Shown in pieces: positions 1-44,070 of a stretch of 44,070 nucleotides of DNA. The stretch covers positions 1 to 44,070 of the forward strand of contig CAMJQC010000020.1 of assembly GCA_946407975.1 (NCBI GenBank). The letters are read 5' to 3'. Every line of letters begins with the position of its first letter. Within the stretch, counting starts at the first letter, position 1. The notes under the pieces were generated by a model that worked only from the letters and a program-made list of their open reading frames with translations, was not told the origin of the DNA and did not search any database. The translations under genes were made by a program, and so were the position numbers. The DNA is from an uncultured Bacteroidales bacterium (lineage in GTDB: Bacteria > Bacteroidota > Bacteroidia > Bacteroidales > F082).

Positions 1-54
1 CTTGGGTTTGCTGCGCAAAACCTCGAACATTTGCTCTAATTTTCTGATTTCCAT
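1..54 (-). CDS. N-terminus of an unidentified protein, cut by the window edge
   Basis: Eighteen codons are visible on the minus strand, starting at an ATG at 54 and reading MEIRKLEQMFEVLRSKPK. A clean Bacteroidota -7 box lies 43 bases upstream, which supports a real gene start. The opening resembles the N-terminus of phosphate butyryl/acetyl-transferase-like proteins of this phylum, but that is only a memory-based impression from 18 residues and I do not assign a function. It is divergent from the endonuclease gene at 246. Confidence 0.5.
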   Translation of the reverse strand, partial: MEIRKLEQMFEVLRSKPK

Positions 55-97
55 ATTGTTGAGTTTTTATAATTGATTTTCAGGCTATTTGTGTCTG

Positions 98-105
98 CAA
101 AAATA
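98..105 (-). promoter_or_regulatory. -7 promoter box for the truncated leftward gene
   Basis: TATTTTTG on the minus strand matches the Bacteroidota sigma-ABfr -7 consensus TAnnTTTG. It gives a leader of roughly 40 bases before the ATG at 54. Confidence 0.55.
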
Positions 106-218
106 AGAAATAAAAGAATGATTTCAACTTGTATTTGGCATTATGAATGTTAAAAATAGTATTGTGGAAACAAAGACAACATTCTGAGGCGGTTTTTTTC
201 AGTCTCTCAAAATCTTAT

Positions 219-226
219 TAATTTTG
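219..226 (+). promoter_or_regulatory. -7 promoter box of the endonuclease gene
   Basis: TAATTTTG lies 19 bases before the ATG at 246 and fits TAnnTTTG. It sets the gene start and implies a short leader. Confidence 0.55.
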
Positions 227-245
227 CAAACAGAAATTCTTTTTA

Positions 246-1586
246 ATGGTTAACAAGGTATCTTTTATTAAACGCAGAACATCCGTTTTATTTTCACTGC
301 TTTTTTTAGCAATAAGTACAACATTTGCTTTTAACAGAAGCACTAATGCTGTAGATATCAAAGGATCAAATCATATACTTGGTGATGTCACTCAAGATGG
401 CAGTGTCAATATCAATGATGTTCTTGCTATTATGCGTCACGTGCTTAACATTACCACATTGAGCGAAGAAGGCTTGCAGGTTGCAGATGTCAATTTAGAT
501 AATGCGATCAACATCAACGACGCAGTATATTTGCTTCGTATTGTCATAAAAATAATAAACAATCCTCTTATTGAAACCCTTGATGTGACCGTGGTATCGG
601 CAAATGAAGCGACAGGAGGAGGTTGCATCACGCCTATGAGTCAGACAGAGATAACTGCAAGAGGTTTATGCTGGAGTACGGACAATAATCCTACAATTGA
701 AAACAATCATACAAGTGACGGAACCGGGACGGGTAGTTTTTCATGTAATATGACTGGTCTAATGGCAAACACGACATACTATGTCCGTGCCTATGCAATA
801 AGCAACGCTCAGGTTTTCTATGGTAGGGAGGTGAGTTTTACCACAACAAGTCAATCGCAACTGGAACCCTATTACAGTTCAGTCGCAGGGTTGACAGGGA
901 CAGCTTTGAAAACAGCCCTCCATGATATCATCTCTAATGACGATCACGTTTCTTATGCCCAACTGATGACATCCTTTTATAGCACTGACAACAAAGGCAG
1001 CAACATCGTTTGGGACATGTATTCCGACGTGCCTGGAGGCACACCCGATTACTACTATTACCTTGGCAGTGATCAATGTGGCGAATACGCTAGCGAAGGC
1101 GACTGCTACAACCGAGAACACTCTTGGCCTCAGAGCTGGTTTAACGAACAAGACACGCCTCGTACTGACCTGAATCATATCTTTCCTACCGACGGTTTCG
1201 TCAATTTTAAACGGGGCAGCTATCCGTTTGGCGAAGTGAAGAACGCCGATTGGACATCGAGCAACGGCTCGAAGCTCGGTTCTTCTATGACTTCAGGCTA
1301 TTCCGGCACCGTGTTTGAGCCCATTGATGAGTATAAAGGCGATTTTGCCCGAGCCCTTTTATACATGAGTGTGCGATACTATGGAGAAGACTCCCAGTGG
1401 GATTCCAGTGCTATGACCGACAAATCGGAAATCAAACCTTGGGCTATCGTCATGTTGTTACGTTGGAACGAGTCCGACCCCGTGAGCCAAAAGGAAATCA
1501 ACCGCAACAACGCCGTCTATGAAATCCAAGGCAATCGCAATCCTTTCATCGACCATCCCGAATTCGCCAGGATGATTTGGGATTGA
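246..1586 (+). CDS. Secreted endonuclease I with N-terminal dockerin-like and Fn3-like domains
   Basis: The 446-residue protein starts with a basic, hydrophobic signal peptide (about residues 1-35). Residues 47-103 hold two dockerin type I / EF-hand-like repeats (DVTQDGSVNINDV and DVNLDNAININDA). Residues about 113-200 form a fibronectin-like beta domain of the kind common in Bacteroidota secreted proteins. Residues about 205-446 match the endonuclease I family (secreted metal-dependent nucleases cutting DNA and RNA), with the catalytic NREHSWPQSWF at 289-299 and DLNHIFPTDG at 308-317. It probably degrades extracellular nucleic acid for nutrients. No type IX sorting domain is seen at the C-terminus, so the route across the outer membrane is unclear. 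The gene stands alone and converges on dnaG with 27 bases between. The nuclease call is firm; a role for the dockerin repeat is unknown. Confidence 0.9.
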   Translation: MVNKVSFIKRRTSVLFSLLFLAISTTFAFNRSTNAVDIKGSNHILGDVTQDGSVNINDVLAIMRHVLNITTLSEEGLQVADVNLDNAININDAVYLLRIVIKIINNPLIETLDVTVVSANEATGGGCITPMSQTEITARGLCWSTDNNPTIENNHTSDGTGTGSFSCNMTGLMANTTYYVRAYAISNAQVFYGREVSFTTTSQSQLEPYYSSVAGLTGTALKTALHDIISNDDHVSYAQLMTSFYSTDNKGSNIVWDMYSDVPGGTPDYYYYLGSDQCGEYASEGDCYNREHSWPQSWFNEQDTPRTDLNHIFPTDGFVNFKRGSYPFGEVKNADWTSSNGSKLGSSMTSGYSGTVFEPIDEYKGDFARALLYMSVRYYGEDSQWDSSAMTDKSEIKPWAIVMLLRWNESDPVSQKEINRNNAVYEIQGNRNPFIDHPEFARMIWD

Positions 1587-1613
1587 CATGAAAAAAGCGG
1601 GGAGGAAACCTTC

Positions 1614-3563
1614 CTATTTGGCGATGACAATTCCCAGCTCCTTATTGAGGACCCAGCGCATGTCGTCGTAGATTTTTTTCTGCTTCAGCAGCTGCAAGAG
1701 GTCGACTTCATCGTCAGCCTCTTTAATGCTTTCCTCTATCTTTCTACAACGGTCCTGAAGGATGATGTCCTTGTAACGATAAAGTGCAGCGAGCACCTGT
1801 TTCTTCAACAAGTCATCCTCGGTCTTGACATGAATGCCTTTGCTTTCCCAATTGTCAAGCTTATAGGGCGTCGAGAGAAGGTTGGCGGCCAGTTCGGAGA
1901 TGTCAAAATCTTCGTTGGTGACGAAAAACTGATCATCAGGGATGTTGTCCTCATCGATGGCTTTGTCGATAAGGTTAAAAATCTTGGCGTTGACGGGGTC
2001 GGAGAAAAAGAATTTGTCATTCTTCAAGCTGTCAATGATGAGCTGCGCCACCGAAACGAGTTCCGTGACCTTCTCCCCATTCTCGTCTTTTCGCTCATCG
2101 GTAATCATGGTTTTTCCATACATGATGAGCAGTTTGATGAGTTCCCGTTCCTGGTAGTAGCCTATGGGGAGCTGTTCTTCGATGGGTTCTTCCTGTTTCG
2201 TCGCCACGATGTTCTCTTCAGGCAGTGCATCGCCTTCTGGACCGAGCGATTTCTTGAACTTCGCCCTCAGCAGCTTGTTGAGTTCGTTGGTGAGGGTGAG
2301 CTCGGGCATGTCGAGCATCCGGGAGCACTCCTTGATGTATGTGACGCGGTAGATGGGGTCGGGGATGACGGAGATGGACTCTACGATTTCACGGATGACT
2401 TGACCACGACGGATGGGATCGTTTTCAGCATCTTTGAGCAGTAATTCGGTCTTAAAACGTATGAAGTCCTTGGCCTGTTCTTTCAGATATTGTTTTACCT
2501 CTTCGACAGAATAGTCGCGACCAAAGGTGTCGGGGTCGTGCTCGGAAGGCAGCACCACGACACGTACGTTCATGCCCTCCGCCAGAATCATGTCGGTGCC
2601 TCTCAAGGCGGCATGCAGGCCAGCGGCATCGCCGTCATAAAGCATGGTGATGTTGCGCGTGTAACGTCTGACGAGTTTGATCTGCTCTATGGTGAGCGAA
2701 GTGCCAGAACTGGCCACGGTGTTCTCGATGCCGATCTGATGCATGCGCAGCACATCGAAATAGCCCTCCACCAGGATGCAGTCGTCTTCCTTGACGATGG
2801 CGTTTTTGGCAAAGTATATGCCGTAAAGTGTGTCTTTCTTATGGTAGATGTCTGACTCAGGCGAGTTGAAATACTTGGCGATCTTCTTGTCGGTGAACAA
2901 GGTTCGTCCTCCGAAACCGATCACTTTTCCAGAGAGGTTATGGATGGGGAACATCACACGCCCATGGTAGAAGTCGTACAAACCCTTCGTGCCGTTCTTG
3001 GTCAAGCCCATCTCGAGGAGCAGCTCTTCGGAATAACCGTGTTGACGGGCATAGACGGTGAAAGCGTCTTCGGGTTTTGGGCAATAGCCGAGTTGAAATT
3101 TCTCGATGATAGGATTGAGATAGCCGCGCTCACGGAAATAGGCCAGTCCCACGGCTTTGCCTTCTTCGTTGTTCCACAGCGAGTCGACGAAATACTTGTT
3201 GGCAAAGTCGTTGATATTGAGCATCTTCTCACGATGCGTCTGCGCCATGATCTCGTCAGCGGTGAGCTCCTTCTCCTCAATCTTGATGTTGTATTTCTTG
3301 GCAAGATAACGCAAGGCCTCTGGATAGGTGAAGTGTTCGTGTTCCATAAGGAACTTGGCCGAGTCGCCCGCCTTGCCACAGCCAAAACATTTGAAGATGT
3401 TTCGGGCCGGATTCACATTGAAAGATGGCGTCTTCTCATTATGAAAAGGGCAATGGCCAATAAGGTTCGTCCCCCTTTTCTTAAGGGTCATGAACTCACC
3501 GACAACTTCCTCGATACGGGCGGCTTGCAGTATCTCTTCGACTTTCTCCCTAGGAATGGCCAT
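1614..3563 (-). CDS. dnaG: DNA primase DnaG
   Basis: DnaG makes the RNA primers for replication. From the ATG at 3563 the protein has 649 residues. The CHC2 zinc ribbon is C38-x2-H41 with C59-x2-C62. The TOPRIM catalytic centre shows EGYFD at about 266-270, DGD at 310-312 and DPD near 343. The C-terminal 200 residues are the poorly conserved helicase-interaction region. An upstream in-frame TTG at 3581 would add six residues, but that TTG is the last triplet of a -7 box (TATATTTG, 3579-3586), so it cannot be translated from this promoter and the ATG is preferred. It is followed leftward by the converging endonuclease gene. polA lies upstream on the same strand but 166 bases away with this promoter between, so they are probably separate units. 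Confidence 0.96.
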   Translation of the reverse strand: MAIPREKVEEILQAARIEEVVGEFMTLKKRGTNLIGHCPFHNEKTPSFNVNPARNIFKCFGCGKAGDSAKFLMEHEHFTYPEALRYLAKKYNIKIEEKELTADEIMAQTHREKMLNINDFANKYFVDSLWNNEEGKAVGLAYFRERGYLNPIIEKFQLGYCPKPEDAFTVYARQHGYSEELLLEMGLTKNGTKGLYDFYHGRVMFPIHNLSGKVIGFGGRTLFTDKKIAKYFNSPESDIYHKKDTLYGIYFAKNAIVKEDDCILVEGYFDVLRMHQIGIENTVASSGTSLTIEQIKLVRRYTRNITMLYDGDAAGLHAALRGTDMILAEGMNVRVVVLPSEHDPDTFGRDYSVEEVKQYLKEQAKDFIRFKTELLLKDAENDPIRRGQVIREIVESISVIPDPIYRVTYIKECSRMLDMPELTLTNELNKLLRAKFKKSLGPEGDALPEENIVATKQEEPIEEQLPIGYYQERELIKLLIMYGKTMITDERKDENGEKVTELVSVAQLIIDSLKNDKFFFSDPVNAKIFNLIDKAIDEDNIPDDQFFVTNEDFDISELAANLLSTPYKLDNWESKGIHVKTEDDLLKKQVLAALYRYKDIILQDRCRKIEESIKEADDEVDLLQLLKQKKIYDDMRWVLNKELGIVIAK

Positions 3564-3578
3564 GATGCGAATTTTCGG

Positions 3579-3586
3579 CAAATATA
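3579..3586 (-). promoter_or_regulatory. -7 promoter box of dnaG
   Basis: TATATTTG on the minus strand, 15 bases before the dnaG ATG. The box overlaps an in-frame TTG and so decides the start codon. The rest of 3564-3729 between dnaG and polA shows no gene or clear hairpin. Confidence 0.6.
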
Positions 3587-3729
3587 TTATTTTTCTATCG
3601 GCGAATTAAGCGAATTGAACGAATTTCTTTGTCAAAGATGAAGAATCATGCCTCGGTTATACAGTATCGTTATTCCCATTTTTGTGTGCAAGGAATTCTT
3701 TTATACTCCAACGACTTTTTCCAATAATT

Positions 3730-6558
3730 TTAATGAGCTTCCAGCCAATTGTTGCCTGTATTAATCTCCACAATGACAGGCACCGAAAGCGGCATGGCGT
3801 TCACCATCTTGTCGTTGACAAGTTTTCTTAAAGAATCCAATTCGTCGAGATGGGCGTCAAAGACCAATTCGTCGTGAACCTGAAGTATCATTTTTGACTG
3901 CATGTTCAGTCTGTCCAGTTCCTGCTGAATGCCAATCATGGCAATCTTGATCATGTCAGCGGAACTGCCTTGGATAGGGGCATTGATGGCGTTGCGCTCG
4001 GCAAATCCACGCACCACACTGTTGGAGGCGTTGATATCACGCAAATAACGCCGACGACCTAAGATAGTCTCAGCATAACCACGTTCCTTTGCCAAGGCGA
4101 TGCTGCGGTTCATGTATTCTCTTATTCCGGCATATTCTTCAAAGTATTTCTTAATGATATCGGCCGCCTCGCTGCGAGAGATTTCCATTCTCTCAGCCAG
4201 TCCGAAAGCTGACATGCCGTAAATGATGCCGAAGTTAACCGCTTTTGCACGGCTACGTTGTTCTTTGGTGACTTGTTCCATTGGGACATGGAAGACTTTG
4301 GCAGCTGTGGCCGCATGGATGTCGTGACCGAGGTTGAAGTCCTCAATCATGGCAGGATCACCGCTGAGATGAGCGATGATGCGCAACTCTATCTGGGAGT
4401 AGTCCGCCGCCATCAGGGTGTAGGTTTCGCTGCGTGGCACAAAGGCACGGCGGATCTCACGTCCTTTCTCGGTGCGGACAGGTATGTTTTGCAGGTTGGG
4501 GCTGTTTGAACTCAAACGTCCCGTAGCGGTCACCGCCTGGTTAAAAGAAGTGTGTATCAGTCCATCGCGCGGATTGATAAGCGCGGGGAGCGCATCGAGA
4601 TAGGTGGATTTCAGCTTAGTAAAGGAACGATAATCTAAAATCTTTTGGATAATGGGATGCTTCGTGACAAGTTTCTGTAGCACATCCTCACCCGTGGCAT
4701 ACTGGCCCGTCTTGGTTTTCTTTGCCTTGGCATCGACTTTGAGTCTCTCAAACAGCACATCTCCCAGTTGTTTTGGTGAGGCGATATTGAAAGGAGTTCC
4801 AGCGAGTTTATAAACATCTTCCTCTATCTTATGAATCTCTGTCCCAAACGACTCGCTGATCTGTTGCAGGTTGTGGCTGTCAATCTTCACCCCGTTGGCT
4901 TCCATGCGGCTAAGTACGGGAACCAGGGGCATTTCAATGTCGTAAAAGAGCTTTTCGACGCCGTTTTCCTTCAGCAAAGGCAACAGCTTTTGATAGAGTT
5001 GCAGTGTGATGTCGGCGTCTTCGGCAGCGTATTCCTTGACCAACTCGACAGGTACCTCACGCATGTTGCGTTGGGCGCGGCCTTTTCCGATAAGGTCTTC
5101 GATGGGTATGGTGATGTAATTCAGATAGACTTCGGCCAGATAATCCATGTTGTGTCTTTGTTCGGGCTCGATGAGGTAATGGGCTATCATCGTATCAAAC
5201 ATGGCTCCTTTCACCTCGATATTGTATTGCCGCAGCATGGAAATGTCGTATTTCAGGTTCTGTCCGATTTTGAGGATGGTTTCATCTTCAAAAAGCGGTT
5301 TCAACAAATTGAGTTTGACTTGGCAGGCGGCTTTGTAGGCAGGCATTGGCAGATACCAGGCTTCGTGAGGCCGGATAGCAAACGAAACACCTACCAAATC
5401 GGCGGTATAAACGTCAATGCCTGTGGTTTCCGTGTCAAAGACGAACTGTTTCTGGGTAGCCAGCATAGTAACCAATTCCGAGATTTTTTCATCGCTATCG
5501 ACGAGTATGTAATTATGCGGTAGGGTCTTGGCGGAGTCTTTGTCGGAGAACGACAGCAGGTCGGTTTGAATCTCACCGCCTTGGTGGAAAAGGTCAAACG
5601 GCTCTGAAGCAGGAGACGAGACTTGTTGCGTCGCGGTAGGGTTTTCAATCGGGCTTGCAGCAGTATGGGTCTTGTTGTAGTCGTCGAGGAAACGCTTGGC
5701 AAAGGTCCGGAACTCCAGCTCTTCAAACAAAGCTATGAGGTCAGGCATGTTAGGCTCTTTGGTACGAAGCAAGGCCTCGTCGAATTTCACGGGAACATTA
5801 AGATTGATTGTAGCCAGCATTTTCGACATCATTCCTTGTTCGGCATAGTTGACGACATTTTCTTTCTGTTTTCCTTTCAGTTCGTCAGCATGGGCAATAA
5901 GGTTTTCCACGCTGCCGTATTGCGCCACTAGAGCGGCAGCGGTCTTCTCTCCGATGCCAGGAATTCCAGGGATATTATCGGAAGCATCTCCCCAAAGGCC
6001 TAAGATATCGATCAGTTGCTTGGGTTCGGCAATACCATAGCGTTCGCAGACATCCTTGGGTCCCCAGACTTGAGCGGGTTCACCGAATTTGGCGGGTTTA
6101 TATAGCAGCACTTTGTCGGTTACCAGCTGACCGAAATCCTTGTCGGGTGTCATCATGTAGGTTGTAAAACCTTGTTTTTCAGCATACCGTGACAGAGTTC
6201 CGATAATATCGTCGGCCTCGTAGCCCTCTACGGCAAAGATGGGGATATTAAATGCCTCGATGAGCCTTAATATATAAGGAATTGAAGCGCGAAGGTCCTC
6301 TGGCATTTTTTCTCGGTTGGCTTTGTATTCGGCAAACTCCTGCTGCCGTTGCGTGGGTGCCGAAACGTCGAAAGCAACGCCAATATGGGTGGGCTTCTCG
6401 TTTTTGAGAATTTCGTAAAGCGAATTCAAGAACCCCATAATAGCGGAGGTGTTGACTCCTTTTGAATTGATCCTAGGGTTTTTGTTCAAGGCAAAAAATG
6501 CCCTGTATATCAACGCATAAGCATCTAATAAAAACAGTTTTTTTTCTGTTTGTTCCAT
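3730..6558 (-). CDS. polA: DNA polymerase I
   Basis: PolA removes RNA primers and fills repair gaps. All three domains are present in 942 residues. Residues 1-290 form the 5'-3' flap nuclease, with the H3TH loop GLWGDASDNIPGIPGIGEKTA split over 187-207. Residues about 345-530 form a 3'-5' proofreading exonuclease whose catalytic set is intact: D375-T-E377, N434/D438 and Y510xxxD514. Some bacterial PolA enzymes have lost this activity, so its retention is worth noting. The polymerase domain (about 560-942) has motif A DYSQIELR (719-726), motif B RSRAKAVNFGIIYG (about 768-781) and motif C VHDELVFD (about 894-901). A poorly conserved linker rich in S, T and P lies at about 296-345. The gene is divergent from acpP. 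Confidence 0.97.
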   Translation of the reverse strand: MEQTEKKLFLLDAYALIYRAFFALNKNPRINSKGVNTSAIMGFLNSLYEILKNEKPTHIGVAFDVSAPTQRQQEFAEYKANREKMPEDLRASIPYILRLIEAFNIPIFAVEGYEADDIIGTLSRYAEKQGFTTYMMTPDKDFGQLVTDKVLLYKPAKFGEPAQVWGPKDVCERYGIAEPKQLIDILGLWGDASDNIPGIPGIGEKTAAALVAQYGSVENLIAHADELKGKQKENVVNYAEQGMMSKMLATINLNVPVKFDEALLRTKEPNMPDLIALFEELEFRTFAKRFLDDYNKTHTAASPIENPTATQQVSSPASEPFDLFHQGGEIQTDLLSFSDKDSAKTLPHNYILVDSDEKISELVTMLATQKQFVFDTETTGIDVYTADLVGVSFAIRPHEAWYLPMPAYKAACQVKLNLLKPLFEDETILKIGQNLKYDISMLRQYNIEVKGAMFDTMIAHYLIEPEQRHNMDYLAEVYLNYITIPIEDLIGKGRAQRNMREVPVELVKEYAAEDADITLQLYQKLLPLLKENGVEKLFYDIEMPLVPVLSRMEANGVKIDSHNLQQISESFGTEIHKIEEDVYKLAGTPFNIASPKQLGDVLFERLKVDAKAKKTKTGQYATGEDVLQKLVTKHPIIQKILDYRSFTKLKSTYLDALPALINPRDGLIHTSFNQAVTATGRLSSNSPNLQNIPVRTEKGREIRRAFVPRSETYTLMAADYSQIELRIIAHLSGDPAMIEDFNLGHDIHAATAAKVFHVPMEQVTKEQRSRAKAVNFGIIYGMSAFGLAERMEISRSEAADIIKKYFEEYAGIREYMNRSIALAKERGYAETILGRRRYLRDINASNSVVRGFAERNAINAPIQGSSADMIKIAMIGIQQELDRLNMQSKMILQVHDELVFDAHLDELDSLRKLVNDKMVNAMPLSVPVIVEINTGNNWLEAH

Positions 6559-6578
6559 TTCTCGTTAGTTTGAATGTG

Positions 6579-6594
6579 TAAAAATACGAAGATA
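6579..6594 (-). promoter_or_regulatory. Probable polA promoter, non-canonical -7 box
   Basis: On the minus strand TATCTTCG (6587-6594) and, directly downstream of it, TATTTTTAC (6578-6586) precede the polA ATG. Each differs from TAnnTTTG at one position. The TATTTTTAC form recurs before recJ and the GH92 gene. Confidence 0.35.
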
Positions 6595-6628
6595 AATTGG
6601 AACATTGGCATATTTTATGATGTGAGGG

Positions 6629-6655
6629 TAAAAAGTCTCCCTAGGGGACATTTTA
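6629..6655. other. Hairpin between the divergent polA and acpP genes
   Basis: GTCTCC (6635-6640) pairs with GGGGAC (6644-6649) across a three-base loop, with one T-G pair, flanked by A4 and T4 that extend the stem around a bulge. It would act like a weak two-way terminator. No converging genes need one here. Confidence 0.35.
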
Positions 6656-6677
6656 TCATGCAATTGAAAAAAAGATG

Positions 6678-6685
6678 TACTTTTG
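6678..6685 (+). promoter_or_regulatory. Second -7-like box upstream of acpP
   Basis: TACTTTTG matches TAnnTTTG and lies 165 bases before the acpP ATG. It could be a distal acpP promoter or start a small RNA; no gene lies directly after it. The rest of 6559-6842 holds only this box, the hairpin and the two promoters. Confidence 0.3.
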
Positions 6686-6802
6686 CATTTGAAATTGATA
6701 ACGAAAAAAAAAGAAGCAACGGATAGTTCAAAAATTGACATTTTTAAACAACTGATTATCATTTAGATGTTAAAAATTTGTTTTTTGAATGGAAATTAGT
6801 TC

Positions 6803-6810
6803 TATCTTTG
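6803..6810 (+). promoter_or_regulatory. -7 promoter box of the acpP-fabF-rnc operon
   Basis: TATCTTTG fits the consensus exactly, with a TTTG at 6784-6787 as possible -33 element. It sets a leader of about 26 bases before the ATG at 6843. Confidence 0.65.
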
Positions 6811-6842
6811 CAACTTTGTAACACACGCAAAAATTGAAAACT

Positions 6843-7088
6843 ATGTCAGAAATTCTAGATGAAATTGTACCGGTTATCGCTGAAAAACTCGGTGTTGACC
6901 CTAGCGAAGTTACGATGGAAGCCAGCTTCACCAACGATTTGGGCGCTGATTCCATTGACACTGTCGAATTGATGATGGATTTCGAAAAGAAATTCAACGT
7001 TCATATTCCTGATGATCAGCAAGAGAACGTGGTCACTGTGGGTGATGTTGTGAAACTCATCCAGGAGATCCGTGAAAAAGAAGCTTAA
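6843..7088 (+). CDS. acpP: Acyl carrier protein
   Basis: AcpP carries growing fatty acids as thioesters on a phosphopantetheine arm. The protein is 81 residues, acidic and helical, the usual length. The attachment serine is S37 in LGADSIDTVE. The start is the ATG at 6843; a TTG nine bases upstream is in frame but has no support. It is followed after 33 bases by fabF and then rnc, the standard Bacteroidota fatty-acid/RNase III operon. Confidence 0.97.
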   Translation: MSEILDEIVPVIAEKLGVDPSEVTMEASFTNDLGADSIDTVELMMDFEKKFNVHIPDDQQENVVTVGDVVKLIQEIREKEA

Positions 7089-7121
7089 TCGTCACTAAAT
7101 TTTAATCGGAAAAAAGAATTC

Positions 7122-8378
7122 ATGGAATTGAAACGGGTAGTCGTCACTGGCCTTGGTGCCATTACGCCAATCGGAAATACTGCAAAGGATTTTTGGAAAG
7201 GTTTGATTAATGGTAAAAACGGAGCGGGTGAGATTACTCGTTTCGATTCTTCTATGTACAAGACCCATTTTGCCTGCGAGGTAAAAGGGTATGATCCTTG
7301 CGATTTCTTTGAAAAGAAAGACGTGCGCAAATATGATCGGTTTGCGCAATTCGGCATGGTTGCCGCCGACCAAGCTATTAAAGATGCACGCCTCAATCCC
7401 GTGAATACCAATTATGATGAAGTTGGCGTTTTCATAACTTCTGGTATTGGCGGTGTAAACAATTTCTTCAATGAACTGATGGAATTCGTTGATGGAGGCC
7501 GCGAGCCTCGTTTCAATCCCTATTTCATCCCGAAGATGATTGTAAACATGCCGGGCGGGTTGGTTTCTATCAAATATGGCTTTCATGGACCCAATTTTGC
7601 CACGGTTTCGGCCTGTGCTTCTTCGGCCCATGCCATTATCGATGCGGCTAATTACATCCGTTATGGCAAGGCCTCGGTCATCATAGCTGGTGGTTCCGAA
7701 GCAGCCATCGGCGAATGCGGTGTGGGAGGATTCAACTCTATGCATGCCCTGTCGCTCCGTAACGACGACCCATTAACGGCTTCTCGTCCTTTTGACAAAG
7801 GTCGCGACGGTTTCGTTATGGGTGAAGGCGGTGGCTGCATCGTTCTTGAGGAATTGGACCATGCCTTGGCTCGCGATGCCAAGATTTATGGCGAATTGGT
7901 AGGCTGTGGCGCTTCTGCCGACGGTTACCACATCACGGCTCCCCATCCGGAAGGCTATGGCGCCGCCTTGAGCATGAATCGCGCTTTGGAAGATGCCGGT
8001 CTTCGTCCTGAAGAGGTGGATCATATCAACGCTCACGGCACCTCTACCCCCGTCGGTGACCAGGCTGAAGCCCTTGCCATTCAGAAAGTGTTCGGTGAAC
8101 ATGCCTATGGCATCAGCATCAACTCTACCAAGTCAATGACAGGTCACCTTTTAGGTGGCGCTGGCGTAGTAGAAGCCATTGCGACCATTCTGGCACTGAA
8201 ACACGGCATTGTTCCTCCTACCATCAACCATTTTGAGGACGACCCCAACATAGACAGCCGTCTTGATTTCACTTTTGGCAAGGCCAAAAAGAGAGACATC
8301 AAGGTCGCCCTTTCCAATGCCTTCGGCTTTGGCGGTCAAAACGCCTCAATCATCTTTAAAAAGTACACCGCTGAATAA
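7122..8378 (+). CDS. fabF: 3-oxoacyl-ACP synthase II (KAS II)
   Basis: FabF condenses malonyl-ACP with acyl-ACP to elongate fatty acids. At 418 residues it has the family length. The Cys-His-His triad and lysine of the thiolase fold are in place: C165 in VSACASSAH, H305 in NAHGTSTPVGD, K337 in NSTKSMTGH and H342 in the same stretch. Glycine-rich FGFGGQNAS near the C-terminus is the usual final motif. The start ATG follows a purine-rich stretch. Its TAA shares one base with the rnc ATG, so the two are translationally coupled. Confidence 0.97.
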   Translation: MELKRVVVTGLGAITPIGNTAKDFWKGLINGKNGAGEITRFDSSMYKTHFACEVKGYDPCDFFEKKDVRKYDRFAQFGMVAADQAIKDARLNPVNTNYDEVGVFITSGIGGVNNFFNELMEFVDGGREPRFNPYFIPKMIVNMPGGLVSIKYGFHGPNFATVSACASSAHAIIDAANYIRYGKASVIIAGGSEAAIGECGVGGFNSMHALSLRNDDPLTASRPFDKGRDGFVMGEGGGCIVLEELDHALARDAKIYGELVGCGASADGYHITAPHPEGYGAALSMNRALEDAGLRPEEVDHINAHGTSTPVGDQAEALAIQKVFGEHAYGISINSTKSMTGHLLGGAGVVEAIATILALKHGIVPPTINHFEDDPNIDSRLDFTFGKAKKRDIKVALSNAFGFGGQNASIIFKKYTAE

Positions 8379-9103
8379 TGGCGCTCAGAGACTTTTTCGC
8401 TTATCAGCTTTCAAAAAACAAGCATCTCTCCGAGTACATCAAGAACATTCTCGGATTTTATCCTAGAAACGTGGCTTTGTATGAACTTGCCTTTACGCAT
8501 AAATCGGTTTCGGAGACGATAGGCAAGAATGTGCTTAGTAACGAAAGACTGGAATATCTGGGTGATGCTGTCCTCGAAATCGTAGTCGCCGATTATCTAT
8601 TCAGATTGTATCCTACCGAACAGGAAGGTTTTCTGACGGAGATGCGCTCCCGCATCGTGAGCCGTTCTTCCCTCAACAAACTCTCAATGAAACTGGGTTT
8701 TGATGATTATATCAAACACGCTCCAGGTAACAACACCGGTTTTCGGCAAGCCGGTGGCAATGCCTTTGAAGCCCTCATGGGAGCCATCTACCTTGACCGC
8801 GGATTCAACTTTGCCAAACGCGTTATCATCAACCGGATTATCAAGGTCCATATCGACCTTGACCAGTTGCAACAAACTGACGTAAACTTTAAAAGCAAGT
8901 TGCTGGAATGGTCTCAAAAAACCCGTAAACACGTAGAATTCAGGATGTTGGAGGAAAAAATAGAGAATCACTCCAAGCTTTATGTCGTACAGGCTTTCGT
9001 TGACGGTGAGCCTTACGGTAAAGCCAGCAATTATTCCATTAAAGGAGCGGAACAACTCGCTGCTGAAAAGACTTGGAATATGCTTTTTGATGAAAACGAC
9101 TGA
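8378..9103 (+). CDS. rnc: Ribonuclease III
   Basis: RNase III cuts double-stranded RNA, processing rRNA and structured mRNAs. The 241 residues hold the nuclease domain with the signature NERLEYLGDAVLE at 55-67 (catalytic D63) and the second catalytic glutamate E131 in GNAFEALMGAIYLD. The C-terminal part from about residue 165 is the double-stranded RNA-binding domain, ending in GAEQLAAEKTW. The ATG overlaps the fabF stop by one base. This acpP-fabF-rnc order is common in Bacteroidota. Confidence 0.96.
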   Translation: MALRDFFAYQLSKNKHLSEYIKNILGFYPRNVALYELAFTHKSVSETIGKNVLSNERLEYLGDAVLEIVVADYLFRLYPTEQEGFLTEMRSRIVSRSSLNKLSMKLGFDDYIKHAPGNNTGFRQAGGNAFEALMGAIYLDRGFNFAKRVIINRIIKVHIDLDQLQQTDVNFKSKLLEWSQKTRKHVEFRMLEEKIENHSKLYVVQAFVDGEPYGKASNYSIKGAEQLAAEKTWNMLFDEND

Positions 9104-9180
9104 TCTTCATCAGATTAGGAACCAATAATTTTTTTCCAAAAAAAACCTTTTTTGACAGTGTTTTTTTTCGCAATAATGGT

Positions 9181-9188
9181 TATTTTTG
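9181..9188 (+). promoter_or_regulatory. -7 promoter box of the IPExxxVDY gene
   Basis: TATTTTTG lies 29 bases before the ATG at 9218. It shows that this gene has its own promoter although it follows rnc on the same strand. Confidence 0.55.
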
Positions 9189-9217
9189 CGAATCACTAGT
9201 GTAATAGTCAAAAGACG

Positions 9218-9745
9218 ATGGAGATCTTACAGTTTTCTTTTGCTCTTGAAGAAGACCTTAAAGTTGTCGGCATCAACACCAGTATGGTGGACTACAAATT
9301 GGCGTGGCTGATGAATCAAAGACTCCATTTCGAATTTGTCAGGCAAGGCGACATTGTCAGAAACGGTGGACATCACGCTTTTTTCTATTACAAGCCGGGT
9401 GAAAACAGCAACATTTACAATCTGATTTCGAATTATGCCGATGGGCACGTCTTTCTTGACAAGATGAAACCCCGCGTCGACTATTTCTTAATTATCAAGG
9501 AAGACATTTCAGAAGAACAATTACAAAGCATCATTTCAAAGGTGCGTAGCATCAGCGGCGTCAACTATGCTTTCTTGCTTGATTTGGAAATGGATAAGCG
9601 CATGGATCAGACCTTGGAAACGATTGAGTTGCATGAAAATGACCAGATGAAAAAACTGAACGACCGACGCACCCTTGAATATGCCAAGCGTCAAGCGGCT
9701 CAAAAACAGGAAGAACGAAAAAGACAAAGCAGCCCGTCGCTATGA
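9218..9745 (+). CDS. IPExxxVDY family protein
   Basis: This 175-residue protein belongs to a Bacteroidota-restricted family of unknown function named for a short N-terminal motif, here in the form INTSMVDYKLAW (residues about 19-30). It is soluble with no signal peptide, and ends in a highly charged, probably helical tail rich in K, R, Q and E. The family is usually found beside rnc, as here, 114 bases downstream, which suggests a link to RNA metabolism but proves nothing. It has its own promoter and ends in a good intrinsic terminator. The family assignment rests on length, the motif and the neighbourhood. Confidence 0.75.
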   Translation: MEILQFSFALEEDLKVVGINTSMVDYKLAWLMNQRLHFEFVRQGDIVRNGGHHAFFYYKPGENSNIYNLISNYADGHVFLDKMKPRVDYFLIIKEDISEEQLQSIISKVRSISGVNYAFLLDLEMDKRMDQTLETIELHENDQMKKLNDRRTLEYAKRQAAQKQEERKRQSSPSL

Positions 9746-9762
9746 CAGGCTGCCTTTTGCCT

Positions 9763-9787
9763 GCGGTTCGGTCGGACCGCTTTTTTT
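9763..9787 (+). terminator. Intrinsic terminator after the IPExxxVDY gene
   Basis: GCGGTTC (9763-9769) pairs with GGACCGC (9774-9780) across a GGTC loop, with one T-G pair, followed by seven T residues. It also marks the 3' end of the converging ssb array. Confidence 0.8.
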
Positions 9788-9947
9788 AGGCTTCATACCA
9801 GTCGATGGAAAGAAGCTCGTTGGGAAAGATTTCAGTAGAACTGAGCCGGATGCCGTTTCTGACTTCAGAAGGACCGTAGAGAATTCTTAGACAGGCGTCT
9901 TCCTGAGGCACACTCTTGTTTGAAACCGAGTTGCGAATCTTGTTCAT
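9786..9947 (-). CDS. 53-residue ORF, probable internally deleted fourth ssb copy
   Basis: An ATG-started frame of 53 codons begins 7 bases after the stop of the last full ssb gene. It opens with MNKIRNSV, echoing the MSTMRNSV start of the three ssb paralogues, and ends with GIRLSSTEI...LLSIDWYEA, which lines up with TEIQIEDFYPLDWED and MEIRLNNFMLLDWEN at the ends of its neighbours. The OB-fold middle, including the region around WxxVxAW, is absent. It is most simply a deletion derivative of a fourth array unit. The frame is open throughout, so it could still make a miniature protein. It was judged by eye without an alignment program. Confidence 0.5.
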   Translation of the reverse strand: MNKIRNSVSNKSVPQEDACLRILYGPSEVRNGIRLSSTEIFPNELLSIDWYEA

Positions 9948-9954
9948 AGCGCTT

Positions 9955-10314
9955 TCAAGATTTGGCTGCGGAGTCTTCCCAGTCAAGGGGATAGAAATCC
10001 TCAATCTGAATCTCCGTGATGTCATGACGGCCTTTAGAATCTGTCCAGTCGCGGGTGCGCAGTTTGCCCGTGATGGCAACGCGAAGACCTTTGCGGACAA
10101 GTTTGGAGACCCGTTTGGCTACGTCATCCCATGCGATGATGTTAAACCATTGCGTGTTGGTTGTCCATTCTTTCTTAGCATTCTGATACGACTCGTTTAC
10201 GGCAAGGGAAAAATGCGTGACGGAGCGATTGTTTTCAAAAGTCCTCGTCTGTGGATCTGCTCCTGGGCGGCCAATCAGCTTGACCGAATTTCTCATTGTA
10301 CTCATAGCGTTCAT
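9955..10314 (-). CDS. ssb: Short single-stranded DNA-binding protein, array copy 1
   Basis: SSB family OB-fold protein of at most 119 residues, binding single-stranded DNA. The start motif MRNSVKLIGRPGADPQ, the core NTQWFNIIAWDDVAKRV and the end TEIQIEDFYPLDWED are all present. The acidic tip (DDDIPF-like) through which housekeeping SSB recruits partner enzymes is missing: the protein stops at WEDSAAKS. The longest frame adds MNA before MSTMRNSV; the other two copies start at MSTM, so the true start may be 10305. It is the most downstream full copy, 16 bases after copy 2, and is followed by the 53-codon remnant. Copies share a conserved beginning but differ at many internal positions, so the duplication is not recent. 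Confidence 0.88.
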   Translation of the reverse strand: MNAMSTMRNSVKLIGRPGADPQTRTFENNRSVTHFSLAVNESYQNAKKEWTTNTQWFNIIAWDDVAKRVSKLVRKGLRVAITGKLRTRDWTDSKGRHDITEIQIEDFYPLDWEDSAAKS

Positions 10315-10330
10315 TATTTACGTTAATAGT

Positions 10331-10681
10331 TTAATCGGCTTGCTTTTTTTCAAAATCGACGGGCATCATATCCGACAAGACGACCTCTACCGTGCTGCGA
10401 CGGTTGCCGTCTTTATCAGTCCATTCATTGTTGCGCAGGGAGCCTTCAATGGCGACCATGAAACCTTTTCTGACGATTTTCATCACGCGGTCAGCCAGAC
10501 CGTTCCAGGCGGTGATGCTGATCCATTGCGTGTTTTCAATGCGTTCGTTTTCTTCGTTAGTGTAAGTCTCGTTTACGGCAAGGCGGAAACGGGCGACTCT
10601 CTGGTTGTTGTCAAAGTTTTTCATCTCTGGGTCTGCACCCGGGCGGCCAATCAGCATGACCGAATTTCTCATAGTACTCAT
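10331..10681 (-). CDS. ssb: Short single-stranded DNA-binding protein, array copy 2
   Basis: The 116-residue SSB paralogue begins MSTMRNSVMLIGRPGADPE and keeps the OB-fold core (NTQWISITAWNGLADRV, GFMVAIEGSLRNNEW). It ends ...MMPVDFEKKQAD without an acidic DxxPF tip. It lies 50 bases downstream of copy 3. The leader just before the ATG (CATAGTGTGT read on the plus strand, followed by TTTTAAA) is nearly the same as that of copy 3, so the duplicated unit included the ribosome-binding region. Probably one transcript with copies 1 and 3. Confidence 0.88.
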   Translation of the reverse strand: MSTMRNSVMLIGRPGADPEMKNFDNNQRVARFRLAVNETYTNEENERIENTQWISITAWNGLADRVMKIVRKGFMVAIEGSLRNNEWTDKDGNRRSTVEVVLSDMMPVDFEKKQAD

Positions 10682-10731
10682 AGTGTGTGTGTTTTAAAGA
10701 TTAATTATTACAGTTTTTCAATTTGATACCA

Positions 10732-11070
10732 TTAGTTTTCCCAATCCAGAAGCATAAAGTTGTTCAGACGAATCTCCATCGTGTTATGACGGACGCCATT
10801 CGGATCAGTCCATCCATTATTGCGCAGCGCGCCGTCGATGGCAATGCGCTTTCCTTTTTTTACTACTTGTGCGACACGCTCGGCCGTTTGGTCCCAAGCG
10901 ACCACGGTAAACCATTGCGTAGTATTGACGCGTTTTTTGTCTGCGTTCAGGTGTGAGTCATTCACGGCGAGATTGAAGCGCGTGATGATGTGATTGTTGT
11001 TGAAGGTCTTCGTTTCAGGTTCTGCACCCGGGCGGCCGATTAAGACGACCGAATTTCTCATTGTACTCAT
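10732..11070 (-). CDS. ssb: Short single-stranded DNA-binding protein, array copy 3
   Basis: The first gene of the array, 112 residues. It opens MSTMRNSVVLIGRPGAEPE, has the core TTQWFTVVAWDQTAERV and ends MEIRLNNFMLLDWEN, again with no acidic tip. It is divergent from the LytTR regulator, whose start is 275 bases away. The region between holds a possible promoter at 11136-11143 and repeated CGTTTGT motifs. None of the three copies looks like a normal full-length replication SSB, so a housekeeping ssb is expected elsewhere in the genome. Confidence 0.88.
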   Translation of the reverse strand: MSTMRNSVVLIGRPGAEPETKTFNNNHIITRFNLAVNDSHLNADKKRVNTTQWFTVVAWDQTAERVAQVVKKGKRIAIDGALRNNGWTDPNGVRHNTMEIRLNNFMLLDWEN

Positions 11071-11135
11071 AGTGTGTAAAGTTTTAAAAGTTATGAATTA
11101 AGTTAATTGAGTGTCGTTCGTTTTGTTTGACGATG

Positions 11136-11143
11136 CAAAGAAA
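11136..11143 (-). promoter_or_regulatory. Possible -7 box of the ssb array
   Basis: TTTCTTTG on the minus strand differs from TAnnTTTG at one position and lies 65 bases before the first ssb ATG. Confidence 0.4.
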
Positions 11144-11164
11144 ATACGTCTGTCAAGACTAAAG

Positions 11165-11208
11165 CGTTGATTATACGTTTGTAACCGATAGTAGCCGTTT
11201 GTCAACGG
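11165..11208. promoter_or_regulatory. Repeated CGTTTGT motif, candidate LytTR operator
   Basis: CGTT words start at 11165, 11176 and 11196; the last two are full CGTTTGT copies 20 bases apart, about two helical turns. LytTR domains usually bind pairs of short direct repeats with a GTT core at about this spacing. The last copy is also part of the palindrome CCGTT-TGTC-AACGG (11195-11208). The site lies between the ssb array and the lytTR gene. The operator role is inferred. Confidence 0.4.
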
Positions 11209-11313
11209 ATTTATATCAGAATATCAATCAAATATGATGATTCAATAAAAAGACAGAAAGCGCGATGTTTTTACATAAAAACGGATTTGATAGAAAAATA
11301 TTAAGGTTTTTTG

Positions 11314-11321
11314 TATTTTTG
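11314..11321 (+). promoter_or_regulatory. -7 promoter box of the LytTR gene
   Basis: TATTTTTG lies 24 bases before the ATG at 11346. It places the transcript start downstream of the earlier in-frame start at 11265, so 11346 is the better start. An inverted repeat GTTTTT-ACAT-AAAAAC sits at 11267-11282, upstream of the box. Confidence 0.6.
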
Positions 11322-11345
11322 CGACCGATAAAAAACGAACATCCA

Positions 11346-12149
11346 ATGTCAGTACCGAGGCCATATTTCAGAAAGGGAGGTTTTTTCGCCCACGTGTTGG
11401 GAATCCCGGTCTTTGTTATGTGTTTTTTGCTGCTGTTTTGGCCCGCCGGTTTCAGACATTATGATGTCAGTTTTTCTAGGTATTCTTTCCATGCCACCAT
11501 CATTGCCTGCATTATTCTGGGCGTACTGCTCATCTCTCGTTTTATCTTAAGAGCCCTGTCACGGAACGATAATGCGAACTGGATGCAATGCTACCTGTTT
11601 TCAATGATTGAAGTGGTGTTTTCATCCGGTTTTTGCGCTTTGTACCTTTGGCTGGTATCGCATAAGGCGCAGGCCTATTTCTGGTATTTTGGCAATTCAT
11701 TGATTTATCTTGGCGTTTTGATGCTCATCGCCTATGTCATCATCGACTTGTATTATGCCATGGTGGAGAAAGATGAAAAATACCGTGTAGCAACGGAAGT
11801 CCGGCAAGGTGAAAAGATCCGTTTTCTGGATGAGCGCGGCAATCTGAAACTGTTGGTGGCCCCCGAAGCGATTCTTTACATCCAGTCGGATGAAAACTAT
11901 CTGAAGATCTGCTATTTGGAGGACGAGAAGATTACGGTTTACACGTTGCGAAATTCCATGAAACGGATAGAGGAACTCTGTGCCAAAAACGGCCTCGTTC
12001 GTTGTCACCGCTCTTATTTTGTCAATAAGACACACGTCAAGGTTTTGCAGAAGGAAAAAGACTTCACCTATGCCGTGCTGGATGTTCCTAACGCCGCTCA
12101 CATCCCCGTCAGCAAGAATTATTACGACCAGTTGTCGGCAATTCTGTAA
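11346..12149 (+). CDS. Membrane-anchored LytTR family transcriptional regulator
   Basis: The 267-residue protein has four hydrophobic segments (about residues 15-35, 48-68, 84-105 and 115-135) and then a cytoplasmic LytTR DNA-binding domain (about 160-267), recognisable by ILYIQSDENYLKICYL, the central TLRNSMKRIEELC and LVRCHRSYFVNKTHV. It has no receiver domain, so it is a one-component regulator that would sense something in or at the membrane. An earlier in-frame start at 11265 lies upstream of the -7 box and was rejected. It diverges from the three ssb genes and precedes hydG; CGTTTGT motifs occur on both sides of it. Targets are unknown, but autoregulation and control of the ssb array are the obvious guesses. 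Confidence 0.88.
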   Translation: MSVPRPYFRKGGFFAHVLGIPVFVMCFLLLFWPAGFRHYDVSFSRYSFHATIIACIILGVLLISRFILRALSRNDNANWMQCYLFSMIEVVFSSGFCALYLWLVSHKAQAYFWYFGNSLIYLGVLMLIAYVIIDLYYAMVEKDEKYRVATEVRQGEKIRFLDERGNLKLLVAPEAILYIQSDENYLKICYLEDEKITVYTLRNSMKRIEELCAKNGLVRCHRSYFVNKTHVKVLQKEKDFTYAVLDVPNAAHIPVSKNYYDQLSAIL

Positions 12150-12159
12150 AAATTATCGA

Positions 12160-12192
12160 TTTTGTAACATTTGTGACATTCCGTTTGTACGG
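12160..12192. promoter_or_regulatory. TTTGTnAC repeats between the LytTR gene and hydG
   Basis: Three TTTGT words (12161, 12170 and 12184) occur in 33 bases. The last is centred in the palindrome CCGT-TTGT-ACGG (12181-12192), closely similar to CCGTT-TGTC-AACGG upstream of the LytTR gene. Confidence 0.35.
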
Positions 12193-12199
12193 AATTATA

Positions 12200-12240
12200 G
12201 ACTTTTGCCGTCGCAATAAGGTAATAGTGCCTTATTTTTT
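12200..12240 (+). promoter_or_regulatory. Possible hydG promoter followed by a hairpin with U-run
   Basis: GACTTTTG (12200-12207) is one base off TAnnTTTG. Directly after it AATAAGG (12215-12221) can pair with CCTTATT (12230-12236), followed by four more T. This is either the terminator of the LytTR gene or, if the promoter is real, an attenuator-like element in the hydG leader. Confidence 0.35.
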
Positions 12241-12270
12241 GACAAAAGACCAACCTCAAAAGACAACGTT

Positions 12271-13725
12271 ATGCAATTCCATCCTGAAAAATGCAGAATT
12301 CCCGATGAACCCAACCGTCCGTTTATCGATTCGGAAGAGATTTGGGACTATATCAACAATACGAAAAGCACCCCAGAACGTGTGCGCGAAATCATCCAGA
12401 AGTCGCTCGACAAGAACCGTCTGACGATGGAAGAGACCGCCGTCCTCATCAACGCCACCGACCCAGCTTTGGTGGAGGAGATCAAGGAAGGCGCCCGCGA
12501 ACTGAAACGTCGTGTCTATGGCAACCGCATCGTGCTCTTCGCCCCTCTGTATGTGGGTAACTATTGCATCAACAACTGTGTATACTGCGGTTTCCGCAAA
12601 TCAAACAAGGAACAGGTGCGTACGACCCTCACCGATGAAGAACTGATTCATAACGTGGAGGCCTTGGAGGACGATGGACAGAAACGTCTCATCCTCGTCT
12701 ATGGCGAGTCACCGCTCTATTCTCCGGAATACATCGCCCATACGGTGAAGGTGACCTACGCCACTCATAAGGGCAAAGGCTCCATCCGTCGTGTCAATAT
12801 CAATGCCGCTCCGCTCGATGTGGAAGGTTTTCGCACCGTGAAGGAAGCCGGTATCGGCACCTATCAGATCTTCCAGGAGACTTACTGCCCGGAAGTGTAC
12901 AACGACTATCATCCGATCAACACCAAAAAAGGCGATTACAATTGGCGTCTTACCGCTATGGACCGCGCCCAAGAGGCTGGCATCGACGACAATGGTGTGG
13001 GAATCCTCTTCGGTCTTTATGACTGGCGTTATGAAGTGCTGGCCATGATCCGTCACACCAACCACTTGGAGGCTTGCTTCAACGTGGGTCCGCACACCAT
13101 CTCCTTCCCGCGTATCAAGGATGCGTCAGGCCTGAACATCGACAAGAAATACTTCGTGGATGACGACACCTTCGAGAAGATCATCGCTATCTTCCGTCTG
13201 GCCGTTCCTTACACTGGCATGATCCTGACCGCACGTGAGGACGCTGCTTTTCGCGCCAAGGCCATCGAATACGGCATCTCTCAGATCGACGGCGGCACCA
13301 ACCTCCAGATTGGCGACTATAAATACCATCACGAAGAAGAAGAGAAGAACACCGATAAGCAGGAAAACCAAAACCTGCACCGCGAGCAATTCAAGATCGG
13401 TGACGACCGCAGTCTTGGCGACATCATCGACAAACTCCTCGACCACGATTTCATCCCTAGCTTCTGCACGGCTTGCTATCGTCTGGGTCGTACGGGCGAA
13501 CACTTCATGGAATTCTCCGTACCTGGCTTTATCAAGCGATTCTGCACGCCGAACGCCATCCTTACGCTGACCGAATATCTCGTAGATTATGCCACTCCCG
13601 AGGTGGCCGCCAAGGGATGGAAATGCATCGAGCATAATTATAAAAACGTCGACCCGCAGTTCCTTGACGAGCTGAAAAACCGCATCGAACGCATCAAGCA
13701 AGGCGAACGCGACCTGTATTTCTAA
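12271..13725 (+). CDS. hydG: [FeFe] hydrogenase maturation radical SAM enzyme HydG
   Basis: HydG cleaves tyrosine to give the CO and CN ligands of the hydrogenase H-cluster. The 484 residues carry the radical-SAM cluster motif C99-x3-C103-x2-C106 (YCINNCVYCGF) and the C-terminal auxiliary-cluster motif CTAC-x22-C (CTACYRLGRTG ... RFC) that separates HydG from ThiH. The flanks TLTDEELIHNVEAL and GIGTYQIFQETYCPE are also typical. hydF follows after a strong terminator, with its own promoter. hydE and a hydrogenase gene are not in the window, so the maturation set is dispersed in this genome. Confidence 0.96.
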   Translation: MQFHPEKCRIPDEPNRPFIDSEEIWDYINNTKSTPERVREIIQKSLDKNRLTMEETAVLINATDPALVEEIKEGARELKRRVYGNRIVLFAPLYVGNYCINNCVYCGFRKSNKEQVRTTLTDEELIHNVEALEDDGQKRLILVYGESPLYSPEYIAHTVKVTYATHKGKGSIRRVNINAAPLDVEGFRTVKEAGIGTYQIFQETYCPEVYNDYHPINTKKGDYNWRLTAMDRAQEAGIDDNGVGILFGLYDWRYEVLAMIRHTNHLEACFNVGPHTISFPRIKDASGLNIDKKYFVDDDTFEKIIAIFRLAVPYTGMILTAREDAAFRAKAIEYGISQIDGGTNLQIGDYKYHHEEEEKNTDKQENQNLHREQFKIGDDRSLGDIIDKLLDHDFIPSFCTACYRLGRTGEHFMEFSVPGFIKRFCTPNAILTLTEYLVDYATPEVAAKGWKCIEHNYKNVDPQFLDELKNRIERIKQGERDLYF

Positions 13726-13760
13726 AGCATATTTTTTGAGTCATATAGTTTTTCCTAATA

Positions 13761-13797
13761 GAAGCGGGGCGGATGAAAGTCCGCCCCGCTTCCTTTC
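13761..13797 (+). terminator. Strong intrinsic terminator after hydG
   Basis: A perfect 13-bp stem, GAAGCGGGGCGGA (13761-13773) with TCCGCCCCGCTTC (13780-13792), has a six-base loop and a short pyrimidine tail. It separates hydG from hydF. Confidence 0.85.
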
Positions 13798-13853
13798 CGT
13801 GTCACATCCGACATATTCATAAATAAACAACTTGTTTCCTTACAAGAAATTCA

Positions 13854-13861
13854 TATCTTTG
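13854..13861 (+). promoter_or_regulatory. -7 promoter box of hydF
   Basis: TATCTTTG with a TTG at 13832-13834 exactly 19 bases upstream, the best-formed Bacteroidota promoter in the window. The leader before the ATG at 13882 is about 20 bases. Confidence 0.7.
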
Positions 13862-13881
13862 CTGAACAAAACTATACTACC

Positions 13882-15087
13882 ATGGCTAAAGATCTCAAAC
13901 CTCACATCGGCATCTTCGGGCGTCGCAACAACGGCAAAAGCAGCCTCATCAACCTGATCACCGGACAGAACATTGCTATCGTATCCGATCATGCCGGCAC
14001 GACCACCGACCCCGTCAAGAAAAGCATAGAGATTTTTGGCATCGGCCCATGCATCATCATTGATACGGCCGGCATTGACGACCTCGGATCACTTGGTCAG
14101 CAGCGTGTTGAGAAAACCATGCAGGTCATGCAGGAGATAGACTGCGCCATCCTCGTCATTGCCGACAACCAGTTCGGACGCCCCGAGATGGATGTGGCGG
14201 AACGTCTTCAGGAACTGGCGGTGCCTTTCTTTGTGGTTCATAACAAATCGGACTTGCAGCCGCTGAACGAAACGCTGAAAAGCATGGTAGAGAAAGGTTT
14301 GAATACAACGATGGTGGAGTTCAGCGCCCTTTGGCCGGATCGTAAAGACACCCTCATTGAACAACTGAAAAAGACTATCCCGGAATCGGCATTCCAGAAA
14401 GTGTCGTTACTAGGAGGTATCGTCAATGCGGGCGATACGGTGCTGCTAGTCTGTCCCATCGACAGCGAAGCCCCCGATGGCCGCATGATCCTGCCCCAGG
14501 TAATGGCGATTCGTGACGCTTTGGATAACGACTGTATCTGTACAGTGATTAAGGAGACATTGTTAGAGCATTTTTTACAAGTCAAACCTCGTCCGAATCT
14601 GGTGGTCACCGACAGTCAGGTCTTTGCCTATGTCAGCCAGTTGTTGCCCGCCGATATTCCTCTGACCAGTTTCAGTATCCTCATGGCCCGTATGAGAGGC
14701 GATTTTGAGAATTATATAAAAGGTACACCGCACCTCTCGGATCTTAAAGACGGCGATAAAATCCTGATGCTCGAATCTTGCACCCATCAGACCTCTTGCG
14801 AGGACATTGGCCGAGTGAAATTGCCCCGTCTTATTCGGACATTTTCAGGTAAAGAGCTGAGTTTCAACTATATCTCTGGTTTGGCTCCTATTGACAACAT
14901 TCAGCAATATGCCCTCGTCATCCAATGTGGTGGCTGCATGTCAACCCGCAAACAGCTGATCAATCGGACAGATTTGGCTGTCAAGGCTGGTATTCCCATC
15001 AGCAACTACGGCATGGCCATCGCCTATATGACAGGGATTTTCGACAGGGTGTTGGAACCGTATTCTAAATCGCAAGGTTTAACATAG
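13882..15087 (+). CDS. hydF: [FeFe] hydrogenase maturation GTPase HydF
   Basis: HydF is the scaffold on which the 2Fe subcluster is finished before transfer to the hydrogenase. The 401 residues begin with a GTPase domain: P-loop GRRNNGKS (13-20), DTAG (61-64) and NKSD (121-124). A dimerisation region follows, then the cluster-binding domain with ESCTHQTSC and VIQCGGCM. The CxH and CxxC ligand motifs are intact, but the residue just before CxxC, histidine in most HydF proteins I recall, is glutamine here. hydF has its own promoter and is followed after 54 bases by sodB; the pairing with superoxide dismutase fits an oxygen-sensitive enzyme system. Confidence 0.95.
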   Translation: MAKDLKPHIGIFGRRNNGKSSLINLITGQNIAIVSDHAGTTTDPVKKSIEIFGIGPCIIIDTAGIDDLGSLGQQRVEKTMQVMQEIDCAILVIADNQFGRPEMDVAERLQELAVPFFVVHNKSDLQPLNETLKSMVEKGLNTTMVEFSALWPDRKDTLIEQLKKTIPESAFQKVSLLGGIVNAGDTVLLVCPIDSEAPDGRMILPQVMAIRDALDNDCICTVIKETLLEHFLQVKPRPNLVVTDSQVFAYVSQLLPADIPLTSFSILMARMRGDFENYIKGTPHLSDLKDGDKILMLESCTHQTSCEDIGRVKLPRLIRTFSGKELSFNYISGLAPIDNIQQYALVIQCGGCMSTRKQLINRTDLAVKAGIPISNYGMAIAYMTGIFDRVLEPYSKSQGLT

Positions 15088-15141
15088 CACAAATGCAACA
15101 AAACAAACGATATTTATCTAACCTTTTAAAATCTTACTATC

Positions 15142-15726
15142 ATGTTCGAATTAATGGAATTGCCTTTTTTACGCGAAGGCTTAGAGCCTTATATGTCGCG
15201 TGAGACTATTGACTATCACTATGGTCAGCATCATGCTGCCTATGTCAAGAAACTGAACGAACTGATCCAAGAGACCCCTTATGCAAAGAACGCAGATTTG
15301 GACGAGATTGTGCGTAAATCGACGGGCGCATTGTTCAACAACGCTGCTCAGGTATGGAATCACAATTTCTTCTGGCATTGCCTTACCCCGGATAGCAAAG
15401 GCTATCCTGAAAAAGCGCTTGGGAATGCCATTGATGAGACTTTTGGCAGCTTCAAGCAATTTAAGGAGGAGTTCAAGAATAAGGCCGTAGGCCTCTTCGG
15501 CTCAGGATGGGTGTGGCTCGTCGCCGATGGCGAAGGGAAACTCTCGATCGTACAGACCCGCAATGCCGAGAATCCTATCGTCGCCGGTTATAGACCACTA
15601 TTGGTGTGTGACGTCTGGGAACACGCCTATTACATCGACAAACGTAACCTTCGTGGCGCCTATGTCGACGATTTCTGGAATCTCGTCAACTGGGACTTCG
15701 TAGCGCAAAAGTTTGCTGAAAAATAA
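15142..15726 (+). CDS. sodB: Superoxide dismutase, Fe type
   Basis: This enzyme dismutates superoxide in the cytoplasm. The 194 residues have the usual length and no signal peptide. Metal ligands are visible in YHYGQHHAAYV, in NAAQVWNHNFFW and in the C-terminal CDVWEHAYYID. The glutamine of AAQVWNH is the position and residue typical of iron enzymes rather than manganese ones. No clear TAnnTTTG box is seen in the 54 bases after hydF, so it may be read with hydF. Transcription ends at the two-way hairpin shared with glnA. Confidence 0.95.
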   Translation: MFELMELPFLREGLEPYMSRETIDYHYGQHHAAYVKKLNELIQETPYAKNADLDEIVRKSTGALFNNAAQVWNHNFFWHCLTPDSKGYPEKALGNAIDETFGSFKQFKEEFKNKAVGLFGSGWVWLVADGEGKLSIVQTRNAENPIVAGYRPLLVCDVWEHAYYIDKRNLRGAYVDDFWNLVNWDFVAQKFAEK

Positions 15727-15831
15727 ACGACATGAAACATTTATGTCATCATTGGACTTTTCTTGGTTTTAGGCTCATAAGTACGACAAAAGGACAATAA
15801 GATCCAGTGACGAAAGCCATTTTATGAAGAC

Positions 15832-15863
15832 AAAAAAAGCGGAAGAAACTCTTCCGCTTTTTG
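15832..15863. terminator. Bidirectional terminator between sodB and glnA
   Basis: AAAGCGGAAGA (15836-15846) pairs with TCTTCCGCTTT (15850-15860) across a three-base loop, flanked by an A run on the left and T run on the right. It serves both converging genes. Confidence 0.85.
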
Positions 15864-15884
15864 TTATTACTGATGCTGTAAGTC

Positions 15885-17396
15885 TTATCCGACGTGGATG
15901 TTGTCTTTCACCAGCTTCATGATCTTCTCCGTGTTATTGCCAAGTTCTGCGCGGAGTTTGGCGTCCTTAAAGTCGGAGAGGTATTTGATCATGTAATCGA
16001 CGATGGCATCGGAGAATACGCCTTTGGCGGTGTAGATCTCCCTGTCTTTCTTCAGCTCCTTGGCGGCGGCGACGCAGCTGTCGGGCAGCTGTTCCAGCGA
16101 CTCTTGGAGTTTCTTGTTCTTTTCGTCGTGGATGTTGACGCCGAGACCGACATAGGTCTTTTCTGCGACCTTGAGCGCGTCGGGCATCTCGAAGCCGTGA
16201 CGGGCGGCGGCGCACAGGGCGGCCATCAGCAGGTACATGTCGGCGCAACCGTCAGAAGCACGCCATTCGAAGGTCTGCTTGTCGCTGAAGTCCTTGCTCG
16301 ACTTCTTCTCCAGCGGGTTGGCATTGGCGACCATGTCCTTGCCGTTGTTGATCCAGCCCAGCGGCACGCGCACCAGGGCGCTGCGGTTGGAGTAGGACCA
16401 GCAGAGCGAAGTCGGGGCTTCTTGATGAGGCACCAGGCGGAGGAACGACAGCGGGTTGGGGTTGCCGAAAGCAGGCAGCGAGGTGCCGGCGTCCATGTAA
16501 CCGGCGATAGCCTTCTTGGCATAGTCGGTGAGTTCGCCGTTCTTCACCATGACGCTCTTGCCGTCCTTAGTGAATTTGCAGTGTACGTGCATGCCCGAAC
16601 CGGCCTTGCCCACAGTGATCTTCGGAGCGAAGGTCAGTGTGACGCCGTATTGGTAAGCCAGCTGACGCATGATCCACTTGGCCACGACGAGCTGGTTGGC
16701 AGCGTCTTCGATATTGGTGGGAAGGAACTCGATTTCGTTTTGTTCATACACCTTGCCGTCGAGGGTGAAGTTACCCACTTCGGAGTGACCGTATTTGATC
16801 AAGCCGCCAGCCTGGGCGATGAGACGCATGGCCTCCACGCGGTACTCGGTGAACTTGTTGAACGGGGCGCTCTCGTGATAGCCTCTCTGGTCCGGCACTT
16901 CGTAGATCTCTTCGTCGTCGGCGATGATGTAATACTCCAGCTCGCCCATGGTCTGCATCTCGAGCCCCGTGGTCTTCTTGAACACTTCGTGAGCCTTGTG
17001 GAGGATATGTTCTGGGGAGCTTTCGAAGGGCTCGCCATCGCGGTTGTAGAAAGAGCAGAGGATGTCGACGGTAGGAATCTCGCTGAAGGGGTTCAGAAAG
17101 GCGGTTCTGTACTTCGGAACCACGTAAAGGTCGCTTTTACCAGCCTCGATGAAAGGGAACAGGCTCGAACCATCGACACGCTCACCGGCGGTGAGAATGT
17201 TTTCAAGATGTTCGGCGCTGTGGATCACAAAATTAAGGGTTTTCAGTTTTCCATCCCATCCACAGTAGTGGAAGTTGATGAATTCGATTTCATTTTCCTC
17301 GCAGTAACGGATGATGTCGGCGCGAGTGAATTCTGATGCGGGCTTTTGCAAGTACTGCACCAGACGGTTGGGGTTCATGGCAATTCTTGAGTCCAT
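15885..17396 (-). CDS. glnA: Glutamine synthetase, type I-like
   Basis: The enzyme forms glutamine from glutamate, ammonia and ATP. The 503 residues show the beta-grasp N-terminal domain and the catalytic domain: GELEYYII (metal ligand), YGHSEVGNFTLDGKVYEQNEIEF split over two ligand stretches, GSGMHVHCKF and YSNRSALVRVP. Several motifs differ from enterobacterial GlnA, and no clear adenylylation-site sequence is seen. The longest frame starts at a TTG (17444) inside the -7 box, so the ATG at 17396 is chosen. A related gamma-glutamyl ligase cannot be excluded, but glutamine synthetase is much more likely. It diverges from the small gene at 17509. Confidence 0.9.
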   Translation of the reverse strand: MDSRIAMNPNRLVQYLQKPASEFTRADIIRYCEENEIEFINFHYCGWDGKLKTLNFVIHSAEHLENILTAGERVDGSSLFPFIEAGKSDLYVVPKYRTAFLNPFSEIPTVDILCSFYNRDGEPFESSPEHILHKAHEVFKKTTGLEMQTMGELEYYIIADDEEIYEVPDQRGYHESAPFNKFTEYRVEAMRLIAQAGGLIKYGHSEVGNFTLDGKVYEQNEIEFLPTNIEDAANQLVVAKWIMRQLAYQYGVTLTFAPKITVGKAGSGMHVHCKFTKDGKSVMVKNGELTDYAKKAIAGYMDAGTSLPAFGNPNPLSFLRLVPHQEAPTSLCWSYSNRSALVRVPLGWINNGKDMVANANPLEKKSSKDFSDKQTFEWRASDGCADMYLLMAALCAAARHGFEMPDALKVAEKTYVGLGVNIHDEKNKKLQESLEQLPDSCVAAAKELKKDREIYTAKGVFSDAIVDYMIKYLSDFKDAKLRAELGNNTEKIMKLVKDNIHVG

Positions 17397-17441
17397 TATG
17401 TTTTTATACTTTAAAAGTTGATGATTTTCTTTAATTTTGCG

Positions 17442-17449
17442 CAAAGATA
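17442..17449 (-). promoter_or_regulatory. -7 promoter box of glnA
   Basis: TATCTTTG on the minus strand, 45 bases before the ATG at 17396. It overlaps an in-frame TTG and so rules that out as start. Confidence 0.65.
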
Positions 17450-17508
17450 GACAATAAAACTATCGGGGCAGCATAAAAAGCAAAAAGAAAATCAAAATAT
17501 TACGTCCC

Positions 17509-17754
17509 ATGAAAGAATGGATTCTCGCCTTTAACGATGCCAAGGTGCTTGAAACAAACGGAGCCCCTTCGGCGGCTATCATCAATGCCTACGAAGCAGT
17601 GTTGAAAAACCTTTATTTCCCCCATCTCACCCTTCCCGAGATTCACGTCTGGAACGAGGCTTGCCGTAATCTCGTCGAACTGTACGACCTGGAAGGGGAT
17701 ACCGAGAAAGCGGAGCACTACCGGCAACAGATGCGGGCAGAAGAAGGCGATTAA
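17509..17754 (+). CDS. Small helical protein of unknown function
   Basis: I do not recognise this 81-residue protein. It is acidic and predicted by eye to be all helical, with two helix pairs (about residues 20-36 and 47-76) reminiscent of a single TPR-like unit; ELYDLEGDTEKAEHYRQQ is the TPR-like part. No signal peptide or membrane segment is seen. The ATG at 17509 is the only reasonable start. It diverges from glnA, and its end abuts a Fic-gene remnant on the other strand. Confidence 0.6.
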   Translation: MKEWILAFNDAKVLETNGAPSAAIINAYEAVLKNLYFPHLTLPEIHVWNEACRNLVELYDLEGDTEKAEHYRQQMRAEEGD

Positions 17755-17756
17755 TA

Positions 17757-17881
17757 CTTAACACTTCGGTGATGACGAAAGGCGTGATGCCGTTGGCGAG
17801 GCATTCTTTGAAAAGTATCAAACGGCCGATGCGCCCGTTGCCGTCTTGAAACGGATGTATGCGCTCAACAAGAAAAAAACA
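17757..17881 (-). pseudogene. Fic-domain gene remnant
   Basis: On the minus strand an open stretch of about 40 codons reads FLVERIHPFQDGNGRIGR and continues LILFKECLANGITPFVI. This is the catalytic core of a Fic-family (AMP/NMP-transferase) protein, with the full HPFxDGNGRxGR motif. There is no N-terminal part: the fragment starts against the 3' end of meaB, and Fic-like sequence ends at about 17760, where the small gene begins on the other strand. There is no start codon or complete domain, so it is a relic. Confidence 0.75.
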
Positions 17882-17885
17882 CGGA

Positions 17886-19004
17886 TTATTCTTTTTTCAG
17901 AAGACTGAAATAGGTATCCAGCAGTTTCTGTGCTCCGACGTAAGCACTCATTCTCTTGCTGCGCACATCGCTTTCCACCAGTAGCAAAAGGTCTTCTATG
18001 ACGGGATTTTGATAAAAGTCGTTTTTCAATGCCGAGTCCATGGTGTCTAACATCATCTGCACGTCCTGTTGGGCGCGTTTGCGTTCGAGATAGCCGTTTT
18101 CGCGGATGGCGTCGACATGGTCTGAAACCATTTTCCACACCTCGTCGATATTGAATCCTGTGATGGCGGAACAAGTCGTCACTTTGGTCTCTTGACCCGA
18201 CTCGGGCAGCGGGAAGAGGTGCAGCGCGTTGCGACATTCGGCGGCGGCTCGGTTGGCACGGAGCACATTGTCGCCATCGGCCTTGTTGACGGCGATGCCG
18301 TCGGCCATCTCCATAATGCCGCGCTTGATGCCTTGCAGTTCGTCACCGGCGCCACTGATGAGGATGAGCAGGAAAAAATCGACCATGGAATGCACGGCGG
18401 TCTCGGATTGTCCGACGCCGACGGTCTCGACAAAAATGGTGTCGTAACCAGCCGCTTCGCAAAGGATGATGGTCTCGCGCGTCTTGCGGGCGACGCCACC
18501 CAGAGTGCCTGCCGTAGCCGAGGGACGTATGTAGGCATTGGGCTCTACCGAGAGCTGTTCCATACGCGTCTTGTCGCCCATGATGCTGCCCTTGGAACGC
18601 TGGCTGCTGGGGTCGATGGCTAGCACGGCCAGTTTGTGGCCTTGCTTGCACAGATGCATTCCCAAGGCTTCGATGAAGGTGCTTTTGCCTGCGCCGGGAA
18701 CACCCGTGATGCCCAGACGGAGCGCTTTTCCGGAATGAGGCAGACAGGCGGCGATGATTTTCTGTGCCAGCTCCTGATGCTTCGGGAGCGCGCTCTCCAC
18801 CAAAGTGATGGCTTTGCTCAACGCCACACGGTCGCCTTTGAGGATGCTGTCGACATACCATTCCAAGGGCATCAGCTGCTGCCGATTTTGCTTCAGACGC
18901 TCAAGGGCTTTGGGATTGACCTGAATCGGCCCGTCTACACCTTCCGTCACCTTCAGGTTCGATTCCCATTCGTGTTCTTCGTTCTCGAAGTGTTCGTATT
19001 CCAT
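17886..19004 (-). CDS. meaB: Methylmalonyl-CoA mutase-associated GTPase MeaB
   Basis: MeaB is a G3E P-loop GTPase that protects and reloads B12-dependent methylmalonyl-CoA mutase, an enzyme of propionate formation in Bacteroidales. From the ATG at 19004 the protein has 372 residues. The Walker A motif GVPGAGKST is at 101-109, followed by LAIDPSSQRSKGSIMGDKTRM, split here as switch I (LAIDPSS) and the DKTRM base; FVETVGVGQSE is the switch II region and NKAD the base-specificity motif. The longer frame from 19130 begins upstream of the -7 box and is rejected. The mutase genes are not in the window. Confidence 0.95.
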   Translation of the reverse strand: MEYEHFENEEHEWESNLKVTEGVDGPIQVNPKALERLKQNRQQLMPLEWYVDSILKGDRVALSKAITLVESALPKHQELAQKIIAACLPHSGKALRLGITGVPGAGKSTFIEALGMHLCKQGHKLAVLAIDPSSQRSKGSIMGDKTRMEQLSVEPNAYIRPSATAGTLGGVARKTRETIILCEAAGYDTIFVETVGVGQSETAVHSMVDFFLLILISGAGDELQGIKRGIMEMADGIAVNKADGDNVLRANRAAAECRNALHLFPLPESGQETKVTTCSAITGFNIDEVWKMVSDHVDAIRENGYLERKRAQQDVQMMLDTMDSALKNDFYQNPVIEDLLLLVESDVRSKRMSAYVGAQKLLDTYFSLLKKE

Positions 19005-19025
19005 GGCACATCTCGTTTGACACTG

Positions 19026-19033
19026 CAAAGGTA
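19026..19033 (-). promoter_or_regulatory. -7 promoter box of meaB
   Basis: TACCTTTG on the minus strand, 21 bases before the ATG at 19004. Confidence 0.6.
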
Positions 19034-19167
19034 GTAATATTTTCAACCTATTGCCGATGATTCGACTTATCTTCGTTTTTGTGTATGTTTTGGCCCGTTT
19101 TTGTTTTATAACCCATTGATTTTTTGTCAAATAAAACTTTTTTTCTTTTTATTTTGAAAAAAATCCG

Positions 19168-19194
19168 TAAATTTGCAGATTGAACCCTAAGGAG
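19168..19194 (+). promoter_or_regulatory. -7 box and unusually good Shine-Dalgarno of the GT5-like gene
   Basis: TAAATTTG (19168-19175) is the -7 box. AAGGAG at 19189-19194, seven bases before the ATG, is a canonical Shine-Dalgarno sequence, which is uncommon in this phylum. Confidence 0.6.
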
Positions 19195-19201
19195 AATTAG
19201 C

Positions 19202-20029
19202 ATGCTGAACAAAACTAGAGTCCTTTTCGTACACCAGGAGATTACCCCTTACCTTCCCGAAACTCCGATGAGCATTATTGGCCGTTATTTGCCTCAGTTC
19301 ATTCAGGAAAGCGGTAATGAGATCAGGATTTTCATGCCCCGTTATGGTGTCATCAACGAACGCCGGAACCAGCTTCATGAAGTCATCAGGCTTTCGGGCA
19401 TGAATCTCATCATCAACGATACCGACCACCCGCTTATTATCAAGGTAGCTTCAATACAAAAGGCCAGGATGCAGATTTATTTTATCGATAACGAAGACTT
19501 TTTCTCCAAAAGGAAATATCTTATTTATGATCAGGATGGTAAATTCTGCGAAGACAATGATAACCGTTGTGTGTTTTTCGCCCGCGGCGTTATCGAGACG
19601 GTGAAAAAACTGAACTGGTCGCCCGCCATCATCCACTGCAACGGCTGGCTCTCTTCTTTAATGCCTATCTATCTGAAGCGCGTCCTTTCGGTTCGTGACA
19701 ACCCGCTCTTCGACGAGTCAAAAATCATCTATTCCATTTATGACGACGACTTTACCGAGACTTTAAGAGAAGGCTTCGATAAGAAAATCAAATTGCCAGG
19801 CATGAATGCCAAGGATTTGTCCTACTTCAAGGAGGCTAATTACGAAAACCTCACAAAAGCCGCCATCGACTATTCTGACGGCATCATCATCAGCAGTGAG
19901 AAAATCCATCCCGCAATCGCAGAATACCTTAAGACTTGCGGCAAACCCGTTCTTGAGTACCAAGACCCGGATCATTATCTGGAAGCTTATAATGCTTTCT
20001 ATGAAACAATCTTGGAAAAACGACAATAA
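19202..20029 (+). CDS. Short glycogen/starch synthase-like protein (GT5 N-terminal domain only)
   Basis: The 275 residues match the N-terminal Rossmann domain of family GT5 glycogen/starch synthase: VLFVHQEITPYLPETP at the start, IFMPRYGVIN, IIHCNGWLSSLMPIYLK and YSDGIIISSEKI. The usual KxGGL nucleotide-binding loop is not recognisable and the whole C-terminal catalytic domain is missing, so synthase activity is doubtful. Such short versions next to a DUF4270 gene are typical in Bacteroidota, so this is probably not a local truncation. The DUF4270 gene follows 102 bases downstream. Role unknown. Confidence 0.8.
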   Translation: MLNKTRVLFVHQEITPYLPETPMSIIGRYLPQFIQESGNEIRIFMPRYGVINERRNQLHEVIRLSGMNLIINDTDHPLIIKVASIQKARMQIYFIDNEDFFSKRKYLIYDQDGKFCEDNDNRCVFFARGVIETVKKLNWSPAIIHCNGWLSSLMPIYLKRVLSVRDNPLFDESKIIYSIYDDDFTETLREGFDKKIKLPGMNAKDLSYFKEANYENLTKAAIDYSDGIIISSEKIHPAIAEYLKTCGKPVLEYQDPDHYLEAYNAFYETILEKRQ

Positions 20030-20131
20030 GATCCCAATTATTCAGTTTTAGTTAGTAAGTAAGTAATAACGACGGACAGTGCCAGTGACTCTAGCTGCGC
20101 CGCCCGAAACTATGAGTTAGATAAGTAAGAA

Positions 20132-21487
20132 ATGAAAGACAGAAAAATACGGCATACAGTACTCAAGGATGGCCTTTTGCTCATCATGGGCGTCATGGTC
20201 TTTTTATCATCTTCTTGCAAGAAATCTCCCGACAGCATCGGAAACGAGTTGTTGTCGGAAAACAATTACATTGGCATGTACCATACCGATACGACATGTA
20301 TCGTGGCACATTCGGTCATGGACAGTATAGGATCGAAGAATGTCACCTACGCTTTGCTGGGCAGCATGATGGATCCGGTCTTTGGCGGCACGGAAGCGGG
20401 TTTCTATACCCAATTGCACCTTTCCTCAAACGGTCAGACCTTTGGCGAGAATCCGGTGCTGGACTCTTTGGTGCTTCAGCTTAATCTAGGCGGTTATTAT
20501 GGCGACACCACGACCCTGCAGATGGTTCATGTGTACCGCCTTCTCGACACGATTTCCTCATCGGAATCCTACTACAGCTATTCGGACATCAACGTCGACC
20601 CCGTCGACTATGCCGAAGGTCATCAGTTCCGGCCTACGCCTAAGACTTCAAACATGATCGTGGGCAATGATACTATCGATCGTCCAGTTGTCCGCATTCC
20701 TCTCAACCATCAATTGGGCGAGGACCTCATGAATTTGGATGCAACAGCCTATCAAAATCCCGACGCTTTCAAGGCCCAGTTTAATGGTTTATATGTGACT
20801 TGCGAGTCCGTCGGTTATGGAGGCGCCATCAGCTACGTGAATCTCACGAGCAACCTCTATTCGCAATTGCAGTTGTATTACCATAACGACGAATCTCCCG
20901 ACCGTTCTTTGCGCTATGACTTCTACATCACTTCGGCAGACAACTATTTCAACCGTTTCAAGCACGATTATTCGCAAGGCTCTGATGCTTTTGTGAGCCA
21001 GTTGATAAATGGAGATACGATTTTGGGTCAAGAACAAGTCTATCTTCAGTCTATGGGAGGTGTGAAAACAGTTATCGGTTTCCCCAATCTTCAAACTTGG
21101 GGCGACGCCTTTAGCGACGAGCACATTGTCATCAACGAAGCAAAACTGATATTGCCCGCCATCGGAATGGAAGACTCCACTTTGTTTACGGCGCCACAGA
21201 CTCTGGTCCTGGTTGGAATCAAGGACGACGGCACAAGCGTTCTGCTTCCCGATTACTATGAAGGCACTACCTATTTCGGAGGACAGTATAACAGCCTTAA
21301 CCAATCTGTGTCATTCCGTATTACTGAGTATATGCAGCACATCATCCAAAACAAAGCCAATATGAAACTTTCTTTAGGCATTAACGGTGCTGCTTACAAC
21401 GCCCAACGTCTGATAGTCGCTGGCCCTGGAGCAAATGCAGAAAACAAAATGCGCCTTGAAGTGACCTATTCGGTCGTCAGTGAATGA
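20132..21487 (+). CDS. DUF4270 family lipoprotein
   Basis: A 451-residue lipoprotein: a basic start, a hydrophobic segment and the lipobox LSSSC (C29). After the cysteine the KKSPDSIGNELL and TDTTCIVAHSVMDSIGSKN stretches and the beta-rich, tyrosine-rich body match DUF4270, a Bacteroidota outer-membrane lipoprotein family of unknown function. The C-terminus ends in a beta strand (MRLEVTYSVVSE). The gene order GT5-like then DUF4270 is conserved in the phylum and hints at a shared but unknown envelope role. No promoter of its own is evident; it may be read with the gene before it. Confidence 0.85.
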   Translation: MKDRKIRHTVLKDGLLLIMGVMVFLSSSCKKSPDSIGNELLSENNYIGMYHTDTTCIVAHSVMDSIGSKNVTYALLGSMMDPVFGGTEAGFYTQLHLSSNGQTFGENPVLDSLVLQLNLGGYYGDTTTLQMVHVYRLLDTISSSESYYSYSDINVDPVDYAEGHQFRPTPKTSNMIVGNDTIDRPVVRIPLNHQLGEDLMNLDATAYQNPDAFKAQFNGLYVTCESVGYGGAISYVNLTSNLYSQLQLYYHNDESPDRSLRYDFYITSADNYFNRFKHDYSQGSDAFVSQLINGDTILGQEQVYLQSMGGVKTVIGFPNLQTWGDAFSDEHIVINEAKLILPAIGMEDSTLFTAPQTLVLVGIKDDGTSVLLPDYYEGTTYFGGQYNSLNQSVSFRITEYMQHIIQNKANMKLSLGINGAAYNAQRLIVAGPGANAENKMRLEVTYSVVSE

Positions 21488-21494
21488 AAATGAT

Positions 21495-21502
21495 TATTTT
21501 TG
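21495..21502 (+). promoter_or_regulatory. -7 promoter box of the cyclophilin gene
   Basis: TATTTTTG starts eight bases after the DUF4270 stop and 36 bases before the ATG at 21531. It excludes the longer in-frame start at 21480. An AAAGGAG stretch precedes the ATG. Confidence 0.6.
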
Positions 21503-21530
21503 CAACCTGTTTTTTAAAAGGAGAACCATA

Positions 21531-22163
21531 ATGAAAAGACTATTTTTAGCAGCCTTGGTGCTTGTGACGTTAAGCTGCCAGGCACAGAAATCACAAGATA
21601 AGGAAACCGTTGTTGTCATCAAGACGAGCTACGGCACCATAAAGGCCAAACTTTATAACGATACCCCAAAACATCGCGACAATTTCATCAAATTGGTAAA
21701 GGAAGGCTGGTACAACGGTTCGCCGTTCCACCGTGTCATAAAGAACTTTATGATCCAAGGAGGACAGAATGCCGATGGTCGTCTGGATCCAGGTTATACC
21801 GTTCCTGCCGAATTTCGCTCCAATCACTTTCATAAGAAAGGCGCCCTCTGTGCTGCTCGACAAGGTGACCAAGTGAACCCTAAGAAAGCATCCAGCGGAT
21901 CTCAGTTTTACATTGTGCAGGGTCAGGTTTATGACGACAGAATGCTCGACATGTTCGAACAGCGGATGGGCAAAGTGTTTGGTGCCAAGCAACGTCAGGC
22001 ATATAAGACAGTGGGCGGCACACCCCATCTGGATGGCGACTACACCGTTTTTGGCGAAGTCATTGAAGGCATGGAAATCATCGACAAGATCGCCTCTGTC
22101 AAGACAGGTTACATGGACGTACCGGTAGAACCCGTCACCATGACAATTGAAATTCAAAAATAA
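21531..22163 (+). CDS. Cyclophilin-type peptidyl-prolyl isomerase, exported lipoprotein
   Basis: A 210-residue protein that speeds proline isomerisation during folding of exported proteins. Residues 1-16 are a lipoprotein signal ending in the lipobox VTLSC. The cyclophilin fold follows: TSYGTIKAKLYND, the substrate-site stretch SPFHRVIKNFMIQGG, SGSQFYIVQGQ and DYTVFGEVIEGM. There is an insertion after QFYIVQGQ (VYDDRMLDMFEQRMGK and onward), usual for Bacteroidota forms of this enzyme. Start as set by the promoter and a purine-rich ribosome-binding region. It is followed after 37 bases by pheS. Confidence 0.93.
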   Translation: MKRLFLAALVLVTLSCQAQKSQDKETVVVIKTSYGTIKAKLYNDTPKHRDNFIKLVKEGWYNGSPFHRVIKNFMIQGGQNADGRLDPGYTVPAEFRSNHFHKKGALCAARQGDQVNPKKASSGSQFYIVQGQVYDDRMLDMFEQRMGKVFGAKQRQAYKTVGGTPHLDGDYTVFGEVIEGMEIIDKIASVKTGYMDVPVEPVTMTIEIQK

Positions 22164-22200
22164 GTTTATCGTATTGGTGCTGTAAAATATAGCCTTGAAT

Positions 22201-23232
22201 ATGAACGAAAGAATAGAACAGATTCTAAACGAAGTGCGTGGTTTTAAAGCTGACAGCAAAGAGGCTTTAGAGAATTTCCGTATCACTTATCTGAGTAAAA
22301 AAGGCATTATTCCCGCTTTATTTGCCGATTTCAAGACGATAGCGCCGGAGCTGCGTAAGGAAATGGGCATGAAACTGAACGAATTGAAAAATGCAGTTCA
22401 GGAAAAAGTAGAGGAACAGTTGCAACTTTTTGAATCACAGCAGGTCGATACGTTTGATTTTGACATGAGCATGCCTGCTAACGAGATGCATGGCGCCCGT
22501 CACCCTCTTTCGATAGTACGTCGTGATATTAATTCTATTTTTGAGCACCTTGGGTTTACCATCGCCGAGGGTCCCGAAATTGAAGACGATTACCACGTGT
22601 TCTCAGCGCTGAACTTTCCTCCAGATCACCCTGCCCGTGATATGCAGGACACGTTTTTCATAAGCAAAGACCCCAGCGAAAACAAACCGTCAGATATCCT
22701 TCTTCGTACCCACACGTCTAGCGTTCAGGTGCGTGCCATGGAAAGTAGAAAGATGCCCATTCGCATTATCGCCCCCGGACGCGTATTTCGAAATGAAGCC
22801 ATCTCTGCCCGTGCCCATTGCATTTTCCATCAAATAGAAGGCCTCTATATTGACAAAAACGTGTCGTTTGTCGATCTTAAGCAGACTTTGTACCATTTTG
22901 TGCAGGAGTTTTTTGGAGAAGGCACCAAAGTGCGTTTTCGCCCATCTTATTTTCCTTTTACGGAGACTTCGGCCGAGATGGATATCTCTTGCAACATCTG
23001 CGGTGGCGAAGGCTGCAATATCTGTAAACATACTGGCTGGGTCGAGATTTTAGGTTGTGGCATGTGCGACCCCAATATCCTTATTTCCAGCGGTATTGAT
23101 CCTGAAATATACACAGGGTTTGCTTTTGGCATGGGCATAGAGCGTATTGCCATGCTGAAATACCAAATCAACGATTTAAGACTGTTTTTTGAAAACGATT
23201 TGCGTTTTCTGGAACAGTTTGAACTGGCATAA
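22201..23232 (+). CDS. pheS: Phenylalanyl-tRNA synthetase alpha subunit
   Basis: PheS is the catalytic subunit of the alpha2beta2 enzyme that charges tRNA-Phe. From the ATG at 22201 it has 343 residues, the usual length. An N-terminal coiled-coil is followed by class II motifs: motif 1 around HPLSIVRRDI, motif 2 FRNEAISARAHCIFHQ and motif 3 GFAFGMGIERIAML. The cysteine-rich insert SCNICGGEGCNICKHTG looks metal-binding. A TTG six bases upstream is in frame but unneeded. pheT is not adjacent. The gene ends at a strong terminator. Confidence 0.96.
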   Translation: MNERIEQILNEVRGFKADSKEALENFRITYLSKKGIIPALFADFKTIAPELRKEMGMKLNELKNAVQEKVEEQLQLFESQQVDTFDFDMSMPANEMHGARHPLSIVRRDINSIFEHLGFTIAEGPEIEDDYHVFSALNFPPDHPARDMQDTFFISKDPSENKPSDILLRTHTSSVQVRAMESRKMPIRIIAPGRVFRNEAISARAHCIFHQIEGLYIDKNVSFVDLKQTLYHFVQEFFGEGTKVRFRPSYFPFTETSAEMDISCNICGGEGCNICKHTGWVEILGCGMCDPNILISSGIDPEIYTGFAFGMGIERIAMLKYQINDLRLFFENDLRFLEQFELA

Positions 23233-23255
23233 AAACAATTATCTCATAAAACACA

Positions 23256-23292
23256 ATAGAGACGTTCAGACAGAACGTCTCTATGTTTTTTA
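23256..23292 (+). terminator. Intrinsic terminator after pheS
   Basis: A perfect 12-bp stem, ATAGAGACGTTC (23256-23267) with GAACGTCTCTAT (23273-23284), has a five-base loop and is followed by a T run. It lies just before the converging recJ stop. Confidence 0.85.
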
Positions 23293-23306
23293 TAGGGGTC
23301 AATAAA

Positions 23307-25088
23307 TCAAGCCTCCGGGAATTTGATGTCTTTCACATTCAACTGCAGATTTGTTTTGCCCTGCCAAGTGTTGTATTCCAGATGATAGCAGATGCTGAAT
23401 GGAGAACCGCCGTGGATGCGATCGAACAGTTCGCCTTGCGAGAACGCGATGCCAGAAAAGACGTTGTCGCTTGAAGTCTTGGCTTCTCCCTGTTTCATGC
23501 TTAGTTTTAGGTGCTTTTGACCACCTCCGACGGGTCGTGTGCCCCCCGTGTCGTAAACATTGTCAGTCCAGAAGATAGGAGAGGGATTACCAGGGCCAAA
23601 AGGAGCGAACTGATTGAGAATACGCATAAACTTGGAAGTGATGTCATTGAAATTGATTTTCAAATCCACTTCCAGTTCAGGAACAAAATCTTCAGCTGTT
23701 AAGTTTTTGGCCACATAGTCTTCAAAACGACGTTGGAACTCCGCAAGGTTTTCGGGTTTCATGGACAGCCCCGCTGCATATTTGTGTCCGCCGAAGTGTT
23801 CTAATAAATCGGAACAGCTGTCGATGGCATCATAGATGTCGAAATTCTTAATGGAACGGGCCGAACCGGTAATGAGACCATTGGCACGTGTCAAAACGAT
23901 GGTGGGACGGTAGTAATAATCGGTAAGACGTGAAGCAACAATGCCGATGACACCTTTGTGCCAGTCTTTGTTATAGACTACGGTGCTGGCCGCATTGTGA
24001 AGGGTCTCATCCGAAGCAATCATCTGTAGCGCCTCTTCGGTGATGCGGTTGTCGAACTCACGCCTCATGTCGTTGAGATCGTTGATAGAGTTGGCCAGTT
24101 TCTCAGCGTATTCCTGTTCTTCGGCAATGAGAAGACGAACGGAATCAGAGGCCTTGTCGATACGCCCGGCCGCATTAATGCGAGGACCCACGAGAAAGAC
24201 CAAATCGCTGATGGTCAATTCCCTTGTGAGGACATTTTCACCTTCAACGGGTTCGCCGTCTTCTTCGCGACGCATGATGTTGGCATGGCGCAAGATGGCT
24301 TCAATGCCGGGGCGTGGATTCTTATTGAGCTGCTTCAGACCGTAATAGGCCAATACTCGGTTTTCGCCTGTAATTGGTACAATATCGGCGGCAATGCTGA
24401 CCGCCAACAAGTCGAGGAGCTCTGAGAGCTGTTCCTTGGTTCCAAGTCCCCTTTTGACCAAGGCAGAAACGAGTTTGAACCCCACGCCACACCCTGAAAG
24501 TTCGTTATAAGGATAGGTACAGTCAGGTCGTTTGGGGTCAAGCACGGCAACAGCATTTGGTATGACATCGCCGGCACGATGATGGTCGCAAATGATGAAA
24601 TCAACACCTAGCTCGTTGGCGTAATCAACACGTTCAACAGCCTTGATGCCGCAGTCGAGGGCGATGACCAGCTTGAAGCCTTTCTTGGCAGCATAGTCTA
24701 TGCCCTTGTGCGAGATGCCATATCCCTCAGTGTACCGGTCGGGAATATAGAACTCGATTTTCTTCTTCTTAAAAAAAGGCTTCAAGAAAGTGTAAACCAA
24801 AGCTACAGCGGTCGTGCCATCGACGTCGTAATCGCCATAAACAAGGAGCTTTTCGCCTTCATTAATGGCGCGCAACACACGGTCAACGGCCTTGTCCATA
24901 TCCTTCATAAGGAAAGGATCGTAAAGCTGAGACAAGGATGGGCGAAAGAAGACTTTTGCTTCTTCATAGTTCGTCACACCACGTTGAACAAGCAAAGTGG
25001 CCAGATTCTCGTCAATATTCAAAGTTTTGACGAGATCTTCAACTTGTTGTTTATCAACAGGTTTGTTTAAAATCCACTTTGTTTCCAT
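23307..25088 (-). CDS. recJ: Single-stranded-DNA-specific exonuclease RecJ
   Basis: RecJ degrades single-stranded DNA 5' to 3' in recombination and mismatch repair. The 593 residues are family length. DHH-family motifs are present: VYGDYDVDGTTA (motif I/II), FIICDHHRAGD (motif III) and LVGPRINAAGRIDKASDSV (motif IV). The DHHA1 domain shows GIVASRLTDYYYRPTIVL and FGGHKYAAGLSM, and the C-terminal OB-like domain FAPFGPGNPSPIF. The ATG at 25088 gives the expected METKW start. It diverges from purH. Confidence 0.96.
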   Translation of the reverse strand: METKWILNKPVDKQQVEDLVKTLNIDENLATLLVQRGVTNYEEAKVFFRPSLSQLYDPFLMKDMDKAVDRVLRAINEGEKLLVYGDYDVDGTTAVALVYTFLKPFFKKKKIEFYIPDRYTEGYGISHKGIDYAAKKGFKLVIALDCGIKAVERVDYANELGVDFIICDHHRAGDVIPNAVAVLDPKRPDCTYPYNELSGCGVGFKLVSALVKRGLGTKEQLSELLDLLAVSIAADIVPITGENRVLAYYGLKQLNKNPRPGIEAILRHANIMRREEDGEPVEGENVLTRELTISDLVFLVGPRINAAGRIDKASDSVRLLIAEEQEYAEKLANSINDLNDMRREFDNRITEEALQMIASDETLHNAASTVVYNKDWHKGVIGIVASRLTDYYYRPTIVLTRANGLITGSARSIKNFDIYDAIDSCSDLLEHFGGHKYAAGLSMKPENLAEFQRRFEDYVAKNLTAEDFVPELEVDLKINFNDITSKFMRILNQFAPFGPGNPSPIFWTDNVYDTGGTRPVGGGQKHLKLSMKQGEAKTSSDNVFSGIAFSQGELFDRIHGGSPFSICYHLEYNTWQGKTNLQLNVKDIKFPEA

Positions 25089-25106
25089 TGCCTAGTTTTG
25101 AATTTG

Positions 25107-25114
25107 TAAAAATA
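25107..25114 (-). promoter_or_regulatory. Possible recJ promoter, TATTTTTA variant box
   Basis: TATTTTTA followed by C on the minus strand, 18 bases before the recJ ATG. It differs from TAnnTTTG only in the last base and resembles the boxes before polA and the GH92 gene. Confidence 0.35.
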
Positions 25115-25259
25115 AGAAGATTTTTAATATCAACAAAGTTGTTTGATTGTTTTTAGAAAAAAAAGTTCCTGTCGGACGTCTTCATAAGCAAAATCAAGTC
25201 TGTTTTTCAGTTAAAAAATCATATCTGAAGATTTGAATAATTATATCGGATGTTGTTGA

Positions 25260-25321
25260 TATTTTTGTTCAAAAAAAATGTTTTCTGCCGTTGCGTGATG
25301 ATTGGATTTTTCCTATTCTTG
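25260..25321 (+). promoter_or_regulatory. Two candidate purH promoters
   Basis: TATTTTTG at 25260-25267 matches the consensus; TATTCTTG at 25314-25321 is one base off but has a TTG (25291-25293) 20 bases upstream. Both lie before the TTG start at 25351. Nothing else is seen in 25089-25350. Confidence 0.45.
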
Positions 25322-25350
25322 CATTATCAAATTTCGAAAATCCTTACCCT

Positions 25351-26868
25351 TTGAAGAAAATCAAAACAGCTTTAATATCAGTATTTTATAAGGACGGACT
25401 TGACACCATCGTGAAACTTCTGAAGCAAAACGGCGTTCAGATCTACTCCACGGGTGGCACTTACGACTTTATCAAGAAAATTGACCCTTCCGTAAAGACG
25501 GTTGAGTCGCTTACCGGCTACCCTTCCATCCTGGGTGGTCGGGTCAAGACCCTGCATCCTAAAGTGTTTGGCGGCATCCTGGGACGAACCCAATTGCCTT
25601 CCGACCAAAAGGAGATGCAAGAATATGAGATTCCTCCTTTTGACTTGGTCATTGTCGACCTGTATCCTTTTGAGGAAACGGTTGCTTCCACCACCGACCG
25701 AGATGCCATTATCGAGAAGATAGACATTGGTGGCATTTCTCTCATCCGTGCAGGGGCGAAAAACTATAACGACGTGCTGATCGTACCTTCGAGAGACTAT
25801 TATTTCGAACTTGTTCAGCTGCTCGAAAAACAGAACTGTGAGACATCAGTCGAAGACCGTCTCCGCTTCGCTGCCTACGCCTTTGGGGTGAGTTCGCATT
25901 ACGACAGTGCCATTTACAATTGGTTTGTGAAAGATGCGGGAGATAAGCAACTGCGTCTTTGCGAAGGCACAGGAACCACATTGCGCTATGGCGAGAACCC
26001 TCATCAGAAAGGAACGTTTTATGGCAATTTGGAAGCAATGTTTGAAAAGCTTCATGGTAAAGAGTTATCGTATAACAACCTCCTCGACCTTGATGCGGGT
26101 CTGAACTTGATTCGTGAGTTCGACGCACCTACTTTTGCCATCCTCAAACACAACAATCCTTGTGGCGTGGCAAGCCGGGCTACGGTCAAAGAGGCTTATG
26201 CCGATGCTTTGGCGGGCGATCCCGTCTCCGCCTTTGGCGGTGTTCTGGTGTGCAACCGTCCCATCGACATTGCGTCTGCCGAGGAGATCAACAAACTGTT
26301 TATCGAAGTCATCGTAGCGCCAGAGTATGAGGCAGGCGTGCTCGATATGCTTTTCTCCAAGAAGAACCGCGTCATCTTACGCCTCAAGGCCGACCTTTAT
26401 CGGCCTCAGACCGTGAAGACAGCCTTGAACGGCTATCTGGTGCAAGACCGCGACCTTCACACGGAAACCGCCGCCGATTTCAAAGTCATCACGGAGAAAA
26501 CCCCGTCGGAGGCAGAGGTTGAAGATATGGTCTTTGCCAACAAGATCGTAAAGCACAGCCGCTCCAATGCCATCGTTTTGGCCAAAGGTAAACAGCTTTA
26601 TGCTTCAGGTATCGGACAGACGTCCCGTGTGGATGCGCTCCGTCAGGCCATAGAAAAGGCTCACTCTTTTCATTTTGACCTGAAAGGCGCAGTACTGGCC
26701 TCCGATGCCTTCTTCCCTTTTAAGGATTGCGTTGAACTGGCTCACGAAGCGGGAATCACCGCCATTGTGCAACCTGGCGGTTCGGTGCGCGATCAAGAGT
26801 CCATCGACTGCTGCAACGAAAACGGCATCAGTATGGTCTTTACAGGATACCGCCATTTTAGACATTAA
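25351..26868 (+). CDS. purH: Bifunctional AICAR formyltransferase / IMP cyclohydrolase
   Basis: PurH performs the last two steps of IMP synthesis. The N-terminal MGS-like cyclohydrolase domain has KTALISVFYKDGLD, IYSTGGTYDFI and LGGRVKTLHPKVFGGIL. The C-terminal transformylase domain has RYGENPHQKGTFYG, LKHNNPCGVA, KHSRSNAIVLA and the end MVFTGYRHFRH. No ATG lies in frame near the conserved start: the TTG at 25351 gives 505 residues (MKKIKTALIS..., the expected beginning), while an earlier TTG at 25291 would add 20 residues unlike the family. It is the first gene of a run with mreBCD; mreB starts 39 bases later. Confidence 0.95.
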   Translation: MKKIKTALISVFYKDGLDTIVKLLKQNGVQIYSTGGTYDFIKKIDPSVKTVESLTGYPSILGGRVKTLHPKVFGGILGRTQLPSDQKEMQEYEIPPFDLVIVDLYPFEETVASTTDRDAIIEKIDIGGISLIRAGAKNYNDVLIVPSRDYYFELVQLLEKQNCETSVEDRLRFAAYAFGVSSHYDSAIYNWFVKDAGDKQLRLCEGTGTTLRYGENPHQKGTFYGNLEAMFEKLHGKELSYNNLLDLDAGLNLIREFDAPTFAILKHNNPCGVASRATVKEAYADALAGDPVSAFGGVLVCNRPIDIASAEEINKLFIEVIVAPEYEAGVLDMLFSKKNRVILRLKADLYRPQTVKTALNGYLVQDRDLHTETAADFKVITEKTPSEAEVEDMVFANKIVKHSRSNAIVLAKGKQLYASGIGQTSRVDALRQAIEKAHSFHFDLKGAVLASDAFFPFKDCVELAHEAGITAIVQPGGSVRDQESIDCCNENGISMVFTGYRHFRH

Positions 26869-26907
26869 GACAAAAAAACTATTGAATCACTATAAAACGA
26901 ACGAAAA

Positions 26908-27930
26908 ATGGGAGCTTTTTCATTTTTAAACAAAGAGATAGCTATTGACCTAGGTACGGCCAATACGATTATTATATACAACGACAAGGTCGTCGTCGAC
27001 GAGCCCTCTATTGTGGCCATGCAGCGTGATACGAAAAAAATCATCGCCGTAGGTAAACGCGCCATGATGATGCACGGCAAGACCCACGAAAACATCAGGA
27101 CCATTCGCCCGTTGCGCGATGGTGTTATCGCCGACTTCCAGGCTGCGGAGTACATGATGCGTGAGATGATCAAGATGATTAATTTCAAAAACACGCTGTT
27201 TCCTCCCGCGCTGAAGATGGTCATCTGTATTCCTTCGGGCATCACTGAGGTGGAGGAACGTGCCGTGAAAGACTCTGCCGAACAGGCTGGTGCCAAGGAA
27301 GTGCGCCTGATTCACGAGCCCATGGCTGCAGCCATCGGTATCGGCATTGACGTGCTCGAACCCACGGGCAACATGATTATCGACATAGGTGGCGGTACTT
27401 CCGAAATTGCCGTCATTGCTCTGGGCGGCATCGTGAATAACAAGTCCATCCGTATTGCTGGCGACGACTTCACTGCCGATATCGAGGAATACATGCGTAA
27501 ACAGCATAATATCATCGTGGGTGAACGTACGGCCGAACGTATCAAGATCGAAGTGGGTGCGGCCATCACGCAACTCGACAACCCTCCGGAGGACTACGCC
27601 GTTCAAGGCCGTGACATGCTGACGGGTATCCCGAAGGAAATCAAGGTCAATTATGCCGAAATCGCCCACTGTCTTGACAAGAGCATCATGAAGATTGAGA
27701 CGGCCGTCTTGAACGCCTTGGAACTCACGCCTCCTGAGCTGTCGGCCGACATCTACCGCACGGGTATCTACCTCACGGGTGGTGGCGCTTTGCTGCGTGG
27801 CCTCGACAAGCGTTTGAACGCCAAGACCAAGCTTCCTATCCACGTGGCCGAAGACCCGCTTCGTGCCGTGGCCCGTGGTACCGGCATCGCCCTGAAGAAT
27901 TTCGACCGCTTTACATTCCTTATCAAGTAA
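26908..27930 (+). CDS. mreB: Rod shape-determining protein MreB
   Basis: MreB is the bacterial actin that guides side-wall peptidoglycan synthesis. The 340 residues show the actin-fold ATP-site motifs: phosphate 1 IAIDLGTANT, phosphate 2 MIIDIGGGTSEIAVI and the adenosine motif TGGGALLRGLD. An amphipathic N-terminus (MGAFSFLNKE) is typical for membrane attachment. The gene sits 3 bases before mreC. Its presence predicts a rod or elongated cell. Confidence 0.97.
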   Translation: MGAFSFLNKEIAIDLGTANTIIIYNDKVVVDEPSIVAMQRDTKKIIAVGKRAMMMHGKTHENIRTIRPLRDGVIADFQAAEYMMREMIKMINFKNTLFPPALKMVICIPSGITEVEERAVKDSAEQAGAKEVRLIHEPMAAAIGIGIDVLEPTGNMIIDIGGGTSEIAVIALGGIVNNKSIRIAGDDFTADIEEYMRKQHNIIVGERTAERIKIEVGAAITQLDNPPEDYAVQGRDMLTGIPKEIKVNYAEIAHCLDKSIMKIETAVLNALELTPPELSADIYRTGIYLTGGGALLRGLDKRLNAKTKLPIHVAEDPLRAVARGTGIALKNFDRFTFLIK

Positions 27931-27933
27931 GGC

Positions 27934-28755
27934 ATGTACAACCTGATCCGTTTCATACAGAAACACCATTTCGTCATCCTGTTCATCCTGCTCGAGGTGA
28001 TTTGCATCGTGCTGCTTTCCCGTAGCCAAAACTACCATAAGCAGGTGGTTTTCAACACCACCAACGATGCCGTAGGCAAGGTGTATGAATGGGGTAATGA
28101 CATTGGTGATTATTTCCATTTGAAACGGACAAACCAACAGTTGGCCGAAGAAAACGCTATGTTACGTCAACAGCTGTCTGTAGTGACGGATACCACGACC
28201 AGCACATATGACATACAAGGCCGCGATACCATTTACGAATATATCCCTGCCCGTATCGTCAACAACAGCATCACCAATGTCAACAATTATATGATTATCG
28301 ACAAGGGGCGTGTTGATGGCATCGAAGAAGACATGTGCGTCATCTCCACCGATGGCATCGTGGGCGTGGTTGCCGATGTGAGCACGCATTATGCTACCAT
28401 CATCAGCCTGTTGCATACCAGTTCCGCCATCGGCGTGAGATTCTTGAACAACCAAGAGTTAGGAACCCTAAAATGGGGGACCAACAACTATCGTTACGGC
28501 ATGGTGGAGGACATTCCCACCCATATCGTTCTGCAACCCGGCGATACGGTCGTGACTGGACCTTATTCCTTGATTTTCCCTGAAGATCTCATGGTCGGCA
28601 CGGTCGAAGAACTATTACAGTCGCCGACGGGTGACTTAAATCATGCGCGTATCAAGTTCGCCACCAATTTTGCCACCTTACGGCAGGTGTACGTCGTCCG
28701 TAATCTGTACAAAAACGAACTCGACGAACTCAAATCCAATTTCAAAGAGGAATGA
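27934..28755 (+). CDS. mreC: Rod shape-determining protein MreC
   Basis: MreC links MreB to the wall-synthesis enzymes from the periplasmic side. The 273 residues hold one N-terminal membrane segment (about 10-28), a coiled coil around TNQQLAEENAMLRQQLS, and the periplasmic beta domains with YMIIDKGRVDGIEEDM, GIVGVVADVSTHYA and VVTGPYSLIFPEDLMVGTV split over two strands. It overlaps mreD by four bases (ATGA), so the two are translationally coupled. Confidence 0.94.
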   Translation: MYNLIRFIQKHHFVILFILLEVICIVLLSRSQNYHKQVVFNTTNDAVGKVYEWGNDIGDYFHLKRTNQQLAEENAMLRQQLSVVTDTTTSTYDIQGRDTIYEYIPARIVNNSITNVNNYMIIDKGRVDGIEEDMCVISTDGIVGVVADVSTHYATIISLLHTSSAIGVRFLNNQELGTLKWGTNNYRYGMVEDIPTHIVLQPGDTVVTGPYSLIFPEDLMVGTVEELLQSPTGDLNHARIKFATNFATLRQVYVVRNLYKNELDELKSNFKEE

Positions 28756-29276
28756 ACAAGACGTTAATGCATATTGTCCGCTTTGTAGTTTTGGTGCTCT
28801 TTCAAGTGCTGGTGCTGAACCATATCCGTCTGGGTGGTTACGTGCATCCTTACGTCTATCTGATTTTCGTCATGCTGCTGCCTATCAACATGCCGAAATG
28901 GGGACTGCTGCTTTCGGGTTTTGGCATAGGCATCGTGATCGATCTTTTTTTGGGCACTCCAGGACTGCACGCAGGCGCCACCACGCTCATGGCTTTCTGT
29001 CGTCCCGGCATCATCAAGCTTGTGTCAGGAACCCAGAAGTTCGAGAGTATACAGTATCCTAATCTAAATCAGCTGAGCGGACGATGGTTTTTACGTTATA
29101 CGCTCTGTATGGTCGTAGTGCATCATTTTTTCCTCTTTTTCCTTGAGTCGTTCAGCTTCAAGTTGATCGGCCAGATTCTGCTTCGTTTTATCATTAGTAC
29201 TCCAATATCTATCTTCTTGATAATGATGATATTATATCTCTTCAAACCAGAGAGATCCAAAGAAAAAAATCTATAA
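28752..29276 (+). CDS. mreD: Rod shape-determining protein MreD
   Basis: A 174-residue integral membrane protein with about five hydrophobic segments, fitting MreD in length, hydropathy and position directly after mreC. Recognisable stretches are YVYLIFVMLLPINMP and FGIGIVIDLFLGTPGLHAG, the latter being the most conserved MreD region. In many Bacteroidota the next genes are the transpeptidase PBP2 and RodA; here two thioredoxin-like lipoprotein genes follow instead, 17 bases later. Confidence 0.9.
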   Translation: MNKTLMHIVRFVVLVLFQVLVLNHIRLGGYVHPYVYLIFVMLLPINMPKWGLLLSGFGIGIVIDLFLGTPGLHAGATTLMAFCRPGIIKLVSGTQKFESIQYPNLNQLSGRWFLRYTLCMVVVHHFFLFFLESFSFKLIGQILLRFIISTPISIFLIMMILYLFKPERSKEKNL

Positions 29277-29293
29277 TCCATAAATTGAATACT

Positions 29294-30379
29294 ATGAAAA
29301 AAAACATCCTATTCTTACTTGGTGCGGTCCTGTTATTGGCCGCTTGCAACTCAAAGGAACCTGGCATAAAGGTGAACCTCAATCTTACGAATGGCAACGA
29401 CCAGACCGTTTATTTAAGCAGAATCACGGATAACCAGCCTGTAGTGGTTGATTCTGCCGTCATCAAAGACGACAAGGCCGTTCTGCATGCTCCCGAAGGC
29501 AATGTCGAAGACCTATATGCCATCAACAGAGAAAAAGGCGGATATCTTCCGTTTTTTCCTGAAAACCACGACGTCAACATCAATGGCGATCTTAATGTTC
29601 CCGAAGAAGTAAAAGTTGAAGCAGGTAAAGCCCAGAATCTGTTTGAAGATTATCTGAACGAACAGAATGGGTATTACATGCAGATTGAAAGTCTGTTCCA
29701 TATGCTGGATGCAGCACAGCAGGCTGGCGACCAGACGCAAATCGATTCCCTTAACGGCGTGGGTAATGGCTTGATGGAAGCCATGCAGACAGCGCGCACT
29801 AACTTTATCAACACGCATCCTGAGAGTTTTGTCGCCCATTATGTGCTCAACAGTGAGAAGATCGACTATGACCTCGATCAGATAAAGGAAATGGAAACCG
29901 CCATGACGACGGAATCTATCTATCGTACCGACCTTAAGCAATACATCGACGACCAGGAACGTCTCGAAGTGGGCCATCCTTTCCTTGACTTCACTTTGAA
30001 GACTGCTGACGGTCAGGAGGTGACGCTTGCTGAACAGATTGCCAAAAACAAGGTCACGATGATAGATTTCTGGGCTTCATGGTGCGGTCCCTGCCGTCAA
30101 GAGAATCCCACGGTGAAAGCCGCTTATGAACAATTCCACGACAAAGGTTTTGACATCCTCGGTGTCTCTGTCGATCAAGACGAAGCCGCTTGGCTGAAAG
30201 CCGTTGAACAGGATGGTCTGCTCTGGACGCAGGTGCGTGATGTGGATAACGAAGCCGGCAAGCTTTATTCCGTCTACGCCATTCCTTCCAACTTCCTCTT
30301 CGATCAGGAAGGCAATATCATTGCCAAAGGTCTGAGAGGCGAAGCCCTGGCTGAGAAACTCACCGAAATCCTGAAGTGA
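29294..30379 (+). CDS. TlpA-like thioredoxin lipoprotein with DUF4369-like N-terminus, copy 1
   Basis: A 361-residue lipoprotein (lipobox LLAAC, C18). The N-terminal third is a beta domain of the DUF4369 type (VNLNLTNGNDQTVYLSR) and the C-terminal 140 residues a TlpA/ResA thioredoxin fold with the redox motif WCGPC in FWASWCGPCRQENP and the cis-proline region YAIPSNFLFDQEG. It would act as a thiol-disulfide reductase facing the periplasm. The longest frame starts at a TTG nine bases upstream; the ATG at 29294 gives a standard lipoprotein start. It overlaps the next gene by one base and seems to be read with mreBCD. Confidence 0.9.
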   Translation: MKKNILFLLGAVLLLAACNSKEPGIKVNLNLTNGNDQTVYLSRITDNQPVVVDSAVIKDDKAVLHAPEGNVEDLYAINREKGGYLPFFPENHDVNINGDLNVPEEVKVEAGKAQNLFEDYLNEQNGYYMQIESLFHMLDAAQQAGDQTQIDSLNGVGNGLMEAMQTARTNFINTHPESFVAHYVLNSEKIDYDLDQIKEMETAMTTESIYRTDLKQYIDDQERLEVGHPFLDFTLKTADGQEVTLAEQIAKNKVTMIDFWASWCGPCRQENPTVKAAYEQFHDKGFDILGVSVDQDEAAWLKAVEQDGLLWTQVRDVDNEAGKLYSVYAIPSNFLFDQEGNIIAKGLRGEALAEKLTEILK

Positions 30380-31482
30380 TGAAGACAAGAGCCTTATTAT
30401 TTGCTTTGGCAGTGCTTGCCTTGGCAGCCTGCAACCGTCAGCCTGAGGCCAAGACCTTCAAGGTGAGTGTCGACTTGGCTAACACGGAAGGTAAGACCGC
30501 CTATCTGATGAAGAATGGCCAGAAATTGGATTCGGCGGAACTCGTCAACTGGAAGGCGGAGTTCAACACGCCCGTCTGTAAGGATAACGAGATGTACGGC
30601 CTCATGCTGAAAGGCTGGCGTCGTCCTTTCATGTTCTTCACCGATAACAAAGACGTGCAGCTCGAAGGCGATGCGCAGAACCCCAATAACATCATCGTGA
30701 AAGGTTCCGAATCGCAAGCGAGGCTCGACGCCTTCAACGAAGGCTATGCCGCTTTTGATGCCAAGCTCGACTCTCTCGGTCAACTGCTGCAGCAAGCCAA
30801 GGAAAACGGCGGACAGGAAGCCGTGCAGCAGCTCCAGCAGCAATATGCCGATATGGAGGAAATCCAGAAGATGTATTGCTTCGACTATGTCTGGGAGAAC
30901 CCTAAGGATGCCGTGGCGCATTATGTGCTGTATCGCTACAAGTGGGCTTTCAGTCCCTGCGAGCTGCGCACGATGATTGACAACATTCATAGTGCCGACA
31001 GCACCATCACTTCGGGCAGCTTGCAACAGGCTGAGGATTATCTTGTAAAGCAAGAGAGGGTGCAGGCTGGTCAGCCTATGCTCGATTTCACACAGGATGG
31101 CGTGGACGGTCAGCCTTTGACGTTGTCAGAACTGGCTGCTGGCACCAAACTTCTTTTGGTGGATTTCTGGGCTTCATGGTGCCCCGACTGCCGCAAGGAA
31201 AACCCCAATGTCGTGGCTGCTTATCAAAAGTTCCATGAAAAGGGATTCGACATCCTAGGCGTCTCTTACGACACCGATGCCGAGGCTTGGAAAGCCGCCA
31301 TTGAAAAAGACGGCCTGACTTGGCATCACGTCTCCGACCTTAAGGGTTGGAGCAACGCCACTTCCGACTTGTATGCCATTTCCTTCATTCCGCAGAATGC
31401 CCTCATCAAAGACGGAATGATCGTAGCCCGCAACCTGGAAGGGGAGGAGCTGATGGAGGAGATAGAGCGGCAGCTGAAGTAG
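30379..31482 (+). CDS. TlpA-like thioredoxin lipoprotein with DUF4369-like N-terminus, copy 2
   Basis: A 367-residue paralogue of the preceding protein, starting at an ATG that overlaps its TGA (TGATG). Lipobox LAAC. It has the same layout, but the redox motif is WCPDC (FWASWCPDCRKENP), and the cis-proline region reads AISFIPQNALIKDG, with IP preserved. A different dipeptide between the cysteines usually shifts the redox potential, so the pair may differ in direction or partner. The middle part is glutamine-rich (QEAVQQLQQQYADMEE). Last gene of the run that begins at purH. Confidence 0.9.
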   Translation: MKTRALLFALAVLALAACNRQPEAKTFKVSVDLANTEGKTAYLMKNGQKLDSAELVNWKAEFNTPVCKDNEMYGLMLKGWRRPFMFFTDNKDVQLEGDAQNPNNIIVKGSESQARLDAFNEGYAAFDAKLDSLGQLLQQAKENGGQEAVQQLQQQYADMEEIQKMYCFDYVWENPKDAVAHYVLYRYKWAFSPCELRTMIDNIHSADSTITSGSLQQAEDYLVKQERVQAGQPMLDFTQDGVDGQPLTLSELAAGTKLLLVDFWASWCPDCRKENPNVVAAYQKFHEKGFDILGVSYDTDAEAWKAAIEKDGLTWHHVSDLKGWSNATSDLYAISFIPQNALIKDGMIVARNLEGEELMEEIERQLK

Positions 31483-31512
31483 GAGATTCCCGAGCGAAGC
31501 TAAGGGAAACCT

Positions 31513-32355
31513 TTATTCATGATCCTGATGCTCTTTTAAGCTATCAAGCTGTCTTTTATAGACATCTAAAGTGTAAAGGTTTTCTTGCTTGAGTGCTGAA
31601 GTATAGAAATCGTCACTGAGAGGCGCTTGCTCCTCAATGACGATTTCTTTATGGTATTCCTCCATAAACTCCCTTAGTTCCTTTTCGGTGATGCCTATCA
31701 CGCTCATGTTTTGCTTGTTGGTGTAGCGCATGTGCTCCGCCTGAAATTGCAGCCAGCAATTCCAGTTGTGCTTCATTGCCATTATTTGACGCACATTGTC
31801 GTTTCGCAACCATTTGGTGCAGGTATATTTTCCAGGATGCTCTCCGGGGTTCCCGCTAATGTCATCAATGGTTTTCTCATCCTCTTTCACCCTGTTGTTC
31901 CAATAATCTTCGATGTTGTGCATTCGTGTAAAACAGTCGCCGACGTTGTTGATAAACTGGAAATTACCCAAATTTTTCCATGTTTCAAGATTGTTGGAAA
32001 AAATGTTCTCAGCGGCTTTGTCGAACGAGACGAAACTGTTGCTCACGGCATCAAACATCAGTTCCTGTAGCGTTTCTTTTGGCATCAGCTCCAACTCGTC
32101 GACAGGCACGCTGAGGAGCCAGGCGCAAAGCGTGTCGCAACGTTGTTGTTGTACAACAATCTCGTCGATACCGTTGGCAAAGTCCTCTATGGTACCCATC
32201 ACCATAAGCGCTGAAAGCCTGCGGTCGTTGGCCCGCTCTCTGCGTTCAAGCATTATACTCGTTCCAATGGTAAACACCAAAGAGATGGTGGTACCAATGA
32301 TAATCATACCTATCTGTTTCCAAAAACCAGTATGTTTTTTTAACTCGGTTTTCAT
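31513..32355 (-). CDS. Membrane-anchored protein of unknown function
   Basis: I do not recognise this 280-residue protein. One hydrophobic segment lies at about residues 13-35 (QIGMIIIGTTISLVFTIGTS), preceded by a basic stretch; the rest is soluble, charged and mostly helical, probably on the periplasmic side or membrane-associated. Cysteines at CDTLC and CTKW could pair. Start at the ATG at 32355, 41 bases downstream of the stop of the cysQ fragment on the same strand, so before the insertion it may have been the gene right after cysQ. Its 3' end converges on the TlpA pair with 30 bases between. Confidence 0.7.
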   Translation of the reverse strand: MKTELKKHTGFWKQIGMIIIGTTISLVFTIGTSIMLERRERANDRRLSALMVMGTIEDFANGIDEIVVQQQRCDTLCAWLLSVPVDELELMPKETLQELMFDAVSNSFVSFDKAAENIFSNNLETWKNLGNFQFINNVGDCFTRMHNIEDYWNNRVKEDEKTIDDISGNPGEHPGKYTCTKWLRNDNVRQIMAMKHNWNCWLQFQAEHMRYTNKQNMSVIGITEKELREFMEEYHKEIVIEEQAPLSDDFYTSALKQENLYTLDVYKRQLDSLKEHQDHE

Positions 32356-32396
32356 GTGTTTCGGATGTTTTGCTGTTTATGGGTGTAAAAGTACAA

Positions 32397-32541
32397 TTAT
32401 TTTGCCCAAGCCACAAAAGGCGGGTTAGGATATTCCGCTTTGCTGTATTCCAAAGGCTGTCCATCGCTGATACGCAGCACCTTGCCACCAGCGGCGCGCA
32501 GAATGGCATCGGCAGCGGCAGTGTCCCATTCCTTGGTCTTG
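32397..32541 (-). pseudogene. 3'-end fragment of cysQ (displaced copy)
   Basis: Forty-seven codons plus TAA read TKEWDTAAADAILRAAGG..., then KVLRISDGQPLEYSKAEY and PNPPFVAWAK, the same as the C-terminus of CysQ at 35243-35384. Over 142 bases I count 21 differences; 18 of 20 altered codons are synonymous, so both copies come from working genes that diverged under selection. There is no start or upstream part. The stop directly after WAK is probably the native CysQ end. It forms the left boundary of the AT-rich insert. Confidence 0.85.
32400..32541. repeat. Direct repeat, left copy (cysQ 3' end)
   Basis: 142 bases matching 35243-35384 in the same orientation at about 85% identity by hand count. 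The two copies bound 2,701 bases. Homology stops sharply at TTTT/GCCCAAG on one side and CTTGGTCTTG on the other. Confidence 0.85.
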
Positions 32542-32586
32542 ATTTCAATTTGCAATATAATACAATATTCTTCGTTTTAAACTATT

Positions 32587-33984
32587 ATGAAACACTTTAT
32601 TCTTTCTATATTAATTGGAATCAGCATTTTAAGTGCTTGTAACAAAGGTGCTTTGCCAAAAACAACAAATGAATCGAATCTGTTGCAATGTTTCATGAAA
32701 TATGATAGTATCGGATACTATTACTACTCAACTTATCAGTTCAAAGAATCCATGGATTGCTATATTAATGCTCTAAAAATTCTTGATTCAATTCCGACTT
32801 CATCCACAGTTGATTCCTTGTATGGAATTGTTTATCAGAAGATTTCCGACCTCCTGTTTGAATGTGATAAATACGAATCCGCAAAAGACATCTGTTTTCA
32901 TTCTTTGGAGTATAGTCTTAAAAGTGGCGATTCCATTTCTATTACCTCATGTTATCGTAAAATTGGTAATTTGTGTTATTATCTCTCCGAAAAAGACAAT
33001 CCAGACACCTTGTTGTATTATCTACAAAAAAGTCTGCCCTATGCAAAAGGAGAAGACCCTTATTTCTCAGCGTTGTATATAGCTTTGGTTGGTGCTTATA
33101 AAGACAAGACATTGCCTGCCAAATTCATGTCCGAGAGAGGAAAGGGCATCATGCTGTTACCAGACGATTGTGATGACAGATTGCCATATCTGAACAACTA
33201 CTTCGCTTGGACATTGTGGGTGATAGAAGAAACGGAACAAGCCATTAGCTATGCGGAACAAAGCGCATCGTCCTCCAATTTGAAACAGCAATTGAACGCT
33301 CTCGCCATGCTTGGCGAGATGTATTTGGAGATGGGCGATACAGCAACCTCCATCATCAAGACAAGTCAATACGACAGCTTGAATCTGGTTTTTTCCGAAG
33401 CCAAAAGAAAGGCTTCGGGCATTGAAAAGCAATTGCGGCAATACGAGACAGAAAAGCGCCTGCAATCCGACGAGGCCGCAGCCAAACATCCTGCCGTAAC
33501 CATCGGGTGTGCAACACTAGTTGCGCTACTAATAACAATGGCTGTCGTTGGCTTTTTCCGCAAGAAAAAGGCAAAAACGATGACTCCATCTTTCAAGGAA
33601 CTCTCGGAACGATTTGAATCCACTGAAATTTATCAAAAGATAGAAGAAAAATGCACTCTCGAAGCTGACCTAACGGCAAGCAACCTAACAACAAGCACTA
33701 TTTGCCTACATCGAAACGAGTGGAAAGACCTTGAGAAAGCATGTGGCGATTGCTTCGGCAATTCCATGGAAAGATTCAAAGAACTACATCCCGACCTTAA
33801 TGACGGAGAATGGCAATACATCATGCTTTCACTGCTCGATCTGAGTGAAGTTCACAAGGCAGCATTACTTGGATTGTCGTACCAGGGCTGCATCAGCCGA
33901 CGCAATCGCGTACTGAACAAGACAGGCATGAGCAACTTACACGATGAAATGCGCAACGCCCTGAAAAACATAATGGAAACATAA
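32587..33984 (+). CDS. TPR lipoprotein/membrane regulator with C-terminal HTH-like domain
   Basis: The 465-residue protein has a signal with a lipobox-like SILSAC (C18), helical repeats of TPR type across about residues 35-260 (for example STYQFKESMDCYINALKIL), a coiled segment rich in E, Q and K, one membrane segment at about 305-327, and a cytoplasmic tail of about 135 residues. The tail ends in KAALLGLSYQGCISRRNRVLNKTGM, which resembles the recognition region of LuxR-like helix-turn-helix domains. This layout is known from Bacteroidales TPR sensors that signal across the membrane; whether C18 is lipidated or the signal is cleaved is open. It is the first gene of the cysQ-bounded insert. 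Base composition is clearly AT-richer than the flanks. No relative is named. Confidence 0.7.
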   Translation: MKHFILSILIGISILSACNKGALPKTTNESNLLQCFMKYDSIGYYYYSTYQFKESMDCYINALKILDSIPTSSTVDSLYGIVYQKISDLLFECDKYESAKDICFHSLEYSLKSGDSISITSCYRKIGNLCYYLSEKDNPDTLLYYLQKSLPYAKGEDPYFSALYIALVGAYKDKTLPAKFMSERGKGIMLLPDDCDDRLPYLNNYFAWTLWVIEETEQAISYAEQSASSSNLKQQLNALAMLGEMYLEMGDTATSIIKTSQYDSLNLVFSEAKRKASGIEKQLRQYETEKRLQSDEAAAKHPAVTIGCATLVALLITMAVVGFFRKKKAKTMTPSFKELSERFESTEIYQKIEEKCTLEADLTASNLTTSTICLHRNEWKDLEKACGDCFGNSMERFKELHPDLNDGEWQYIMLSLLDLSEVHKAALLGLSYQGCISRRNRVLNKTGMSNLHDEMRNALKNIMET

Positions 33985-34015
33985 CGTATCATAACGCGAC
34001 ATAATGTCACCCCGC

Positions 34016-34023
34016 TACTTTTG
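34016..34023 (+). promoter_or_regulatory. -7 promoter box of the tail-anchored protein gene
   Basis: TACTTTTG lies 32 bases after the stop of the TPR gene and 65 before the ATG at 34089, ruling out the longer frame from 34023. Confidence 0.5.
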
Positions 34024-34088
34024 TGGCCTCAACCACTGTGACGAGCGGTAACCGACCGATTTCGGCAAAATCTCAAATCAAAGACATT

Positions 34089-34532
34089 ATGTCAAACACA
34101 ACAAAAATGGATGCAGCTACACAAGCTCGCATCAAAGACATGGGTAAGCAGGTCATGCAAATTATGACATTGCAATGTCAAAGCCTTTACACCACAGGTA
34201 TGACAGAATCTGCCTTCATTGAAACCGTCTATGGTGACATAGCAGCGAGTAATCGTACTATTGAAGGTGTTAACTTTTTCAAGCAGGTTTATGCGCATCT
34301 TGCTGCAAATAGAACCTTTTCAGAGGTTGAAGAAATGGAAACGGGAGATGTAACCTTAGCTTTATATCAAGAGGCAATCAGTTTGTCTTCTACAAGAACT
34401 ACAACCAACAATTTAGATGTAATTGTTATCTCAGTAGACAACAATACAGTCGGTTGCATACCTTGGTGGGTCTGGGTTATATTGGCTTTGCTGGCTTTAA
34501 TAATGAAGAAGGATAGCCACCAGGAGGAATAA
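34089..34532 (+). CDS. Small tail-anchored protein of unknown function
   Basis: I do not recognise this 147-residue protein. It has a soluble, threonine-rich helical N-terminal part and one C-terminal membrane segment at 124-139 (IPWWVWVILALLALIM) followed by a short charged tail, so it is probably tail-anchored with the bulk in the cytoplasm. There is no signal peptide. An alternative start is the ATG at 34107. It has its own promoter and sits between the TPR regulator and the DUF3267 gene inside the AT-rich insert. Confidence 0.6.
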   Translation: MSNTTKMDAATQARIKDMGKQVMQIMTLQCQSLYTTGMTESAFIETVYGDIAASNRTIEGVNFFKQVYAHLAANRTFSEVEEMETGDVTLALYQEAISLSSTRTTTNNLDVIVISVDNNTVGCIPWWVWVILALLALIMKKDSHQEE

Positions 34533-34544
34533 TGACCTATTATC

Positions 34545-34621
34545 GTAGGTGTCAAAAGTAATATATTTAAACGGAATAACACTGCATAATTCTTTCAAAG
34601 TATATTGCTTTTGCCACCTAC
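34545..34621. repeat. 20-bp inverted repeat with 37-base spacer
   Basis: The left arm 34545-34564 begins GTAGGTGTCAAAAG and the right arm 34602-34621 ends CTTTTGCCACCTAC; 18 of 20 positions pair, and one of the two others is a T-G pair. It lies between two genes of the insert. It could be a large hairpin, a miniature mobile-element relic or an invertible segment; no clear promoter box is seen inside. Confidence 0.6.
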
Positions 34622-34652
34622 TCCCTTTAGATAATGAAAAACAACCAAAAAA

Positions 34653-35276
34653 ATGTTAAACAGCAATAATCAAATATTCAAAACCCTTCCGGAAGATTAT
34701 CATCTTCTCAAGACCATCAACCTTAAAGAAGACAAGCTAACCTTGATAGGAATTGCGGCAACTGCAATACTGATAGGTTGGGTAATGATTGAAATCATGG
34801 ATTCCTTTGTACCCCTCAAAACCTACTTTGAACCTTGTCAAAACACCACAGAGCATATTTTGGCTTATGTGTTTCTTTTAATGGGTGCGTTCATCTGCAT
34901 AGTTTTACATAAACTTACCAAGGGGCTTTCGATGAAAAGGTATGGTGCAAGTAAAGTCTTCTTCCATTTCAATGGCATCGGATGTCGTGAGTACATTGGC
35001 AAGAAGCCATACACATTCATTGCATTAGCCCCATTGGTCATTTGGGGTATCATATTCTTGTTACTGATTTTAATAATCAAGGGGCAATACTTTTGGCTGG
35101 TGTACTTCATTCAAGTCGTGAATGTGGCAGGTTCCATGGGCGACATTTATGCAGCTCTGGTTTTGAGGAAGTGTTCAGACGATACGCTTGTCGAAGACAA
35201 AGGAGCTATCATACATTTCTATTCCAAGACCGAGGATGTTCTTTTGGCCCAAGCCACAAAAGGAGGATTGGGGTAG
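34653..35276 (+). CDS. DUF3267-like membrane protein lacking HExxH
   Basis: The 207 residues hold four hydrophobic segments (about 31-50, 68-87, 118-141 and a weaker one near 146-165) in the layout of DUF3267, a family of putative membrane zinc proteases. NVAGSMGDIYAALVLRKCSDDTLVEDKG matches the conserved family end, given here as NVAGSMGD and VEDKG. The expected HExxH is reduced to IVLHKLTKG, so the glutamate and second histidine are gone and protease activity is unlikely. The last 11 codons (LLAQATKGGLG) read antisense through the right cysQ repeat, overlapping cysQ by 58 bases, so its native C-terminus was probably lost at the insertion junction. Confidence 0.65.
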   Translation: MLNSNNQIFKTLPEDYHLLKTINLKEDKLTLIGIAATAILIGWVMIEIMDSFVPLKTYFEPCQNTTEHILAYVFLLMGAFICIVLHKLTKGLSMKRYGASKVFFHFNGIGCREYIGKKPYTFIALAPLVIWGIIFLLLILIIKGQYFWLVYFIQVVNVAGSMGDIYAALVLRKCSDDTLVEDKGAIIHFYSKTEDVLLAQATKGGLG

Positions 35277-36043
35277 TCCGCTTTACTATATTCCAGCGGC
35301 TGTCCGTCGCTGATGCTAAGCACCTTGCCACCTGCGGCGCGGAGGATGGCATCGGCGGCAGCGGTGTCCCACTCCTTGGTCTTGCTGTAGCAGACGTAGA
35401 CATCGGCGCTACCTTCGGCCAGACGGGCGAACTTGAGGCTGCTGCCTTGGGTGTCGATGACAAGGTCGGGATGGGCGGGGCGCAACACCTTTTCAATATA
35501 TTCATCCACCTCTGTGCTGCGGTGCGAACGGCTGACCAGAACCGTGAATGGGCGTTCTGCTTGAGCAGGTTGAATCGCTTGTGCCGAATCAACCCTTTCC
35601 ATTAACGCTTTATCGGTAGGTGCTTCTCCTTTTCCATTCAAGAGACGGGTCATTTTGTATGCTTTGCCGTCTCGGTTATACCACAAGGTATCCGTTACCG
35701 GGGCATAGACGACGCCCATCACGGGCTTTTTGTCGTCGACGAGGGCGATGTTCACCGTAAACTCCCCGTTGCGTTTGACAAACTCTTTGGTGCCGTCGAG
35801 AGGGTCAACGAGCCAATAGCGTTGATACGAGGAACGGTCCTTTGGCAGATCTTCTTCGCTGACAAAAGGGAGACCTGTCATAAGCAGCCTTTCCTTGATG
35901 ATGTCGCTGGCCTGCAAGTCGGCCTGGGTGACGGGCGACGCATCGCTTTTGACATATACTTCAAACTGCGTGGAATAGACCTTTAGAATAGCTTTTCCAG
36001 CGGCTAAAGCGGCTTGAATGGATGGGATGAGAAATGGTTGCAT
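35219..36043 (-). CDS. cysQ: 3'(2'),5'-bisphosphate nucleotidase CysQ
   Basis: CysQ removes the phosphate from PAP, the by-product of sulfate activation, to give AMP. The 274 residues belong to the inositol-monophosphatase-like family, with metal motifs EED (FVSEEDLP), DPLDGTKEF and the C-terminal EWDTAAADAIL. The start ATG at 36043 is only five bases after the -7 box, suggesting a leaderless message. After the normal end PPFVAWAK the protein carries seven extra residues (RTSSVLE) that come from the insert side of the junction. A displaced copy of its natural 3' end lies 2.7 kb away. It overlaps the DUF3267 gene tail to tail. Confidence 0.94.
   Translation of the reverse strand: MQPFLIPSIQAALAAGKAILKVYSTQFEVYVKSDASPVTQADLQASDIIKERLLMTGLPFVSEEDLPKDRSSYQRYWLVDPLDGTKEFVKRNGEFTVNIALVDDKKPVMGVVYAPVTDTLWYNRDGKAYKMTRLLNGKGEAPTDKALMERVDSAQAIQPAQAERPFTVLVSRSHRSTEVDEYIEKVLRPAHPDLVIDTQGSSLKFARLAEGSADVYVCYSKTKEWDTAAADAILRAAGGKVLSISDGQPLEYSKADYPNPPFVAWAKRTSSVLE
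35243..35384. repeat. Direct repeat, right copy (within cysQ)
   Basis: Matches 32400-32541. This copy is part of the intact cysQ frame. Confidence 0.85.
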
Positions 36044-36047
36044 AGTG

Positions 36048-36055
36048 CAAAGGTA
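36048..36055 (-). promoter_or_regulatory. -7 promoter box of cysQ
   Basis: TACCTTTG on the minus strand is followed by CACT and then the ATG. With transcription starting about 4-7 bases after the box, the message would begin at or beside the start codon. Nothing else is evident in 36044-36264. Confidence 0.55.
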
Positions 36056-36264
36056 ATTATTTTTAGTCGTTTAGTCAGCGGCCGTTAATTATGTTTGTTT
36101 TATAATGAATGTTTGCCACTAAAAACTTTAAAGGGAACTAATCAAATAGTAGAATGAAAAGAGCGGATTCTTTGAACCAAAGGCAGATGAAGACTGAAAA
36201 GCATTTCTTGTAACTTTTTAACAAGTAAATCGTAGTATTGTCATTATTTCAAATAGCTTTTAAA

Positions 36265-37311
36265 ATGAAACACAAACTCCTCTTTCTTATCTGCCTGGCT
36301 GTCCTCCTGATTTTTTCCGGATGTGGACAAAAGTCAACTGAAACCACCAACCTCACGCCCGACGATAACACTTGCGTTATCAAAGGCAAGATAATCGGCC
36401 TTGACCTCAGCAACAAAGCCACAGTGGAACTGGAAGACCAATGGGACCATGCCAAAATACTGGCCACTGCCCCTGTTAAAGACGGAGAATTCGCCATGGC
36501 GGTACCGGTCAAGGAGATGAATCATGTCGTTTTGTATTGCGTTGATAACGATGACGCCTACCAAATGCGTGATTTCCTGCTGGAACCTGGTGAAATCGTG
36601 ATAGAAGGCAGTCCTGATGACTATGAAGATCTGATAGGATGCACTCCAATGAATGATCGCTTCAAGCGTTTTGTCGCTGAGGCAGAAACCGACGATACAC
36701 AGGAAGCAAGGCTTTTTGAAGCGTTCCTGAAAGAAAATCCCCAACCCGAACTGATCCTTCGCATCTTGCAATACGTTCAGCTCAATCCTGCCTATGAATT
36801 GGAAATATTTCAGTCGCTGCCCGAAAACCTGCAAAACAAAGAGTCGTATACCCGTCCCATCAAGGAAGACTTTTACAATAATGCAAAATACTTCGCCAAA
36901 GGGATGCCTTTTCACGACCTGGAGGGACAGACTCCGGACGGAAAGAGAGTGAAACTCGCCGACTATATGGGGAAAAAGCCCATCACCATCATCAATTACT
37001 GGGCGACCTGGTGTGGTTTCTGCATTGAGGAGATGCCCGAACTGGCACTTATTGCGGAGAAATACGGCGACAGCGTGAACATTGTCGGAGTTGACGTCAG
37101 GGAACCCATGAAAGCAGAAAAACTGCAGGCCTTTATAAACGAAAAAGGCATGACCTGGCCCATCATCACGGATGTCGATGAGATTTCAAATGCATACATT
37201 ACCAGTATTCCCGTCAACGCCATCTACGACAAAGACGGTTTGCTCATCGAGAAGGTACAAGGTTACAGAGAGAACAAGCTTACAAGACATCTTGAGAAGA
37301 TTTTGGAATAA
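36265..37311 (+). CDS. TlpA-like thioredoxin lipoprotein with DUF4369-like N-terminus, copy 3
   Basis: A 348-residue lipoprotein (lipobox FSGC, C18 from the ATG at 36265) with an N-terminal DUF4369-type domain (IKGKIIGLDLSNKATVELE) and a C-terminal thioredoxin fold with redox motif WCGFC in YWATWCGFCIEEMP and cis-proline region ITSIPVNAIYDKDG. It is a distant relative of the pair at 29294-31482 but not in their operon. The longer frame from 36238 overlaps a possible promoter (TAGTATTG, 36233-36240) and adds no signal features. Probably a periplasmic thiol-disulfide enzyme. Confidence 0.9.
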   Translation: MKHKLLFLICLAVLLIFSGCGQKSTETTNLTPDDNTCVIKGKIIGLDLSNKATVELEDQWDHAKILATAPVKDGEFAMAVPVKEMNHVVLYCVDNDDAYQMRDFLLEPGEIVIEGSPDDYEDLIGCTPMNDRFKRFVAEAETDDTQEARLFEAFLKENPQPELILRILQYVQLNPAYELEIFQSLPENLQNKESYTRPIKEDFYNNAKYFAKGMPFHDLEGQTPDGKRVKLADYMGKKPITIINYWATWCGFCIEEMPELALIAEKYGDSVNIVGVDVREPMKAEKLQAFINEKGMTWPIITDVDEISNAYITSIPVNAIYDKDGLLIEKVQGYRENKLTRHLEKILE

Positions 37312-37349
37312 AAATGCCAGAAGTCCGTATCACTTTTGAAATTTCATGC

Positions 37350-37357
37350 TATTTTTG
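37350..37357 (+). promoter_or_regulatory. -7 promoter box of the esterase gene
   Basis: TATTTTTG lies 21 bases before the ATG at 37379. Confidence 0.55.
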
Positions 37358-37378
37358 ACCCACTAAAACAAAACAACC

Positions 37379-38557
37379 ATGAAAAGACTCTATATCCTTT
37401 TTGTTTTCGTCCTCGCAGGTCTCACGCTGCAGGCTCAAGAAATGAAGACCCTCACCTGGGGTGGCGTGGAACGTCAGTATTACCAATATGTGCCCGCATC
37501 CTATACTGGCGAGACCTCGGTACCGCTCGTCCTTTGTCTGCATGGCTTGGGCGAAGGAGCAATGAATTTCTTCAACGTCACCAATTTTGCTTCCGTTGCA
37601 GAACAGAAGGGATGGATTCTGGTTTATCCTCAAGCACTCAACTTCACTATCAACATTCCTTTTGTCGGTTCGCAGGACCTGGGTCCCTGCTGGAACGTAG
37701 GCAGCACTGTCACCATCTCCATCAATATGGGAGGTTATCCCATCAGTTTTGACGTGTCCGTCAATCCCAACGTCGATGACTCAGGCTTTCTCAACGCCAC
37801 CCTCGATCAAGTGGAGAACGACTTCAATATCGATGCCGACAGCGTCTTCGTCATGGGCTTCTCATTGGGCGGACTGATGAGTCACCGTATGGCCATCGAA
37901 CATGGCGATCGCATCAACGCCATCGCTGCCATCAGCGGCGAGATTGGAAACGAATTGACAGGGCTGACCCCTACCGGTCATGTCAGCGTGTTGCAGGTGC
38001 ACGGCACCGACGACCAGATGATTTCTTATGAAGGCGCCAACATCTCTTATGGCGGTTACGGTCCTTTTTCCGTTGGCCTCGATGCCGAGGAAACCGTCAA
38101 CTGGTGGTCTGTCTTTAACAATTGTGACCTTGACCCGGTCATAGAGCTGTATCCCGATTCGCAAGACGACTACATGACTTTTGAAATGCACAGCCATCTC
38201 AACGGCGACAACGGTTCAAGAGTGGCGCTGCTGAAGGTGAACGGAGGTGAACACAACTATTATACGAGCGGCAGCTACGATATCGACTATACCGAAGAAA
38301 TCGTCAGGTTTTTCATTAACACCCTCGATGTCACGTCGACACCTGAATTGACGACGGAAACATTGAACGTCCATCCTAACCCGGCGAACAGTTTCATCAC
38401 TATCGACGGATCCGCTCCTGTCAGCATTATCGACCTCATGGGGAAGACCGTGCTGCAAAGTCAGGGCAAGAGCTGTATCGATGTCTCTTCCTTATCGGAA
38501 GGCGTGTATTTTGTGAAATCGGGAGATGCTTATAGCAAACTGATCATCAGTAGATAA
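37379..38557 (+). CDS. Secreted alpha/beta-hydrolase esterase with type IX sorting domain
   Basis: The 392 residues start with a Sec signal ending near LTLQAQ. The body is an LpqC/PHB-depolymerase-like esterase: VPLVLCLHGLGEGAMNF, the nucleophile motif GFSLGG (G-x-S-x-G), a lid-like region, and the acid and histidine in HGTDDQM and GGEHNYY. The last 75 residues (LNVHPNPANSFITI ... GVYFVKSGDAYSKLIISR) are a type A C-terminal domain recognised by the type IX secretion system, so the enzyme is exported and probably held on the cell surface. Likely substrates are feruloyl or acetyl esters of plant polysaccharide, but that is not shown by the sequence. Confidence 0.9.
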   Translation: MKRLYILFVFVLAGLTLQAQEMKTLTWGGVERQYYQYVPASYTGETSVPLVLCLHGLGEGAMNFFNVTNFASVAEQKGWILVYPQALNFTINIPFVGSQDLGPCWNVGSTVTISINMGGYPISFDVSVNPNVDDSGFLNATLDQVENDFNIDADSVFVMGFSLGGLMSHRMAIEHGDRINAIAAISGEIGNELTGLTPTGHVSVLQVHGTDDQMISYEGANISYGGYGPFSVGLDAEETVNWWSVFNNCDLDPVIELYPDSQDDYMTFEMHSHLNGDNGSRVALLKVNGGEHNYYTSGSYDIDYTEEIVRFFINTLDVTSTPELTTETLNVHPNPANSFITIDGSAPVSIIDLMGKTVLQSQGKSCIDVSSLSEGVYFVKSGDAYSKLIISR

Positions 38558-38583
38558 ACATTTTAAAGGCAGTTTATAAACAG

Positions 38584-38614
38584 AAAAAGTCGCCCAGATG
38601 GACGACTTTTTTCA
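38584..38614. terminator. Bidirectional terminator between the esterase and PspC genes
   Basis: AAAAGTCG (38585-38592) pairs with CGACTTTT (38603-38610), with CC/GG pairs further in, and A and T runs on either side. It serves both converging genes. Confidence 0.75.
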
Positions 38615-38636
38615 TTTATAAAAATGGAATTAACAC

Positions 38637-38912
38637 TTACACATTGGTCTGATTCGGATCTAGGGAGTCTTGGGGCTCCTGTGGCTCCTGAGGTTGCTGG
38701 GGCTGCTGATAAGTGTTCTGCGAGATTTGTCCTTGTTGTGGCATGATGATAGCGCAGATGATGTAAGCCAGCAGGCCAGCGCCGCCGCAAACGGCGAAAA
38801 GCACCCAAAGCAGTCTCACCAAGGTGGGGTCGATGTCAAAGTATTCGCCTAAACCTCCGCAAACGCCGCAGAGCTTTTTGTTCGAAAAGGAACGATACAG
38901 TTTCTTGTTCAT
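38637..38912 (-). CDS. PspC domain membrane protein
   Basis: The 91 residues contain a PspC domain ([18 protein letters not shown] and [17 protein letters not shown]) followed by one membrane segment (about 36-59) and a proline- and glutamine-rich tail of 30 residues ([13 protein letters not shown]). PspC proteins take part in envelope-stress responses in proteobacteria; in Bacteroidota such small stand-alone copies are frequent and of unknown role. It has a clear promoter and stands alone. Confidence 0.9.
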
Positions 38913-38941
38913 CTTATGATAGTTTTTAAACGTTGATGACG

Positions 38942-38949
38942 CAAAGATA
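38942..38949 (-). promoter_or_regulatory. -7 promoter box of the PspC gene
   Basis: TATCTTTG on the minus strand, 29 bases before the ATG at 38912. Confidence 0.65.
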
Positions 38950-39070
38950 CATTCTTTTTTTACATACCGAAAGAGGGTTGCAAGGTTGTAAGCTGGCCAT
39001 TAGCCATTAACTAGCTTATCGCGGTCTGTCGGCCTATCATTAAGTTAGCGGTCAGCATGTTTTGTCTCCA

Positions 39071-39165
39071 TGAAATGCTCTGTATTCAACTCAGTTAATG
39101 TAAAGCATTTCACCGTAAGGTGATCTCTCGTATCTGCACGAATCAGGATATCCTTGTGATTCGTG
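39071..39165. other. Three tandem hairpins in an intergenic region
   Basis: TGAAATGCT (39071-39079) pairs with AGCATTTCA (39104-39112); TCACC-GTAA-GGTGA follows at 39110-39123; CACGAATCA (39137-39145) pairs with TGATTCGTG (39157-39165). The stems are perfect, and the first two share three bases so they cannot both form fully. There is no T-run, so none is a normal terminator. No gene is seen in 38950-39171. Confidence 0.45.
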
Positions 39166-39171
39166 TCGATC

Positions 39172-39864
39172 TCATTTCAAGAGCCCTTTGAAAGCCGTCC
39201 AGGGCGCTACCGTGGGCAGCGGAGCCACCACCTCGATGCGTTCGTTGGTGGTAGGATGCTCGAACGAGATCTTATACGCATGCAGGCTGATGGAAGCGTC
39301 GGGGTTGCTGCGGGGATACCCGTATTTCAAGTCACCGCGGATGGGACAGCCGATATGCGCCAGCTGACAGCGGATCTGATGATGCCGACCCGTGAACAGC
39401 TCCACCTCGAGCATGTAGTAGTTCTCGGATTTCCCAACGAGTTTATAACTCAGCCGCGCCAGCTTGGCATCCTTGGTGCCTTCCTTCACGACAAAGGACT
39501 TGTTTTGTTTCTCGTTCTTGACGAGGTAATCCTCCAAAACGTCGCTTTCTTTCGGCGGACAGTTTTTCACCAAGGCGAGATAGACCTTGTGAAAGTCACG
39601 GTCTTTCACCTTCACGGTCATGCGCGAGAGGGCCTTGCTGGTCTTGGCGAAGACGACGGCGCCGCTCACGGGACGGTCGATGCGGTGCACCAGACCTGCA
39701 TACACGTTGCCTGGCTTGTCGTATTTCACCTTGATGTATTCCTTGACATCGTCCAAGAGGCACACGTCGCCCGTCTTGTCGCCCTGCACGATCTCAGACG
39801 GCAGCTTGTTCACCACGATGAGGTGGTTGTCTTCGTAGAGGATACGGTCTGCTATTGTGTTCAT
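39172..39864 (-). CDS. RluD-family RNA pseudouridine synthase
   Basis: The 230 residues match the RluA/RluD family, which converts uridine to pseudouridine in rRNA or tRNA. The catalytic motif is HRIDRPVSG (aspartate in HRxDxxxSG), with FHKVYLALVKN, EVELFTGRHHQIRCQLAH and GDLKYG as further family motifs. There is no S4 domain at the N-terminus, so it is closer to the short RluA/RluC-like forms; which base it modifies cannot be told. The ATG at 39864, 17 bases after mnmA, is preferred to a TTG at 39873. It is transcribed with mnmA, so both serve RNA modification. Confidence 0.9.
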   Translation of the reverse strand: MNTIADRILYEDNHLIVVNKLPSEIVQGDKTGDVCLLDDVKEYIKVKYDKPGNVYAGLVHRIDRPVSGAVVFAKTSKALSRMTVKVKDRDFHKVYLALVKNCPPKESDVLEDYLVKNEKQNKSFVVKEGTKDAKLARLSYKLVGKSENYYMLEVELFTGRHHQIRCQLAHIGCPIRGDLKYGYPRSNPDASISLHAYKISFEHPTTNERIEVVAPLPTVAPWTAFKGLLK

Positions 39865-39881
39865 AACTGCCAACTCCTATA

Positions 39882-40949
39882 CTAACAACTCTCTACGATA
39901 ACCCCGCTCCCGATGACGTAAGGCTCCGTCTCGTGGTAGAGCACGCCGAACTGTCCGGGCGCAACGCCTGAGATGGCGACGTCGGAGAGGATGTCACAGC
40001 CTTTCTCGGTGAGATGGACGGTACCCATGGTGAACTCAGGCTGATGGCGGATCTTGTAACGCACACGCTGACCCTCGGTGAGGTGCAAGGTGGGGTTCAT
40101 CATCTGCAGGTCGGCCAAAGGCACATGCTGCGTGTATTGTGCGATGGGGTCGTAACCCTGCGAGACATAGACGATGTTGTTCGGGATGTCCTTCTTCACC
40201 ACAAACCAAGGTCCGCCACCCAAGCCAAGGCCTTTGCGCTGCCCTATGGTATGGAACCAGAATCCCTTGTGACGGCCTAACTTCTTGCCTGTCTCCAGCT
40301 CCACGATATCGCCGGGCATCTCACCGAGATACTCGCGGATGTAGTCGTTGTAGTTGATCTTGCCTAGGAAACAGATGCCTTGGCTGTCGTGACGCTCAGC
40401 GCTCGGCAGTTTGTACTGGGCCGCCAGACGGCGCACCTCCGACTTCACGATACCGCCTATGGGGAAGATGACTTTGCTCAGCTGAGCGTAGGTGATGCGA
40501 CCCAAAAAATAGGTCTGGTCCTTGAAGGTGTCGGCAGCGGTGCCGAGCCAGAAACCGTTCTCGTCCTCCCAGCTGCGGGCATAATGCCCCGTGGCGATCT
40601 TGTCGAAGTTGTGACCTTCCTTCTCTTCGAAGGCGCCTAATTTGATCCAGCGGTTGCACATCACATCGGGGTTGGGCGTCAGTCCCTTACGGACCATCTC
40701 CATGGTGTATTTTCCAACGGTTTCGAAATACTCGTGCTGCAGGTCCACGATGTCGAACTTGCAACCGTATTTCTTGGCGATGTAGGTGGTGATCTCTATA
40801 TCTTCCTCCGACGGACAACTCGACAGGTCTTCCTTGCCTTCCATCCCGATCTTGATATAAAAGATATGCGGGTCGTATCCCTGTTCTTTCAACAGAGGCA
40901 CCACCACGCTGCTATCTACGCCACCCGAAACCAATGCCGCTATGTTCAT
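39882..40949 (-). CDS. mnmA: tRNA-specific 2-thiouridylase MnmA
   Basis: MnmA adds sulfur at position 2 of the wobble uridine in Lys, Glu and Gln tRNAs. The 355 residues start with the ATP-pyrophosphatase loop SGGVDSSV (8-15). The two catalytic cysteines are in NPDVMCNRW and DSQGICFLG. The C-terminal part has HTIGQRKGLGLGGGPWFV, split here as HTIGQRKGLG and GGGPWFV, and the beta-barrel domain. The start follows a clear promoter. It leads a two-gene unit with the pseudouridine synthase. Confidence 0.95.
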   Translation of the reverse strand: MNIAALVSGGVDSSVVVPLLKEQGYDPHIFYIKIGMEGKEDLSSCPSEEDIEITTYIAKKYGCKFDIVDLQHEYFETVGKYTMEMVRKGLTPNPDVMCNRWIKLGAFEEKEGHNFDKIATGHYARSWEDENGFWLGTAADTFKDQTYFLGRITYAQLSKVIFPIGGIVKSEVRRLAAQYKLPSAERHDSQGICFLGKINYNDYIREYLGEMPGDIVELETGKKLGRHKGFWFHTIGQRKGLGLGGGPWFVVKKDIPNNIVYVSQGYDPIAQYTQHVPLADLQMMNPTLHLTEGQRVRYKIRHQPEFTMGTVHLTEKGCDILSDVAISGVAPGQFGVLYHETEPYVIGSGVIVESC

Positions 40950-40965
40950 TTTGAGGAATTTTCGG

Positions 40966-40973
40966 CAAAAATA
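40966..40973 (-). promoter_or_regulatory. -7 promoter box of mnmA
   Basis: TATTTTTG on the minus strand, 16 bases before the ATG at 40949. The following CCGAAAATTC stretch also follows the dnaG box. Confidence 0.6.
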
Positions 40974-41045
40974 ATGAAAAATGCGTTTCAGCCATTAACC
41001 ATTGACCTTTGTGCCAAAAGTCAGATAATAGCTAATGGCTAAAAG

Positions 41046-43355
41046 CTAATGGTTAGCCCCCATCTCAAACTCCAAAACCCCGCCTTCCATGATTTCCTCA
41101 TGGGTGAGGTAACGCCGTGTGATCTCTTTTCCGTTGAGGGTGACCTTCTGCACGTAACGGTTTTCGTCGCTGACGCCAGGCGCCTTGATTTCAAGGGTCT
41201 TGCCGTTGCCGAGACGCACCTTCATATTAGGCAGATAGGGGGCCCCCAGCATGTATTGGTCGCTGCCAGGACAGACGGGATAGAAGCCCATGACGCTGAA
41301 GATGTACCAGGCCGACATCTGCCCGCAGTCGTCGTTGCCGCAGAGGCCGTCGATGTTGTTCTGGTAGAAGCGGTTCATGATCTCGCGCAACCAGTATTGG
41401 GTCTTGTAAGGCTGTGAGGTCCAGTTGTAGAGGTAGGCGATGTGATGGGCGGGCTCGTTGCCGTGGTTGTAGCATCCCATCAGGCCTTCTTCGGTGACGT
41501 CTTCGGTGTTCTCGAAGAACTCGGGGGGCAGCTGCATGACGAAGAGGGTATCCAGATTGGATATGAACTTCGCATCGCCACCCATGGCCTTTATGAGACC
41601 ATCCACATCGTGAGGCACATAGAACGAATAGACCCAGGAGTTGCCTTCCACGAAGCCCTCGCCCTCGGTGTCGAAGAGGCTGAAAGGCGTCTTCCAAGTG
41701 CCGTCGGCGTAACGCGGACGGGCGAAGCCTATGACAGTGTCGAAGGTGTTGCGCCAGCTTTCGGCACGACGGGCAAAACAATCTGCCGTCTCCGTGTCGC
41801 CCATCATCTTGGCGGTCTGGCTGATGGTCCAGTCGTCGTAGGCATACTCCAAGGTGGACGAGACGCATCCTCTGTCGGCGTCGAACGGCACGTAGCCGAG
41901 GCTGTCGTAGGCGTCGAGGTGACCGTAATAGGGCAAGGTGGCGCTGCGTCGCATGGCCTGGAGCAGCTCGGGCGTGGCCTGCACCGTGCCCTTGGCCATG
42001 GCGTCGGCGAGGACCGACACGGCGTGGTAGCCGATCATGCACCAGTTCTCGTTGCCCATGTGCGACCATACGGGCAGGGCGCCGTGGACGCTCTGCTGGC
42101 TGTGTTGCAGCATGCTCTGCACCATGTCGGCGTTGCGCTTGGGTTGCAGCAGGTTGAAGAGCGGATGCAAGGCACGGTAGGTGTCCCAGAGCGAGAACAC
42201 CGTGTAGTTGGTGAAGCCTTCGGCCTGGTGGATGTTGTGGTCGAGACCACGGTATTGGCCGTCGACATCCATATAGATGGAGGGGTTGATCATGGTATGG
42301 TAGAGCGAGGTGTAGAGCATGGCTTTCTGGTCGTCGGTACCCTCGGCCTCGATGATGGAGAGCTCACGGCGCCATTTGTCTTGCGTCTCGGCAAGCAGCT
42401 GCTCGAAGCCTTTGCCCTCGGCTTCGGCCTTGAGGTTGCGCAAGGCGCCCTCGGTGCTGACGGCGGAGAGCGCCACTTTCATCTCCAGGGTCTCGGGCTT
42501 GTCGAAGGTGAAGTAGGCTACGATCTTGCGCCCCGTCATCTCGGGGAAGTCCTCGTTGACCTTGAACTTGCCCCACATGCCGTTATATTTCGGCTTTTGC
42601 AGGTCGCGGTAGCCGTAGTGGGCTATGGGCTGGCTGAAGCTGATGGCGAAGTAGGTGTAGTTGGTTCTCGCCCATCCGTTGGTGATGCGGTAGCCCGTCA
42701 GCAGGGTGTCGTTTTCCACGCGCAGGTTGGCCCACAGCGTCTTGCCGTCGTAGTTGTAGATGCCGTGCTGCAGGTCGAGGATGACGTTGCCGTCCATGTC
42801 CTGCGGGTATTGGTACTGATGTATGCCGACATGTTCCGTAGCCGTCAGCCGTACCTGGATGCCGTAGTCGTCGAGGGTCACGCCGTAGTAGCCAGGGGCG
42901 GCCGTCTCGCTGTCGTGCGAGTAGCGGGAGCGGTAGCCGGCATCGGGGTGAGTCTGCGTGCCGGGGTGGAGGCGTATCTCGCCTGTGGTGGGCATGACGA
43001 GAATGTCGCCGAGGTCGGAGTGGCCGGTTCCGCTGAAGTGGGTGTGGCTGAAGCCGACGATGGTACTGTCTTTATGCTGGTAACCAGCACAATACTCATA
43101 TACTCGAGGCTGATAAACGCCATCGATGTTGTGAGGCACAGTGTCGGTATCGGGACTGAGTTGCACGATGCCGAAAGGCGCGCAGGCTCCGGGGAAGGTG
43201 TGCCCCATGCCGTTGGTGCCGATGATGGGGTTGACGTATGGCAGCGGGTCGTCGGCCGTGACAGGTGAGGCAGCTGTTTTGTCGTTTTCGTGTTGCGTGA
43301 CGGTGTTGCATGCGGCCAAGAGGCTGACAAACAACAGGATAAGGAAGCGTTTCAT
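41046..43355 (-). CDS. GH92 family alpha-mannosidase lipoprotein
   Basis: From the ATG at 43355 the protein has 769 residues and a lipoprotein signal (lipobox LLAAC, C16). The N-terminal beta domain begins DPLPYVNPIIGTNGMGHTFPGA, split here as YVNPIIGT and GHTFPGA, and the (alpha/alpha)6 catalytic domain carries GNEPAHHIAYLYN, LCGNDDCGQMSAWYIFS and GFYPVCPGSDQYMLGAP, all diagnostic of GH92, calcium-dependent exo-alpha-mannosidases that trim host or yeast N-glycans. The longer frame from 43445 has no signal at its start and is rejected. No SusC/SusD pair or other glycoside hydrolase lies beside it, so it is not in a visible polysaccharide-utilisation locus. Linkage specificity cannot be told. 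Confidence 0.95.
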   Translation of the reverse strand: MKRFLILLFVSLLAACNTVTQHENDKTAASPVTADDPLPYVNPIIGTNGMGHTFPGACAPFGIVQLSPDTDTVPHNIDGVYQPRVYEYCAGYQHKDSTIVGFSHTHFSGTGHSDLGDILVMPTTGEIRLHPGTQTHPDAGYRSRYSHDSETAAPGYYGVTLDDYGIQVRLTATEHVGIHQYQYPQDMDGNVILDLQHGIYNYDGKTLWANLRVENDTLLTGYRITNGWARTNYTYFAISFSQPIAHYGYRDLQKPKYNGMWGKFKVNEDFPEMTGRKIVAYFTFDKPETLEMKVALSAVSTEGALRNLKAEAEGKGFEQLLAETQDKWRRELSIIEAEGTDDQKAMLYTSLYHTMINPSIYMDVDGQYRGLDHNIHQAEGFTNYTVFSLWDTYRALHPLFNLLQPKRNADMVQSMLQHSQQSVHGALPVWSHMGNENWCMIGYHAVSVLADAMAKGTVQATPELLQAMRRSATLPYYGHLDAYDSLGYVPFDADRGCVSSTLEYAYDDWTISQTAKMMGDTETADCFARRAESWRNTFDTVIGFARPRYADGTWKTPFSLFDTEGEGFVEGNSWVYSFYVPHDVDGLIKAMGGDAKFISNLDTLFVMQLPPEFFENTEDVTEEGLMGCYNHGNEPAHHIAYLYNWTSQPYKTQYWLREIMNRFYQNNIDGLCGNDDCGQMSAWYIFSVMGFYPVCPGSDQYMLGAPYLPNMKVRLGNGKTLEIKAPGVSDENRYVQKVTLNGKEITRRYLTHEEIMEGGVLEFEMGANH

Positions 43356-43382
43356 AGGGAGAATGTGTATTGAATTTGAGCG

Positions 43383-43390
43383 TAAAAATA
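43383..43390 (-). promoter_or_regulatory. Possible promoter of the GH92 gene, TATTTTTA variant box
   Basis: TATTTTTA followed by C on the minus strand, 27 bases before the ATG at 43355. It is the same variant as before recJ and polA. Confidence 0.35.
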
Positions 43391-43527
43391 AGGGTTTTTT
43401 ATTCTCCATCGTGGATGTGGTCGGTGTTTTGACCGATCGTCCCAATCCGAGGAGGAACGACGAAGCAATCCATTTAAAACAGATTCATGTAAGATTTACT
43501 TCCAAAAAGAAAAAAACATCCATTTCA

Positions 43528-43680
43528 TTCTCAGCAACTTACCCGACAACAAACGACTGCTTCCTCTGCATCGACGACATGGTGTATCATATCGGCGCCT
43601 CGCTGAAGGACTTGAGCAAGAAATGATTTGCTTTTAGCAGTATGGAGATTGGGACGGAGGGGCTGCGGGAGAAGATGTGA
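43528..43680 (+). pseudogene. C-terminal remnant of an ORF6N-type protein with an in-frame TGA
   Basis: The plus strand reads NDCFLCIDDMVYHIGASLKDLSKK, given here as CFLCIDD and YHIGASLKDLSKK, then TGA at 43624, then continues in the same frame FAFSSMEIGTEGLREKM to a second TGA at 43678. ORF6N-domain and related phage-type proteins end HDRFLIIDD...YHIGASLKDLGKKWFAFSKM, so the first TGA stands exactly where the tryptophan codon TGG is expected. The rest of the gene is missing; homology is recognisable only from about 43528. It is a relic of a mobile or phage-type gene beside the methyltransferase. Confidence 0.7.
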
Positions 43681-43748
43681 TGGGCAAAGATGAGAAACTT
43701 TTTCTCAAAGGAAACGAGGAAAGCCGACCTGATTTGATAGAAAAATTG

Positions 43749-43756
43749 TATATTTG
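43749..43756 (+). promoter_or_regulatory. -7 promoter box upstream of the methyltransferase
   Basis: TATATTTG fits the consensus. The first ATG after it (43780) opens a six-codon frame, MKPLKN, that stops at once. Confidence 0.5.
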
Positions 43757-43792
43757 TAAGTTATAATAATCTATTTGTAATGAAACCACTAA

Positions 43793-43912
43793 AGAACTGA
43801 AACGCAATATAATAGCACAAAACACTGGAATTTGGATGCGGAGTATTTGGGGGCGTTGAAAGGGTTTTTGGAGAGGAATATAAAGGAAGAAACTAACTAT
43901 GGGAAGGTATAA
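43793..43912 (+). pseudogene. Short open frame overlapping the methyltransferase start, possibly frameshifted
   Basis: Thirty-nine codons are open, ending KHWNLDAEYLGALKGF followed by LERNIKEETNYGKV and TAA at 43910, 14 bases inside the methyltransferase gene. The composition looks like real protein. There is no ATG in frame; a TTG gives 26 residues. In another frame just upstream the text NETTKELKRNIIAQNT also looks coding, so the gene may have lost its frame. I do not recognise the product. The overlap suggests it was translationally coupled to the methyltransferase. Confidence 0.35.
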
Positions 43913-44070
43913 GAATAAATATAAGGCTATCGACTTCTTCTGCGGAGGAGGCGGAATGACTTGTGGCTTGCGGCAAGCCGGAATTGATGTGATTGCCGGG
44001 GTGGATTTTGACGGGAATGCAAAAGAGACATACGAGTTCAACAATCCTGGCAGTACATTTATTTACAAGG
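43899..44070 (+). CDS. DNA (cytosine-5-)-methyltransferase, N-terminal part
   Basis: Fifty-seven codons are visible before the window ends. They show motif I of C5 DNA methyltransferases, AIDFFCGGGGMTCGLRQAG (the AdoMet-binding FxGxGG region), followed by motif II-like VIAGVDFDGNAKETYEFNNP. The catalytic PCQ loop and target-recognition domain lie beyond the edge, so specificity and any restriction partner are unknown. It could belong to a restriction-modification or other defence system, or be a solitary methylase. The neighbouring relic of a phage-type gene fits an accessory region. Confidence 0.85.
   Translation, partial: MGRYKNKYKAIDFFCGGGGMTCGLRQAGIDVIAGVDFDGNAKETYEFNNPGSTFIYK

Follow-up and report, generated by a model that had tools for sequence, protein, structure and literature searches.

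The window, i.e. the whole stretch of 44,070 nucleotides which was analysed, contains one long direct repeat according to the repeat scan: two copies of 142 nt each (32400-32541 and 35243-35384), both of which are the 3' end of cysQ (Table 1). The two tails have the same base at 121 of 142 positions (85%) and differ at the other 21, and once translated they have the same residue at 45 of 47 codons, the two differences being R/S and E/D. This means that nearly all the changes between the tails are synonymous. The repeat is far beyond chance. The original prediction, made by a reader of the letters alone, was that the end of cysQ occurs twice, in the same orientation, with about 85% identity and mostly synonymous changes, and these counts bear it out. 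The left tail stops after ...VAWAK*, like the cysQ genes of three relatives (G061, G066 and G076); in the right copy the reading continues through the junction to ...VAWAKRTSSVLE*. The 12 bases at the inner end are identical in both copies. The frame of the DUF3267 gene enters the cysQ tail by 34 bp before its stop, which shows that this gene and cysQ overlap tail to tail, by 58 bp. The last residues of the DUF3267 protein are thereby encoded antisense to the cysQ tail.

Table 1. Features of the trxB-cysQ region, in positions of the window
Feature	Position	Strand	Basis
trxB, thioredoxin-like protein, 368 aa, left flank; codons from about 336 to 368 look exchanged	30376..31482	+	Pfam; sliding comparison
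Segment common to relatives with p280 directly behind cysQ; spans p280 and the left cysQ tail	31510..32541		sequence comparison
p280, 280-aa protein, patchily distributed cargo gene	31513..32355	-	ORF, relatives; no Pfam family above cut-off
Left (stranded) cysQ tail, including the stop codon TAA at 32397-32399	32397..32541	-	repeat scan, translation, tail comparison
Low-G+C cargo stretch between the tails, 2.7 kb (2701 bp)	32542..35242		repeat scan, composition
TPR-like protein, 465 aa	32587..33984	+	ORF; Pfam TPR_10 only below cut-off
147-aa small protein (p147)	34089..34532	+	sequence comparison with relatives
DUF3267 protein, 207 aa	34653..35276	+	ORF, Pfam
cysQ, 3'(2'),5'-bisphosphate nucleotidase, 274 aa, right flank; right tail copy (35243-35384) inside	35219..36043	-	Pfam; mosaic comparison

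The stretch between the tails has a G+C content of 40.0%, against 47.8% for the whole window, and none of 414 segments of 2701 bp, sampled at steps of 100 bp, has so low a value. Three plausible genes lie between the tails, so that the AT-rich insert of 2.7 kb with three genes was correctly predicted. The TPR-like protein has, judged by eye, a lipoprotein-like N-terminus and a membrane stretch, and its C-terminal part is weakly like the BT3442 family (below cut-off). The N-terminus of the 147-aa protein matches a stretch beside a relative of the TPR gene in two genomes (G011 and G034). The DUF3267 protein has HKLTK at the place where HExxH might be expected. At E 1e-5, DUF3267 was found in 2 of 173 genomes of the family and p147 in 3 of 173, the window's own genome being counted; at E 0.001, the genus gave two further weak DUF3267 matches (4/99). 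No second locus of the block was thus found which could show the history of the insert: a second TPR-p147-DUF3267 arrangement was found neither in the genus (99 genomes) nor in the family (173 genomes), and the same searches did not yield the sequence of the window's lineage before the exchange. Searches of viral contigs with p280, DUF3267 and p147, and a plasmid search with p280, returned no relative.

No integrase was found in the three genes between the tails with Pfam, defence models and phage families, as had been predicted, nor in the 20 scanned out of 199 predicted cargo ORFs of the relatives' loci (a set which includes the window's own, which extends up to 12 kb behind cysQ in loci lacking trxB, and in which some ORFs are not real genes). 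These 20 gave one match to a PD-(D/E)XK family transposase, in G013. The cargo genes of the window matched no phage family, and the defence models gave only a weak match of p280 (PDC-S67, E 0.006). No inverted pair joins the two ends of the insert among the repeat pairs of at least 18 nt; shorter repeats and a target duplication were judged by eye only. In 52 genomes, most synonymous sites of the cysQ end vary, only the F and V codons being 90-92% fixed, and no long invariant core was seen. Where the tail has its inner end, codons 1-6 show 90-100% conservation of their third positions across the 52 relatives, which is also a matter of coding constraint. A literature search gave no paper combining cysQ, an integration site and a genomic island.

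The stretches fetched for 53 relatives, some of them short (e.g. 7 bp behind cysQ in G058), gave no second cysQ tail, and the window is thus the only one of 54 loci to have two; the other matches in this search were of 30-59 nt and lay outside the tail. The prediction's main proposal, an element which enters at the end of the gene together with a replacement tail of its own, is not supported by these results: no second tail was seen in what was fetched of the 53 relatives, no integrase in the three genes or the 20 scanned ORFs, and no long invariant core at the end of cysQ.

The trxB-cysQ gap in the genus

Relatives in the genus (rumen Bacteroidales) have no cargo at all in the trxB-cysQ gap or up to 14 kb of it, of varied kinds. 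Where both flanks could be read, in the window and 40 relatives (41 loci), the gap measures from -4 to 13,930 bp; not counted are 13 of the 54 loci, whose fetched stretch lacks trxB. The gap is empty (at most 141 bp) in 15 of the 41 and at least 619 bp long in the other 26. The neighbouring gaps are without cargo wherever they were measured: at most 12 bp for mreD-trxA (27/27), at most 184 bp for trxA-trxB (30/30, loci with coinciding best trxA and trxB hits being skipped) and at most 371 bp for cysQ-topA (51/51). From one genome to another, trxB and cysQ have different accessory genes between them, and the gap is a hotspot of a known kind; the hotspot of cargo swapping with empty sites, which had been suggested, is supported. 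The cysQ gene of the window has no topA neighbour, and topA adjoins cysQ in 51 of 53 relatives; topA of the window's genome lies on another contig, in its interior. The nearest relative by the trxB tree (G093, path 0.51) carries other cargo, and among the genomes compared none was found to be closely related to the window's own.

The gene p280, whose product has an N-terminal membrane segment as judged by eye, is found directly behind cysQ in four relatives, two of which (G071 and G076) have the bare trxB-p280-cysQ arrangement and nothing else. From the trxB stop to p280, the window has 27 bases more than G071. The genomes G061 and G060 have flanks which are 95% identical and differ by p280, about 910 nt replacing about 35 at the 3' end of cysQ; this junction is situated past the final conserved cysQ codon and not at the inner site. 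At four-fold sites, the identity between the window and the four relatives is 74-79% for p280, against 24-56% for trxB, mreD, cysQ and topA in the same pairs. Hence p280 is itself transferred cargo; its tree does not resolve the donor. As p280 is found directly behind cysQ in four relatives, the left tail belongs to a trxB-p280-cysQ arrangement.

Divergence of the flanking genes and of the tails

The relative amino-acid divergence of the window drops in cysQ from 1.79 (codons 1-150) to 1.21 (codons 160-267) and in trxB from 2.04 (codons 201-335) to 0.85 (codons 336-368). These are the largest drops among 52 genomes for cysQ and 40 for trxB, window included, with segment limits chosen after a sliding scan. 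The runners-up are G076 for cysQ (1.33) and G048 (1.44) and G047 (1.33) for trxB, which shows that milder drops occur in other genomes. In the sliding scan, none of 40 genomes is lower than the window over trxB codons 211-340, and 0-1 of 51 over cysQ codons 1-140. Codons 181-240 of its cysQ rank 38-45 of 52 and the last intervals are lower again (221-260, 14/52; 241-267, 10/52); trxB codons 61-100 and 151-220 are also mild. Synonymous sites are near saturation and the mosaic is weak there: the window has 0.508 against 0.539 for the others over cysQ 1-150 and 0.630 against 0.625 over cysQ 160-267, and over trxB 336-368 it is still slightly low (0.560 against 0.588). The signal of exchange, looked at in the window's lineage only, is clear in protein and weak at synonymous sites. 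That trxB and cysQ of the window are, at the protein level, unusually divergent over much of their length and ordinary where they face the gap is supported but not proved, and the foreign DNA probably includes the trxB end as well as the 3' portion of cysQ. The repeat and the cargo of the predicted insert were confirmed; its limits were drawn too narrowly, as foreign DNA appears to extend to p280 on the left and probably into both flanking genes.

Of 52 relatives, 42 are closer to the left tail and 4 to the right one, with 6 ties (G001 was omitted from the tail and cysQ comparisons since its tail matched too poorly). The number of relatives with a lower mean identity is 16/52 for the right tail against 38/52 for the left. 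There is little difference between the tails at four-fold sites (0.549 for the left one, 0.529 for the right one, 0.541 for the others), and the rank correlation with the body of cysQ does not separate them.

Discussion

We consider it probable that the swapping of cargo takes place through homologous recombination, for which the ends of the flanking genes trxB and cysQ serve, and that one exchange ended illegitimately in the cysQ tail, whichever of the two polarities applies. The convergent trxB-cysQ gap would be a hotspot of gene turnover in the genus, where cargo may come in and go out through the ends of both genes, with no integrase of its own. The window's lineage would have imported the DNA between about codon 336 of trxB and about codon 155 of cysQ from a donor more typical of the genus. 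The structure with two tails could then come from a single exchange, in this lineage or in the donor, with one end homologous and the other illegitimate (32541/32542). Most likely, the 3' part of cysQ and the DUF3267-p147-TPR DNA recombined into a resident trxB-p280-cysQ locus: the incoming DNA would have paired in cysQ and ended illegitimately within the resident cysQ tail, pushing this tail and p280 outward. The repeat, the variable and sometimes empty gap and the transfer of p280 are shown by the data, and from them we infer the order of events, the donor and the route of recombination. Recombination with another lineage, the second option of the original prediction, is the best explanation. 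The shifts fall inside trxB and cysQ, and the crossover of the two-tail event is not singled out among them.

The opposite polarity fits almost as well, even if we hold it to be rather unlikely: the end of trxB, p280 and part of cysQ would have arrived anchored on trxB and been joined illegitimately upstream of a resident TPR gene, the right cysQ and its tail being native. It accounts for p280 and the left tail being close to the main group of the genus, for the typical end of trxB in the sliding scan and for the right tail being the less typical one. However, codons 181-240 of the right cysQ are typical too, so that another exchange is needed, and the 27 extra bases before p280 show that the left junction is not plainly like that of G071. 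In-place tandem duplication of the cysQ end, followed by insertion between the copies, would give the same orientation and the same end point, but we find it very hard to believe, as 21 of 142 bases differ, the left copy is the closer one to 42 of 52 other species and it is followed by p280 and trxB, just as in G071 and G076.

A site-specific integrative element with an integrase acting in trans, entering the 3' region of cysQ at the shared TCCTTGGTCTTG with a replacement tail (the right tail would belong to the element, and the left one would be the native end, displaced), agrees with the geometry of body, right tail, cargo and left tail with its stop, as well as with the 12 identical bases and the conserved third positions at the inner end. 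This identity is nevertheless expected since both copies are cysQ; no second tail is seen in the relatives, several of whose stretches are short, no integrase is seen in the three cargo genes or the 20 scanned ORFs, and G061 and G060 join elsewhere than at the inner site. We judge this element improbable. An assembly chimera, in which contigs of different rumen species were joined at 32541/32542, seems to us just as improbable: the metagenome assembly has 48 contigs and is 77% complete, and cysQ lacks its usual neighbour topA, but both flanks are unusually divergent (trxB 211-340, cysQ 1-140), as expected if they belong to the same genome, and the interior position of topA on its contig means that its separation from cysQ is not just a contig break. 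Slightly less credible still is a reading in which the genus has a genuine target for insertion in the cysQ 3' end, a trans-acting recombinase putting single genes such as p280 behind the last conserved codon, with the gene end as part of the cargo promoter and the two tails as a trace.

Returning to the illegitimately ended exchange, the second cysQ end most likely marks an imperfect past exchange of DNA and not a mobile element of a new kind. The locus suggests that recombination drives the turnover of genes in an uncultured rumen lineage; the adjacent gaps serve as an internal control, and the stranded gene end is the record of a single exchange. A further lesson is that cargo lying between paired gene ends does not have to be an integrative element. 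The pair G061/G060, with and without p280, is a clean natural comparison for the spread of a single gene without visible transposase.

Integrative elements are known to enter the 3' ends of genes, e.g. SCC at rlmH. As with SCC-like elements, the cargo here is bounded by a gene end which occurs twice in the same orientation; unlike them, no recombinase was seen, no recurrent pairs were found and the tails are 15% different. With the recombination-driven hotspots without integrase described in 2017 (PMC5635113), our locus has in common the two constant flanking genes, the varied cargos and the empty sites; an integrase was not seen here either, in the three genes between the tails and the 20 scanned ORFs, and a signal of exchange in the flanking genes is suggested here at the protein level, in the window's lineage. 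What differs here is the stranded gene end recording an imperfect exchange, and a comparison made across species of an uncultured genus. Homology-facilitated illegitimate recombination has one homologous and one non-homologous end and was described in laboratory transfers (PMC3240628); the types of ends would be the same here, where we infer them from sequence. In the immunity-gene arrays of the type VI secretion clusters of Vibrio cholerae, a new module displaces the 3' end of the resident gene and its neighbour, both being left behind, and the authors propose a route akin to the one just named (PMC5361080). Those events are repeated and tied to effector immunity, whereas we have one event, at a metabolic gene and with cargo without assigned role; here too, a displaced 3' end would have persisted together with its neighbour.

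The repeated end of cysQ and the genes it encloses

The window has two copies of the final 142 bp of cysQ, in direct orientation and 2843 bp apart; 121 of the 142 bases are identical and 45 of the 47 codons give the same residue, which bears out the original prediction of two tails about 85% identical and differing almost exclusively at synonymous positions. The left tail, a stranded 3' end, terminates in ...VAWAK and a stop and is followed by the cargo gene p280 and then by trxB; the right tail is part of a complete cysQ (TIGR01331, above cut-off) whose frame crosses the junction, with 7 additional residues. The AT-rich insert of 2.7 kb with three genes was also recovered: the stretch between the tails has 2701 bp and a G+C content of 40.0%, below every one of 414 windows of equal length, and encodes a TPR-like protein (TPR465), a 147-aa protein (p147) and a DUF3267 protein, whose frame extends into the cysQ tail. 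This last protein has HKLTK (residue 86) at a place where HExxH, a metalloprotease motif, could be expected, and may therefore lack peptidase activity.

Positions of the features (window coordinates unless a locus is named)
Feature	Position	Strand	Remark
p280	31513-32355	-	280 aa; weak match to candidate defence model PDC-S67, E 0.006
Left cysQ tail	32400-32541		
HKLTK of DUF3267 protein	34905-34920		
Right cysQ tail	35243-35384		
Genes upstream of cysQ	36044-40949		another thioredoxin-like gene and unrelated genes, in place of topA
DUF3267 relative	L119:218-619		genome G021, contig C68

Five further genomes of the genus (L123-L127) contain full-length TPR465 relatives (40-42%), with a neighbour judged lpxC-like by eye in four and a p147-like stretch alongside in two; the TPR-p147 pair thus occurs at differing genomic places. 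A gene for a protein of ~150 aa adjoins the relative in four of these five loci, so that the relatives and their neighbours form a regulator-like module at another place. The DUF3267 relative of L119, which matches over 134 aa at ~40% identity with one reported stop, is immediately upstream of topA, on the far side of the normal position of cysQ.

A hotspot between trxB and cysQ

The genus search covered 99 genomes, the window's own included, and gave a cysQ match in 54; the cysQ loci of the other 53 were compared. The window is contig C20 of a metagenome assembly of 1.68 Mb, 77% complete; by trxB, G093 is closest to this genome, and no near relative was found. Its topA does not adjoin cysQ and is on contig C26, a separation which is a further rearrangement.

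Both trxB and cysQ were on the fetched stretch at 41 loci (40 relatives and the window), and the gap between these convergent genes ranges from -4 to 13,930 bp: at most 141 bp in 15 loci, at least 619 bp in 26, nothing intermediate. Adjacent gaps are free of cargo where both ends are visible (mreD-trxA 27/27, trxA-trxB 30/30, cysQ-topA 51/51). A single three-gene set is present in ten genomes, the remaining sets being seen once or twice; the 20 of 199 predicted ORFs that were scanned include TPR-like proteins, a secretion-tail protein, DUF4143 ATPases, ORF6N, AbiEii, an outer-membrane protein and a PD-(D/E)XK family transposase, and no integrase. The trxB-cysQ gap is a hotspot of variable cargo, and the empty sites and differing cargos to be looked for downstream of cysQ do exist.

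Transfer of p280

Window-type p280 (at least 81% amino-acid identity) is present in 11 of the 99 genomes, window included, at cysQ in five and elsewhere in six, one of which (G065) has no cysQ match. The window copy and four cysQ-linked copies share 85-87% of their nucleotides, versus 70-73% for trxB, 69-70% for mreD, 71-74% for cysQ and 74-78% for topA of the same pairs; at four-fold sites the identity is 74-79% for p280 versus 24-56% for these other genes. Hence p280 was transferred across species. The window copy resembles the ten others about as much as they resemble each other (four-fold 0.705 vs 0.671, nucleotide 0.855 vs 0.868).

Nothing but p280 separates trxB from cysQ in G071 and G076 (order trxB-p280-cysQ), and in the empty-site pair G061/G060, whose flanks are 95% identical, p280 comes immediately after the final conserved cysQ codon. 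The left tail goes with p280, as in this order. The cysQ end of four relatives has TTTG within the PPFV codons, 20 bases, and TAnnTTTG right after the stop; there the window has TACTTTTA, off by one base. By comparison with the Bacteroides consensus, the p280 promoter may extend into the end of cysQ.

Divergence of the flanking genes

For mreD (0/27 lower) and trxB (0/40 lower), the window's genome diverges more than any other in the set. In sliding comparisons it is at the extreme over cysQ codons 1-140 (0-1/51 lower), then less divergent than 38-45 of the 52 relatives over codons 181-240, and back down to 14/52 and 10/52 in the final sliding windows; in trxB, its divergence exceeds that of every other genome over codons 211-340 and is ordinary over codons 331-368 (19/40 lower). 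Relative amino-acid divergence, with cut points picked after the sliding scan, drops toward the gap from 1.79 to 1.21 in cysQ and from 2.04 to 0.85 in trxB, the largest drops among 52 and 40 genomes, the window itself counted (runners-up G076, 1.33, and G048, 1.44). This pattern would match the trace expected of exchange in both genes. Three points count against it: the cut points postdate the scan, the synonymous sites, close to saturated, carry the mosaic signal weakly, and certain inner trxB windows are mild too. Codons ~121-160 of cysQ form a variable loop (L070, L093), with short repeats in some relatives (GTTGAGT or GAATGCT units) that resemble intergenic repeats.

Origin of the two tails

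When each locus's own cysQ end was searched at the 54 loci, over stretches of up to ~15 kb behind cysQ and far shorter on some contigs, a second tail was found in the window only; the ten further matches listed (30-59 nt) all lie outside the tail. The idea of an element arriving with its own replacement tail thus found no parallel in the other 53 loci, within these uneven stretches, nor an integrase in the scanned cargo; recombination, the other half of the original prediction, fits better with a hotspot flanked by a divergence shift in trxB and cysQ. An exchange with one homologous and one illegitimate end would strand one gene piece. We prefer a polarity in which cysQ-anchored DNA carrying DUF3267-p147-TPR would have entered a trxB-p280-cysQ locus, displacing the old tail and p280 outward, because trxB-p280-cysQ is a resident order in relatives and because the right cysQ appears imported in its 3' portion. 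The opposite polarity, trxB-anchored DNA delivering p280 and a cysQ piece, is nearly as good, and the two tails by themselves decide neither. A contig misjoin at 32541/32542, the edge of the left tail, is an improbable source of the arrangement.

In its behaviour the locus appears to resemble the integrase-less hotspots which, as described by Oliveira et al., are diversified through recombination at flanking core genes (PMC5635113), and the arrays of Vibrio cholerae, where displaced 3' ends behind new modules are attributed to a process resembling homology-facilitated illegitimate recombination (PMC5361080). By this analogy, the mechanism at trxB-cysQ is probably one already known rather than new, with a candidate exchange signal in its flanks.
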